Assembly (NCBI GenBank): GCA_944336975.1
Contig: CALVLH010000010.1
Location: 1-46,453, forward strand
Direction: 5' to 3'
DNA from: an uncultured Clostridia bacterium
Lineage (GTDB): Bacteria > Bacillota > Clostridia > Christensenellales > Borkfalkiaceae
Length of the DNA: 46,453 nucleotides
Numbering within the stretch: position 1 is the first letter of the stretch; every line of letters starts with the position of its first letter. Of the stretch, positions 1-46,453 are shown one piece after another. The notes under the pieces are model-generated. The model searched no databases and was not told the origin of the DNA. It was given only the letters and a program-made list of their open reading frames with translations. The position numbers were made by a program, and so were the translations under genes.

Positions 1-121
1 GGACACCGACATCACCGTCAAGCTCAAGGGCGGCGATCTCATCGTCAACTACCATTCGGACGGTTCCGTCATCCTGACGGGTACCGTGGCGAAGGTCTAC
101 GAAGGTAAATTGGAGTTCTGA
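1..121 (+). CDS. dapF: Diaminopimelate epimerase, C-terminal end (partial)
   Basis: Only the last 39 codons are in the window, read in the frame starting at base 2 and ending in TGA at 119-121. The peptide has the beta-rich close of the DapF fold: a GGDL turn, an aspartate-glycine-serine step, then LTGTVAKVYEG, which corresponds to the family's TGPA-x-x-V-(F/Y)-EG ending. DapF converts LL- to meso-diaminopimelate in the cytoplasm for lysine and peptidoglycan synthesis. This agrees with the DNPR motif of MurE further along the window. The next gene begins two bases after the stop, so the two are probably co-transcribed. The catalytic cysteines lie outside the window, so identity rests on the C-terminal pattern alone. 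Confidence 0.75.
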   Translation, partial: DTDITVKLKGGDLIVNYHSDGSVILTGTVAKVYEGKLEF

Positions 122-122
122 T

Positions 123-719
123 ATGAGAGACGCTTTTTACGAAGAGAGCGCGTCGTCTCAGCACGCGGCGGCGGAGTCCAAGAAATACATGGTATTTCAC
201 GTCACGGGCATCATCTGTATCGTCGCGGCGGCGATCCATGCGTTTTTCTCGATCACCTTTGTCCCTGCGATCATCGGCGAGGCAGAAGACACGCTCACGC
301 TCGTCCTCAGCCTGGTCCAATGGTTCGCTCCGTTCTTGCTGCTCGTCGGCGGCTGGCTGCTCGCTTGGTGGTGGAAAAAACGCTATAACGTGAGTTACGA
401 CTATGTGTTCGTCGAGGACGAATTGCGCATTTCCAAGGTATTCAACGGGAAAAAGAGAAAATTCCTCGTCAAACTGACCGCAGATTCCATTCTCAAACTC
501 GGACTTTGCGACAACGATTCCTATGAACGCACGATCTCCGGCAGGGAAAAGAGCGTCTGCCGCATGACGCCCAATAAGACGCCGAGCGAGGGAAAGATGT
601 TCATCTATGTCGTCAACTCGGGGGCGATCGACAAGACCGTTTACGTCCTCGAATGCCGCGAACAGTTGCTCGGACACCTCGTACAGGCGGCAGGCAGGAA
701 TAAATTGGAGCTGAAATGA
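123..719 (+). CDS. Small membrane protein with cytoplasmic domain, function unknown
   Basis: The protein has 198 residues. The ATG at 123 has a GGAG seven bases upstream inside the end of dapF. Two hydrophobic segments (about residues 23-50 and 60-83) form a hairpin ending in a WWWKKR basic anchor, which puts both termini in the cytoplasm. Residues 90-198 are a soluble, beta-rich domain. The layout (short N-terminus with FYE, two helices, compact C-terminal domain) resembles the DUF6106-type proteins I recall from Clostridia, but this is memory and not a search. It overlaps the cysteine desulfurase start by ATGA, so it is translationally coupled to that gene. No catalytic motif is visible and I assign no function. 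Confidence 0.7.
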   Translation: MRDAFYEESASSQHAAAESKKYMVFHVTGIICIVAAAIHAFFSITFVPAIIGEAEDTLTLVLSLVQWFAPFLLLVGGWLLAWWWKKRYNVSYDYVFVEDELRISKVFNGKKRKFLVKLTADSILKLGLCDNDSYERTISGREKSVCRMTPNKTPSEGKMFIYVVNSGAIDKTVYVLECREQLLGHLVQAAGRNKLELK

Positions 720-1837
720 TCTATTACGATAACGCCGCGACGACGCGTCCCAACGAAAAGGCGGTCGCGCGTGCGGGCATATATCTGACCGAACGGTATT
801 ACAATCCCTCCGCTTTATACGGCGGAGGTTTTGCCGTGAGCGGGGACTTGAAAAAGGCGCGGGAATATCTCCTGTCCCGCGTGGCGGATCCCGTTTCTTA
901 CGAACTGACGTTCACTTCCTGCGGAACGGAAGCGGACAATCAGGCGGTATTCTGCTGCGCGAAGCGCGGAAACGCGGTCACGACGGCGGGGGAACACGCG
1001 GCGATCTACGCGAGCATGACCGAACTCAACAACCGCGGCGTGCAGCCGCGGTTCGCGAAGCTGAATGCGGACGGAAGTGTGGATGTTGACGATCTTTTAC
1101 GTCTTGTGGACGACAAGACGGCATTCGTGAGCGTCATCCACGTCAACAACGAGACGGGCGCGATCAACCCGATCGCGGACATCGCCAAAAAGGTCAAGGC
1201 GAAGAATCCGCACGTCGTCTTTCATAGCGACGGCGTGCAGGCATACGGAAAGATCCCCGTGCGGCTTTCCAAGGAGATCGATCTGTATTCGGTCAGCGCG
1301 CACAAGATCGGCGGGCTCAAAGGCACGGGCGCGCTCATCCGCAGAAAGAGTCTCGCGCTCGCTCCGTTCGTGTACGGCGGAGGGCAGGAGAGCGGAAAGC
1401 GGAGCGGCACGGAAAACGTGTTCGGAATCATGGAGTTTTGTTACGCCGCCGAAGAAAAATTCGCCTCGTTGCAGGAGGACGCGGAGCGTATCCGCGCGCT
1501 CAGGGAATATGTTCGTGCGGGGCTCGACCGCGAGATCTTCACGCGGCTGTCGCCCGAAAGCGGCACGCCGTACATCCTCGCCGTTTCCGCCGCGGGACTG
1601 CGCGGCGAAGTGCTCCAAAGAATGCTCTCGGACAACGGGCTCATCGTCGGAACGGGCAGCGCCTGTTCGTCCAAACATCGGTTCAGCCGCGTGATGACCG
1701 CCTGCGGATACGACGAAAAGACGCTGGACGGCGTACTCAGATTGAGCTTTTCGCCCGAAAATACGCGGGAAGAAGCGGACGAGGCGATCCGCATCCTGAA
1801 TGCTACGGCACGTGAACTCAAAGAAAGGACAAAATGA
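716..1837 (+). CDS. Cysteine desulfurase (NifS/IscS-like class V aminotransferase)
   Basis: This 373-residue PLP enzyme removes sulfur from cysteine to form an enzyme persulfide. Visible hallmarks are YYDNAATT at the N-terminus, His94 in GEHAAI (stacks on the cofactor), Asp172 and Gln175, the Schiff-base Lys197 in SVSAHKIGG, and the persulfide Cys317 in TGSACSSKH. The start at 716 overlaps the previous stop as ATGA and has GGAG at 708-711. The gene lies one base before thiI, the arrangement of the dedicated NifZ-ThiI pair in Bacillus, so its likely job is to load sulfur onto ThiI for 4-thiouridine in tRNA. A more general role in iron-sulfur assembly cannot be excluded because no scaffold gene is adjacent. 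Confidence 0.93.
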   Translation: MIYYDNAATTRPNEKAVARAGIYLTERYYNPSALYGGGFAVSGDLKKAREYLLSRVADPVSYELTFTSCGTEADNQAVFCCAKRGNAVTTAGEHAAIYASMTELNNRGVQPRFAKLNADGSVDVDDLLRLVDDKTAFVSVIHVNNETGAINPIADIAKKVKAKNPHVVFHSDGVQAYGKIPVRLSKEIDLYSVSAHKIGGLKGTGALIRRKSLALAPFVYGGGQESGKRSGTENVFGIMEFCYAAEEKFASLQEDAERIRALREYVRAGLDREIFTRLSPESGTPYILAVSAAGLRGEVLQRMLSDNGLIVGTGSACSSKHRFSRVMTACGYDEKTLDGVLRLSFSPENTREEADEAIRILNATARELKERTK

Positions 1838-1838
1838 C

Positions 1839-2993
1839 ATGGAAAAAATCGTGATCATCCGCTACGCGGAAATACATCTCAAGGGCAAGAACCGCGGCTA
1901 CTTCGAGCGCGTGTTCACCGTCAATCTCGAGCGGGCGATGAAGGGGCTGCGCCACGAACTGCGCCGCATCAGCGGGCGATATCTGGTGGAAAATTTCGAC
2001 GAGGGGATGCTGGACGAGATCCTCGGGCGCGTTTCCCGCGTGTTCGGCGTGCATTCCTATTCGGTCGGTTATAAGGTCGAAAGCGATATGGACGCGATCT
2101 TTGCGGCGGCGAAACTTGTCTGCCCGATGAGCGGCACGTTTAAGGTGGATACCCACCGCGCGGACAAGAAATTTCCCTTGCAGTCGATGGAGATCAACCG
2201 CGAGATCGGCGGCAGACTGCTTTCCGAGCGCAAGGAATTGTGCGTGGACGTGCATTCTCCTGCGGCGTACGTCTACATCGACGTGCGCGAAAACGGAAAT
2301 ACGCTCGTGTTCGGCGAGTTCCTGAAAGGGCTCGGCGGGATGCCCGTCGGCACGTCGGGGAAGGGGCTGTTGCTCATTTCGGGCGGGATCGATTCTCCCG
2401 TCGCGGGCTATATGATGGCGAAGCGCGGCATGACGGTGGATTGCCTGCATTTCCACAGCTATCCCTATACGAACGATCAGGCGAAGGAGAAGGTCGTCGA
2501 CCTCGCGCGCATTCTCTCGCGCTATTCGGGCGCGGCGTCCCTGCGCACGGTCAGCGTGACTCATGTCCAGGAGGCGATCCACGAAAAGTGCGCGCCCGAT
2601 CTCATGATTACGCTCCTGCGCCGCTTTATGTACCGCATTGCGGAGATCGTCGCAAAGCGCAACGGCGATCAGTGCCTCATCACGGGCGAAAGTCTCGGGC
2701 AGGTCGCGAGCCAGACGATCGAAGGGATGACCTCCTCCAATTCGGTGGTGAGATCGCTCCCCGTCCTGCGCCCGCTCGTCGGATTCGACAAGGACGAGAT
2801 CATCGAACGCTCGATGGCGATGGGGGCGTATGAGACGTCCATTCTCCCGTTCGAGGACTGTTGTACGGTATTTTTGCCCGAGTTCCCCGCGATCAAGCCG
2901 AAGATGAGCTATATCCTCGAAGAGGAAGCAAAGTTGGACGTGGACGCATTGGTCGAAGAGGCGCTCGGCACGCTGGAAAAGATCGAACTGTAA
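1839..2993 (+). CDS. thiI: tRNA 4-thiouridine synthase ThiI
   Basis: The product has 384 residues from the ATG at 1839, which I prefer to an upstream in-frame start because AGAAAGGAC lies eight bases before it. ThiI adenylates U8 of tRNA and replaces the oxygen with sulfur. Residues 1-60 are the ferredoxin-like region, followed by a THUMP domain to about 165, then the PP-loop pyrophosphatase motif SGGIDSP at 181-187. The protein stops after the PP-loop domain, without the C-terminal rhodanese domain of the E. coli enzyme. That is the usual Bacillota form, in which a partner desulfurase delivers sulfur, and that partner is the gene immediately upstream. Some ThiI proteins also serve thiazole synthesis; nothing here shows that. 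Confidence 0.95.
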   Translation: MEKIVIIRYAEIHLKGKNRGYFERVFTVNLERAMKGLRHELRRISGRYLVENFDEGMLDEILGRVSRVFGVHSYSVGYKVESDMDAIFAAAKLVCPMSGTFKVDTHRADKKFPLQSMEINREIGGRLLSERKELCVDVHSPAAYVYIDVRENGNTLVFGEFLKGLGGMPVGTSGKGLLLISGGIDSPVAGYMMAKRGMTVDCLHFHSYPYTNDQAKEKVVDLARILSRYSGAASLRTVSVTHVQEAIHEKCAPDLMITLLRRFMYRIAEIVAKRNGDQCLITGESLGQVASQTIEGMTSSNSVVRSLPVLRPLVGFDKDEIIERSMAMGAYETSILPFEDCCTVFLPEFPAIKPKMSYILEEEAKLDVDALVEEALGTLEKIEL

Positions 2994-3035
2994 TCATAAA
3001 GGAAGAAAAGGTCGGAAAGGACAAAAAAGCCGTTT

Positions 3036-3070
3036 CGCCCGCCGCGCTATAAAGCGCGGCGGGCGTTTCC
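3036..3070. terminator. Bidirectional Rho-independent terminator between thiI and the convergent PBP gene
   Basis: A 13-bp nearly all-GC stem (3036-3048 with 3053-3065) closes on an ATAA loop. TTTCCTTTTT follows on the + strand and a six-base T run on the - strand (from AAAAAA at 3023-3028, several bases out from the stem). It fits both converging genes. Confidence 0.9.
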
Positions 3071-3090
3071 TTTTTCGGATTGTTTCCATC

Positions 3091-5292
3091 TTATTCCGTC
3101 CACCAATCGGGGAACTCCTGCGCCTCTTTGCGAGGAATGTACACGGAGGGGAGGATGACGGGGGAGCCTTGCGCTTCGCCGTAGATCGGGATGATCGTAT
3201 AGGTATACCGCTCTCCCGCGTTGACGGAATTGTCGTAGATCTTACTGCGGTATTTTCCGCGGTAGATCTCCACGGTTTTGCCCTTATTTTCTCGTTTTAC
3301 GATATATTCATAGTACTCTGTCTGACATAATTCAATGCAAACGGAGGAATTTGTGACGAAAACGGAGGGATTTTGAATGGTCGGATGGGTAAAGCGGTCG
3401 CTTGCGGCGGTCGGAAGACAAGAGGCGCGGAAGAGTTCTTTGATGCGCAGAGCGGCGGGAGAAGCAGGATCGGCGAGCAGGATGCGGTGATTTTTTTCGT
3501 ATTCTTCCGCGTCGAGTTCGACTTCGCATACGCCGTCGCAGTCAAACAGCGGCTCGGGCGCGCGCGTTCGGTAGAGGGCGCGGTTGACTTCGAGCGCGAG
3601 GTCGGCGGGCTTCCCGCCGCCCGTCGCGGCAACGGGGGAGTTGTCCGCATTTCCCAGCCAGACGGCGACCGTGTCTTCCGAAGTATAGGAAACGAGATAG
3701 GCGTCCGTATTGCCGTTTGCCGTGCCGTTGGTGCCCGTTTTGGCGCAGACGGGGAAGGGAAGCAGATTGAGTTTTTTCGCCGTGCCCGACCGAGCGGCTT
3801 CCGCGAGCATATCGTTCATGAGATAGGCGACGTCTTCCGAAAACACGCGACGCGGCTCCGTCGCGGCGCGGTAGACGCAATTCCCGTCCGCGTCGCGTAC
3901 TTCCCGTATTGCGGAAGAAGGCGCATATTCTCCCGCCTGCGCGAAGGTCGCGTAAGCGTCGGCGAGGGCGGGAAGGGAAAACCCGTGCTCCATGCCGCCG
4001 AGCGCGAGGGCGAGGGAATAATCTTCGCTGCAGACGTGCAGTCCCATCTTTTCGAGATAACGCGCTCCCTTTTCGCAGGTGAGCGAATTGAGGATCTTGA
4101 CGGCGGGAACGTTCACGCTGTGCGTGAGCGCATATCGGGCGCTCATATAACCGCCGTATCCGCCGCCGTAATTGGAGGGGGAATAGTCCCCGAAGGAGAT
4201 CTTTTCGTCGAGCACGGGCGTGGCGGGCGAGATGACGTTTTCTTCCAGCGCGGGCGCGTAGACGAGAAGCGGCTTGACGAGGGAAGCGGGCTGGCGCAAG
4301 GGCGTCCCGACGGACGAGGCGAGCGCCGTGATCCCGTTCGTGCGGTTGTCGCGCACGAGCAGGCAGTAATCGCTGTCGCATCGGGCGGCGAGCGTTTCAA
4401 GCTGCCGTTGCAGGTCGGGGCAAAAACAGGTGCGCACGGTCACGTCGCGAAGATCGCCCGCCTCCGCGTCGGGAAAGATCTCCGCAAGTTCGTCGAACAC
4501 GCGGGCGAGATAGGCGTTTCCGCCCGTCTGTTTGTGCGGCGTATCGGGCAACGGTTCTCCGAGCGCGTCCGTATATTCCCGTTCGGAGAGGAATTGCTGT
4601 TCCCGCATGAGCTTTAATACGAAATTCCGCCGCGCGAGGCAGCTTTCCGCGTTGCGGAAGGGGGAGTATCGGTTGGGCGAGCGGACGAGTGCGGCGAGCA
4701 TCGCGCTCTCGGCGGGCGTGACGTCTTCCGCCGCCTTGCCGAAATAAAAGCGGGAGGCGCTTCCGATCCCGAAGCAGTTATGCCCGAAGTAGATGGAATT
4801 GAGGTAGAGTTCGAGGATCTCCTCTTTGGAATATTTGCGTTCGAGTGCGCGGGTGAGTTTGAATTCGCGCAGCTTGCGGCGGATGGTCTTTTCGCCCGAC
4901 AGGTGCGTGTTTTTCACGAGTTGCTGGGAGATGGTGGAAGCGCCTTCGCGGAAGGAGAGGCTCGCGAGGTTCTTCATCGCCGCCTTAGCGATGCGCCTGA
5001 AATCGAAGCCGTCATGCGAAAAGAAATTTTTGTCCTCGACGGCGACGAAGGCGCGCGGAAGATATTGCGGCATCTTCGCAAAGGCGATCGTTTCCCGCTC
5101 GGAGACGGCGGAGACTTCCTTGATGAGTTCGCCTTCTGCGTCGAGCACGGTCACGCACCCGTCGGACAGGGCGAGTTTGTCGGGAAAGAGCCGCGCGTCG
5201 GCGGTGACGACAAAATAATAAGTAAGGGCGGCGATGACGGCGATCGACAGCGCCGAGAATGCCGCCGCAAGTACGGTAAGAGCTCGTTTCAT
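3091..5292 (-). CDS. Class A penicillin-binding protein (glycosyltransferase/transpeptidase)
   Basis: This bifunctional peptidoglycan polymerase is anchored in the membrane. It has 733 residues from the ATG at 5292; a GTG at 5337 would add 15 residues, but its AAGAAGG is directly adjacent and neither start has a well-spaced ribosome site. A membrane helix spans about residues 4-28. The glycosyltransferase domain has the catalytic Glu86 in VAVEDKNFFSHDG and the QQLVKNTHL region. The transpeptidase domain shows SLVK (Ser337-Lys340), SVN (392-394) and KTG (518-520). The nucleophile motif reads ASLVKP where GSTFKP is common. The last ~110 residues resemble a fibronectin-like beta domain ending near the stop. 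It is oriented against thiI and head-to-head with the sirtuin gene. Confidence 0.93.
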   Translation of the reverse strand: MKRALTVLAAAFSALSIAVIAALTYYFVVTADARLFPDKLALSDGCVTVLDAEGELIKEVSAVSERETIAFAKMPQYLPRAFVAVEDKNFFSHDGFDFRRIAKAAMKNLASLSFREGASTISQQLVKNTHLSGEKTIRRKLREFKLTRALERKYSKEEILELYLNSIYFGHNCFGIGSASRFYFGKAAEDVTPAESAMLAALVRSPNRYSPFRNAESCLARRNFVLKLMREQQFLSEREYTDALGEPLPDTPHKQTGGNAYLARVFDELAEIFPDAEAGDLRDVTVRTCFCPDLQRQLETLAARCDSDYCLLVRDNRTNGITALASSVGTPLRQPASLVKPLLVYAPALEENVISPATPVLDEKISFGDYSPSNYGGGYGGYMSARYALTHSVNVPAVKILNSLTCEKGARYLEKMGLHVCSEDYSLALALGGMEHGFSLPALADAYATFAQAGEYAPSSAIREVRDADGNCVYRAATEPRRVFSEDVAYLMNDMLAEAARSGTAKKLNLLPFPVCAKTGTNGTANGNTDAYLVSYTSEDTVAVWLGNADNSPVAATGGGKPADLALEVNRALYRTRAPEPLFDCDGVCEVELDAEEYEKNHRILLADPASPAALRIKELFRASCLPTAASDRFTHPTIQNPSVFVTNSSVCIELCQTEYYEYIVKRENKGKTVEIYRGKYRSKIYDNSVNAGERYTYTIIPIYGEAQGSPVILPSVYIPRKEAQEFPDWWTE
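3312..3331 (+). repeat. Copy 1 of a 20-base palindrome-cored motif
   Basis: AGTACTCTGTCTGACATAAT lies inside the PBP gene. It matches 19 of 20 bases with a second copy inside miaA at 13042-13061. The surrounding bases do not match, so the shared block is sharply bounded. Confidence 0.5.
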
Positions 5293-5346
5293 CGTTTTCA
5301 GTATCTGCAAGTGCGGGAAAATTTTGCGCGAACGCACCTTCTTTTG

Positions 5347-5375
5347 TTGAAAAAATACGCAGTTTATGGTATAAT
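5347..5375 (+). promoter_or_regulatory. Sigma-A promoter for the sirtuin-miaB-mutSL run
   Basis: TTGAAA (5347-5352), a 17-base spacer and TATAAT (5370-5375). Transcription should start near 5382, which rules out the upstream in-frame TTG at 5382 as the sirtuin start. Confidence 0.85.
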
Positions 5376-5411
5376 CTTAACTTGAAAGATTATGCGCTTC
5401 GGAGGGGAAGG

Positions 5412-6113
5412 ATGACGCTTGCGGAAATCATTTCAAAGAGCAACAACATCGTCTTTTTCGGCGGTGCGGGGGTATCCACGGAGAGCGGGATCCCCGATTT
5501 CCGCTCGGAGGACGGGCTGTACCGCCAGAAATACGACGTTCCGCCCGAAGTCATGCTGAGCGCGGACTACTTTTATGCGCATACCGAGGACTTTTACCGC
5601 TTTTACCGCGAAAAGATGCTCCCGCTTTGGGCGAAGCCCAACGCCGCGCACCTGACGTTGGCGCGGTGGGAAAAAGAGGGAAAACTCTCCGCCGTCGTCA
5701 CGCAGAACATCGACGGTCTGCATCAGGCGGCAGGGAGCGGGAAGGTATTCGAACTGCACGGGAGCATCCACCGCAACTACTGTCTGCGCTGCGGCGCGAG
5801 TTACGATGCGGCGTTCATCGCGAACGGCAAGGGCGTCCCGCACTGCTCCTGCGGCGGGCTGATCAAGCCCGACGTCGTCCTCTACGGCGAACCGCTGGAC
5901 GGCGGGACGGTGGAAGGGGCGCTCGACGCGATCTCTTCCTGCGATTGCCTGATCGTGGCGGGCACGTCGCTCACCGTCTATCCCGCGGCGGGATTGGTCG
6001 ATTATTTCCGCGGGAAATATCTCGTCCTCATCAACCGCGACAAAACGGCGCTGGATTCCCGCTGTTCGCTCGTCCTGCACGGCAAAGTCGGGGAGATCTT
6101 GTCGCAACTTTGA
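5412..6113 (+). CDS. NAD-dependent protein deacylase, Sir2 family (sirtuin)
   Basis: This 233-residue sirtuin removes acyl groups from protein lysines using NAD+. The ATG at 5412 has GGAGG at 5401-5405, six bases away. Visible motifs are GAGVSTESGIPDFRS (18-32) for NAD binding, TQNIDGLH (97-104), the catalytic His116 in FELHGS, and a zinc site Cys124, Cys127, Cys145, Cys147. An Ala/Tyr/Arg pattern that would mark a desuccinylase is not obvious, so I leave acyl preference open. It is first in an operon-like run with miaB, mutS and mutL, 80 bases before miaB. The second pair of zinc cysteines is spaced C-x-C, shorter than the usual C-x2-C, though the cysteine count is complete. Confidence 0.93.
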   Translation: MTLAEIISKSNNIVFFGGAGVSTESGIPDFRSEDGLYRQKYDVPPEVMLSADYFYAHTEDFYRFYREKMLPLWAKPNAAHLTLARWEKEGKLSAVVTQNIDGLHQAAGSGKVFELHGSIHRNYCLRCGASYDAAFIANGKGVPHCSCGGLIKPDVVLYGEPLDGGTVEGALDAISSCDCLIVAGTSLTVYPAAGLVDYFRGKYLVLINRDKTALDSRCSLVLHGKVGEILSQL

Positions 6114-6193
6114 CGGGTGCGCGCAGGCGAACGCGTCGCCCGTCGGTCAAACCGGCGCGGGGAAGGTTCCCGCCGAAGCATAAGGAAACAATC

Positions 6194-7516
6194 ATGAATT
6201 ATCACATCGTCACCTACGGCTGTCAGATGAACGTGCACGAATCGGAAAAGATCGCGGGCATTCTCCGCGAAAAAGGGTATGATACGGAAACGCCTCCCGA
6301 AGAGGCGGACATCATCGTCTTCAATACCTGCTGTATCCGCGAAAATGCGGAAAATCACGCGTTCGGCAACATCGGCGCCCTGAAAAAACTCAAAAAGAAG
6401 CGCAAAGATCTCATCATCGCGGTGGGCGGCTGTATGGCGCAGGAAGCGGGGAAAGCGCAGCTCCTGCGCGAGAAATTCCCGTTTATCGACATCGTGTTCG
6501 GCACGCACAATCTGCCCCGCCTGGGCGAATTCATCGACCGAAAGCGGGCGCAGAAAAAGGCGGTCGTGGAAGTCAGCGAGGCGCGCGAAGAGACGGAAGA
6601 TCATATCGCGCCCGTCCGCACGAGCTATCCCAACGCGTGGGTGAACATCATGTACGGCTGCAACAACTTCTGCACCTACTGCATCGTGCCCTATGTGCGC
6701 GGAAGGGAGCGCTCCCGCCGCGCGGAGGACATCCTTTCGGAAGTGCGCGCGCTCGTCGCGGAAGGGTATAAAGAGATCACTCTTCTGGGGCAGAACGTCA
6801 ATTCCTACAACAACGACGGCGGCGGGGGGATGAGTTTCCCCGAACTTCTGGACGCGGTCGCGTCCGTCGAGGGCAAGTTCCGCGTGCGCTTCATGACCTC
6901 GCATCCCAAGGACTTCACGGAAGAACTCGCCAAAGTGATGGCAAAACACGAAAAGATCTGCCGCCTTCTGCACCTTCCCGTGCAGTCGGGTTCAAATCGC
7001 ATCCTTTCCCTGATGAACCGCCGCTATACGCGGGAGAAATATCTCTCCGAGATCGAGATGCTGCGACGGTATCTGCCCGAATGCGAAGTGACGACGGACA
7101 TCATCGTCGGCTTCCCGTCGGAGACGGAAGAGGAGTTCGAGGAGACGGTCCGTCTCGTCAAGGAGGTGAAATTTGCCTCGGCGTTCACGTTTGTGTATTC
7201 CCGCCGCACGGGGACGAAGGCGGCGGAAATGCCCGATCAGATCTCCGAAGAGGTACAGAAAGAGCGCATCATGCGCCTGGTCGAAACGGTCAACGCGCAG
7301 ACGCGCGAACTGAGCGCGAAATACGTCGGCAGGACGGTCGAGATCCTCTGCGAGGACTTTGACGAGAAGAAAGGACTGTATCTCGGCAGGGACGAATTCG
7401 GCAGGATGGGATATTTTGCGAGCGACCGCAACAGGATCGGGGAATTCGTCGATCTGCGCATTGTGCGGGCGAACGGGATCTCCCTGTTCGGGGAAGAAAT
7501 AAAAACGCAAGGATAA
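6194..7516 (+). CDS. miaB: tRNA-2-methylthio-N6-dimethylallyladenosine synthase MiaB
   Basis: This 440-residue radical-SAM methylthiotransferase adds a methylthio group to i6A37 of tRNA. An open frame extends far upstream, but the ATG at 6194 with AAGGAAAC before it begins exactly at the conserved MNYHIVTYGCQMN. The auxiliary cluster cysteines are Cys10, Cys46 (NTCCIRENA) and Cys80. The radical-SAM cluster is Cys156, Cys160, Cys163 in GCNNFCTYCIVP. The C-terminal ~65 residues form a TRAM domain. MiaA, which makes the i6A substrate, is encoded about 4.8 kb downstream in the same run. The NTCCIRENAENHAFG signature favours MiaB over the MtaB and RimO relatives. Confidence 0.96.
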   Translation: MNYHIVTYGCQMNVHESEKIAGILREKGYDTETPPEEADIIVFNTCCIRENAENHAFGNIGALKKLKKKRKDLIIAVGGCMAQEAGKAQLLREKFPFIDIVFGTHNLPRLGEFIDRKRAQKKAVVEVSEAREETEDHIAPVRTSYPNAWVNIMYGCNNFCTYCIVPYVRGRERSRRAEDILSEVRALVAEGYKEITLLGQNVNSYNNDGGGGMSFPELLDAVASVEGKFRVRFMTSHPKDFTEELAKVMAKHEKICRLLHLPVQSGSNRILSLMNRRYTREKYLSEIEMLRRYLPECEVTTDIIVGFPSETEEEFEETVRLVKEVKFASAFTFVYSRRTGTKAAEMPDQISEEVQKERIMRLVETVNAQTRELSAKYVGRTVEILCEDFDEKKGLYLGRDEFGRMGYFASDRNRIGEFVDLRIVRANGISLFGEEIKTQG

Positions 7517-7526
7517 GAGGGGTGTT

Positions 7527-10103
7527 ATGGGACTTTCACCGATGATGCAACACTACCTTCAGATGAAGGAGAAATACAAGGACTGCGTGGTGTTCTACCG
7601 CCTGGGCGACTTTTACGAGATGTTCTTCGACGACGCCGTCCGCGTCTCCAAACTGCTTGATCTCACGCTGACGGGCAGGGATTGCGGGCTGGAAGAGCGC
7701 GCGCCCATGTGCGGCATTCCCTTCCACGCGGCGGATACCTACATTTCCCGCCTCGTGGCGATGGGCGAAAAGGTCGCCATCTGCGAACAGCTTTCCGATC
7801 CCAAGGAATGCAAGGGGATGGTCGATCGGGACGTCATCCGCGTCGTGTCCGCGGGGACGGTCATCGAGGACAATCTGCTCGACGAAAAGAAGAACAACTA
7901 TCTCGCCTGCGCCTATCGCTCGGAGAAGGGATATGCGGTCGCGTGGGCGGACATCACGACGGGCGAATTCCGCGCGGCGGAGTTTCCCGATTCGGAAAAA
8001 CTGCTCTCCTTCCTCGTCAATCTCTCGGTGGCGGAGGTCATCTGCAACAACGAGCTGTTGCTCGAAGTGAAGGACTGTTCGGAGATCGAACGGGGCGCTC
8101 TGCCGCGCTTTTCCTGTTATCTGCCCTGGGCGTTTCAGAAGGGCTCGGCGGAAAAGGCGCTCTTTTCTCAGCTCTCCGTCCGCTCGGCGGAGGCGTTGGG
8201 GCTCGACCGTCATCCCGCCGCCCTCATCGCCGCGGGCGCGCTCGTACAGTATCTGCTCGAAACGCAGAAACACTCCCTCAAAAACCTCAATTCGGTGCGC
8301 TATCAGGACAATTCCGCCTTCATGACGCTGGATTCCGTCGCGGTGCGCAATCTGGAACTGCTGAAAAACAACGCGGAGGGCAAGCGGTATGGTTCGCTCC
8401 TGTGGCTGCTCGACCGCACCAGGACGGGCATGGGCGCGCGTCAGCTTTCGTCCATGATCCTCTCGCCTCTGCACGACAAAGCGGGCATCGAAAGGCGGCT
8501 CGCGGCGGTGGACGAACTGTACCGCGCGACCGTCATCCGCATGGGGCTTTCGGATATGCTCTCGGGGATGCGCGACGTGGAGCGGCTTGCGGGCAGGATC
8601 TCCAACGGAAACCTGCAACCGCGCGACTGTCTTGCGCTGTCGCAGTCTCTCTCCGTCGTGCCTTCGCTCAAATTGCAGCTTGCGGGATTCTCCTGCAATC
8701 TGCTCAGAGAGATCTCTGCCGATCTCGTGGACACCAAACCCGTCTGCGATCTGCTCGACGCGGCGATCTCTCCCGACGCGCCCGCGACGACCAAGGACGG
8801 CGATTATATCCGCGAGGGATATAATTCCGAGCTGGACGAACTGCGCGCCGTCAAGAACGACAGCAAAAAGATCATCGCGGAAATGGAAGCGCGCGAACGC
8901 GAGGCGACGGGCATCCGCACGCTAAAGATCGGCTTCAACCGCGTATTCGGATATTACATCGAAGTCTCCAACTCCTTCAAAGACAAAGTGCCGTATTCCT
9001 ATGTCCGCCGTCAGACGCTGACGACGGGCGAGCGGTATATCACGGAAGAGCTCAAAGCGCTGGAAAGCAAGATCTTCGGGAGCGAAGAGGGAGCGCTCAG
9101 GCTGGAATCCCGCCTGTATGCGGAGATCCTCGACGTGCTCGAACGCAACATCCCCGTATTACAGCAGATCTCCCGCGCGGTCGCCATGCTCGACGTGATC
9201 GTGTCCTTCGCGACGGTCGCCAAGGAAAACCGCTATTGCCGTCCCGAGATCGCGGAGGGCGGCGGAACGCTCACCGTCGAAGAGGGCAGGCATCCCGTCG
9301 TGGAAGCGATCTCGCGCGAGCGGTTCATCCCCAACGATTGCCTTTTGGACGGCGGCGAAAACCGCACGATGATCATTACGGGACCGAATATGGCGGGCAA
9401 GAGCACCTATCTGCGCCAGACTGCGCTCATCGTGCTCATGGCGCATATCGGCAGTTTCGTGCCGGCAAAGCGCGCCGTCGTTCCGCTCACCGACCGCATC
9501 TTCACGCGCATCGGCGCGAGCGACAATCTCATCCTCGACCGCAGTACTTTCATGGTGGAAATGACGGAAGTTGCGAACATCCTCCGCAACGCCACGCCCG
9601 AAAGCCTTCTCATCCTCGACGAAGTCGGGCGGGGGACGAGCACTTACGACGGGCTTTCCATCGCGTGGTCGGTCATCGAATATCTGACGGAAAAGGTGCG
9701 CGCAAAGACGCTGTTCGCGACCCATTACCACGAACTCACCGAACTCGAAGGCAAGCTGGAGGGCGTGAAGAACTATAAGATCAACGTGCGCGAGCTCAAC
9801 GGCACGATCGTGTTTTTGCGCAAGATCGTCCGCGGCGGCGCCTCGCGCAGTTTCGGCGTGGAAGTCGCCGCGCTCGCGGGCGTGCCCGAAGAGGTCACAT
9901 CCCGCGCCAAGCGCATCTTAAAATCGCTCGAAAAGAACGACCTGACGCGCGCTCAGGCGTCGGCGGCGGAAGAAGAGGAGCCGCAGAAAGAGGAGAAGGG
10001 ACAATTCCTCATGAAAGAACTCAAAGAGCTGGATCCCGATTCGCTCACGCCCATGCAGGCGCTCATGCTCCTCAACGAATGGAAGAAAAAAGCGGAGGAA
10101 TAA
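7527..10103 (+). CDS. mutS: DNA mismatch repair protein MutS
   Basis: The protein has 858 residues, normal for the family. MutS scans DNA for mispairs and recruits MutL in an ATP-dependent way. The mismatch-wedging Phe29-Tyr-Glu31 sits in YRLGDFYEMF. The connector, lever and clamp domains follow, then the ATPase with Walker A GPNMAGKST at about 619-627, Walker B LLILDEVGRGTS, and the ATHYHEL switch. It ends in an acidic linker and a LLNEWKKKAEE tail. The final codons, stop and ribosome site for the next gene are duplicated directly downstream (see the repeats at 10070 and 10139). It lies between miaB and mutL, the standard Bacillota order. Confidence 0.98.
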   Translation: MGLSPMMQHYLQMKEKYKDCVVFYRLGDFYEMFFDDAVRVSKLLDLTLTGRDCGLEERAPMCGIPFHAADTYISRLVAMGEKVAICEQLSDPKECKGMVDRDVIRVVSAGTVIEDNLLDEKKNNYLACAYRSEKGYAVAWADITTGEFRAAEFPDSEKLLSFLVNLSVAEVICNNELLLEVKDCSEIERGALPRFSCYLPWAFQKGSAEKALFSQLSVRSAEALGLDRHPAALIAAGALVQYLLETQKHSLKNLNSVRYQDNSAFMTLDSVAVRNLELLKNNAEGKRYGSLLWLLDRTRTGMGARQLSSMILSPLHDKAGIERRLAAVDELYRATVIRMGLSDMLSGMRDVERLAGRISNGNLQPRDCLALSQSLSVVPSLKLQLAGFSCNLLREISADLVDTKPVCDLLDAAISPDAPATTKDGDYIREGYNSELDELRAVKNDSKKIIAEMEAREREATGIRTLKIGFNRVFGYYIEVSNSFKDKVPYSYVRRQTLTTGERYITEELKALESKIFGSEEGALRLESRLYAEILDVLERNIPVLQQISRAVAMLDVIVSFATVAKENRYCRPEIAEGGGTLTVEEGRHPVVEAISRERFIPNDCLLDGGENRTMIITGPNMAGKSTYLRQTALIVLMAHIGSFVPAKRAVVPLTDRIFTRIGASDNLILDRSTFMVEMTEVANILRNATPESLLILDEVGRGTSTYDGLSIAWSVIEYLTEKVRAKTLFATHYHELTELEGKLEGVKNYKINVRELNGTIVFLRKIVRGGASRSFGVEVAALAGVPEEVTSRAKRILKSLEKNDLTRAQASAAEEEEPQKEEKGQFLMKELKELDPDSLTPMQALMLLNEWKKKAEE

Positions 10104-10108
10104 ATGGC
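10070..10108 (+). repeat. Direct repeat copy 1: end of mutS plus ribosome site
   Basis: This exact 39-base unit holds the last codons of mutS (LNEWKKKAEE), TAA, an AGCGGAGGA ribosome site and ATGGC. The second copy is at 10139-10177, an offset of 69 bases or 23 codons. Confidence 0.95.
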
Positions 10109-10172
10109 GCGGAAGCGCAGAAAAACCGCGACTGGCAACCTCAACGAATGGAAGAAAAAAGCGGAGGAATAA
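10104..10172 (+). other. 22-codon mini-ORF between mutS and mutL, made by the tail duplication
   Basis: The duplicated ATGGC opens a reading frame directly after the mutS stop (TAAATG). It encodes a short basic start, MARKRRKTATGN, and then re-enters the second copy of the mutS tail, ending LNEWKKKAEE-TAA one base before the mutL ATG. AGCGGAGGA lies well placed upstream. Whether it is translated is unknown. It may simply preserve translational coupling from mutS to mutL after the duplication. Confidence 0.5.
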
Positions 10173-10177
10173 ATGGC
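10139..10177 (+). repeat. Direct repeat copy 2: ribosome site and start of mutL
   Basis: Identical over 39 bases to 10070-10108. It supplies the GGAGG-like site and ATG used by mutL. Confidence 0.95.
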
Positions 10178-12284
10178 TAAGATCAATCTTTTGACGGCGG
10201 ACGTCTACAACCGTATCGCGGCGGGCGAAGTGGTCGACCGCCCGTATTCGGTCGTGAAAGAGTTGGTGGAAAACGCGATCGACGCGGGCGCGAAGGAGAT
10301 CGTCATCGAAGTGGAACAGGGCGGCAAAAAGCTCATCCGCGTGACGGACGACGGGAGCGGCATTTCCAAGGACGACCTCAAAAGCGCATATCTGCCGCAC
10401 GCGACGAGCAAATTGAAGACGGCGGAAGATCTGGAACGCGTCATGACGCTCGGCTTTCGCGGCGAAGCGGTGGCTTCCATCGCTTCCGTGTCGCGCATGA
10501 AGATCGTCTCCAAGACGGCGGACGCGGACGCATTCGCGCTTTCCTGCACGGGCGGCGTGCTCGGCGAGATCGTCCCCGAAGGCGGCGCAAACGGCACCTG
10601 CGTGACGGTGGAAGATCTGTTTTTCAACACGCCCGCGCGGCTGAAATTCCTCAAATCGGACAGCGCGGAGGAGGGCGACATCGCCAATATGGTCTCCCGC
10701 TTCATTTTATCCCGTCCCGAGATCTGCTTTACCTATTATACCAACGGCAAAGTGAAATACCGCTCGTTCGGCGACGGGCTGACGGCGGCGCTCGCCGTCG
10801 TATACGGCGCGGACGCGCCCAAAAACTGCTATGAGATCCGCGCGGAAAAGCACGGCGTATCCCTGCGCGGGTTTATCGGCGATCAGAATTATTCCAAACC
10901 CAACCGCAGTTATCAGAGCCTGTTCGTCAACGGGAGATATGTCGTCAATCAGACGGTGAGCGCGGCGATCACCAACGCCTACGCCGCCTATCTCATGAAG
11001 CGGCAATATCCCTTCTATGTGCTTTTTCTGGACGTCCCGAGCGAGATCGTGGACGTCAACGTGCATCCCAACAAGGCGGACGTGCGCTTTGCGGACAATC
11101 AGGTCATCTACGGCTGCGTGTATTCCATCGTGTCTTCGGTGCTGGACGGAAATTCGCGCGCGCTCGAATATATCGTGCCCGACAGGCTGAGCTCGGAAGC
11201 GGAAGAGAAACCGCAGGCAGGGAACGCGGAAACGTCGCCCGCGGCGTCCTTTGCGGAAACGTCGCCCGTCGGAAGAGAGGCGTCTTTGCCCGACGGTCCT
11301 GCCGTAAAAGGCGCGGCTTCGTCGGAAAAGGCGTTCGGGGAACCCGCAGGGATGGCGGGACAGCGTTCGCCCCGCGCGGCGGAACCGTCCCGCGCTCCGT
11401 CGTATTCTCCCGCGCAAGGCGCTTTTTCCTCCCGTTCCGCGGGAAAAAGAAGCGAAGAGATGGGCAGACCCGCCGTTTCCGACCGGGAAATGACGGTGGA
11501 AGAGGCGAAGAAACAACTCGAATTTGAAATTCCCGTCACGGGCGGCAGATCGCCCGCGCCGCGCCCTTCGGCGTATCCCGTCGGGGAGGACGCGCCCAAC
11601 GTCATGGAAGTGCGTCGCTCTGCGCCCGCGGAGAAAGAGGACGCATTCGAGGAAAATAAGCGCTATCTGGAAGAGCTTGCCCGCAAGGCGAAGCAGGAGC
11701 GCGTGGACGTCGCTTCCGCCGTGTTCAAAGGGGAACTCTTCCATACATATCTCATTTATGAAGCGGGCGACGACGCGTATCTCATCGACCAGCACGCGGC
11801 GCACGAGCGGCTCATTTACGACCGCCTGAAACGCAAATGCGAGGCGCGGGAAGTCGCGTCGCAGCCCATGCTCGTGCCGTATGTGTTCACGGTCAACGCG
11901 TTGGAAAACAGTTTTTTGGAGAGAAATCTCGAAAATATCCGCTCCCTCGGCTTCGAGATCGAGGAATTCGGCGGCATGAGTTATAAGGTGTCCGCCGTTC
12001 CGCTCGATCTGCAGGGGATCCGTCTTGAAGAATTCTTCGGCGAGATCCTGTCGCAGGCGGAGAGCCTTCGGGCGATCAGGCTGGACGAACTTCTCAAAGA
12101 CAAGCTCGCGACGGCGGCGTGCAAAGCGGCGGTCAAGGGCGGCGAATCGCTGACGGCGGACGAAGTGCGTTCGCTCATGGAGCAGATGCAGGGAAATATG
12201 GGACTTCGGTGCCCGCACGGCAGGCCCGTCGCGGTCAGGCTCACGCGCACCGAGATCGAAAAAATGTTCAAGAGGATCGTATAA
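10173..12284 (+). CDS. mutL: DNA mismatch repair protein MutL (nicking type)
   Basis: The protein has 703 residues. The N-terminal GHKL ATPase (about 1-330) shows ELVENAIDAGA, DDGSGI, and TLGFRGEA. A low-complexity Pro/Ala/Ser/Glu linker runs to about 480, then the dimerisation and endonuclease domain. The metal-binding motif is DQHAAHERLIYD starting at Asp539; the family consensus DQHA-x2-E-x4-E has Glu at the last position and here it is Asp550. ACKAAVKGG and CPHGRP, the other metal-site motifs, are present. With no mutH in view this is the strand-nicking MutL of most bacteria. The linker is long and its sequence looks unconserved. The start overlaps the duplicated mutS tail and miaA starts two bases after the stop. 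Confidence 0.97.
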   Translation: MAKINLLTADVYNRIAAGEVVDRPYSVVKELVENAIDAGAKEIVIEVEQGGKKLIRVTDDGSGISKDDLKSAYLPHATSKLKTAEDLERVMTLGFRGEAVASIASVSRMKIVSKTADADAFALSCTGGVLGEIVPEGGANGTCVTVEDLFFNTPARLKFLKSDSAEEGDIANMVSRFILSRPEICFTYYTNGKVKYRSFGDGLTAALAVVYGADAPKNCYEIRAEKHGVSLRGFIGDQNYSKPNRSYQSLFVNGRYVVNQTVSAAITNAYAAYLMKRQYPFYVLFLDVPSEIVDVNVHPNKADVRFADNQVIYGCVYSIVSSVLDGNSRALEYIVPDRLSSEAEEKPQAGNAETSPAASFAETSPVGREASLPDGPAVKGAASSEKAFGEPAGMAGQRSPRAAEPSRAPSYSPAQGAFSSRSAGKRSEEMGRPAVSDREMTVEEAKKQLEFEIPVTGGRSPAPRPSAYPVGEDAPNVMEVRRSAPAEKEDAFEENKRYLEELARKAKQERVDVASAVFKGELFHTYLIYEAGDDAYLIDQHAAHERLIYDRLKRKCEAREVASQPMLVPYVFTVNALENSFLERNLENIRSLGFEIEEFGGMSYKVSAVPLDLQGIRLEEFFGEILSQAESLRAIRLDELLKDKLATAACKAAVKGGESLTADEVRSLMEQMQGNMGLRCPHGRPVAVRLTRTEIEKMFKRIV

Positions 12285-12285
12285 C

Positions 12286-13194
12286 GTGAAACTGCTCGTT
12301 ATCTGCGGCGCGACCGCATCGGGAAAGACGGCGCTCGCGGTGGAATGTGCGCGGCGATTGGGCGGGGAAGTCATCTCCGCCGATGCGTTTGCCGTCTACC
12401 GCGGGTTGGACATCGGCACGGCGAAGCCGACCGAAGAAGAACAGAGGGGCGTTCCGCATCACATGATTTCCGTCGCTGACCCCGCGCTCCCGTTTTCGGT
12501 GAGCGATTACGAGCGCATGGCGCTCCCCGTCGTCGAAGACCTGCTCGCGCGGGGGAAGGTCCCCGTCATCTGCGGCGGCACGGGTTTCTATATGAATGCG
12601 ATCCTGTATCGCAGTTCCTTCGGTTCGGCGCCCGCCGACGGGAAGATCCGCGAAAAATACGAAGCGATCGGGCGGGAACAGGGCAGGGAAACCCTGCACG
12701 CGCTCCTGCGCGAAGCGGATCCCGCGAGCGCGGAAAAACTGCACCCCAACGATTTTAAGCGCGTCATCCGCGCCCTCGAAATCTATGAACTGACGGGAAA
12801 GCGGAAATCCGAACAGAACGATTCGCCTCTGCCTCGGTTTCCCTTCCGCGCCTATGCGTTCGATTATCCGCGCGAAGAGCTTTACCGCCGCATCGAAAAG
12901 AGGGTAGATCTCATGCTGGAAGCGGGATTGACGGAAGAGGTCAAGGGACTTCTGGCGCAGGGGATCTCCCCGACGGCGCAGTCCATGCAGGCGATCGGGT
13001 ATAAAGAAGTGGTCGAAGCCCTGAAAAACGGCGATAATTTAAGTACTATGTCTGACATAATCAAGAAAAACACGCGCAATTATGCCAAAAGACAGCTGAC
13101 TTTTTTCAAAAGGACGGAAAATCTGAAGTGGATCGCGCCCAAGAGCACGGAAGAAGCGGCGCGGGAGGTTTGTGAGGATTATGAACGTGAATGA
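12286..13194 (+). CDS. miaA: tRNA dimethylallyltransferase MiaA
   Basis: This 302-residue enzyme transfers the dimethylallyl group to N6 of A37 in tRNAs reading UNN codons, making the substrate of MiaB. The start is GTG at 12286, immediately after the mutL stop. The P-loop GATASGKT (8-15), the SADAFAVYRGLDIGTAKP substrate region and the CGGTGFYMNAIL segment are typical. The C-terminal part ends with an RQLTFFKR motif. It overlaps the next gene slightly. The 3' part contains the second copy of the 20-base motif also found in the PBP gene, read here as STMSDI. Confidence 0.96.
   Translation: MKLLVICGATASGKTALAVECARRLGGEVISADAFAVYRGLDIGTAKPTEEEQRGVPHHMISVADPALPFSVSDYERMALPVVEDLLARGKVPVICGGTGFYMNAILYRSSFGSAPADGKIREKYEAIGREQGRETLHALLREADPASAEKLHPNDFKRVIRALEIYELTGKRKSEQNDSPLPRFPFRAYAFDYPREELYRRIEKRVDLMLEAGLTEEVKGLLAQGISPTAQSMQAIGYKEVVEALKNGDNLSTMSDIIKKNTRNYAKRQLTFFKRTENLKWIAPKSTEEAAREVCEDYERE
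13042..13061 (+). repeat. Copy 2 of the 20-base palindrome-cored motif
   Basis: AGTACTATGTCTGACATAAT differs at one base from 3312-3331. It contains the odd palindrome TATGTC-T-GACATA. It is inside the miaA coding region and notably A+T-rich for this genome. Confidence 0.5.
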
Positions 13195-14407
13195 GAGGAT
13201 CCGCGCGGCGGAAGAACGCCTTCGCGGGATGTTTGACAAAATAGACGAGATCGCGCTCTTCAATCAGGAAAAGGTATTGAAGGCGTTTCAGGAGGAGCGC
13301 ATCGCGCTCCGCCATTTTTTGCCGTCGACGGGTTACGGCTACGGCGACGAGGGACGGGATACGCTCGGGCGGGTGTACGCCCGCGCGTTCGGCGCGGAGA
13401 GGGCGATCGTATCTCCCGCGCTTCTCAGCGGCACGCACGCGCTCACCGTCGCGCTGTTCGGCGTACTTCGCCCGAACGATCGCGTGCTGTGCATCACGGG
13501 GATGCCGTACGATACCATCCGCGGCGTCATTTGGGGCGAGAACAACGGTTCGCTCAAAGAATTTGGCGTTTCTTTCGACATGATCGGGCTCAACGCGGAC
13601 GATAAAGCGGATTTTTCCGCGATCGGACGCGCGTTGTCCGAAACAAATTACCGCATGATCTACATCCAGCGTTCGCGCGGATATGAACTTCGCGACGCGT
13701 TCACGGTGGACGAGATTGGCGAGATGTGCGCGTTTGTGCGCGAAAACGGCTTTGAGGGCTGTATTTTCGTGGACAACTGCTACGGCGAATTTGTCGAAAC
13801 GCGCGAGCCGACGGAAGTCGGCGCCGACCTCATCGTCGGTTCGCTCATCAAAAACCCCGGGGGCGGCATTGCGCCGACGGGCGGCTATATCGCGGGAAAG
13901 GGGGAGTACATCGGACAGGTGGAATACCGTCTGACCGCGCCTTCCGTGGGCGGGGAGATCGGCTCTTACGCCTACGGGTATCAGCAATTCTATCAGGGAT
14001 TTTTCCTCGCGCCGCACGTCGTGGCACAGGCGGTCAAGGGTGGGCTCCTCATCGGCGTCTGCCTGGAAGAGCTGGGATACCGCAACTTCCCTTCGGCGGA
14101 CAAACTTCCCTCCGACATCACGCGCGCGGTTCGTTTCGATACCGAAAAACAGCTCACCGATTTTATCCAATCGGTGCAGGATTGCTCTCCCGTGGACAGC
14201 TTCGTTCACCTGGAAGCGTGGGATATGCCGGGGTACGATTGCAAAGTCATCATGGCGGCAGGCTGTTTCGTGCAGGGCGCGAGCATCGAACTTTCGGCGG
14301 ACGCGCCCATCCGCGAGCCGTACACGGCGTATTTCCAGGGCGGGCTTACCTATGAACACTGCAAGATCGCGCTCAAAAAGGTGCTTTCCCGCCTGCTCGG
14401 CGAGTGA
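13181..14407 (+). CDS. YnbB-type PLP-dependent protein (methionine gamma-lyase/aluminium resistance family)
   Basis: The product has 408 residues from ATG 13181. A GTG at 13172 would add three residues, with GGGAGG at 13163-13168 closer to it, so the exact start is unsettled. The fold is a type I PLP enzyme: GTHALTVALFG for cofactor phosphate contact, DNCYGEFVE for the ring aspartate, and the probable Schiff-base lysine in SLIKNPGGG. The opening region with HFLPSTGYGYGDEGRDTL is characteristic of this family, which is annotated as aluminium resistance or methionine gamma-lyase-like. The real reaction is not established. Its position after miaA matches many Bacillota, where hfq often lies between; no hfq is present here. 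Confidence 0.88.
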   Translation: MNVNERIRAAEERLRGMFDKIDEIALFNQEKVLKAFQEERIALRHFLPSTGYGYGDEGRDTLGRVYARAFGAERAIVSPALLSGTHALTVALFGVLRPNDRVLCITGMPYDTIRGVIWGENNGSLKEFGVSFDMIGLNADDKADFSAIGRALSETNYRMIYIQRSRGYELRDAFTVDEIGEMCAFVRENGFEGCIFVDNCYGEFVETREPTEVGADLIVGSLIKNPGGGIAPTGGYIAGKGEYIGQVEYRLTAPSVGGEIGSYAYGYQQFYQGFFLAPHVVAQAVKGGLLIGVCLEELGYRNFPSADKLPSDITRAVRFDTEKQLTDFIQSVQDCSPVDSFVHLEAWDMPGYDCKVIMAAGCFVQGASIELSADAPIREPYTAYFQGGLTYEHCKIALKKVLSRLLGE

Positions 14408-14552
14408 TTTGCTGTCGTAAGCGGATTTATAGCTAATTTTTTTTGATTGCTTTGAGCGCTGTCAAATTTTTATCCGGTATAAAACAGGGGGCGCGCCTGA
14501 TATTTTAAGCGTCGACGTATTTTTGTCAGTAAGGCATAGCGAGGTATGATAA
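14408..14552. other. Intergenic gap before the helicase gene
   Basis: This 145-base stretch is A+T-rich compared with its surroundings. It has an eight-base T run at 14437-14444, but I found no convincing terminator stem and no promoter with good spacing. Confidence 0.5.
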
Positions 14553-17246
14553 GTGGGAGTGTTTGAAAAAATCCGATTCCGTGGGGGTTTTCGTTCCTAT
14601 CAGCAGGAAGTGCTCGATCGTGCGGATGAATTTCTGGCGGATAAAAAAATACACATCGTCGCCGCGCCGGGTGCGGGGAAAACGGTGCTCGGGCTGGAAC
14701 TCATTCGCAGGATCGGAAAGAACGCGCTCATCCTTTCCCCGACGGTCACCATCCGCCATCAGTGGAGCGAGCGCTTTGCGAGACAGTTTATTTCAGATGG
14801 CGGAAATGCGGAAGATTATGTATCCGAAAGCGTTTATTGTCCGCGCTCGATCGTTTCTGTGACCTATCAGACGATTTACTGCGCCTTTCGCGGGCTTTCC
14901 GACAAGGAAAGCGATGAGTTGACGGGAAAAACGGAGGATGTGGACTATAAGACCTTTGATCTGCGCGCGTTTATGCGGGAGAACGGGATCGGAACGATTT
15001 GTCTGGACGAGGCGCATCATCTGCACAGCGAGTGGTATAAGGCTTTAAGCGATCTTTTGAAGGACTTGGACGTGACGGTGATCGCGCTGACCGCGACTCC
15101 GCCGTATGACGAGGATGAAAACGGATGGCAGAAATACACCGATCTTTGCGGTGAGATCGATTTTGAGATCATTGCACCCGAATTGGTGCAGGACGGCGTT
15201 TTATGTCCGCATCAGGATTACGTCTGTTTCAATTATCCGACGCAGGACGAACTGAATATCTTGAAGGAGTTTGACCGTGCGGTGGAAGGGGCGATCACCG
15301 AGCTTTCCGAAACCGATCTTCCCGAGAGAATGCGCGATCGCCTTCTGCACATGAGCGAAGAGGATTTGTTTCGATATGCGCAGGAAAATATCTTGCTCTG
15401 TTCGGCGCTTTCTCTGCTCGGGGCGCCGTTACCCCGCCGTTTTTGCCGTATACTGACTCTGCACGGAAGGTTGCCTGCGCCGAAGCGCGCGGCGGTGGAA
15501 GAGGCGATCTGTTATGTCGTCGCGCATCCCGAATTGTTCGGGGAGGAGTGCGCGAAAGGCATTGCGGAGATCTTCCGAAAAGCGGGGTTATGGGAGCGCG
15601 GCCGCGTGAAGATCTTGCGCTCTGAGCGCGTTTCCCGTATGCTTGCGTCTTCGCTGGGGAAACTCAATTCCGTCGCCGAGATCGCCAAAGCGGAGAGCGG
15701 TTCCGAAGGGGAGAATTTGCGAATGCTTATTCTTACCGACTATGTGCGAAAACAGACGCTTCCCGTCATCGGGACTTCGGAAGAACTCAAAGAGATGAGT
15801 ATCGTCAGTGTGTTTGAAAGCGTTCGGCGAGAAAAGGAAGCGGATCGTGCGATCGGTGCGCTTAGCGGCGCTCTCGTCATTTTGCCCCGCTCTTGTTCGG
15901 CGCGGCTGGAAGAATTGTGCAGACAAGAAGGAGTGTCCGTTTCCCGAAAACCGCTCGGGGATCTCGAATACGAACAAGCGGAGTTTTCCGGAGGGAATGT
16001 ACATAAAGTTCGCATCGTTACCCGCCTTTTGGAAGAGGGGCAGATCCGTATTCTCGTCGGCACGAAATCGTTGCTCGGTGAAGGGTGGGATTCTCCATGT
16101 ATCGATACGCTCGTGCTTGCAAGCTGTGTGGGAAGTTATATTCTTTCCAATCAGATGCGCGGACGCGCCATTCGCACGGACGGAAACCGACCTCAAAAGG
16201 TGGCGAATATCTGGCATTTGGCGACGGTGGAGCCTTACGGCGTGTTCGGCGAAAAGTTTTCGGATCGGAGAAGGGAAAAGCGGGCAGGGAACAAAGATGG
16301 CTTTGTTTCTGCCGACTACGATACGCTGGAACGTCGGTTCAAGGCGTTTTGGGGGCCCGCCTATTCCCGTTCCGTGGTCACCAACGGAATTGGGCGTGCA
16401 GACATCATAAAGCCTCCGTTTGATCGGGAAGGGTTTGAAAGAATCAACGAGGAGATGTTCCGAAGGGCGAAGGACCGCGCTTCCGTTGCGGAGAGTTGGA
16501 AGAATTCATTGGGCAACGAAGCGCTCTCCGTGACGTCGGAAGCGCGCGTCCCCGAGCGAAAGAAATATCTGCCGCAACAGGTCGTGTTTGTAAATTATGC
16601 GCTTTTGTTTCTCTGTCCGACCTTATGCGGCGGTGTTTATGTAAATGTGTACTCGGCCCGTGCCGATGAAAATCCGTTGACTTTTTTCCTGATCAGCATT
16701 TTGGCGATCGCTATCTGTCTTGTTTTGGAATATTGGATTGTTCGTTTTCTCATTTCGGTGTTGACCCCGACTAAAATTGTCAGAAATCTGAGCGAAAGCC
16801 TGTTCGAGACGTTGCAGGGAACGGGAAAAATATCGTCTCCGACGGCGACGCTGTCCGTGGAAGTCCCCAAAGGGTTTCCCGGGATGAGCGTGGAGCTGAA
16901 ATATTCGACCGATCGCGAACGCGAGGTGTTTGCGGGCGCGTTGAACGAAATGCTCTCTCCTGTACAATCGCCTGCGTTTATTATCGTTCGGAACATCGGA
17001 AAAAGGAAATGTTTTCGGCTTTCCTTTGCCTGTCCCGCCGCCTTGGATACGCAGGAAGCGCGGAAATTGTTTTTACAATGCCTGAAAGCGCGCGGCTGGG
17101 ATTGCGACGCGGTCTATACGCGCAATACGGAAGGGCGCAGGGCGCTCGTTCAGGCGCGGAAGCATTCCTTCGTCAATGTAAACGATCCCGAGCGCATTAT
17201 GATCGGCAAGCGTGTGGACAAATCCAACAAGGCGGAATACCGTTGA
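14553..17246 (+). CDS. Superfamily II DEAH-type helicase with C-terminal transmembrane hairpin
   Basis: The protein has 897 residues from GTG 14553, with GAGGT seven bases upstream. Residues 1-200 form RecA-like domain 1: a Gln in RSYQQEV, Walker A APGAGKT (38-44), DEAHH (152-156) and TAT (180-182). Domain 2 follows an insert of about 250 residues and carries VGTKSLLGEGWDSP near 500 and QMRGRAIR near 535-541. The helicase part is like the restriction-subunit-R/UvrB class. Two hydrophobic segments, about 678-700 and 707-737, put a membrane hairpin behind the motor, and residues 740-897 form a soluble domain I do not recognise. Codon use is more A+T-rich (many TTT, GAT, ATT) than in mutL or miaA. 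It stands alone between housekeeping genes. Its role is unknown; phage defence or membrane-linked nucleic-acid processing are guesses. Confidence 0.85.
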   Translation: MGVFEKIRFRGGFRSYQQEVLDRADEFLADKKIHIVAAPGAGKTVLGLELIRRIGKNALILSPTVTIRHQWSERFARQFISDGGNAEDYVSESVYCPRSIVSVTYQTIYCAFRGLSDKESDELTGKTEDVDYKTFDLRAFMRENGIGTICLDEAHHLHSEWYKALSDLLKDLDVTVIALTATPPYDEDENGWQKYTDLCGEIDFEIIAPELVQDGVLCPHQDYVCFNYPTQDELNILKEFDRAVEGAITELSETDLPERMRDRLLHMSEEDLFRYAQENILLCSALSLLGAPLPRRFCRILTLHGRLPAPKRAAVEEAICYVVAHPELFGEECAKGIAEIFRKAGLWERGRVKILRSERVSRMLASSLGKLNSVAEIAKAESGSEGENLRMLILTDYVRKQTLPVIGTSEELKEMSIVSVFESVRREKEADRAIGALSGALVILPRSCSARLEELCRQEGVSVSRKPLGDLEYEQAEFSGGNVHKVRIVTRLLEEGQIRILVGTKSLLGEGWDSPCIDTLVLASCVGSYILSNQMRGRAIRTDGNRPQKVANIWHLATVEPYGVFGEKFSDRRREKRAGNKDGFVSADYDTLERRFKAFWGPAYSRSVVTNGIGRADIIKPPFDREGFERINEEMFRRAKDRASVAESWKNSLGNEALSVTSEARVPERKKYLPQQVVFVNYALLFLCPTLCGGVYVNVYSARADENPLTFFLISILAIAICLVLEYWIVRFLISVLTPTKIVRNLSESLFETLQGTGKISSPTATLSVEVPKGFPGMSVELKYSTDREREVFAGALNEMLSPVQSPAFIIVRNIGKRKCFRLSFACPAALDTQEARKLFLQCLKARGWDCDAVYTRNTEGRRALVQARKHSFVNVNDPERIMIGKRVDKSNKAEYR

Positions 17247-17296
17247 GCATATTTTTTGAATTGTCGACAGGGGGAAAGGGCTTTTCGGGGAACTGT

Positions 17297-17325
17297 TTCC
17301 ATTTTACTCAAATGGAATAATTTCT
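17297..17325 (+). terminator. Weak terminator-like hairpin after the helicase gene
   Basis: TTCCATTT (17297-17304) pairs with AAATGGAA (17310-17317) around a five-base loop, followed by TAATTTCTTT. The stem is A+T-rich, so termination efficiency is uncertain. A second small inverted repeat, TTTCGAC/GTCGAAA, follows at 17325-17345. Confidence 0.4.
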
Positions 17326-17378
17326 TTCGACGGCGAAAGTCGAAAAAGGACATAAACGAATTATCTGCTATTCTGCCA

Positions 17379-17411
17379 AATTCCCGCCTTCCGATCAGGA
17401 TCGCGGGAATT
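17379..17411. repeat. Nine-base inverted repeat upstream of the SPFH promoter
   Basis: AATTCCCGC (17379-17387) and GCGGGAATT (17403-17411) are perfect inverted arms separated by 15 bases. The centre lies about 55 bases before the -35 of the SPFH promoter. There is no T run, so an operator or activator site is as likely as a terminator. Confidence 0.45.
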
Positions 17412-17447
17412 CGTTATCCGCTGATTTCATAATTTACAGATTTATGA

Positions 17448-17476
17448 TTGACAATGGCGTTATGATATGATATAAT
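17448..17476 (+). promoter_or_regulatory. Full-consensus promoter for the SPFH gene
   Basis: TTGACA (17448-17453), 17 bases, TATAAT (17471-17476), preceded by TGA to give an extended -10. Both hexamers are perfect, predicting strong constitutive transcription. Confidence 0.93.
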
Positions 17477-17513
17477 TATAATATCAAAATAATATCACAT
17501 CGGGAGGATGGAT

Positions 17514-18425
17514 ATGGAAAAAGAATTGATGGAAAAAAAGGCGCATGAAGTGAGCGGCTGGCCGATGCTCGCCTTGACGGTGCTCATGCTGGTCGGCGCA
17601 TTCGTGCTGATCTCGCTCGGCGCGGTCAGGGAGTCGGGCGTGTTGCTCGGGCTCGGCGTGGCGGCGATCGTGATCTTTATGTTCCTGGTGGCGGGGTTCC
17701 GCACGTTGCAACCCAACGAATCGTATGTCCTTACGCTGTTCGGAAAATATTACGGCACGCTCAAGCGCGACGGGTTTTTCTGGATCCTGCCTTTTTGCGT
17801 TGCGGTAAATCCCGCGACCTTCGGATTGGTGGGCGGCAAGAAACTTTCGCTGAAAGCGATGACGCTCAACAACGAAAAACAGAAAGTCAACGATGAAGAG
17901 GGCAATCCCATCGAGATTTCCGTCGTCGTCATCTGGCGTATCGTGAACACGGCGCGCGCCGTCTTCAACGTCGAGAATTATATGCAGTACATCTCCACGC
18001 AGTGCGACGCGGCGATCCGTCAGGTCGCGCGGCAGTATCCTTACGACGTTTCCTCGAACGGCGACGAGAAATCGCTTCGCGGTTCGGCGCAGGAGGTCGC
18101 GGACATTCTCAAACAGGAGATCCAGGTACGCGTGGATATGGCGGGGATCGAGATCCTGGAGGCGCGCATTTCTCACCTTGCATACGCGCCCGAGATCGCC
18201 GCGGCGATGTTACAGCGCCAGCAGGCTTCCGCGATCATCGCGGCGAGACAGAAGATCGTCGAAGGCGCGGTCTCCATGGTGAAGATGGCGCTCGATAAGC
18301 TCTCGGACGAATCCATCGTCGAGCTGGACGACGAACGCAAGGCGGCAATGGTCTCCAATCTGCTCGTGGTGCTCTGCGGCAATAAAGACGCACAGCCGAT
18401 CGTGAACAGCGGCAGCATCTATTGA
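17514..18425 (+). CDS. SPFH/Band 7 (stomatin-flotillin-like) membrane protein
   Basis: The product has 303 residues. The ATG at 17508 touches its GGGAGG site, whereas ATG 17514 lies six bases from GGAGG, so I start there. Two hydrophobic helices (about 17-36 and 42-62) anchor the N-terminus. The SPFH domain follows, with [23 protein letters not shown] and a helical C-terminal part of the [14 protein letters not shown] type. SPFH proteins form membrane-bound oligomeric cages or microdomain scaffolds, often with a protease partner; no NfeD or protease gene is adjacent. A small ribbon-helix-helix gene follows and ends in a strong terminator, so the two form a compact operon from the perfect promoter at 17448. 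Confidence 0.9.
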
Positions 18426-18480
18426 GACCGCGCAGATCATGCGCAAGTCTCTTTCGTGAACGGGAAAAGGGGGACGGAAA

Positions 18481-18690
18481 TTGGAAAAGAATACAGAAAA
18501 CAAGACGAAAAAGCAAATTCCGCTCCGCCTGTCGCCCTCGCTGTATGCGGAGTTGATGCAATGGGCGGAAGACGATTTCCGCTCTCTGAACGGGCAGATC
18601 GAATACCTTCTCACCGAATGCGTGAGGGAGCGCAAAAAATCGTCTGCGGTTGCAGGTCTCGGCGAACGCAACGAGGAAAGCAAGCGCTGA
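18481..18690 (+). CDS. Small Arc-like ribbon-helix-helix protein
   Basis: The product has 69 residues, starting at TTG 18481 behind AGGGGGACGG. After a Lys-rich lead, KQIPLRLSPSLYAELMQWAEDD and LNGQIEYLLTECV follow the strand-helix-helix pattern of Arc/MetJ-type DNA binders (alternating strand residues, then two helices). The C-terminal 20 residues are charged and probably disordered. It sits 55 bases after the SPFH gene and just before the shared terminator. Possible roles are autoregulation of the pair or an unrelated DNA-binding function. I recall such small genes beside SPFH genes in Clostridia under misleading names, but I could not check this. Confidence 0.75.
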   Translation: MEKNTENKTKKQIPLRLSPSLYAELMQWAEDDFRSLNGQIEYLLTECVRERKKSSAVAGLGERNEESKR

Positions 18691-18700
18691 AAACAGAAAA

Positions 18701-18740
18701 AACAAACGCAGTCCGTTTTTCGGACTGCGTTTGTTTTTGT
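18701..18740 (+). terminator. Strong terminator closing the SPFH operon
   Basis: A perfect 15-bp stem, AACAAACGCAGTCCG (18701-18715) with its complement at 18721-18735, closes on a TTTTT loop and is followed by a short T-rich tail. Confidence 0.9.
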
Positions 18741-18963
18741 GTGAAAGTCATCCTGTCCGCCGTGACGCAGTCAAGCGTGCTCAGGCGTTTTTCGGTGCAA
18801 GGCGGAGTTTCCAAGCCTTATCGCAAAATCGACGCGAAGGGGACGGAAGAAGAAAAGCTGCCGATTCCGTATCCGCTCTTTCTGCGCGGGCGGCTTGGGA
18901 GAATGCGTACGCCGCGAAGTCAAAGCACGAAAGCGCAAAGGGCAAAGTCAATGGTACGGGCGC
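18741..18963. other. Gene-free interval between converging operons
   Basis: About 220 bases lie between the SPFH operon terminator and the potD terminator. Overlapping frames exist here but have no ribosome site, no recognisable motif and compositions typical of noise. I see no promoter or repeat. Confidence 0.5.
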
Positions 18964-18992
18964 AAAAAAACGGATCGTTCGATCCGTTTTTT
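18964..18992. terminator. Terminator of the pot operon (also works on the + strand)
   Basis: An A-run, the stem ACGGATCG with CGATCCGT (18970-18987) and a T-run form a symmetric hairpin immediately after the potD stop on the - strand. Confidence 0.9.
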
Positions 18993-18997
18993 AGTTG

Positions 18998-20557
18998 TTA
19001 ATCGTGGCGATAGGGCTTTTGATCGACGAGTTCATAGCCTTTTTTCGGTTTTCTGCGGAACCAATCGATCTTTCCGCCGAATTTGAACAAAAGCACGAAT
19101 GCGGCGATCCCGACCACGCCGACGCAAATAACTGCGATCGCCCAGGCGTCGAGCTGAGAACCCTTGACCTTCGTCCACAATTCGTTGATGCGCTCGTTTG
19201 CGTCGTCGTCAAAGTAGTCCATGACGGCGCAGCGGTGCATGACTTCTTCGGTGGGGTATTGCCCGTAAAGCTGGCGCTCGAGCTGATCTTCATAGGTGAG
19301 CAGGACGGTCTCCTTGCCGAAGAAATAGCTCAGATCGTACTTGACGGCGTCTTCCTCGTCGCCTTCCTCCACGCCGTAGGTATATTCGACGTATTCATAC
19401 ACTTCGTCCGCCGCGATGACGGGCGTATAGCCGATGTAATACATATTGCGGACGGCATTGTCGGGGCGGGAGAGGAAGTTGATGAACGCCTGCGCCGCCT
19501 CTACCTGCGCGCCCTTGGGCATCACCCAGCCGTCGAACCAGAGGTTTGCGCACTCTTCGGGGATGAAGTAGTTGAGATAGACCGCGTCTTCTTCGGAGAG
19601 CTCTTCGTCGCCTTCGCCGTATTCCGCGAGGTCGATCGCATAGACGGCATCGCCGCTCCACGCAAAGTTGAGCCAGATGATGCCTTTGACCATATCCGAT
19701 TTACCCGTATCTGTCTCAAAGCCGTAGATGTTTTCTTTCATTTCCAGCAGGATCTCCTGCACCTTGGAAACGGTCTCTTCGTCCGTGCGGTTCATGATCT
19801 CGGTCACGCCCTGATTGTAAGCTGCGTCGTCCATCTCGCCGTTTTCATAGCGGTCGCGCAGGTCGAGCAGTTCGTCCTGATAGAGGATCGCCGTACCGAC
19901 GAAATAGCTGTCGCGGACGTTGTCTTTGGTGGTGACTTTGTTCGCATACGCGGAATCGATCATCGCGTCCCAATAGTCCAGCTCGTCGGGGGAGACGTAT
20001 TCGGGATTATAGATGAATCCCGTCGTTCCCCACATATAACCCGCCGCATACTCGCTCCACGAATGCTTTTCGCCCGTCGATTTGAGCGTGACGGTGTTGG
20101 AATCGAATACGTCTTTGATGTACGGCGAGAGGTTGGCGATGTAGTAGTTGAGCTCGTTTTTCGCGTCGAAGAAATCCTCGGTGAACGGTTCGAGCATATC
20201 TTCCGCCGCCAGCTTCATGATCATGTAGTCGGAAGGGCAGATGAGGTCGTACTGATCTCCCAACTTTAACTGGTTATACATATCCTCATTGGTGCCGAAG
20301 GTGGAATATTCCACGGTGATGGGCGTATCGTACGTCTCTTCGTACCAGATCTCGAAATCGTAGATGAGCGACTGTGCGTCCTCGTTTTCCTCGATGTCGT
20401 ACTGATAAGAGCCTTCGCCGCCCTCGTCGATGTATTCTTCCCAGTTATACACGCGCAGGCGGATGGGCTTGTCTTCGCCGCAGCCCGTCAGCGTGAGCAG
20501 GGAAGAGAAGGCGAACGCCGCCGCGAGCGCGGTCGCCGTGATGCGTTTTGCGTTCAT
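18998..20557 (-). CDS. potD: Polyamine ABC transporter substrate-binding lipoprotein PotD with C-terminal membrane helix
   Basis: The protein has 519 residues, far longer than the ~350 usual for PotD. A lipoprotein signal ends in LTLTGC with the acylated Cys26. It is followed by RVYNWEEYID, the opening strand of the spermidine/putrescine-binding fold, and VEYSTFGTNEDMYNQL and YDLICPSDYMI. Insertions rich in Asp/Glu account for part of the extra length. Residues 471-492 form a clear transmembrane helix followed by a basic tail (FRRKPKKGYEL), so the protein is anchored at both ends, with the C-terminus probably cytoplasmic. It is last in the operon and overlaps potC by ATGA. Substrate (spermidine or putrescine) cannot be told from the sequence alone. 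Confidence 0.92.
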   Translation of the reverse strand: MNAKRITATALAAAFAFSSLLTLTGCGEDKPIRLRVYNWEEYIDEGGEGSYQYDIEENEDAQSLIYDFEIWYEETYDTPITVEYSTFGTNEDMYNQLKLGDQYDLICPSDYMIMKLAAEDMLEPFTEDFFDAKNELNYYIANLSPYIKDVFDSNTVTLKSTGEKHSWSEYAAGYMWGTTGFIYNPEYVSPDELDYWDAMIDSAYANKVTTKDNVRDSYFVGTAILYQDELLDLRDRYENGEMDDAAYNQGVTEIMNRTDEETVSKVQEILLEMKENIYGFETDTGKSDMVKGIIWLNFAWSGDAVYAIDLAEYGEGDEELSEEDAVYLNYFIPEECANLWFDGWVMPKGAQVEAAQAFINFLSRPDNAVRNMYYIGYTPVIAADEVYEYVEYTYGVEEGDEEDAVKYDLSYFFGKETVLLTYEDQLERQLYGQYPTEEVMHRCAVMDYFDDDANERINELWTKVKGSQLDAWAIAVICVGVVGIAAFVLLFKFGGKIDWFRRKPKKGYELVDQKPYRHD

Positions 20558-21360
20558 TCGTGCGCCTCCTTCTTTTTGTTTTTGAGTCCCGTGATGTTCG
20601 CGAAGAGCACGACGGCGAGGATGATGACGAAGATGATGGTCGTCAGCGCCCAGAAGGACGAGAGAGTGACGGCGGTATGCGCGTTGCCCTTGGTCGTCGC
20701 GTTGTAGACGTAGGTAGAAATGGTGTTGAATGTGCTCGGCTTGGTATAGCTCGTGATGATGTAATCGTCCAGCGAGAGGGTGATCGCGAGCATAAAGCCG
20801 GAGACGATGCCGGGGACGATCTGCGGCAGGACGACCTTGAAGAGCGCTTTTGCGGGCGACGCGCCGAGATCGAGCGCCGCTTCATAGAGACTGTTGTCCA
20901 TCTGCTTGAGCTTTGGCATGACGGAAAGCACGACGAAGGGGGTGCAGATGACCATATGTCCCATGAGCAAAGTAAAGAAGGATTTTTCCAGTCCGACCGC
21001 CACGAAGGTGATCGCGAGCGCGAGCGCGGTGACGATTTCCGCGTTGATGATAGGGATTTGATTTGCGCCGTTCATCAGCGTTTTCGCCTTTTTGCGGCTG
21101 TAATAGATGCCCATTGCGCCCGCCGTCCCCAAAATGGTGGAAAGGATCGCCGCCGAAACCGCGAGAACGACGGTATTTCCGATCATTTCAAGGATCGCCT
21201 CGTCGGTGAAGAGTTTGATGTAGTGGGTGAACGAGAAGGAACCCCACGTCCCGATCGTGTTGACCGAGTTGAAGCTGTAGACCGCGAGCAGGAGGATAGG
21301 CGCGTACAGAAGGAGAAGGATGAGCCCGATGTAAAAGGCTTTGAGACATTTCTTGATCAT
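20554..21360 (-). CDS. potC: Polyamine ABC transporter permease PotC
   Basis: This 268-residue inner-membrane permease has about six hydrophobic segments. The cytoplasmic coupling loop reads EAALDLGASPAKALFKVVLPQI, the EAA motif that docks on the PotA ATPase. The N-terminus (KCLKAFYIGLILLLLYAPILLLAVYSFN) is typical of PotC. Start and stop overlap the neighbouring genes by ATGA on both sides, indicating tight coupling. PotC and PotB form the heterodimeric channel that receives polyamine from PotD. Confidence 0.94.
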   Translation of the reverse strand: MIKKCLKAFYIGLILLLLYAPILLLAVYSFNSVNTIGTWGSFSFTHYIKLFTDEAILEMIGNTVVLAVSAAILSTILGTAGAMGIYYSRKKAKTLMNGANQIPIINAEIVTALALAITFVAVGLEKSFFTLLMGHMVICTPFVVLSVMPKLKQMDNSLYEAALDLGASPAKALFKVVLPQIVPGIVSGFMLAITLSLDDYIITSYTKPSTFNTISTYVYNATTKGNAHTAVTLSSFWALTTIIFVIILAVVLFANITGLKNKKKEAHE

Positions 21361-22151
21361 AAATTCGTCCCCCTTACGTTATCTTCCGATTTGAATCCGC
21401 CCGAGAGCAGGGTGGAGACAAACACGACGATGAGCAGGATGAGCGCGATCATCGAACCCATGTGCCAGTCGCTGCCGAAATAAGTTTCAATGAATTTGCC
21501 GATGATGGTGACTTTCGAATTCCCCAACATATCGGAGACGACGTAGTTGGTCATCGAGGGAAGGAATACCATCGTGATGCCGCTCATGATGCCGGGCATG
21601 GAGAGGGGTATGGTCACGCGCGTGAAGGTGGTGAAGGAATTGCCGCCCAGATCCGCGCTCGCTTCGTACAGACTCTCGTCGATCTTGAGGAGAGTGGTAT
21701 AGAGAGGCAGGATCATGAAGGGCAGAAAATCGTAGACCATACCGATGATGGTGTTGAGATAATTCGCTTCGCCGAGCAGTCCGATCCAGTTGAGCAGTTC
21801 GCGGATGGCGTTGACGCGCAGGACGAAGTTGATCCACATCGGCGTGATGAAGAGCATCAGGATGACGTATTTCTGTTTCATCTTGCTCCGCGCGAGGATA
21901 TACGCGACGGGATAGGCGATGACAAGACATACGGCGGTGGTGATCAGCGCGATCACGAGGGAGTAGACGATCGTGCTCAGTTTGGTCGGATCGGAAAAGA
22001 AATTGATGAAATTCACAAAGGAGATGTGATTGTTCTTATCCGTGAACGCGTAGAACACGATGACCAGCATGGGGATGATGACGAAAAAGACGAGGAATAC
22101 CGCATAGGGGATCCCGAGCGACTTTCTCGTGAAACGAAGCGGCTTTATCAT
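21357..22151 (-). CDS. potB: Polyamine ABC transporter permease PotB
   Basis: This 264-residue membrane permease is partner of PotC. The EAA loop is [26 protein letters not shown]. The [24 protein letters not shown] start and [16 protein letters not shown] region match PotB. It overlaps potA upstream and potC downstream by ATGA junctions. There is no sign of truncation. Confidence 0.94.
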
Positions 22152-23665
22152 GCGGCTTTTTCCTCCGTGTGTTTGAGCGTGAGCTTGATCTTATCCTTGG
22201 GGATGATGACGGAAACGTAGTCGTTCTCGTTCCAGAGATCGTCCGTCGCAAAGACGAAGTCCTCCTCGCTTTCGTCCGTACGGACGATGACGCGGTAGTG
22301 GTCGCCCTTGTAGATGATGGAGATGATGTGTCCCTGCGCGCCGCCCGCTTCCGCGTCGTCGCTGATGGAAATATCTTCCAATCCCACTTCCACGGTGACT
22401 TCCGTGCCCGTGAGGTCGATCTTTTCGCCCTGCGCGGTGACGAGATATTCTTCCTCGTCGAGGTGGCTCCCGGGATAGAGCTGCGTGACGTCGCATTCGA
22501 ATTCGCCGTCGGCGAACTCCACGGTATTGCGCTTGGTGATGACGCCGTCGTAGATGTTGGACGTATATTTGCGCTTCATGATGTGGATCTCCTGCGCGGG
22601 GATGTTCATGCCGATCGTCTCGCCCACTTCGCGGCGCTCCGTGCTCTGGATGACTACTTCGTATCTGCCCACCTGCACGGTGATCTCGTAATGAATGCCC
22701 TTGAAGACGACGGAGATGACCTTTCCTTTGAGCATTCCCAGCTCGGGTTCGCACATGACGATGTCCTCGGGACGGACGACGACGTCGACCATCTCGTTTT
22801 TCTCGAAATCGTCCACGCAGTCGAAGGTCTTTCCGCAGAAGCGCACCTTGCGCTTGCCCGTCACCGTGCCGCTGAAAATGTTGCTTTCGCCGATGAAGTC
22901 GGCGACGAAAGTATTCGCGGGCTCGTTGTAGACGTCGGTGGGGGTGCCGATCTGCTGAACGACGCCGTCCGCCATGACGACGACGGTGTCCGACATGGTG
23001 AGCGCTTCTTCCTGGTCGTGCGTGACGTAGATGAAGGTGATGCCGAGACGGCGGTGCATCGCTTTGAGTTCGATCTGCATTTCCTTGCGCATTTTCAGAT
23101 CGAGCGCGCCGAGCGGCTCGTCGAGGAGCAGGATCTCGGGCTCGTTGACGATCGCGCGCGCGATCGCCACGCGCTGCTGCTGACCGCCCGAAAGCGTGGA
23201 GATCTCGCGCTTTTCAAAGCCCTCGAGATCGACCATTTCCAGCGCCTTTTTCACCTTCGCGGCGATCTCCGCCTTGGTGAGTTTTTCCGTGCGCGTATAT
23301 TCTTCGCCCTTGGGATTGCGGTAGGTGTTGACCACGCGCTTCATGCGCAGACCGAAGGCGATATTATCGAAAACGTTGAGATGAGGGAAGAGCGCATAGC
23401 GCTGAAAGACCGTATTGACGGGGCGTTTGTTGGGCGGAAGCAGGGAAATATCCTTTCCGTTGAGCAGGATCTGTCCGCTCGTGGGCAGATCGAACCCTGC
23501 GATCATGCGCAGAGTGGTCGTCTTGCCGCAGCCCGACGGGCCGAGCAGGGTGACGAATTCGCCCTTCCGCACGGAAAGGCTGACGTGATCGATGACGAGC
23601 GTGTCGTCAAAGCTCTTGACCACGTCTTTGAGCTCGATGATGCAGTTGCTTGCGTTTTCCGACAT
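22148..23665 (-). CDS. potA: Polyamine ABC transporter ATP-binding protein PotA, extended C-terminus
   Basis: The protein has 505 residues; PotA is usually 350-380. The ABC core has Walker A GPSGCGKT (42-49), signature LSGGQQQR (158-165), Walker B ILLLDEP (178-184) and the switch His216. An insert of about 20 residues (110-130) sits before the signature. The C-terminal regulatory OB/TOBE region appears twice: about 290-365 and 420-497 align, each with V-x-V-x-x-x-x-EDI, then [12 protein letters not shown] or [12 protein letters not shown], then a closing P-x-x-x-I-x-(I/L) strand. The duplication accounts for the extra length. AAGGAG precedes the ATG. It is the second gene of the operon, 31 bases after the regulator. 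Confidence 0.95.
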
Positions 23666-23696
23666 AGCATTTGTCTCCTTACGTTAAAATATAAAA

Positions 23697-24230
23697 TTAA
23701 AAGTTGGGAGGGGTGGAAATCCAGAGGAATTTCGCTTTGCTCTTGCCTTTGTTCACGATGTAATGTTCCTTGTCCGCGGTAAAATAGAAACTTTCTCCCT
23801 TTTTGCAGAGGTGCGCCTTGTCCGCGCGGACCACGGCGATCCTGCCTTCCAGTACGAAGCCGAATTCTTCGCCTTCGTGGGGGAAGTCGACGGGCGACGC
23901 GGCGCCTGCGTCCAGTTCGACCAGCACGGGCTCCATGCTGTTTTTCTGCGCGTTGGGGATCACCCAGCTCCACAGCATCCCGTCCGACTGCTTGTCGATG
24001 AACTCGTCTTCGGTAAAGACGATCTTTTCTTCCGTTTCTTCGTGGAAAAATTCGCTCAGATTGCTGCCGAGCGCGTTGAGAATGTCGCACAACGTGGCGA
24101 TCGAAGGGCTTGTCAGGTCGTTTTCCAGTTGCGAGATGTAGCCTTTGGTCAGTTCACAGCGGTCGGCGAGTTCTTCCTGCGTCAGATTTTTCTGCTGTCG
24201 CATATCTCTGATCTTTGCGCCGAGTTCCAT
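23697..24230 (-). CDS. XRE-family regulator with cupin domain, probable polyamine-operon regulator
   Basis: The protein has 177 residues. Residues 1-65 are a helix-turn-helix of the XRE type (KIRDMRQQKNLTQEELADRCELTKGYISQLENDLTSPS). Residues ~95-175 form a cupin barrel with FPHEGEEFGFVLEGRIAV and FYFTADKEHYIVNKG, the shape of PuuR-like sensors of small ligands. The ATG at 24230 has GGAAGG close upstream. It is the first gene of the polyamine transport operon, so control of uptake according to polyamine level is a sound inference. Inverted repeats in the promoter region are likely operators. Whether it represses or activates cannot be read from the sequence. Confidence 0.9.
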   Translation of the reverse strand: MELGAKIRDMRQQKNLTQEELADRCELTKGYISQLENDLTSPSIATLCDILNALGSNLSEFFHEETEEKIVFTEDEFIDKQSDGMLWSWVIPNAQKNSMEPVLVELDAGAASPVDFPHEGEEFGFVLEGRIAVVRADKAHLCKKGESFYFTADKEHYIVNKGKSKAKFLWISTPPNF

Positions 24231-24253
24231 ACTTTCACCTTCCTTACCATATT

Positions 24254-24282
24254 ATAATACGGTCAGCCCGCCGCCTTTTCAA
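24254..24282 (-). promoter_or_regulatory. Proximal promoter (P2) of the regulator-pot operon
   Basis: On the - strand TTGAAA (24282-24277), a 17-base spacer and TATTAT (24259-24254). It would give a leader of about 17 bases before the regulator ATG. Confidence 0.7.
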
Positions 24283-24288
24283 GCGGCG
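24269..24288. promoter_or_regulatory. Inverted repeat over the P2 -35 box, candidate operator
   Basis: CGCCGC and GCGGCG flank eight bases (24275-24282) that include the -35 hexamer. A protein bound here would block polymerase, fitting autoregulation by the XRE-cupin protein. Confidence 0.45.
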
Positions 24289-24304
24289 TTTCGCGCGTCC
24301 GCTC

Positions 24305-24382
24305 GTTTACCAAAAATAAACTTTTCGTTCGATAAAACATGACAAACAATAAAAATAAACAAAAAGTTTAGCAATAATAAAC
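24305..24382. promoter_or_regulatory. Cluster of GTTTA/TAAAC inverted motifs, candidate operators
   Basis: GTTTA-N7-TAAAC (24305-24321), TAAAC-N5-GTTTA (24356-24370) and a third AATAAAC (24376-24382) lie between the two promoters. AATAAAC occurs three times (24315, 24354, 24376). The last one is around +10 of the distal promoter. Confidence 0.5.
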
Positions 24383-24397
24383 TCACAAAACGCGAAT

Positions 24398-24426
24398 ATT
24401 ATAGAAGATTTGCGCGCGGTTGTCAA
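24398..24426 (-). promoter_or_regulatory. Distal full-consensus promoter (P1) of the regulator-pot operon
   Basis: On the - strand TTGACA (24426-24421), 17 bases, TATAAT (24403-24398). Both hexamers are perfect. It would give a leader of about 160 bases carrying the GTTTA/TAAAC motifs. Confidence 0.85.
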
Positions 24427-24479
24427 TCATATTACACACATTTTTCACATATAAATAAAATATTTTTACAGGATACGAC

Positions 24480-24507
24480 AAAAAAACGCCCCGAACGCGT
24501 CGGGGCG
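24480..24507 (-). terminator. Strong - strand terminator upstream of the pot promoters
   Basis: CGCCCCGA (24487-24494) pairs with TCGGGGCG (24500-24507) around ACGCG, and the - strand continues into seven T residues. It insulates the pot operon from rpsT read-through or ends an unrecognised transcript from 24508-24780. Confidence 0.85.
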
Positions 24508-24780
24508 GCGAAAAGGGGATGCGGAAAGAGGGTTCTCGCGGCGGGATGAAGGGCTGTCGGGGGCGGGAGAGCGCGGTCTGCGCCATGGATGCGCAGAGGA
24601 ACAGCCGTGCATGAATCGCTCACCGATCGCGACATTCCGAAGGCAAGAGCGGCGGAAAAAGTGAGAAAAAGAGTCGAACTGTCGTTTCGGAGCGTCAATG
24701 CGCCATAAAACAGGGCGGCGCGAGGGGAACGGTCGGGCGGCTAAGGAGGGGAAAAAGCGCAAAGGGCGAAAAAAGCGCGG
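24508..24780. other. Gene-free interval with nested inverted repeats
   Basis: No frame here looks coding. GGCTGT (24552-24557) can pair with ACAGCC (24601-24606) enclosing a TCTGCGC/GCGCAGA hairpin (24577-24597), a nested structure in a segment bounded by terminators on both sides. A small RNA on the - strand is possible but no promoter was found. Confidence 0.35.
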
Positions 24781-24810
24781 AAAAAAGCGTCCGCACAGGT
24801 GCGGACGCTT
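24781..24810 (-). terminator. Terminator of rpsT
   Basis: AAGCGTCCGCA with its complement (24785-24795 and 24800-24810) forms an 11-bp stem around a four-base loop. It is followed on the - strand by a T run, 20 bases past the rpsT stop. Confidence 0.9.
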
Positions 24811-24830
24811 CCGTTTCGGCGTTTGCAGGA

Positions 24831-25097
24831 TTACGCGTTGAGAGCGGCGAGCTTCTTTGCGAGTTTCGCCTTCTTGTTGTTCGCGTTGTTCTTTTTGAGG
24901 ATCCCTTTGGTCACCGCGGAATCGATGTCGGAAACGGTCTGAGGATAGAGGGCGTTGGCGGTCTCCTTGTCGCCTGCGCTGACCGCAGCGAGAAACTTCT
25001 TGATGGAAGTCTTCAACGCGGATTTGATCGCTTTATTCTGTTCGCTCTTTTTCTCGGTCACCAGAACGCGTTTTTTCGCAGATTTAATGTTCGGCAC
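24831..25097 (-). CDS. rpsT: Small ribosomal subunit protein S20
   Basis: The product has 88 residues from GTG 25097; AAAGGAG lies eight bases upstream. An in-frame TTG at 25115 is part of that ribosome site and cannot be the start. The sequence begins MPNIKSAKKRV, the conserved S20 opening, and is Lys/Ala-rich throughout (SALKTSIKKFLAAV, KGILKKNNANNKKAKLAKKL). S20 binds 16S rRNA early in 30S assembly. It is a single-gene unit with its own promoter and terminator, divergent from murI. Confidence 0.97.
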   Translation of the reverse strand: MPNIKSAKKRVLVTEKKSEQNKAIKSALKTSIKKFLAAVSAGDKETANALYPQTVSDIDSAVTKGILKKNNANNKKAKLAKKLAALNA

Positions 25098-25146
25098 GAT
25101 ATTATCTCCTTTCAATTACGTTTTCAGTCTTTCAAAAGCCTTTGTT

Positions 25147-25175
25147 ATTTTAGCATAAAACAAAATGCTTGTAAA
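25147..25175 (-). promoter_or_regulatory. Promoter of rpsT
   Basis: On the - strand TTTACA (25175-25170), 17 bases, TAAAAT (25152-25147), with TGC before the -10 (extended -10). Confidence 0.8.
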
Positions 25176-25247
25176 CTGTTTTTTGCGGAAAAGATACAAA
25201 AAAATCACAAATTTTCTTTTTCGCGGAGTGAAAAGCGGAGGTGTTCC

Positions 25248-26312
25248 TTGAAAAAATATCTCGTCGGCGTGTTCGACAGCGGGATCGGCGGTCTGACCGT
25301 GCTTTCCGAATGCGTGCGCCGTCTTCCCGATTGCGATTATCTCTATTTCGGCGACAACGCGCACGCCCCGTACGGGAGCCGTTCGCCCGAGGAGATCACC
25401 TCGCTGGTTCGCACCGCCCTGCGCGTGTTCGACGCTTACGGCGCAGATGCCGCCGTTCTCGCCTGCAACACCGCGACTGCGGTCTGCGCCCGCGCGATGC
25501 GCGAGGAGTTTTCTTTTCCCGTCGTCGGCACCGAGCCCGCCGTCAAGCCCGCGGCGTTCCGTTGCGCCCAAGCGCTCGTCCTCGCCACGCCCCGCACCGT
25601 ACGGAGCGAGCGGCTCAGCCGCCTCGTCGGGAACTTCCCACAATGCTCCTTCACGCTGTTCGCGCCCGTCGGTCTCGCGGGCGCGATCGAACGGGCGGAA
25701 GGGCAGGCGGGGGCGATCGACCTGAAAGAACATCTGCCGCGCGGCAAATATGACGGCGTCGTGCTCGGCTGTACGCATTATATCTATCTCCGCAAAGAGA
25801 TCTCCGCGTTTTACCGCGCGCCCGTGTTCGACGGGAACCGCGGCACCGCGGAACGGCTCGCTGCCGTGCTCGGCGTTGCGGCGGCGCGGGAAGAAGAGGC
25901 AATAAGTTCGGGCGCGGCGTCGGGCGCCCGTTTCCCCGAACGGGAAGAAAAAGAGGCGTTTTTCGCGGGGGAGACGGGGATCGTCGGCGGCGGTTTGGGA
26001 AAAACAGGGACGGCTGACCACCGCGCGCAAGCGGAGGAGAAAACGGTCGCATTTTGCTCCGAAACAGGGATGACTGACCACCGTTTGCAAAAAACAGGGA
26101 CGGCTGACCACAAAAGGGGCTCAGAAGGGGCGGATCCGCCTGCGGAACGACGAGAGGAAAACGGGGAAAATAAGAACAAATGTTTTTATAAAATCGGCAA
26201 AAATGGCAAAAAATCGGGCGAAAAATGGCAAAAAACGTCGATTTTTTATCTCGGAAGCGGAAAAAACCTCAATAAAAGGCTATACGAACAAATGTTCGCT
26301 AACAAACAATAA
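25248..26312 (+). CDS. murI: Glutamate racemase with an anomalous C-terminal extension
   Basis: MurI makes D-glutamate for peptidoglycan. The start is TTG 25248 with GGAGG six bases upstream. The core shows FDSGIGG with Asp10, the catalytic Cys73 in ACNTATA, Cys175 in LGCTHY, and closes near residue 210 with FDGNRGTAERLAAVLG. The frame then runs on to 354 residues where the family usually ends near 260-270. The tail contains decapeptide-like units starting at 30-base multiples (KTGTADHRAQ, ETGMTDHRLQ, KTGTADHKRG) and a Lys/Asn-rich, A+T-rich end with no resemblance to the family. The tail looks like intergenic DNA read through after loss of a stop codon. Core identity is secure; the relevance of the tail is not. 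Confidence 0.92.
   Translation: MKKYLVGVFDSGIGGLTVLSECVRRLPDCDYLYFGDNAHAPYGSRSPEEITSLVRTALRVFDAYGADAAVLACNTATAVCARAMREEFSFPVVGTEPAVKPAAFRCAQALVLATPRTVRSERLSRLVGNFPQCSFTLFAPVGLAGAIERAEGQAGAIDLKEHLPRGKYDGVVLGCTHYIYLRKEISAFYRAPVFDGNRGTAERLAAVLGVAAAREEEAISSGAASGARFPEREEKEAFFAGETGIVGGGLGKTGTADHRAQAEEKTVAFCSETGMTDHRLQKTGTADHKRGSEGADPPAERREENGENKNKCFYKIGKNGKKSGEKWQKTSIFYLGSGKNLNKRLYEQMFANKQ
26001..26111 (+). repeat. Three copies of an AAACAGGGACGGCTGACCAC repeat in the murI 3' end
   Basis: Copies begin at 26001, 26062 and 26091, offset by multiples of 30 bases. Copies 1 and 3 share the AAAACAGGGACGGCTGACCAC core exactly and copy 2 has two changes. The AAACAGGGACGG half recurs as the arm of the long hairpin at 40952, so this is a dispersed repeat family in the genome. 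Confidence 0.85.
26174..26298. promoter_or_regulatory. Two LexA/DinR-box-like motifs at the 3' end of murI
   Basis: CGAACAAATGTTCG (26285-26298) is a perfect CGAAC-N4-GTTCG palindrome as in Bacillota SOS boxes. GAACAAATGTTT lies 112 bases upstream (26174-26185). They precede mraZ by about 150 bases. Chance occurrence in A+T-rich DNA is possible. Confidence 0.35.
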
Positions 26313-26376
26313 GACCGAGTCGCAAAAAGGGCTCGTTTAGGGATGTTTTTTTGATTTTTTTTGCATTTTTATAAAA

Positions 26377-26414
26377 AAAGTGGTCAATGGTGGTTGACAG
26401 GCAAAATAAAGTGT
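26377..26414 (+). promoter_or_regulatory. Candidate MraZ-binding repeats
   Basis: GTGGT occurs at 26380-26384 and 26390-26394, a 10-base period. AAAGTGG (26377) and AAAGTGT (26408) resemble the AAAGTG(T/G) units bound by MraZ in Mollicutes. They overlap the mraZ promoter, as expected for autoregulation. Confidence 0.45.
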
Positions 26415-26422
26415 GTTACAAT
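26394..26422 (+). promoter_or_regulatory. Promoter of the dcw cluster
   Basis: TTGACA (26394-26399), 17 bases, TACAAT (26417-26422) with TGT before the -10. The start site near 26429 rules out the upstream in-frame codon at 26413 as the mraZ start. Confidence 0.88.
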
Positions 26423-26451
26423 GTTGTCAACAGTTTGACAAGGAGGAGTCT

Positions 26452-26874
26452 ATGCGTTATTTCAGCGGGACCGTGAGCCACCAGCTCGACGGCAAAAACA
26501 GAATCAGAATCCCCGCGAAATTCCGCACGGACCTCGGGAGCGAGTTCTACTTCATGGCGGGCGCGCAGGGATCCATCTACGTCCTTCCCAAAGAGGCGCT
26601 CGAAGAGAGGCTGGAAGCGCTCAGGAGCGTGAAATCCTCCGATCCCGTCAAAATGCAGGCAAAGCGCAAGATCCAGAGTTCGGTCGAGAAGGTGACGGAA
26701 GACGAGCAGAACAGAACGTTGCTTTCCGCATTTCTCCGCGAACACGCTCACATTCAGAAAGATATCGTGACGATCGGCATGGGCGACTATTTGGAGATCT
26801 GGGCGAAAGAACGCTTTGAGGCATACAGCGCGCAGATGAGTTACGACGACGCTTATGCGCTGGTAGATTTCTGA
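26452..26874 (+). CDS. mraZ: Transcriptional regulator MraZ
   Basis: The product has 140 residues from ATG 26452, with AAGGAGG six bases before. MraZ is built from two SpoVT-AbrB-type swapped-hairpin repeats and forms a ring that binds repeats in its own promoter. The first repeat starts FSGTVSHQLDGKNRIRIPAKFR and the second is recognisable around VTIGMGDYLEIWAKERFEAY. It heads the division and cell-wall cluster and is followed after one base by rsmH. It probably controls the whole run up to ftsQ. Confidence 0.96.
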   Translation: MRYFSGTVSHQLDGKNRIRIPAKFRTDLGSEFYFMAGAQGSIYVLPKEALEERLEALRSVKSSDPVKMQAKRKIQSSVEKVTEDEQNRTLLSAFLREHAHIQKDIVTIGMGDYLEIWAKERFEAYSAQMSYDDAYALVDF

Positions 26875-26875
26875 T

Positions 26876-27811
26876 ATGGCTGAGTTTTATCACAAGCCCG
26901 TCATGTTGCAGGAAGTGATCGAAGGGCTGAACGTGCGCGAGGGCGGGATTTATTTTGACGGCACCGTCGGCGGCGGGGGACATTCTTACGCGATCCTCGC
27001 GGCAAAACCCGACGTCAGGCTGATCGCCACGGACAAAGACGAAGAGGCGATCGCGGCGGCGACCGAACGGCTCGCTCCCTTTGCGGGAAGGTTCTCCATC
27101 CGTCATTCCGATTATAAGGACTACGCGGAAGTGCTCAGGGAAGAGGGTGCGGAGAAACTGGACGGCGTGTTGCTCGACTTCGGGATCTCCTCCCATCAGA
27201 TCGACGAAGGCGAGCGCGGGTTCTCCTATCTCAAAGCGGACGCTCCGCTGGATATGAGAATGGACCGTCGGGCGGAACTGACCGCCGAAATGGTCGTCAA
27301 CGAATACACGGAAGAAAAACTGCGCCGTATCCTCAGGGAATACGGGGAAGAGAGATTTGCGGCGAGCATCGCGCGGAACATCGTGAAAGCTCGGGCGAAG
27401 GGCAGGATCACCACCTGCGGCGAACTCGCGAAGATCACGGAAGAGAGCATCCCCGTCAGGTTCCGTTTTTCGGGGCCTTGCGCGAGGCAGACGTTCCAGG
27501 CGATCCGCATCGAAGTGAACGGAGAGCTGGACGGACTGAGAGAATGCGTAACGGGACTTGCCCGCAGGCTGAAAAAGGACGGCAGGATCGCGATCCTAAC
27601 CTTTCATTCCCTGGAAGACAGGATCGTCAAGCAGGCGTTCGCCGAACTGAGCAGCGGCTGTACCTGTCCGAAGGACTTTCCCGTCTGCGTATGCGGAAAG
27701 AAGCAGGAACTGGAACTCGTGAACAAAAAGCCGATCACGGCAAGCGAAGAGGAAATGAAGGAAAACTCGCGCAGCAAATGCGCAAAATTGCGCGTCGCCC
27801 GAAAATTATAG
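26876..27811 (+). CDS. rsmH: 16S rRNA (cytosine(1402)-N4)-methyltransferase RsmH
   Basis: This 311-residue SAM-dependent enzyme methylates N4 of C1402 in the ribosomal decoding centre. The opening FYHKPVMLQEVIEGL, the SAM loop DGTVGGGGHS, DGVLLDFGISSHQID and the end motif NSRSKCAKLRVARKL are diagnostic. It begins one base after mraZ, so it is translationally coupled, and has no strong ribosome site of its own. Confidence 0.97.
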   Translation: MAEFYHKPVMLQEVIEGLNVREGGIYFDGTVGGGGHSYAILAAKPDVRLIATDKDEEAIAAATERLAPFAGRFSIRHSDYKDYAEVLREEGAEKLDGVLLDFGISSHQIDEGERGFSYLKADAPLDMRMDRRAELTAEMVVNEYTEEKLRRILREYGEERFAASIARNIVKARAKGRITTCGELAKITEESIPVRFRFSGPCARQTFQAIRIEVNGELDGLRECVTGLARRLKKDGRIAILTFHSLEDRIVKQAFAELSSGCTCPKDFPVCVCGKKQELELVNKKPITASEEEMKENSRSKCAKLRVARKL

Positions 27812-27855
27812 CATGAACGGACGGCGGCAGGAATAGATTAGGAAGGAGCAAGACG

Positions 27856-28677
27856 ATGGCGATCGCTGTACTGGAAAGAGAAATCTCCAAACTCGAAGAA
27901 GAAAAGAGAACGAGCAAAGCCACTGCGGAGGCGCAGAAGGCGTTCGATTTCAACAGAAGAATTTCCGGGAATTATGAAAAGCTCATGCGGGCGGACGGAA
28001 AAGCGCTGACCGCGGAGATCCTCGGCGAGCCTGTCGTTGCGGAAAAGGCGGCTACGCTCACGCTGGAAAGAAGCGTGGCGGCGCCTGCGGAGGAGCGCGT
28101 ATCCGTGCGTCGCGAAAGCGCCGCGCAGACGCCCGTTTCCCGCACCCCGGTCATGACGCCGACATACGAAGCGCCCGCAAGCGGCCGCAAGATCCTGTTT
28201 GCAGGACTTTCCTATAAGGACGGAGAGATCATCGACGCGTCCGCTCCTGCGGTTGCGCCCGTCAAGGCGCCCGAAGAAACGCCCGCGTATCGTCCCGCAT
28301 ACCGGCCGGCTCCCGCGCCCGTCGCGGTTCCCGAAAGAGAGAACGAAGACGCACTCCCGACCCGTCGCACGATGGATACGCTCCGCCGCGAGGCGACGGC
28401 GTCCGTCGCAACGGAAGCGACTTCGACTTTTCAGATCTCGGCGAAAGCGAAGGCGGTCATTGCGGTGCTCGTGCTCGCGATCGTCGTCGCCATCGCGGTC
28501 ATCTGCGCGAATACGGCGATCATCAATACGCTGAACGCGGAGATCTCGTCCATCGAATCTGCGTCCGCTCAACTGGAGAGCCGGGTCGCGGGATTGCAGG
28601 AACAGATCGCGGAAGTGCGGAGCGAAGAGAACGTCATCCAATTTGCCGAAGAGATGGGAATGGTGCTCCGTCCCTGA
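27856..28677 (+). CDS. FtsL-like divisome protein with a long cytoplasmic N-terminus
   Basis: The product has 273 residues with AAGGAG before the ATG. Only the last third resembles FtsL: a membrane helix at 198-219 and a short coiled coil (222-258, LNAEISSIESASAQLESRVAGLQEQI) ending in an FAEEMGM motif. The first 195 residues are predicted cytoplasmic: a charged coiled start (EREISKLEEEKR), then Ala/Pro/Glu-rich disorder with YRPAYRPAPAP. Typical FtsL is 90-130 residues. Position between rsmH and the class B PBP is the ftsL locus, and FtsL partners with FtsQ to activate that PBP with FtsW. Assignment rests on position and topology because FtsL sequences are poorly conserved. Confidence 0.75.
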   Translation: MAIAVLEREISKLEEEKRTSKATAEAQKAFDFNRRISGNYEKLMRADGKALTAEILGEPVVAEKAATLTLERSVAAPAEERVSVRRESAAQTPVSRTPVMTPTYEAPASGRKILFAGLSYKDGEIIDASAPAVAPVKAPEETPAYRPAYRPAPAPVAVPERENEDALPTRRTMDTLRREATASVATEATSTFQISAKAKAVIAVLVLAIVVAIAVICANTAIINTLNAEISSIESASAQLESRVAGLQEQIAEVRSEENVIQFAEEMGMVLRP

Positions 28678-28710
28678 GCGCGGCGTTCCCCCGCGGGGAG
28701 GTAAAATCAA

Positions 28711-30450
28711 ATAAAACCGACGGATTTTTCCTTATCTGTCTTACGAAAGAGGTTATTTGCCATATTTCTGGCGATAACCTTTCTTTTTTGCCTTTTTACG
28801 GGCAGATTCTTCTATATCCAGGCGATCTGGGAGGACGATCTGCATTATCTCGCGCTCGATCAGTGGACGCGCGAGATCCCCGTGGTCGCCTCCCGCGGAA
28901 AGATATTCGACCGCAACGGCGAACTGCTCGCGGGCAATTCCACCGCTTACAGCGTATTTGCGCGCCCGAACGCCGTGCAAGACAAGGCGTATACGGCGCA
29001 GTTCCTCGCCGCCGCGCTCGACGTGTCGTACGAACAGATCTACGAAAAACTCACGGGGAGCAAGAGCTCGGAGATCACCGTCGTTCGTCAGGCGGAAAAA
29101 TCGGTCGCCGAGCGCATCGCGGGATCGGGGCTTTCGGGCGTGTATTATGCCCGCGACAACAAGCGCATTTATCCCTACGGCGACCTTGCCTGTCAGGTGC
29201 TCGGGTTCACATCCGTCGACCAGCGCGGGACGACGGGGTTGGAACTTTATTACGACAAATATCTCGCGGGCGAGAACGGGGAGATCTTATACGAGACCGA
29301 TCTCGTCGGCGTGGAGCTGGAAGGGGCGACGGCGGCGTATCTCCCCGCGACGGACGGGCTCAATCTTCGGCTCACCCTCGACTACCGCATCCAGGCGATC
29401 GCGGAAGAGACGATGGCGCGCGTTCTGGAAAGTTCTCATGCGAAGGCGGCGCAGTGCATCGTGCTCGATCTCTCCGACTTCGGCATCCTCGCGATGGTGA
29501 ATCTTCCCTCATACGACCTCAACGACGTTCCGCGCGACGATCTCGACGCACTCAACGCGCTCTCGCGCAACAGCCTCGTGTGCGATATTTACGAACCGGG
29601 TTCCACCTTCAAGATCGTGACCGCCGCGGCGGACATCGAGGAATATCTTCAAGGCAATCCCGCCGCGTTTTCCCCGCAATACGTCTTTTCCAGTTCTCGC
29701 ACGCGCTCGGTGGACGGGACGACCATCCGCTGCTGGAGCGATCATGCGAACGGAAAACATTCCAATCAGACGCTCGCCGAAGCGCTCAACAACAGCTGCA
29801 ACCCGTGTTTTGTGGACATCGCTCTTTCGCTCGGGACGGATACCTTTTACGACTATCTGGAAGCCTTCCGTTTCGGCAAGGCGACGGGCGTCGACTATTC
29901 GGGCGAAACGCCGGGGATGCTCGTGCCGGAAAGCGCCGTGCGCGACTGCGATCTCGCGCGGATCGGATTCGGGCAGACGATCGCCGTGTCGCCGCTTCAA
30001 CTCGCCTGCGCCGCCGCCGCGGCGGTCAACGGCGGATATTATTATACGCCGCACCTCGTTTCCGAGATCTTTTCGGACGACGGTTCCGTCCGCGAAAAGA
30101 CGGGCGGAGCGCTCGCGGGGCGGACGGTGAGCGAAGAGGCTTCGCGTATCCTATCCTCCATGCTCGAAGGCGTGGTTCGGGACGGGAGCGGAAAGCATGC
30201 CTACATCGAAGGCTACCGCGTGGCGGGCAAGACGGGAACGGCGCAAAAATACGAAAACGGACATATCGCGCAAGGGAAATACGTATCGTCTTTCGTGGGG
30301 TATTTCCCCGCGGACGATCCGCAGTATCTCGCGCTCGTCATCGTGGACGAACCGCAGGGCTCTTATTACGGGAGCACGGTTGCGGCGCCCTGCGCGGGAG
30401 AGATCTTCCGCGGCATCATCGAAGTCAACGACATTCAGCCGTATGAATAA
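28711..30450 (+). CDS. Class B penicillin-binding protein (FtsI/SpoVD-type transpeptidase), probable ATA start
   Basis: This membrane-anchored transpeptidase cross-links septal or spore peptidoglycan. Standard start codons give only a 522-residue product from GTG 28882, lacking the membrane anchor. The same frame is open back to a TAA at 28702 and encodes RKRLFAIFLAITFLFCLFTG, a typical N-terminal anchor, then FYIQAIWEDDLHYLALDQWTREIP. It contains no ATG, GTG or TTG. ATA 28711 lies nine bases after GGGGAGG (28695-28701), giving 579 residues. Active-site motifs in that numbering are STFK (298-301), SCN (362-364) and KTG (507-509). There are no PASTA domains. Whether this is FtsI or SpoVD cannot be decided; the dcw position allows either. 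Confidence 0.85.
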   Translation: MKPTDFSLSVLRKRLFAIFLAITFLFCLFTGRFFYIQAIWEDDLHYLALDQWTREIPVVASRGKIFDRNGELLAGNSTAYSVFARPNAVQDKAYTAQFLAAALDVSYEQIYEKLTGSKSSEITVVRQAEKSVAERIAGSGLSGVYYARDNKRIYPYGDLACQVLGFTSVDQRGTTGLELYYDKYLAGENGEILYETDLVGVELEGATAAYLPATDGLNLRLTLDYRIQAIAEETMARVLESSHAKAAQCIVLDLSDFGILAMVNLPSYDLNDVPRDDLDALNALSRNSLVCDIYEPGSTFKIVTAAADIEEYLQGNPAAFSPQYVFSSSRTRSVDGTTIRCWSDHANGKHSNQTLAEALNNSCNPCFVDIALSLGTDTFYDYLEAFRFGKATGVDYSGETPGMLVPESAVRDCDLARIGFGQTIAVSPLQLACAAAAAVNGGYYYTPHLVSEIFSDDGSVREKTGGALAGRTVSEEASRILSSMLEGVVRDGSGKHAYIEGYRVAGKTGTAQKYENGHIAQGKYVSSFVGYFPADDPQYLALVIVDEPQGSYYGSTVAAPCAGEIFRGIIEVNDIQPYE

Positions 30451-30459
30451 GGGGGATAT

Positions 30460-31908
30460 ATGAAACTCAGTCAACTGTTGGAAGAAATGCCCGACGCGTA
30501 CTGTGCGGGCGGGGCGGATCGCGAGATAACCTCGCTTTGCACGGACAGCCGCGTGGCGGGCGACGGGGAACTCTTTTTCTGTATCCGCGGCACGAGGGTG
30601 GATTCGCATGAATTTGCCAAAGACGCGGAACGGCGCGGCGCGGCGGCGGTGGTGTGCGAGCGGGATCTCGGGCTTTCCTGTCCGCAGGTGCTCGTCAGAG
30701 ACGGAAGAGAGGCGATGGCGCGGATGAGCGCGGCGTTTTACGGGCATCCCGAACGCACGATGAAGGTGATCGGCGTGACGGGGACGAACGGAAAGACGAC
30801 CGTGTCGCACATGATCCGCTCCATCCTCGTTGCGGCGGGCGTGAAGGCGGGGGTGATCGGCACGCTCGGCGCCAGATATGCCGATCGCTCGGTCGCGCCC
30901 GTCCTCACCACGCCCGATCCCGTTTCCCTGTTTTCTCTGCTTTCCGACATGAAAAAGGCGGGGACCGAAGCGGTCGTGTGCGAAGTGTCCGCGCACGCGC
31001 TCACGCTCAACAAGGAATGCCCGCTCTCTTACGAGGCGGCGGTGTTCACCAACCTCACGCACGATCATCTCGACTTTTTCCCCGATATGGACTCTTACGG
31101 CAGGGCGAAAGCGAAGATGTTCGATCCCGCTCGGTGCAAGTACGCCGTGCTCAATTTCGACGACAAATTCGGGCGCAGGCTCTCGGAAAACGGCACGCCG
31201 TTTTGCAGTTTTGCGCTGGATACGCCCGCCGACGCGTTCGCGCTCGTGGAGAGCGAAACGCTGAAAGAGACGCGGATGATGCTCAATCTCTGCGACGAAC
31301 TGTGCGAGACGACCATCCGCATGACGGGGCGGCACAACGTCTCCAACGCGCTTGCGGCGGCGATGACCGCGCGGCGGTTCGGGGCGGGCACGGAAGAGAT
31401 CTCAAAGGGGCTTTCCGCGCTGCCCGGCGTGGACGGACGGCTGGAATGGGCAGCGTCCTTCCGCGGCGCGGACGTGTTCGTGGACTTCGCGCACACGCCC
31501 GACGGATTGGAAAAATCCCTTTCCGCATTGCGGGCGCACTGCGCGGGGCGGCTCGTGTGCCTGTTCGGGTGCGGCGGCAACCGCGACGCGGGCAAGCGTG
31601 CGCCCATGGGCGAAACGGTCGCGCGGCTGTGCGATTTTGCCGTCATCACTTCGGATAATCCGCGCTATGAGGATCCCTGCGAGATCATCGCGCAGGTGGA
31701 GCAGGGCTTCCGCCGCGCCTCGAACGCATACGTCTGCGTGCAGGAGCGGGAAAAGGCGACGGAATACGCGCTCAATCTCCTGGGCGAGGGGGATATATTG
31801 CTCGTCGCGGGCAAGGGCGGAGAGTACTATCAGGAGATCATGGGAATAAAATACAGCTATAACGACAAGAATGTCATTAAGACCGCCATCGAAAAATTGG
31901 GGGAATGA
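30460..31908 (+). CDS. murE: UDP-MurNAc-L-Ala-D-Glu:meso-diaminopimelate ligase MurE
   Basis: The protein has 482 residues. The ATP-binding motif is GTNGKTT (108-114). DNPR at 399-402 is the residue pattern selecting meso-diaminopimelate over lysine, consistent with dapF at the left edge. The carbamoylated-lysine region and the NVSNALAAAMTA helix are present. The ATG at 30460 has GGGGG upstream. The gene overlaps mraY by ATGA. The expected next gene, murF, is missing here. Confidence 0.97.
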   Translation: MKLSQLLEEMPDAYCAGGADREITSLCTDSRVAGDGELFFCIRGTRVDSHEFAKDAERRGAAAVVCERDLGLSCPQVLVRDGREAMARMSAAFYGHPERTMKVIGVTGTNGKTTVSHMIRSILVAAGVKAGVIGTLGARYADRSVAPVLTTPDPVSLFSLLSDMKKAGTEAVVCEVSAHALTLNKECPLSYEAAVFTNLTHDHLDFFPDMDSYGRAKAKMFDPARCKYAVLNFDDKFGRRLSENGTPFCSFALDTPADAFALVESETLKETRMMLNLCDELCETTIRMTGRHNVSNALAAAMTARRFGAGTEEISKGLSALPGVDGRLEWAASFRGADVFVDFAHTPDGLEKSLSALRAHCAGRLVCLFGCGGNRDAGKRAPMGETVARLCDFAVITSDNPRYEDPCEIIAQVEQGFRRASNAYVCVQEREKATEYALNLLGEGDILLVAGKGGEYYQEIMGIKYSYNDKNVIKTAIEKLGE

Positions 31909-32858
31909 TGCGTACTTATATCGTCGTCCTGCTGTGCGCGTTCGCGCTCTCGCTCGCACTCTGCGCCGCCGCCGTCCCGCTCCTCAGAAGGTTGGGCGCG
32001 GGACAGAACATCCTCGGATATGTCAAAGAACACGAAAAGAAGGGGGGAACGCCCACGATGGGCGGGCTCGCCTTTCTTTCCGCCGCGATCGCCGTCGCGC
32101 TCGCGGCATACGGCGGCGCGGACAAGCCCTTCCTCGTCGCGCTCGCCGTGGGAGCGGGCTATCTCGCCGTCGGCTTTCTCGACGACCTGCTCAAAAAAAA
32201 GCGGGCGCGAAACGAGGGACTCACGCCGCGACAGAAGATCGCCTTTCAGGCATCGGTCGCCTTCATCGCTTCTTTGTATTGCTGTCTGAACGGTCTGACC
32301 GAGATCGCGATCCCTTTCACGCGCCTGCGTTATGACATCGGCTGGTGGATGTTCCCGCTCGCCGCGTTCGTGTTCGTCGCCGCCGTCAACAGCGTCAATC
32401 TGACGGACGGACTGGACGGGCTTGCGGGTTCGGTGAGCGCGGCGTTTTTCTTCTTTTCCGGCACGCTCATCGCCTTGCAGGGCGGTGCGGACAGCCTTTC
32501 GGGGCTGTGTTTCGCCTTAACCGGCGCGCTTTTCGGGTTTCTGGTGTTCAATACCAACCGCGCGAGCCTGTTCATGGGGGATAGCGGTTCGCTTTCGCTG
32601 GGCGGATTCGCCGCCTGCGTCGCGCTCTTTTCGGGCAACGCGCTCGCGCTTCCCGTCGTCGGGATGATGTTCGTCCTTTCAAGCATATCCGTCATCGTTC
32701 AGGTAATATACTATAAAAAAACGGGCAAACGCGTCTTTCTGATGGCGCCCGTTCACCATCACTTTCAGGAGAAGGGGTATGCCGAATGCAAGATCGCGTT
32801 CGCCTATTCCGCCGTGACGGTGATGGCGGGCGCGGCGCTCTTGCTGCCGTTTGCATAA
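31905..32858 (+). CDS. mraY: Phospho-N-acetylmuramoyl-pentapeptide-transferase MraY
   Basis: This 317-residue integral membrane enzyme of about ten helices makes lipid I from UDP-MurNAc-pentapeptide and undecaprenyl phosphate. Signatures are GGTPTMGGL near residue 46, the catalytic FLDDLLKKK, NLTDGLDGLAG, and APVHHHFQEKGYAE near the C-terminus. ATG 31905 overlaps the murE stop. A second ATG follows at 31908, so the exact first residue is uncertain by one codon. Confidence 0.97.
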   Translation: MMRTYIVVLLCAFALSLALCAAAVPLLRRLGAGQNILGYVKEHEKKGGTPTMGGLAFLSAAIAVALAAYGGADKPFLVALAVGAGYLAVGFLDDLLKKKRARNEGLTPRQKIAFQASVAFIASLYCCLNGLTEIAIPFTRLRYDIGWWMFPLAAFVFVAAVNSVNLTDGLDGLAGSVSAAFFFFSGTLIALQGGADSLSGLCFALTGALFGFLVFNTNRASLFMGDSGSLSLGGFAACVALFSGNALALPVVGMMFVLSSISVIVQVIYYKKTGKRVFLMAPVHHHFQEKGYAECKIAFAYSAVTVMAGAALLLPFA

Positions 32859-32867
32859 GGAGCGGAT

Positions 32868-34244
32868 ATGCTGTTTTCGTTACAGACGTTTCTCGTCGCG
32901 GGGATCTCGCGTTCGGGCGTTTCCGCGGCGGAATATCTCCGTGCGCGGGGCGCGAAAGTGTATTTATACGACGATGTGGAGGACGGCGCGGTCGACGAAG
33001 CGGCGCGGCGCCTGGAAGCGCTCGGCTGCGAGCGGCTGAGCGGAGAAGAACGGCTCAAAGAGGGGATGCGCGATTGCGACGTGCTCGTGCTCAGCCCCGG
33101 CATCCCCGTCGATCATCCGCTCCCCGTCGCCTTCCGCCATGCGGGAAAGCGGGTAATCGGGGAGCTCGAACTGGGTGCGCTCGCCCTGCGCGCGCCCGCC
33201 GTCGCCGTCACGGGCACCAACGGAAAGACGACGACGGTCACGCTCATCGACGAGATCCTCCGCGCGGACGGAAAGAAGAGCGTCGCCTGCGGAAACATCG
33301 GCAAGCCGCTCACCTCCTGCGCGGAAGAGCTGGGGACGGACGGGATCGCCGTCGTGGAAGTTTCCTCCTTTCAGTTGGAAACGCTCTGTTCTCTCAGACC
33401 GCATGTCGCCGTCGTTCTGAATATCACGGAAGATCATCTCAACCGTCATTACAACATGGAAAATTACGTCTATCTCAAATCGCGCCTTCTGAAAAACAGC
33501 GCGGAGAGCGAATACGCGGTGCTCAATTACGACGACGAGCGCGTCCGCGCGTTTGCGGAAAAGACGAAGGCGAAAGCGGTATATTTTTCCCTGAAAGAGC
33601 GGGTGAACGGCGGAAACATATCGGGCGGGAATCTCTGTTACGGCGGCGAGATCGTCATGCCCGCCGAACAGCTCCCGCTTCGGGGAGACCATAATCTCGC
33701 GGACGCGCTCGCGGCGATCTGCGCCGCAAAGCTGATGGGCGCGGGGAACGAGGCGATCGTATCCGCTCTCGCCGCGTTCCGCGGGGTAAAGCACAGATTG
33801 GAGCGGGTGGGGGAACTCAACGGCGTGACCTTTCTCGACGATTCCAAGGCGACCAACGTGGATGCGGCGGTCAAGGCGGTCGAAAGCGTGCGCGGAGAGA
33901 CGGTCATCCTGCTCGGCGGCAAGGATAAGGGCTATTCCTACGAGCCGCTCTTCGCCGCGATCCGCGATTCGGGCGTGGTGCACGCGGTCATCTACGGAGA
34001 AAACTGCTTCCGCGTGCTCAATGCCGCACTGAAAAGCGGGTTCACCGCCGTCACCCTCTGCCGCCCGTTCGATCTCGCGGTGCGCGTGGCGTATCTGACG
34101 GCGAAAAAGGGACAGAACGTGCTCCTGAGTCCCGCTTCCGCCAGCTTCGACGCGTTCGCCAATTATGAGGAGCGAGGAGACCGCTTTGCGCAGATCTTCG
34201 CCGCGCTCACGGAGGAATATGCGGACGGCAGCGGCGAAGCGTAA
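32868..34244 (+). CDS. murD: UDP-MurNAc-L-Ala:D-Glu ligase MurD
   Basis: The protein has 458 residues. It adds D-glutamate (the MurI product) to UDP-MurNAc-L-Ala. The dinucleotide-like N-domain starts LVAGISRSGVSAAEYL. The ATP loop is GTNGKTT (116-122), then EVSSFQLE and NITEDHLNRH, and DDSKATNVDAAVKAVES in the C-domain. AAGGAGCGG precedes the ATG. The 3' end overlaps the start of ftsW by about 26 codons. Confidence 0.97.
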   Translation: MLFSLQTFLVAGISRSGVSAAEYLRARGAKVYLYDDVEDGAVDEAARRLEALGCERLSGEERLKEGMRDCDVLVLSPGIPVDHPLPVAFRHAGKRVIGELELGALALRAPAVAVTGTNGKTTTVTLIDEILRADGKKSVACGNIGKPLTSCAEELGTDGIAVVEVSSFQLETLCSLRPHVAVVLNITEDHLNRHYNMENYVYLKSRLLKNSAESEYAVLNYDDERVRAFAEKTKAKAVYFSLKERVNGGNISGGNLCYGGEIVMPAEQLPLRGDHNLADALAAICAAKLMGAGNEAIVSALAAFRGVKHRLERVGELNGVTFLDDSKATNVDAAVKAVESVRGETVILLGGKDKGYSYEPLFAAIRDSGVVHAVIYGENCFRVLNAALKSGFTAVTLCRPFDLAVRVAYLTAKKGQNVLLSPASASFDAFANYEERGDRFAQIFAALTEEYADGSGEA

Positions 34245-35346
34245 ACGTGAGTTATCCCCGTGCGGAAAAGGCGACGTCGCGCTGTTCGTCTGCGTCGTCC
34301 TTCTCGCGGCTTACGGCGTCGTCTGCGTGTATTCGGCGAGCTGTTACAACGCGGAAGTGCAATACGGGGATTCTCTCTACTTCTTCAAAAAACAACTTGT
34401 CGGTTTTCTCCTCGGGCTGGGCGCGATGGTGGGGACGGGGCTGTTCGATTACCGTCGGCTGAGAAAGTTCGGGCTGCCCGCGCTCGGATTTGCGCTCGTC
34501 CTGCTCGCGCTCGTCTTCGTGCCGGGCGTGGGGAAGAGCAATTATGGGGCGACGCGCTGGATCGGCATCGGCTCTCTCACCGTACAGCCTTCCGAACTGG
34601 CAAAATTCGCGTATGTGATGTTCGCGGCGGGATATGTGGCGAAAGATCCCGCGCGCGTCGGGAGCTTCCGCGGCATCCTGCCGCTGCTCGGCGGAGGATT
34701 GGGGATCTGCGTGCTCATCATGCTCGAACCGAATATGTCGGTGACGATGTGCGTGGGTGCGCTCATGCTCGGCATGATCTTTCTGAGCGGCACGCCGTGG
34801 AAAAACGTGGCGATCCTCTGCGTTCCCGTCCTGTTCGCCGTGCCCGCGCTCATCCTAGCCGCGCCTTACCGCCTGCAACGCCTGAGCGCGTTTCTCGATC
34901 CGTGGGCGTCGCCAAAGGACGAAGGGTATCAGCTCATCCAATCTCTGTACGCGCTCGCCAACGGCAATCTCTTCGGCGTGGGGCTGTTCCGCTCGCGGCA
35001 GAAATATCGCTTCCTCCCGTTTGCGGAGAGCGATTTCATTCTCGCCGTCATCGGGGAGGAGACGGGATTTTTCGGCGTGCTCGCGCTGTTTGCCGTCATC
35101 GGCTTCGTCGTGTGGCGGGGCTTCCGCATCGCCAACCGATGCGACAATCTCTACGGATACCTGCTCGCTTCGGGGATCACGCTCGCGTTCGCGGTGCAGT
35201 CCGCGCTCAACGCGCTCGTGGTCAGCGGGAGCATCCCGCCGACGGGACTGCCGCTCCCGCTCATCAGCGCGGGGAACACCTCGCTCATCATCACGATGGC
35301 GGGGATGGGCGTGCTGTATAACATTTCAAGGCACAACGTCAGATGA
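34219..35346 (+). CDS. ftsW: SEDS peptidoglycan polymerase FtsW
   Basis: The product has 375 residues from ATG 34219, preceded by GGAGG but with only three bases between. An in-frame ATG at 34165 would add 18 residues and has no ribosome site. FtsW is a membrane glycosyltransferase of about ten helices that polymerises lipid II with its class B PBP partner. PSELAKFAYVMFAA, the GYQLIQSLYALANGNLFGVG loop, FLPFAESDFILAVIGEETGF and TGLPLPLISAGNTSL are family signatures. It overlaps murD by 26 bases. murG, which normally follows, is absent and murA comes next. Confidence 0.95.
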   Translation: MRTAAAKRKRELSPCGKGDVALFVCVVLLAAYGVVCVYSASCYNAEVQYGDSLYFFKKQLVGFLLGLGAMVGTGLFDYRRLRKFGLPALGFALVLLALVFVPGVGKSNYGATRWIGIGSLTVQPSELAKFAYVMFAAGYVAKDPARVGSFRGILPLLGGGLGICVLIMLEPNMSVTMCVGALMLGMIFLSGTPWKNVAILCVPVLFAVPALILAAPYRLQRLSAFLDPWASPKDEGYQLIQSLYALANGNLFGVGLFRSRQKYRFLPFAESDFILAVIGEETGFFGVLALFAVIGFVVWRGFRIANRCDNLYGYLLASGITLAFAVQSALNALVVSGSIPPTGLPLPLISAGNTSLIITMAGMGVLYNISRHNVR

Positions 35347-35386
35347 GCGTTTCATAAGATGTACTATGGAAAATAAGGAGTGACTT

Positions 35387-36643
35387 ATGGATAAACTCAT
35401 CATAGACGGGGGGAGGCGGCTTTGCGGCAGCGTGGAGATCCAATCTGCCAAAAATGCCGTCCTGCCTCTTTTTGCCGCGGCGGTCCTGACCGATCAGCCC
35501 GTCACCATCCGCGACGCGCCCGCCATTACCGACGCGCTCTGCATGGCGCAGATCCTGCGGGAACTGGGGGCGGAAGTGCGTTTCCACGGCGCGGACGTGA
35601 CCGTCGACAGTTCGGACGCCCATTCTCATGAAATTTCCTCCGCGCTGACGGGGGAACTTCGTTCTTCCGTCTTTATGCTCGGTTCGCTCCTCACCCGTTT
35701 CCGCCGCGCGCGCATCGCCTATCCCGGCGGATGCGACATCGGACTGCGTCCCATCGACCTGCACCTGAGCGCGCTCAAACGGATGGGGGTAGAGATCGCC
35801 GAGCGGGACGGATACATCCTCTGCACCTGCGACCGCCTTCGCGGTGCGGAGATCCTGCTCGATTTCCCCAGCGTGGGAGCGACGGAGAACATCCTGCTCG
35901 CCGCCGTCAAAGCGGAGGGCACGACCGTCCTTTCGGGGGCGGCGAAAGAGCCGGAGATCGTCGATCTGCAGAACTTCCTCAACGCGATGGGCGCGAAGGT
36001 GAGGGGCGCGGGCACGGACGTCGTCACCGTCGAAGGGGTAAAGGAGCTTTCGGGCGTAGATTATCGGCCGATGAAAGACCGCATCGAAGCGGGGACGTAT
36101 CTCATCGCCTGCGCCATTTGCGGCGGGGAGATCGAGGTGCGCGGCGTGCGCGGGGAAAATATCGGCTCGCTTTTGCATAAACTTCGCGAAAACGGTTGCA
36201 AAATACATAGCAAAAATGATAAAATATACTTGGAAAGCCGCAGTCGCCTGCGGTGTAACCGCAGGATCGAGACGATGCCGTTCCCCGGATTTCCAACCGA
36301 TCTGCAAGCGCAGACCACGGCGCTCAACTGCACCTGCGAGGGCTGTGCGGTGATCGTGGAAAACCTGTTCGAGACGCGCTTCAAGCACGTTCCCGAATTG
36401 CAGAAGATGGGGGCGGACATCGAGGTAAAGGGGCGCACGGCGATCGTGCGCGGCGTTCCCCGTCTGCACGGGGCGCGCATCGTGGCGGGGGATCTGCGCG
36501 GCGGCGCCGCGCTCGTGCTCGCCGCTCTCGGCGCGGAAGGAACGAGCGAAGTGCTCGACCTTTCCCACATTGACCGCGGATATTCCGATTTGCAATACAA
36601 GCTGAAAAATCTGGGTGCGGAGGTGCGCCGCGTGCGCGTATAG
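35387..36643 (+). CDS. murA: UDP-N-acetylglucosamine 1-carboxyvinyltransferase MurA
   Basis: The protein has 418 residues. MurA transfers enolpyruvate to UDP-GlcNAc, the first committed step of peptidoglycan synthesis and the fosfomycin target. The catalytic Cys116 lies in YPGGCDIGLRPIDLH, so the enzyme should be fosfomycin-sensitive by the usual rule. Lys22-Asn23 of the KN pair are present but in SAKN rather than SGAKN. GATENILLA, DRIEAGTY and FPTDLQAQ motifs are intact. AAGGAG lies before the ATG. Confidence 0.97.
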   Translation: MDKLIIDGGRRLCGSVEIQSAKNAVLPLFAAAVLTDQPVTIRDAPAITDALCMAQILRELGAEVRFHGADVTVDSSDAHSHEISSALTGELRSSVFMLGSLLTRFRRARIAYPGGCDIGLRPIDLHLSALKRMGVEIAERDGYILCTCDRLRGAEILLDFPSVGATENILLAAVKAEGTTVLSGAAKEPEIVDLQNFLNAMGAKVRGAGTDVVTVEGVKELSGVDYRPMKDRIEAGTYLIACAICGGEIEVRGVRGENIGSLLHKLRENGCKIHSKNDKIYLESRSRLRCNRRIETMPFPGFPTDLQAQTTALNCTCEGCAVIVENLFETRFKHVPELQKMGADIEVKGRTAIVRGVPRLHGARIVAGDLRGGAALVLAALGAEGTSEVLDLSHIDRGYSDLQYKLKNLGAEVRRVRV

Positions 36644-36666
36644 CTCCCGCGCCTTGGGAGATGCCG

Positions 36667-37458
36667 ATGAAAAAGAGAGTCGTTCTTGTCAGTATATTAT
36701 CCGTCCTCGTTCTCCTCGCCGTGATCGCGGTGGGGCTGAACGCCGTGTTTTCCGTGGGAACGGTCAAGGTCAACTACAACCTGTTTTCCGAAAACGCGCG
36801 AGCGGAATCGGCGAACTTGCAGAAAGACCTCGACCGTTTCGTCGGTTCCAGCACGGCGTTTCTCGATCTGAAAGAGATCGAGGATACGGTCGCGGAATAT
36901 CCCTATTTCCGTTTGGACTCGGTGGAGAAACAGTATCCGCAGACGATCGTCGTCAGTGTGACGGAACGGCAGGAAAAGTTTGCCGTCGGAGAGGACGGAA
37001 CGTATCGCATCCTCGACGACGAGGGGTTCTGCCTGGCGGACGGCGCGACCGCCTCCAACCGCGCAGACGGCGCGCCCAATATCCTTTTGACGGGGTTCGA
37101 ACTGACCGCTTCGGTCGGCGCGGCGGCGCAGGGGGAATACCTCGCCGAATGGCTGGCGATCTATGACGAGTGGGAGGCCGCGCTCGGCAACGTGCGCATG
37201 AACGTGGCGTCCGTCGCGCTGGAATGCCCGACCACGTCGTCGGCGGACGATTATTTTACCGTCATCATGAGCGAGGGCGTCAAAGTGACCATCAAAAATC
37301 CCGCTTCGGCGACGGCGGAAAAGGCGCGGGCGGCGCTTGCGAAGTATCTCGAACTGCTCGACGAGGATAAGATGTTCGGCGAGATCTACGTCAGCGAGAG
37401 CATCCAGACGGGCGAAGTGACGGCGACGTACACGCCCAGAAACCTCGGCGACGGCTGA
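36667..37458 (+). CDS. ftsQ: Cell division protein FtsQ/DivIB
   Basis: The product has 263 residues. ATG 36661 touches its GGGAG site, while ATG 36667 has six-base spacing, so I start there. A membrane helix (about 4-26) is followed by an extracytoplasmic POTRA-like domain with YPYFRLDSVEKQYPQTIVVSVTERQEKFAV, then a beta domain. FtsQ bridges FtsL and other divisome parts. The N-terminal cytoplasmic part is almost absent. Sequence divergence is high, so identity relies on topology, the POTRA pattern and location. A terminator follows, separating it from ftsA. Confidence 0.85.
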   Translation: MKKRVVLVSILSVLVLLAVIAVGLNAVFSVGTVKVNYNLFSENARAESANLQKDLDRFVGSSTAFLDLKEIEDTVAEYPYFRLDSVEKQYPQTIVVSVTERQEKFAVGEDGTYRILDDEGFCLADGATASNRADGAPNILLTGFELTASVGAAAQGEYLAEWLAIYDEWEAALGNVRMNVASVALECPTTSSADDYFTVIMSEGVKVTIKNPASATAEKARAALAKYLELLDEDKMFGEIYVSESIQTGEVTATYTPRNLGDG

Positions 37459-37487
37459 TCGGGACTTGATCTCATCCAAAATATGTC

Positions 37488-37525
37488 AAAAAATGCGTTT
37501 CCGCCGCGGCGGGGCGCATTTTTTT
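37488..37525 (+). terminator. Terminator after ftsQ
   Basis: AAAAAATGCG (37488-37497) pairs with CGCATTTTTT (37515-37524) and encloses a GC-rich inner palindrome; a T run closes it. It ends the mraZ-ftsQ transcript before the ftsA promoter. Confidence 0.85.
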
Positions 37526-37568
37526 GCGGGCAGACGGGGCGCAAAGGGGAAAATTTCGCGCAATAGCG

Positions 37569-37597
37569 TTGACTTTTATACCGTCTTCTGTTATAAT
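37569..37597 (+). promoter_or_regulatory. Promoter of ftsA-ftsZ
   Basis: TTGACT (37569-37574), 17 bases, TATAAT (37592-37597), with TGT giving an extended -10. The start near 37604 excludes the upstream in-frame codon at 37524. Confidence 0.9.
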
Positions 37598-37625
37598 AAG
37601 GAAAGAATACAGCGGGGATCAGGTT

Positions 37626-38780
37626 ATGAAGCGCAGAAGTGTTGCGGTATTGGACGTCCGCTCGGCAGAGGTCACGGTACTTCTCGGCGAACGCGGCGTC
37701 AATCATACGTTCGTCTTCAAGGCGAGTAAAACGGAGCCGTACGATGGGTACGAGGACGGCGCCTTTTACGATACTTCCAATCTCAAAGAAGCCGTATCGC
37801 GGGCGCTTGCTTCCGTCGAACAGACGTGCGGCGAACGCGTTTCCCGCATTTTCGTGGGCGTGCCCGGGGAATTTACCGAGGTCGTGCCCAAAGAGCGGGA
37901 CATCGGCTTTCCTTCCGCCCGCAGGATCGGGCAGCGGGAGCTGAATATGCTCTTCGAGAGCGGTCGGGAAGAGCTCGAAGGCGCGACGTTCATGCGCGCG
38001 GCGAGCATGATCTACGTTACGGCGGACAACCGTCGCGTGGTCAATCCCGTCGGGCTGGTCACATCGGGACTGTCCGCCGCCCTGACGTATTTTTATTGCA
38101 AGGATTATTTCCGCGAAACGGTGGGCGGCATCCTCACCGATTGCGGGGTAGCCGAGGTGCATTATATCCCTGCCGAGTATTCGCAGGCGATGTACCTCAT
38201 TTCTTCGGAAACGCGCGACGAATATGCGCTGTTTCTGGACGTGGGCAGCCTTTCGTCCACCGTCTGCGTTGTGCTGGGCAACGGCATCCTCGCACAGCAG
38301 ACGTTCTGGGCGGGAAAAGGGCAGATCGCCGTGCGGCTCATGGAGCGGTTCTCGCTCCCTTACGACGCCGCCGTCGCGTTGCTCGCCAAGGCGAACCTGT
38401 TCCGTCGGAGCGAAACGCCCGATACGGAATTTAACTTCCGCAACCATTCGTACGAGGTGGATTCGGACGCGCTGATCGACGAGATCAAGTGCGGGCTGGA
38501 CGAGATCTGCGAAGGGGTGAGCGCATTTTTGGAAGAATGCCGCGGAAAAGAACTTGACTATAAGCCGTTGTATGTGACGGGCGAAGGGCTCTGCGAGATC
38601 CGCGGCGCGCTGGAACACGTTTCCAAGCGTCTCAACCGCGTTTCCGAGCAGGTCGCGCCCAATTTGCCGTATTACAACAAACCGTCTGTCAGTTCGCGCA
38701 TCGCGCTTGCCGATATGGCATACGAGGACAACCGCAAAAGCGGATTTTTGTACCGGTTATTAAACGGTTTCGGAGGTTAA
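37626..38780 (+). CDS. ftsA: FtsA-like actin-fold division protein
   Basis: The product has 384 residues. FtsA tethers FtsZ to the membrane. The actin fold is visible as VAVLDVRSAEVTVLL (phosphate 1), a 1C-like subdomain, FLDVGSLSSTVCVVLGNGI (phosphate 2) and YVTGEGLCEIRG (adenosine). The C-terminal SGFLYRLLNGFGG looks like the amphipathic membrane-targeting helix. Several loops are unlike textbook FtsA, for example phosphate 2 lacks the usual G-x-x-T-T-x. A divergent FtsA-domain protein is therefore the careful name. It is followed by ftsZ after nine bases and shares its promoter. Confidence 0.85.
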   Translation: MKRRSVAVLDVRSAEVTVLLGERGVNHTFVFKASKTEPYDGYEDGAFYDTSNLKEAVSRALASVEQTCGERVSRIFVGVPGEFTEVVPKERDIGFPSARRIGQRELNMLFESGREELEGATFMRAASMIYVTADNRRVVNPVGLVTSGLSAALTYFYCKDYFRETVGGILTDCGVAEVHYIPAEYSQAMYLISSETRDEYALFLDVGSLSSTVCVVLGNGILAQQTFWAGKGQIAVRLMERFSLPYDAAVALLAKANLFRRSETPDTEFNFRNHSYEVDSDALIDEIKCGLDEICEGVSAFLEECRGKELDYKPLYVTGEGLCEIRGALEHVSKRLNRVSEQVAPNLPYYNKPSVSSRIALADMAYEDNRKSGFLYRLLNGFGG

Positions 38781-38789
38781 ACAAGAATT

Positions 38790-40079
38790 ATGTTTGGGAT
38801 CGAGAATATGGAAGGCACCGAGATTTCCGGCGCCGCAAAGATCAAAGTCATCGGCGTCGGCGGCGCGGGCAACAATGCCGTCAACCGCATGATCGAAGCG
38901 GGTATTTCGAGCGCGGATTACGTCGCGGTCAATACCGACGCGCAGATCCTCGCCTGCTCCAAGGCAGAGGTGAAGATCCAGATCGGCAGACAGCTTACCA
39001 AAGGGCTGGGTGCGGGCGCGGATCCCGAGATCGGCAGAGCGGCCGCCGAAGAGAGCAAAGAAGAGCTCATGAACGCCGTCCGCGGGACCGATCTGCTCTT
39101 CATCACCGCGGGTATGGGCGGCGGCACGGGTACGGGCGCGGCGCCCGTCATCGCGAAGATCGCGAAGGACATGAAGATCCTCACGGTCGCGGTCGTCACC
39201 GAACCGTTCATGTTCGAGGGCAAGCGCAGAATGGACAACACCATGAAAGGGCTGGACAACCTGCGTAAATACGTCGACACGCTCATCATCATCCCGAACG
39301 ACAAGATCAGTTCCGTCGTTCCCAAGAATACGCCCATGAAGGAAGCGCTCCGCGTAGCGGACGAGATCTTAAAGCAGGGCATCCGCGGCATCGCCGATCT
39401 CATCGTGACGCCCGCGCTCATCAATCTCGACTTCGCAGACGTCCGCACCATCCTCAAAGACAGAGGGCTCGCGCACATGGGCGTCGGCGTGGCGAAGGGG
39501 GAAAGCCGCATCGTCGAGGCAGTCCGCCTCGCGGTCAACTGCCCGCTGCTCGATACGACCATCGAAGGCGCGACGGGCGTCATCCTCAACGTCGTCGGCG
39601 GCAACGATCTTACCTTCGAAGAGGTGAAAACGGCGGCGACGCTCGTCCAGAGCGTGGTCGACTATTCCGCGAACATCATCTTCGGCGCGTGCATCGACGA
39701 AAACATCAACGACGAAGTGGAAGTCACCGTCATTGCGACGGGATTCCCTTCGACGGAGAGCAATTTCCGTCCCGAAGGAGAGGCGGCGAAGGCGAGCGAC
39801 GCATTTTTCGGCGGCCGTCCCGTCCGTACCGCGCCCCCGCTCGTGCGCACGCCCGAGGGGAATACCATGAACCGCGACATCTATCGTCCCGCGACGATGG
39901 CATACGACGACCGTCAGCGCGGCTATGAAGCGCCTGCGGCATACGAAGAACCTGCGCCTGCGCCCGCGCCCGAAGCGGCAGCGCCTGCGCCCGTCCGCGA
40001 ACCCGAACCCGAAGAGGATCGCGGGAACGACCGCAAACTTCCTCCGTTCGTGCAGAGACTGCTCGGCAAGAAGAAGTGA
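38790..40079 (+). CDS. ftsZ: Cell division protein FtsZ
   Basis: The protein has 429 residues. This tubulin-like GTPase polymerises into the Z ring. The nucleotide signature is GGGTGTG (110-116), the N-terminal loop is GVGGAGNNAVNRM, and the T7 loop NLDFADVRTIL supplies the catalytic aspartates. A Pro/Ala/Glu-rich linker of about 80 residues leads to the conserved C-terminal peptide RKLPPFVQRLLGKKK, which binds FtsA and other partners. GGAGG lies about 13 bases before the ATG, unusually far, so coupling to ftsA probably helps. Confidence 0.98.
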   Translation: MFGIENMEGTEISGAAKIKVIGVGGAGNNAVNRMIEAGISSADYVAVNTDAQILACSKAEVKIQIGRQLTKGLGAGADPEIGRAAAEESKEELMNAVRGTDLLFITAGMGGGTGTGAAPVIAKIAKDMKILTVAVVTEPFMFEGKRRMDNTMKGLDNLRKYVDTLIIIPNDKISSVVPKNTPMKEALRVADEILKQGIRGIADLIVTPALINLDFADVRTILKDRGLAHMGVGVAKGESRIVEAVRLAVNCPLLDTTIEGATGVILNVVGGNDLTFEEVKTAATLVQSVVDYSANIIFGACIDENINDEVEVTVIATGFPSTESNFRPEGEAAKASDAFFGGRPVRTAPPLVRTPEGNTMNRDIYRPATMAYDDRQRGYEAPAAYEEPAPAPAPEAAAPAPVREPEPEEDRGNDRKLPPFVQRLLGKKK

Positions 40080-40155
40080 TCGGTTCGCCCGTCTGCGCTT
40101 TTACGCAGGCGTTCGGCGATGATTGTTTGCATAAAACGATAGTTGCATCATTCAG

Positions 40156-40196
40156 GAGCTTCCCGACGCGGTCGGGAAGCTCTTCGCGCGTTTTTG
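40156..40196 (+). terminator. Probable terminator of ftsZ
   Basis: GAGCTTCCCGA (40156-40166) pairs with TCGGGAAGCTC (40172-40182) around CGCGG. The T run comes nine bases later, so it may be weak. Confidence 0.65.
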
Positions 40197-40235
40197 TGAT
40201 TTTTTTGCGTACGGGACTAATTTTTGCGTTACGGC

Positions 40236-40260
40236 TTGACAAGCGGGGGGGTGATATAAT
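40236..40260 (+). promoter_or_regulatory. Promoter of the small lipoprotein, unusual spacing
   Basis: TATAAT (40255-40260) with TGA gives a perfect extended -10. TTGACA (40236-40241) is only 13 bases upstream, with a run of seven G between. It may work as an extended -10 promoter. Confidence 0.55.
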
Positions 40261-40285
40261 AAGCATGGGAAAAGGAGGTCTGATC

Positions 40286-40843
40286 ATGAAAGCAAGAACG
40301 GGAACAGTCAGGGGCGGCATTGCAAGACATATTTTTGCGGTCGGCGCTTGTCTTATAGCGTTACTCTGCTCTGCGGGCATTTTCGGCGGTTGCGAAGCGG
40401 GTAAGGACAGAGAGGATCCTTTGGATGGCAAGGAACTGTATTCTTTGAAAGAAGCGTATGAGGGCGGCGTGATCTCCCGCGAAGCGCTGATGAGCATCGC
40501 CTATTATCATAACGGGGGCAGGGAATATAACGAAGCGATCATGGGGAAAGATTATCAGCCGATCGAAAAAGTGCCCGCGCAACTGAGCGAGCGGGAAGAA
40601 AACGACATCAAAGCGGTCTTTGCGCAAGCGGAAACCGAAAACAACAAAGGCGAGGTTACGCGCGCGGAGGATATTGAGCTGGTGTGCTATTACGGAGTAT
40701 ACGACGGATGCTATGCGTTCATCGCGGACAACACGTTGTTTCAACATCCTGCGGTAGAGGTGGACGAGACCGATCGGATCGGAGATGTGAACATCCATTA
40801 TACCGATTTCGAGCGCATCATGATCTGGGATCCGCAGGCGTGA
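40286..40843 (+). CDS. Putative lipoprotein, function unknown
   Basis: The product has 185 residues from ATG 40286, seven bases after GGAGG; upstream in-frame codons lie before the promoter and are excluded. A signal peptide (HIFAVGACLIALLCSAGIFGGC) ends in a weak lipobox FGGC. The mature part is acidic, with LYSLKEAYEGGVISREALMSIAYYHNGG, a pattern I associate with uncharacterised small secreted Firmicute proteins, and a C-terminal beta-rich segment (VCYYGVYDGCYAFIADN). It is monocistronic, between ftsZ and the terminator shared with groEL. I cannot name a function. Confidence 0.7.
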   Translation: MKARTGTVRGGIARHIFAVGACLIALLCSAGIFGGCEAGKDREDPLDGKELYSLKEAYEGGVISREALMSIAYYHNGGREYNEAIMGKDYQPIEKVPAQLSEREENDIKAVFAQAETENNKGEVTRAEDIELVCYYGVYDGCYAFIADNTLFQHPAVEVDETDRIGDVNIHYTDFERIMIWDPQA

Positions 40844-40951
40844 AAACGAGGCGCGGACGTTTGGTCGGCAATTCTGAGTCAATGCTCTGCATGAGCCGAT
40901 TTTTCCCGTCCCGCACGGAGATCTGCGGGGAAAGGTAAAGGGAAAACAGAT

Positions 40952-40991
40952 AAAAACAGGGACGGCAAAGAAATTTGCCGTCCCTGTTTTT
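40952..40991. terminator. Long perfect hairpin, bidirectional terminator and dispersed-repeat member
   Basis: AAAAACAGGGACGGCAAA (40952-40969) and its exact complement (40974-40991) form an 18-bp stem on a GAAA tetraloop, with T runs on both strands. It serves the lipoprotein gene and groEL. The arm shares AAAACAGGGACGGC with the murI tail repeats. Confidence 0.9.
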
Positions 40992-41013
40992 TGCTTGAAA
41001 TTCCGATTGCGGA

Positions 41014-42660
<1,647 letters not shown>

Positions 42661-42665
42661 TTAAT

Positions 42666-42950
42666 TTATTCTACGATTGCCAGAATGTCGCTCTGTTTGA
42701 TGATGGTGAATTCTTTTCCGTCCACCTTGAAATCGGTTCCCGCGTATTTGGAGCAGAGGACCTTATCGCCGACTTTCACCTGCATGACGATCTCTTTCCC
42801 GTCCACGATCCCGCCGGGGCCGACGGCAACGACGACGCACGTCTGCGGCTTTTCCTGCGCGGAAGAGGGAAGGAAGAACCCGCTCTTCGTCTTTTCCTCG
42901 ACGGTGACGGCTTCCACGACCACCTTGTCGAACAACGGTCTGATATTCAT
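42666..42950 (-). CDS. groES: Co-chaperonin GroES (10 kDa)
   Basis: The protein has 94 residues. The GroES dome subunit begins MNIRPLFDKVVVEAV and has the mobile loop KSGFFLPSSAQEKPQ, then VGPGG and VKVGDKVLCSKYAGTDF. AGGAGG lies upstream of the ATG on the - strand. It is first in the operon, behind a promoter and a CIRCE-like operator. Confidence 0.98.
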   Translation of the reverse strand: MNIRPLFDKVVVEAVTVEEKTKSGFFLPSSAQEKPQTCVVVAVGPGGIVDGKEIVMQVKVGDKVLCSKYAGTDFKVDGKEFTIIKQSDILAIVE

Positions 42951-42981
42951 AAAACAAAACCTCCTGAGATTTACCTTAAAA

Positions 42982-43008
42982 TTAGCACTGTTTTAAAAGC
43001 TCTGCTAA
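42982..43008 (-). promoter_or_regulatory. CIRCE-like operator of groES-groEL
   Basis: TTAGCACTG-N9-CTCTGCTAA keeps the 9-9-9 geometry and outer half-sites (TTAGCA/TGCTAA) of the HrcA operator TTAGCACTC-N9-GAGTGCTAA; the inner three bases of the right arm and one of the left are changed. It lies directly downstream of the promoter. Confidence 0.75.
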
Positions 43009-43018
43009 ATTCCTTTAT

Positions 43019-43046
43019 ATTATAAACATATTAGGCGCGTTGTCAA
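43019..43046 (-). promoter_or_regulatory. Promoter of groES-groEL
   Basis: On the - strand TTGACA (43046-43041), 16 bases, TATAAT (43024-43019). Both hexamers are perfect. Confidence 0.88.
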
Positions 43047-43110
43047 ACACTTATCCGTAAAAAAATACGCTTATTTTTTCACCTCGGGCGGGCGCGGGAA
43101 AACAGAAAGA

Positions 43111-43140
43111 TTGACAGCCAAGGCGGCGCTGTGTTATAAT
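43111..43140 (+). promoter_or_regulatory. Promoter of the dCMP deaminase-cyclophilin-purB run
   Basis: TTGACA (43111-43116), 18 bases, TATAAT (43135-43140), with TGT giving an extended -10. Confidence 0.88.
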
Positions 43141-43160
43141 ATGTTTCAGCGAGGTAATTT

Positions 43161-43607
43161 ATGGATAAATGGGAGCAACGGTTTATGCACCTGACCGAAG
43201 AGATCGCGGGGTGTTGTATTAGTAACCTCCGCCGGATAGGCGCGGTGGTCGTACGCGAAAAGCGGGTGATGACGACGGGTTATAACGGTGCGCCCGCGGG
43301 GATCCGCTCCTGCGTCGAGCGGGGCGAATGCCTGCGCGAGAAGAAAAAAATTCCGAGCGGTACGCACGCGGAACTGTGCTATGCCGCGCATGCCGAGCAG
43401 AACGCCATCATTCAGGCGGCGCGTTACGGGATCAACATCAACGGCGCCACGCTTTACTGCACGCATCAGCCGTGCGTGATCTGCGCGAAGATGATCATCA
43501 ACGCGGGGATCGCTCGCGTCGTCTATAAAGAAGGATACCCCGACGATTTCTCCATGCGGCTGTTCGCCGAAGCGGGAACGAGGGTGGAAAAATATACGGA
43601 GGAATGA
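43161..43607 (+). CDS. Deoxycytidylate (dCMP) deaminase, ComEB-like
   Basis: The protein has 148 residues. This zinc enzyme converts dCMP to dUMP for thymidylate synthesis. The zinc and catalytic motif is HAEQN (His77, Glu79) with PCVIC (Cys105, Cys108). GYNGAPAGIRSC is the substrate-side signature of dCMP deaminases as opposed to guanine or cytidine deaminases. Extra Cys51, Cys57 and His69 could form the second zinc site found in several dCMP deaminases. GAGGT lies before the ATG. It is followed immediately by a cyclophilin gene. Confidence 0.92.
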   Translation: MDKWEQRFMHLTEEIAGCCISNLRRIGAVVVREKRVMTTGYNGAPAGIRSCVERGECLREKKKIPSGTHAELCYAAHAEQNAIIQAARYGININGATLYCTHQPCVICAKMIINAGIARVVYKEGYPDDFSMRLFAEAGTRVEKYTEE

Positions 43608-43609
43608 TT

Positions 43610-44125
43610 ATGAATCCCATCGTTACGTTTGAAATGCAGGACGGAAAGACGTTCAAAGCGGAGCTTTATCCTGACGTCGCGCCCAATACCGTCAATAACT
43701 TCCTTTCGCTCGTCAAAAAGGGATTTTACGACGGCGTGATCTTTCACCGCGTCATCGCGGGCTTTATGATCCAGGGCGGCGATCCCAAGGGGATCGGCAC
43801 GGGCGGACCCGGATATTGCATCCGCGGCGAGTTCACGTCCAACGGCTTCAAAAACACGCTTGCCCACAAGCGCGGCGTGCTCTCCATGGCGCGCGCGATG
43901 AATCCGAATTCCGCGGGATCGCAGTTTTTCGTCATGCACGCGGACGCGCCCTACCTTGACGGGCAGTATGCGGCGTTCGGTAAGGTGATCGAGGGAATGG
44001 AGGTCGTGGACGCGATCGCAAATACAAAGACGGATTTCCGCGACAAGCCCGTCAGCGAACAGAAGATGAAAAAGGTCACAGCGGAGACGTTCGGAACGGA
44101 GTATCCCGCGCCCGGGACCGTCTGA
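43610..44125 (+). CDS. Peptidyl-prolyl cis-trans isomerase, cyclophilin type
   Basis: The product has 171 residues. Two ATGs are close; the one at 43610 is seven bases from GGAGG, while 43604 is one base from it, so I choose 43610. Catalytic and binding residues FHRVI (Arg47), MIQGGDP (Gln55), SQFFVM and YLDGQYAAFG are complete, as in active cyclophilins. There is no signal peptide, so it acts in the cytoplasm on prolyl bonds. It is part of the same operon-like run as the deaminase and purB; the link looks like convenience rather than function. Confidence 0.95.
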   Translation: MNPIVTFEMQDGKTFKAELYPDVAPNTVNNFLSLVKKGFYDGVIFHRVIAGFMIQGGDPKGIGTGGPGYCIRGEFTSNGFKNTLAHKRGVLSMARAMNPNSAGSQFFVMHADAPYLDGQYAAFGKVIEGMEVVDAIANTKTDFRDKPVSEQKMKKVTAETFGTEYPAPGTV

Positions 44126-44139
44126 TACAGGAGAGAGAG

Positions 44140-45576
44140 ATGACAGACAACAGCGTATATGTAAACCCGTTGAACACCCGTTACGCGAGCCGCGAGATGC
44201 AGGAAAATTTTGGCGACGACAAGCGGTTCCGCCTGTGGAGAAAGCTGTGGATCGCGCTTGCGGAATCGGAAAAGGAGCTGGGACTTCCCATCACCGACGA
44301 GCAGATCGGCGAGATGAAGGCGCACGCCGACGACATCGACTATGAAAAGGCGGAGGCGTACGAGCGGCAGGTCCGCCACGACGTCATGGCGCACGTCAAG
44401 ACGTTCGGCGAAGCCGCGCCCGCCGCAATGCCCATCATCCACCTGGGCGCGACGAGCTGTTTCGTCGATTGCAATTCCGAACTCATCATCATGCGCGACG
44501 GGCTGGACATCATTTTGCGTAAGCTGGTCAACGTGATGGAAAAGCTGAAAAATTTCGCCCTCAGGTATAAGGACGTTCCCACGCTCGGCTTCACGCACTT
44601 ACAGCCCGCGCAGCTCACGACGGTCGGCAAGCGCGCCACGCTCTGGCTGGACGATCTTCAGATGGACTACGAGAACCTCATCGATCTCATCTCACATTTC
44701 AAACTGCGCGGCGTAAAGGGCACGACGGGCACGCAGGCGAGCTTTCTGGAACTGTTCGACGGCGACGACGAGAAGGTCAAAGAGCTCGAACGCCGCGTGG
44801 TCGCGAAGCTCGGTTACGACAAGGTGTACGGCGTGACGGGGCAGACGTATCCGAGAAAATTCGACTATAACGTGTTGTGCGTCCTTTCGCAGATCGCGCA
44901 GAGCGCGTACAAATTCTCCAACGACATCCGCATCCTGCAAAACATGAAAGAAGTGGAGGAACCGTTCGAAAAGAGCCAGATCGGCTCTTCGGCGATGGCG
45001 TACAAGCGCAATCCGATGCGCTGCGAGCGCATGGGTTCTCTCGCGCGGTATATGCTCTCCCTGCCCGTGAACAGCGCGATCACCGCTTCCACGCAGTGGT
45101 TTGAGCGCACGCTGGACGATTCCGCGAACCGCCGCATCGTTAACGCGCAGGCGTTCCTGACAGTGGACGCGGTGCTCAATATCTATATGAACGTCGCGGA
45201 AAATCTCGTCGTTTACGAAAAAGTCATCGCCAAGCACATCGCGGCGGAACTTCCCTTCATGGCGACGGAAAACATCATGATGGAGTGCGTGAAGGCGGGC
45301 GGGAACCGTCAGGAACTGCACGAACGCATCCGCGTGCTGTCCATGGAAGCGGGCAGGAACGTCAAGCAGGAGGGCAAAGAGAACAACCTCATCGAGCTTA
45401 TCCGCGCCGACAAGATGTTCGCGCCCGTACACGATAAATTGGACGAGATTCTCGACGCGAAGAAATTCGTCGGCCGCGCTCCCAAGCAGACGGTTGAGTT
45501 CATCGCGGCGGAAATTCAGCCCATTCTCGACAGACATAAAGATCTTCTCGGCGAGACGGGAAGCGTCAAGGTATAA
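44140..45576 (+). CDS. purB: Adenylosuccinate lyase PurB
   Basis: The protein has 478 residues. It catalyses two fumarate eliminations, in purine ring synthesis (SAICAR to AICAR) and in AMP formation. The fumarase/aspartase superfamily signature is SSAMAYKRNPMRCE, with HLGATSCFVDCN and GFTHLQPAQLTT marking adenylosuccinate lyase. The length and C-terminal region resemble the longer animal-like PurB type also found in many Clostridia. GAGAGAGAG precedes the ATG. A strong terminator follows. Confidence 0.96.
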   Translation: MTDNSVYVNPLNTRYASREMQENFGDDKRFRLWRKLWIALAESEKELGLPITDEQIGEMKAHADDIDYEKAEAYERQVRHDVMAHVKTFGEAAPAAMPIIHLGATSCFVDCNSELIIMRDGLDIILRKLVNVMEKLKNFALRYKDVPTLGFTHLQPAQLTTVGKRATLWLDDLQMDYENLIDLISHFKLRGVKGTTGTQASFLELFDGDDEKVKELERRVVAKLGYDKVYGVTGQTYPRKFDYNVLCVLSQIAQSAYKFSNDIRILQNMKEVEEPFEKSQIGSSAMAYKRNPMRCERMGSLARYMLSLPVNSAITASTQWFERTLDDSANRRIVNAQAFLTVDAVLNIYMNVAENLVVYEKVIAKHIAAELPFMATENIMMECVKAGGNRQELHERIRVLSMEAGRNVKQEGKENNLIELIRADKMFAPVHDKLDEILDAKKFVGRAPKQTVEFIAAEIQPILDRHKDLLGETGSVKV

Positions 45577-45588
45577 GAAAATACATCG

Positions 45589-45616
45589 AAAAACGCGGCA
45601 GTAAGCCGCGTTTTTT
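45589..45616 (+). terminator. Terminator of purB
   Basis: AAAAACGCGGC (45589-45599), AGTAA loop, GCCGCGTTTTT (45605-45615) and a T run. Confidence 0.93.
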
Positions 45617-45656
45617 CCGTAAAAATGGCAGTTATGACGTAAATTTTGCTTGATTT

Positions 45657-45666
45657 ATGCTAAAAT
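45657..45666 (+). promoter_or_regulatory. Possible extended -10 promoter of the repeat-protein gene
   Basis: ATGC-TAAAAT (45657-45666) has the TGN extension, the same -10 seen before rpsT. No good -35 lies at the right distance. Confidence 0.4.
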
Positions 45667-45701
45667 TGAGTTATCCTGGAACTATATTACGGAGGTACTC
45701 A

Positions 45702-46453
45702 ATGCCGCAGACAATTACGATCGCCGTCGGGGAAAAGATCGCCTCGACGGACTTTAAGGAGGTAGTCTCGTTCAACAGCGACTACCTTCTGCATTTTATT
45801 TTCGACGGCGAATGGGAGGAGTTTTCCAATCGCGTTGCCGTCGCCATTTGGGCGGACGGTTGTGCGGAAACTCACTTTGAAGGAAGCGACTGCGCGCTTC
45901 CGTTCATCTCATCGCCCGACGCAGAGAGCGTGCTCGTCGGCGTGTATGCGACGAGCGAAACGAAAAAGATCGCTTCCACATTCGTAAGGCTCAGATGCCG
46001 CGCGGGTGCGCACGCCGTTCCCGCAGAAAAAACATCCTCTACGCTTCATGAACAGATCTTATCCTTTCTCAACGAAAAAGACTGGTCGGTTTTCAAGGAT
46101 AAGGTCGCAGAGGGCGTCTATTCCGCCGTCCGCGTGAACACCAAAGGGCTGGTGGTCGAGGGAAGGCAGATCATCGAGGTCGGGGAGGCGGGGCAGGAAT
46201 CCCCCGCGAGCCGCCTTGCGGAAGGAGGGCTTTTTATCCGTCGGCGCGACGACGGATGCGTGGAGATCCGTCACCTCGACAAGAAGGGGCTTGCATTGCT
46301 GACGATCGCCGAAAGCGGGCACGCTTTGAGCGCGGACGAGGCGGAACACGCGACAAACGCGGATAACGCGACGTATGCGACGACGGCGGGAAGCGCGACT
46401 ACGGCAGACAGCGCGACGTTCGCGACGACGGCGGGCACGGCGGAAAAAGCGGT
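45702..46453 (+). CDS. Phage-tail or surface-like protein with Ala/Thr/Asp/Asn repeats (3' end outside the window)
   Basis: The frame is open from ATG 45702 (GGAGG six bases upstream) to the window edge, giving at least 250 residues. The N-terminal ~110 residues are beta-rich (ITIAVGEKIAS, YLLHFIFDGEWEEF, VLVGVYATSETKKIASTFVRLRC) and have no signal peptide. A middle part (LHEQILSFLNEKDWSVFKDKV, then GLVVEGRQIIEVGE) leads to LRHLD-like beta text. The last ~40 residues are repeats of the form NADNATYATTAGSATTADSAT. Such segments are common in phage tail fibres and baseplate proteins, and in some surface repeat proteins. It may mark the edge of a prophage or tail-like island continuing to the right. 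Family unknown. Confidence 0.7.
   Translation, partial: MPQTITIAVGEKIASTDFKEVVSFNSDYLLHFIFDGEWEEFSNRVAVAIWADGCAETHFEGSDCALPFISSPDAESVLVGVYATSETKKIASTFVRLRCRAGAHAVPAEKTSSTLHEQILSFLNEKDWSVFKDKVAEGVYSAVRVNTKGLVVEGRQIIEVGEAGQESPASRLAEGGLFIRRRDDGCVEIRHLDKKGLALLTIAESGHALSADEAEHATNADNATYATTAGSATTADSATFATTAGTAEKA

Follow-up and report, generated by a model that had tools for sequence, protein, structure and literature searches.

Why a lone DEAH helicase should carry a pair of hydrophobic segments is the question raised by a gene of an uncultured Clostridia bacterium, located at positions 14553..17246 (+ strand, as are the features below unless stated otherwise) of a 46,453-nucleotide stretch of DNA (the window). 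An earlier note on this DNA proposed a membrane-tethered motor encoded by one gene, perhaps acting on incoming DNA. By the ORF list and translation, the gene encodes 897 amino acids, begins with GTG, and has GAGG 8 nt upstream. Comparison with an 84%-identical sister copy indicated purifying selection, with a dN/dS ratio of 0.117 overall (0.10 in the motor, 0.17 in the hairpin, and 0.15 in the C-terminal domain [CTD]). We conclude that 14553-17246 is an intact gene under purifying selection. Moreover, it belongs to an uncharacterized yet conserved bacterial family, held by few species of several phyla, that joins a DNA motor, a probable membrane hairpin, and a CTD of unrecognized kind.

A patchily distributed gene family

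Relatives of the helicase are thinly spread. Matches were found in 9 of 151 relatives (one of them, G098, through a helicase match of just 52 residues with an E value of 2.9e-4), 2 of 398 genomes of the phylum, 18 of 198 genomes of one order of the phylum, 11 of 297 genomes of the window's own order, 16 of 198 genomes of the Gleimia order, and 1 of 248 genomes of the Sulfitobacter family, the last being the seed itself; the counts include the window's or the seed genome where it was in the set. The distribution is patchy, at 0.4 to 9% of genomes in the six samples. Named holders include Gleimia, Sulfitobacter, Paenibacillus, Tritonibacter, and metagenome-assembled genomes called Erysipelothrix and Phenylobacterium, and annotated plasmid records name such proteins "DEAD/DEAH box helicase family protein."

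For alignment, we assembled 47 sequences, the window protein plus those of 46 loci from Bacillota, Actinomycetota, and Pseudomonadota. Left out were the partial L008/L010 and L014, the broken Rhodovulum L019, a second Tritonibacter record, two Halorussus records that covered only 20% of the query, G098, 5 of the 18 genomes from the one order of the phylum, and 3 of the 16 Gleimia-order genomes (G1036, G1092, and G1173). Repeat genomes were counted once (L002/L011/L031, L003/L017/L030, L004/L025, L005/L026, L006/L027, and L007/L028). Two near-identical groups remain (e.g., L029, L130, and L139 to L141), and counts over the 47 are therefore not independent. In L019, on Rhodovulum plasmid pRSMBA, the helicase homolog lies in separate pieces (7986-10321) and is apparently decaying.

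How the gene reached the window can be judged in part from its own genus, where 5 of 91 genomes are holders (G000, G027, G028, G050, and G079). Forcing the genus's four full copies into one clade cost 178.8 log-likelihood units (p-AU, 2e-6). Because the copies reject a single clade, either transfer or an old duplication followed by loss must be assumed, and the horizontal transfer suspected in the earlier note is consistent with both this result and the patchy spread. A second argument for transfer, A+T-rich codon use, proved only suggestive: the GC3 of the helicase (0.611) is indeed lower than the mean of the 32 other window ORFs (0.735 +/- 0.087, from a mechanical list in which some may be nongenes), but the z score is -1.4 and 3 of the 32 have a GC3 at or below that of the helicase. 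Mobile-element scars were also sought at the locus and discarded as a candidate, as the window contained no tRNA or tmRNA and no Rfam match at gathering score, and no direct repeat of at least 12 nt flanked the gene.

A phage origin was considered and rejected. No relative was found in viral_contigs by an exact-peptide-word search, and the two holders labeled "Bacteriophage sp." (L020 and L021; MT836806.1 and MT838455.1) are unverified GenBank scaffolds of fecal origin that carry the gene and are possibly misfiled bacterial contigs. By eye, the neighbors in L020 are transporter-like.

Motor, hairpin, and C-terminal domain

The motor is an SF2 enzyme of the XPB/Hef/RIG-I type. All of the motifs read by the earlier note are in place: Walker A, APGAGKT (residues 38-44; 14664..14684), with G40, G42, K43, and T44 identical in 47/47 sequences; Walker B, DEAHH (152-156; 15006..15020), with D, E, and H155 in 47/47 and A, C, or S as the third letter; and motif VI, QMRGRAIR (534-541; 16152..16175), with Q534, R536, G537, R538, and R541 in 47/47. 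Pfam matched ResIII (5.7e-17) and DEAD (1.5e-8) above cut-off and Helicase_C (5e-4) below it. An AlphaFold model of the whole protein, built from 8 sequences (mean pLDDT, 75), resolves into two RecA domains separated by a helical insert. RecA-like domain 1 spans approximately residues 1-229 (14553..15239; ResIII at 13-184), the all-helical insert, delimited by model secondary structure, about 230-388 (15240..15716), and RecA-like domain 2 about 389-560 (15717..16232; the subthreshold Helicase_C match at 487-542). A further modeled helical stretch, about residues 585-655 (16305..16517), precedes the hairpin and contains W649, present in 47/47. With its SF2 motifs and two RecA domains, the protein falls among the SF2 helicases/translocases and likely is a nucleic acid translocase. 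PDB sequence relatives among the matches listed were XPB/Rad25 chains, and structural matches include XPB, Hef, FANCM, RIG-I, MDA5, UvsW, RadD, and chromatin remodelers. These structural relatives, some of which use RNA, point to double-stranded DNA (dsDNA) as the probable substrate.

Two hydrophobic segments follow the motor, as the earlier note described. They lie at residues 677-695 (16581..16637; mean Kyte-Doolittle [KD] value, 1.92; octanol sum, -7.2) and 712-730 (16686..16742; KD, 2.55; octanol sum, -12.2), well above the remaining protein, whose next 19-mer peak is 1.31. A linker of hairpin length is found in 43 of the 47 aligned sequences, weakly hydrophobic in two (L013 and L016). At least one 19-mer at a KD of 1.6 or more occurs in 41 of the 43, the exceptions being those same two, and 26 have two such 19-mers; both segments are favorable on the octanol scale in 36 of the 43, and those of L181 reach 2.93 and 3.51. 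A KD of 1.6 is by itself no proof of a membrane segment, since the most hydrophobic 19-mer within the motor part has a mean of 1.58 and reaches 2.08. Across the full-linker sequences, the mean number of lysine and arginine residues is 2.1 before the hairpin and 4.0 after it, compared to 0.9 in the loop. This outer-side positive charge fits a predicted topology with both hairpin ends cytoplasmic, although the count is biased toward that reading because the flanks counted, at 15 residues, are longer than most loops. Residues 656-696 have a pLDDT below 50 in the AF2 model. By hydrophobicity and charge bias, the two segments are candidate membrane-spanning helices.

The hairpin is usual in the family but dispensable in some lineages. 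The segment is absent and the linker shorter in 4/47 sequences (Tritonibacter L022, L134, L135, and L176), which have motor and CTD only, and at least three changes between presence and absence are required on the family tree, which was built with the hairpin columns included. Homologs lacking the segments, which the earlier note had held would count against its proposal, thus exist beside the 43/47 that keep the linker. What survives of the membrane-tethered, one-gene motor is that its hydrophobic hairpin recurs; what does not is any claim that the hairpin is indispensable.

The CTD (residues 738-897; 16764..17243), delimited by a separate fold model and the alignment, has the element order H-E-E-H-E-E-H-E-H. 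When modeled alone, the tail of about 160 residues pointed out in the earlier note folds separately (mean pLDDT, 84; pTM, 0.79; final 17 residues below 50). P828 is present in 47/47 sequences, G861 and R869 in 45/47, R857 in 42/47, and R862 in 37/47; column 808 is R in 45/47, and the window sequence itself has A. Of the CTD columns conserved in 75% of the 47 sequences, only E799 (43/47) is acidic. A PD-(D/E)XK-like residue set was not seen in the CTD alignment, where a divergent site is possible, no nuclease appeared among the CTD fold matches, and no nuclease signature was recognized in the helicase protein. Moreover, sequence and fold searches with the CTD gave no convincing family or structure match, and its description as a domain of unrecognized kind holds. 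A CTD profile searched against 299 genomes of the phylum returned 2 matches, both within the same motor-CTD protein; in that sample, no CTD was seen without the motor. As all 47 aligned sequences have the motor and an alignable CTD and 43 have the hairpin linker, the motor and CTD form the family core, with the hairpin usual but not essential. The bond between motor and CTD may appear too tight, however, because collection with full-length profiles would have missed any motor-only relatives.

The motor class is known; its combination with a hairpin and this CTD was recognized neither in the family libraries searched nor in the titles and abstract openings of the literature matches listed, with subscription papers outside that scope. 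XPB/Rad25 and the Hef/FANCM/RIG-I-type motors share the SF2 type at 13 to 21% identity in the structural matches listed, but the window protein adds the hydrophobic pair and a CTD without recognized relative. The XPB repair helicase model NF045503 scored 32.8 bits against a cut-off of 610 and covered residues 13-170 only, and the Dnd restriction enzyme model TIGR04095 scored 28.5 bits against a cut-off of 600 over residues 32-252 only. HsdR (NF008521) scored 19.3 of 729 bits, with no HsdM or HsdS among the eight neighbors scanned. The match to the PADLOC PbeA profile (E, 7.4e-10) was confined to positions 253-486 of 672, with no Pbe partners in the neighbors scanned. The Zorya proteins ZorA and ZorB were not among the eight neighbors either; an ABC permease there matched MotA_ExbB below cut-off (E, 0.095). 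The motor part matches the repair ATPase RadD (YejH), but the listed RadD chain has 564 residues, and the hairpin and CTD are extra here. RadD is soluble, as, to our knowledge, are the SF2 motors that known restriction and defense systems employ.

Hna is a single-gene defense protein with a DinG-like N-terminal SF2 motor and a C-terminal PD-(D/E)XK nuclease (PMC13381803). The likeness lies in having one protein, an N-terminal SF2 motor, and an additional C-terminal domain; the difference lies in the DinG-like motor and nuclease, compared to an XPB/Hef-like motor and no recognized nuclease signature here (PMC13381803). The word "transmembrane" is absent from that paper (PMC13381803).

Genomic context

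The window helicase has ordinary neighbors. No convincing defense gene was found there among the eight scanned with Pfam (miaA, Met_gamma_lyase, SPFH, an unmatched ORF, and ABC transporter genes) or the two scanned with PADLOC. The earlier note allowed that any system might include the SPFH/Band_7 gene next door (17508..18425; Pfam), a common neighbor in the genus. That gene is preceded by a sigma-70-type promoter match of its own (12/12 to TTGACA-17-TATAAT; 17448..17476), outside the helicase unit, and it is present in 60 of 91 genus genomes, the window's own included, compared to 5 for the helicase. Moreover, it was not found in the draft genome of the helicase-bearing sister species G050, where the order is Met_gamma_lyase, helicase, and a solute-binding protein gene. 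On these three grounds, SPFH was rejected as a probable nonpartner. The simplest reading is that the helicase was inserted in the ancestor of the window and sister species and that SPFH is a bystander.

An inverted repeat between the helicase and SPFH (17379..17411; no strand assigned) is a possible terminator, with no T run, and was not listed as terminator-like. Within 17440-17508, the promoter match is followed by ATATCAAAATAATATCAC ahead of SPFH, and ATATCAAAATAATATCAC also precedes SPFH in G018 (L096). The Met_gamma_lyase gene is found in 87/91 genus genomes, own genome included, and the gap between it and SPFH is 133 bp in G018; in other genus genomes read by eye, the gap holds other genes, some of them resembling uracil phosphoribosyltransferase and galactokinase. 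Across the genus (L092 to L098), the length of the gap ranges from 133 bp to 5 kb, making it a variable site, where metabolic genes and genes for membrane proteins are found. With SPFH on one side and the ABC transporter genes on the other, 18456-19001 holds a 181-amino-acid ORF that has a low GC3 (0.49) and matched nothing in Pfam, NCBIfam, or PADLOC; a short piece of it is similar in L092 and L096.

Defense genes do adjoin the helicase elsewhere, in few lineages. The PADLOC scan covered 37 hand-picked proteins at 23 loci plus the two window neighbors, and matches were convincing at 5 of the 23 (L132, L137, L138, L175, and L180), which is no unbiased rate because those five were chosen for defense-like sequences. 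At 17 of the 23, no convincing defense gene was found among the neighbors scanned. The link to defense islands that the earlier note proposed to test was thus seen in some relatives but not among the neighbors scanned at the window or at those 17 loci. A weak TIR match (4e-6) lies 7 kb away at L030. Discounted as generic or weak were an ABC ATPase at L182 that matched mad3 and others, methyltransferase-like mad2 matches at L025, L027, and L180, and PDC-M16B at L187 (2.5e-4).

Three of the defense-linked loci belong, as a guess, to a streptococcus-like genus. At L137, the helicase is followed by a type I REase, a complete HsdR-like protein in its own right, and by PDC-M67A; at L138, it is followed by an unscanned gene whose start is identical to that of the L137 REase and then by a ThsA-like gene; and at L132, Tmn lies 1.6 kb downstream. 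In one streptococcus-like group, the chromosomal position of the helicase is conserved, which would fit a housekeeping role too.

The remaining links are to Wadjet. At L175, of the Gleimia order, JetA, JetB, JetC, and JetD come directly after the helicase. JetC lies 3.3 kb downstream of the helicase in G1122 and upstream of it in G1036 (3.0 kb), G1150 (3.5 kb), and G1019 (9.5 kb). Overall, JetC was found in 10 of the 15 holder genomes examined (2 by partial matches) and within 10 kb of the helicase in 5 of them, namely, G1178, G1122, G1150, and G1019, which form one tree clade, and G1036, which is not in the tree. The two Wadjet arrangements, with proteins about 64% identical, suggest more than one linkage event but not many. 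The helicase is no Jet component, however: JetC is elsewhere in five holders and missing from 5/15, including G1000, which is in the same clade as four of the five linked genomes. At L180, a methyltransferase-like gene (11109-11846; mad2 match, 7e-15) lies between the Wadjet genes and the helicase.

Discussion

Members of the family may work at the cell membrane, acting on DNA of foreign origin. We favor a membrane-associated dsDNA translocase that works on incoming DNA, at a probability of about 0.4, because the patchiness and the separate defense links argue for a defense role, while the window locus, many other loci, and the conserved streptococcus-like place argue against it. That the protein is a one-protein defense, a membrane-anchored dsDNA translocase engaging entering foreign DNA with its new-fold CTD as recognition or effector part, alone or beside Wadjet or restriction, is a doubtful extension. 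As a mechanism, the hydrophobic pair would form an inner-membrane hairpin with both ends cytoplasmic, and the motor and arginine-rich CTD would thereby be placed on dsDNA at the membrane. The protein would bind entering or newly arrived phage, plasmid, or conjugative DNA, and ATP hydrolysis would drive translocation along it. Use of the foreign DNA might then be stopped by blocking, by stripping or displacing proteins, or by hand-over to separate nucleases and, in some actinobacteria, to Wadjet. The CTD might serve in recognition, whether of DNA, of a DNA end, or of a partner.

Four rivals, in falling order of probability, place the protein in repair, in the cytosol, in DNA import, or in a broken restriction system. 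An accessory repair or replication translocase, RadD- or Hef/FANCM-like, might use the membrane as a platform, its defense neighborhood being incidental; we consider this unlikely, as a core repair gene would not usually be patchy in presence or have copies within a genus that fail to form one clade, and some relatives are linked to defense genes. Less likely still, the hydrophobic pair could be a buried helical hairpin, for dimerization or CTD docking, in an ordinary soluble SF2 enzyme. The weak pair in L013 and L016, its absence from four sequences, and motor stretches that match peak hydrophobicity in some members would agree with burial. The window pair, however, stands far above the next peak of the same protein, the L181 pair is stronger yet, and between sister copies the segment stayed hydrophobic despite a dN of 0.20 compared to 0.08 in the motor.

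Alternatively, the motor could aid DNA import by transformation or conjugation. The competence helicase ComFA is comparable in place and class, and an SF2 translocase that probably carries a membrane hairpin would suit the task, but no competence, pilus, or conjugation gene was recognized beside the helicase when ORF lists were read by eye, and some relatives adjoin the antiplasmid system Wadjet. We regard import as improbable. Finally, an orphaned restriction subunit, the motor of an HsdR/Res-, Dnd-, or Pbe-type system retained after its partners were lost, would explain the Pfam ResIII match and the weak PbeA, dnd_restrict_1, and PRK11448 matches. The NCBIfam matches fall far below their cut-offs and all matches are limited to parts of the motor, however, and an alignable CTD in every sequence and a low dN/dS ratio are at odds with a remnant, making this reading very improbable.

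Returning to a translocase that meets incoming DNA, the conserved motor-hairpin-CTD family of three phyla offers a defined gene set on which to ask whether a single motor intercepts DNA at the membrane, and the Wadjet linkage in some actinobacteria is an opening for a direct genetic test. In members with a weak or absent hairpin, part of the anchoring may fall to a separate small gene, as with the XpaC-like genes of the Rhodobacterales. In Sulfitobacter, Tritonibacter, and Rhodovulum, related small proteins are encoded just upstream, overlapping or nearly touching the helicase (L016, 7486-7980; L022, 7552-7989; L019, 7624-7989). Two matched XpaC (PF10112) at E values of 6.6e-5 and 0.027, below the curated Pfam cut-off, and the third is related by alignment. 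The Sulfitobacter protein starts with a hydrophobic stretch, and that of Tritonibacter does not obviously do so. An XpaC-like gene was not found among the eight window neighbors scanned. We note that L133 also has a small upstream gene (8643-9002), 9 bp from the helicase, that encodes a 119-amino-acid protein with hydrophobic stretches, a charged tail, and no PADLOC or PHROG match; the L133 helicase retains the hairpin.
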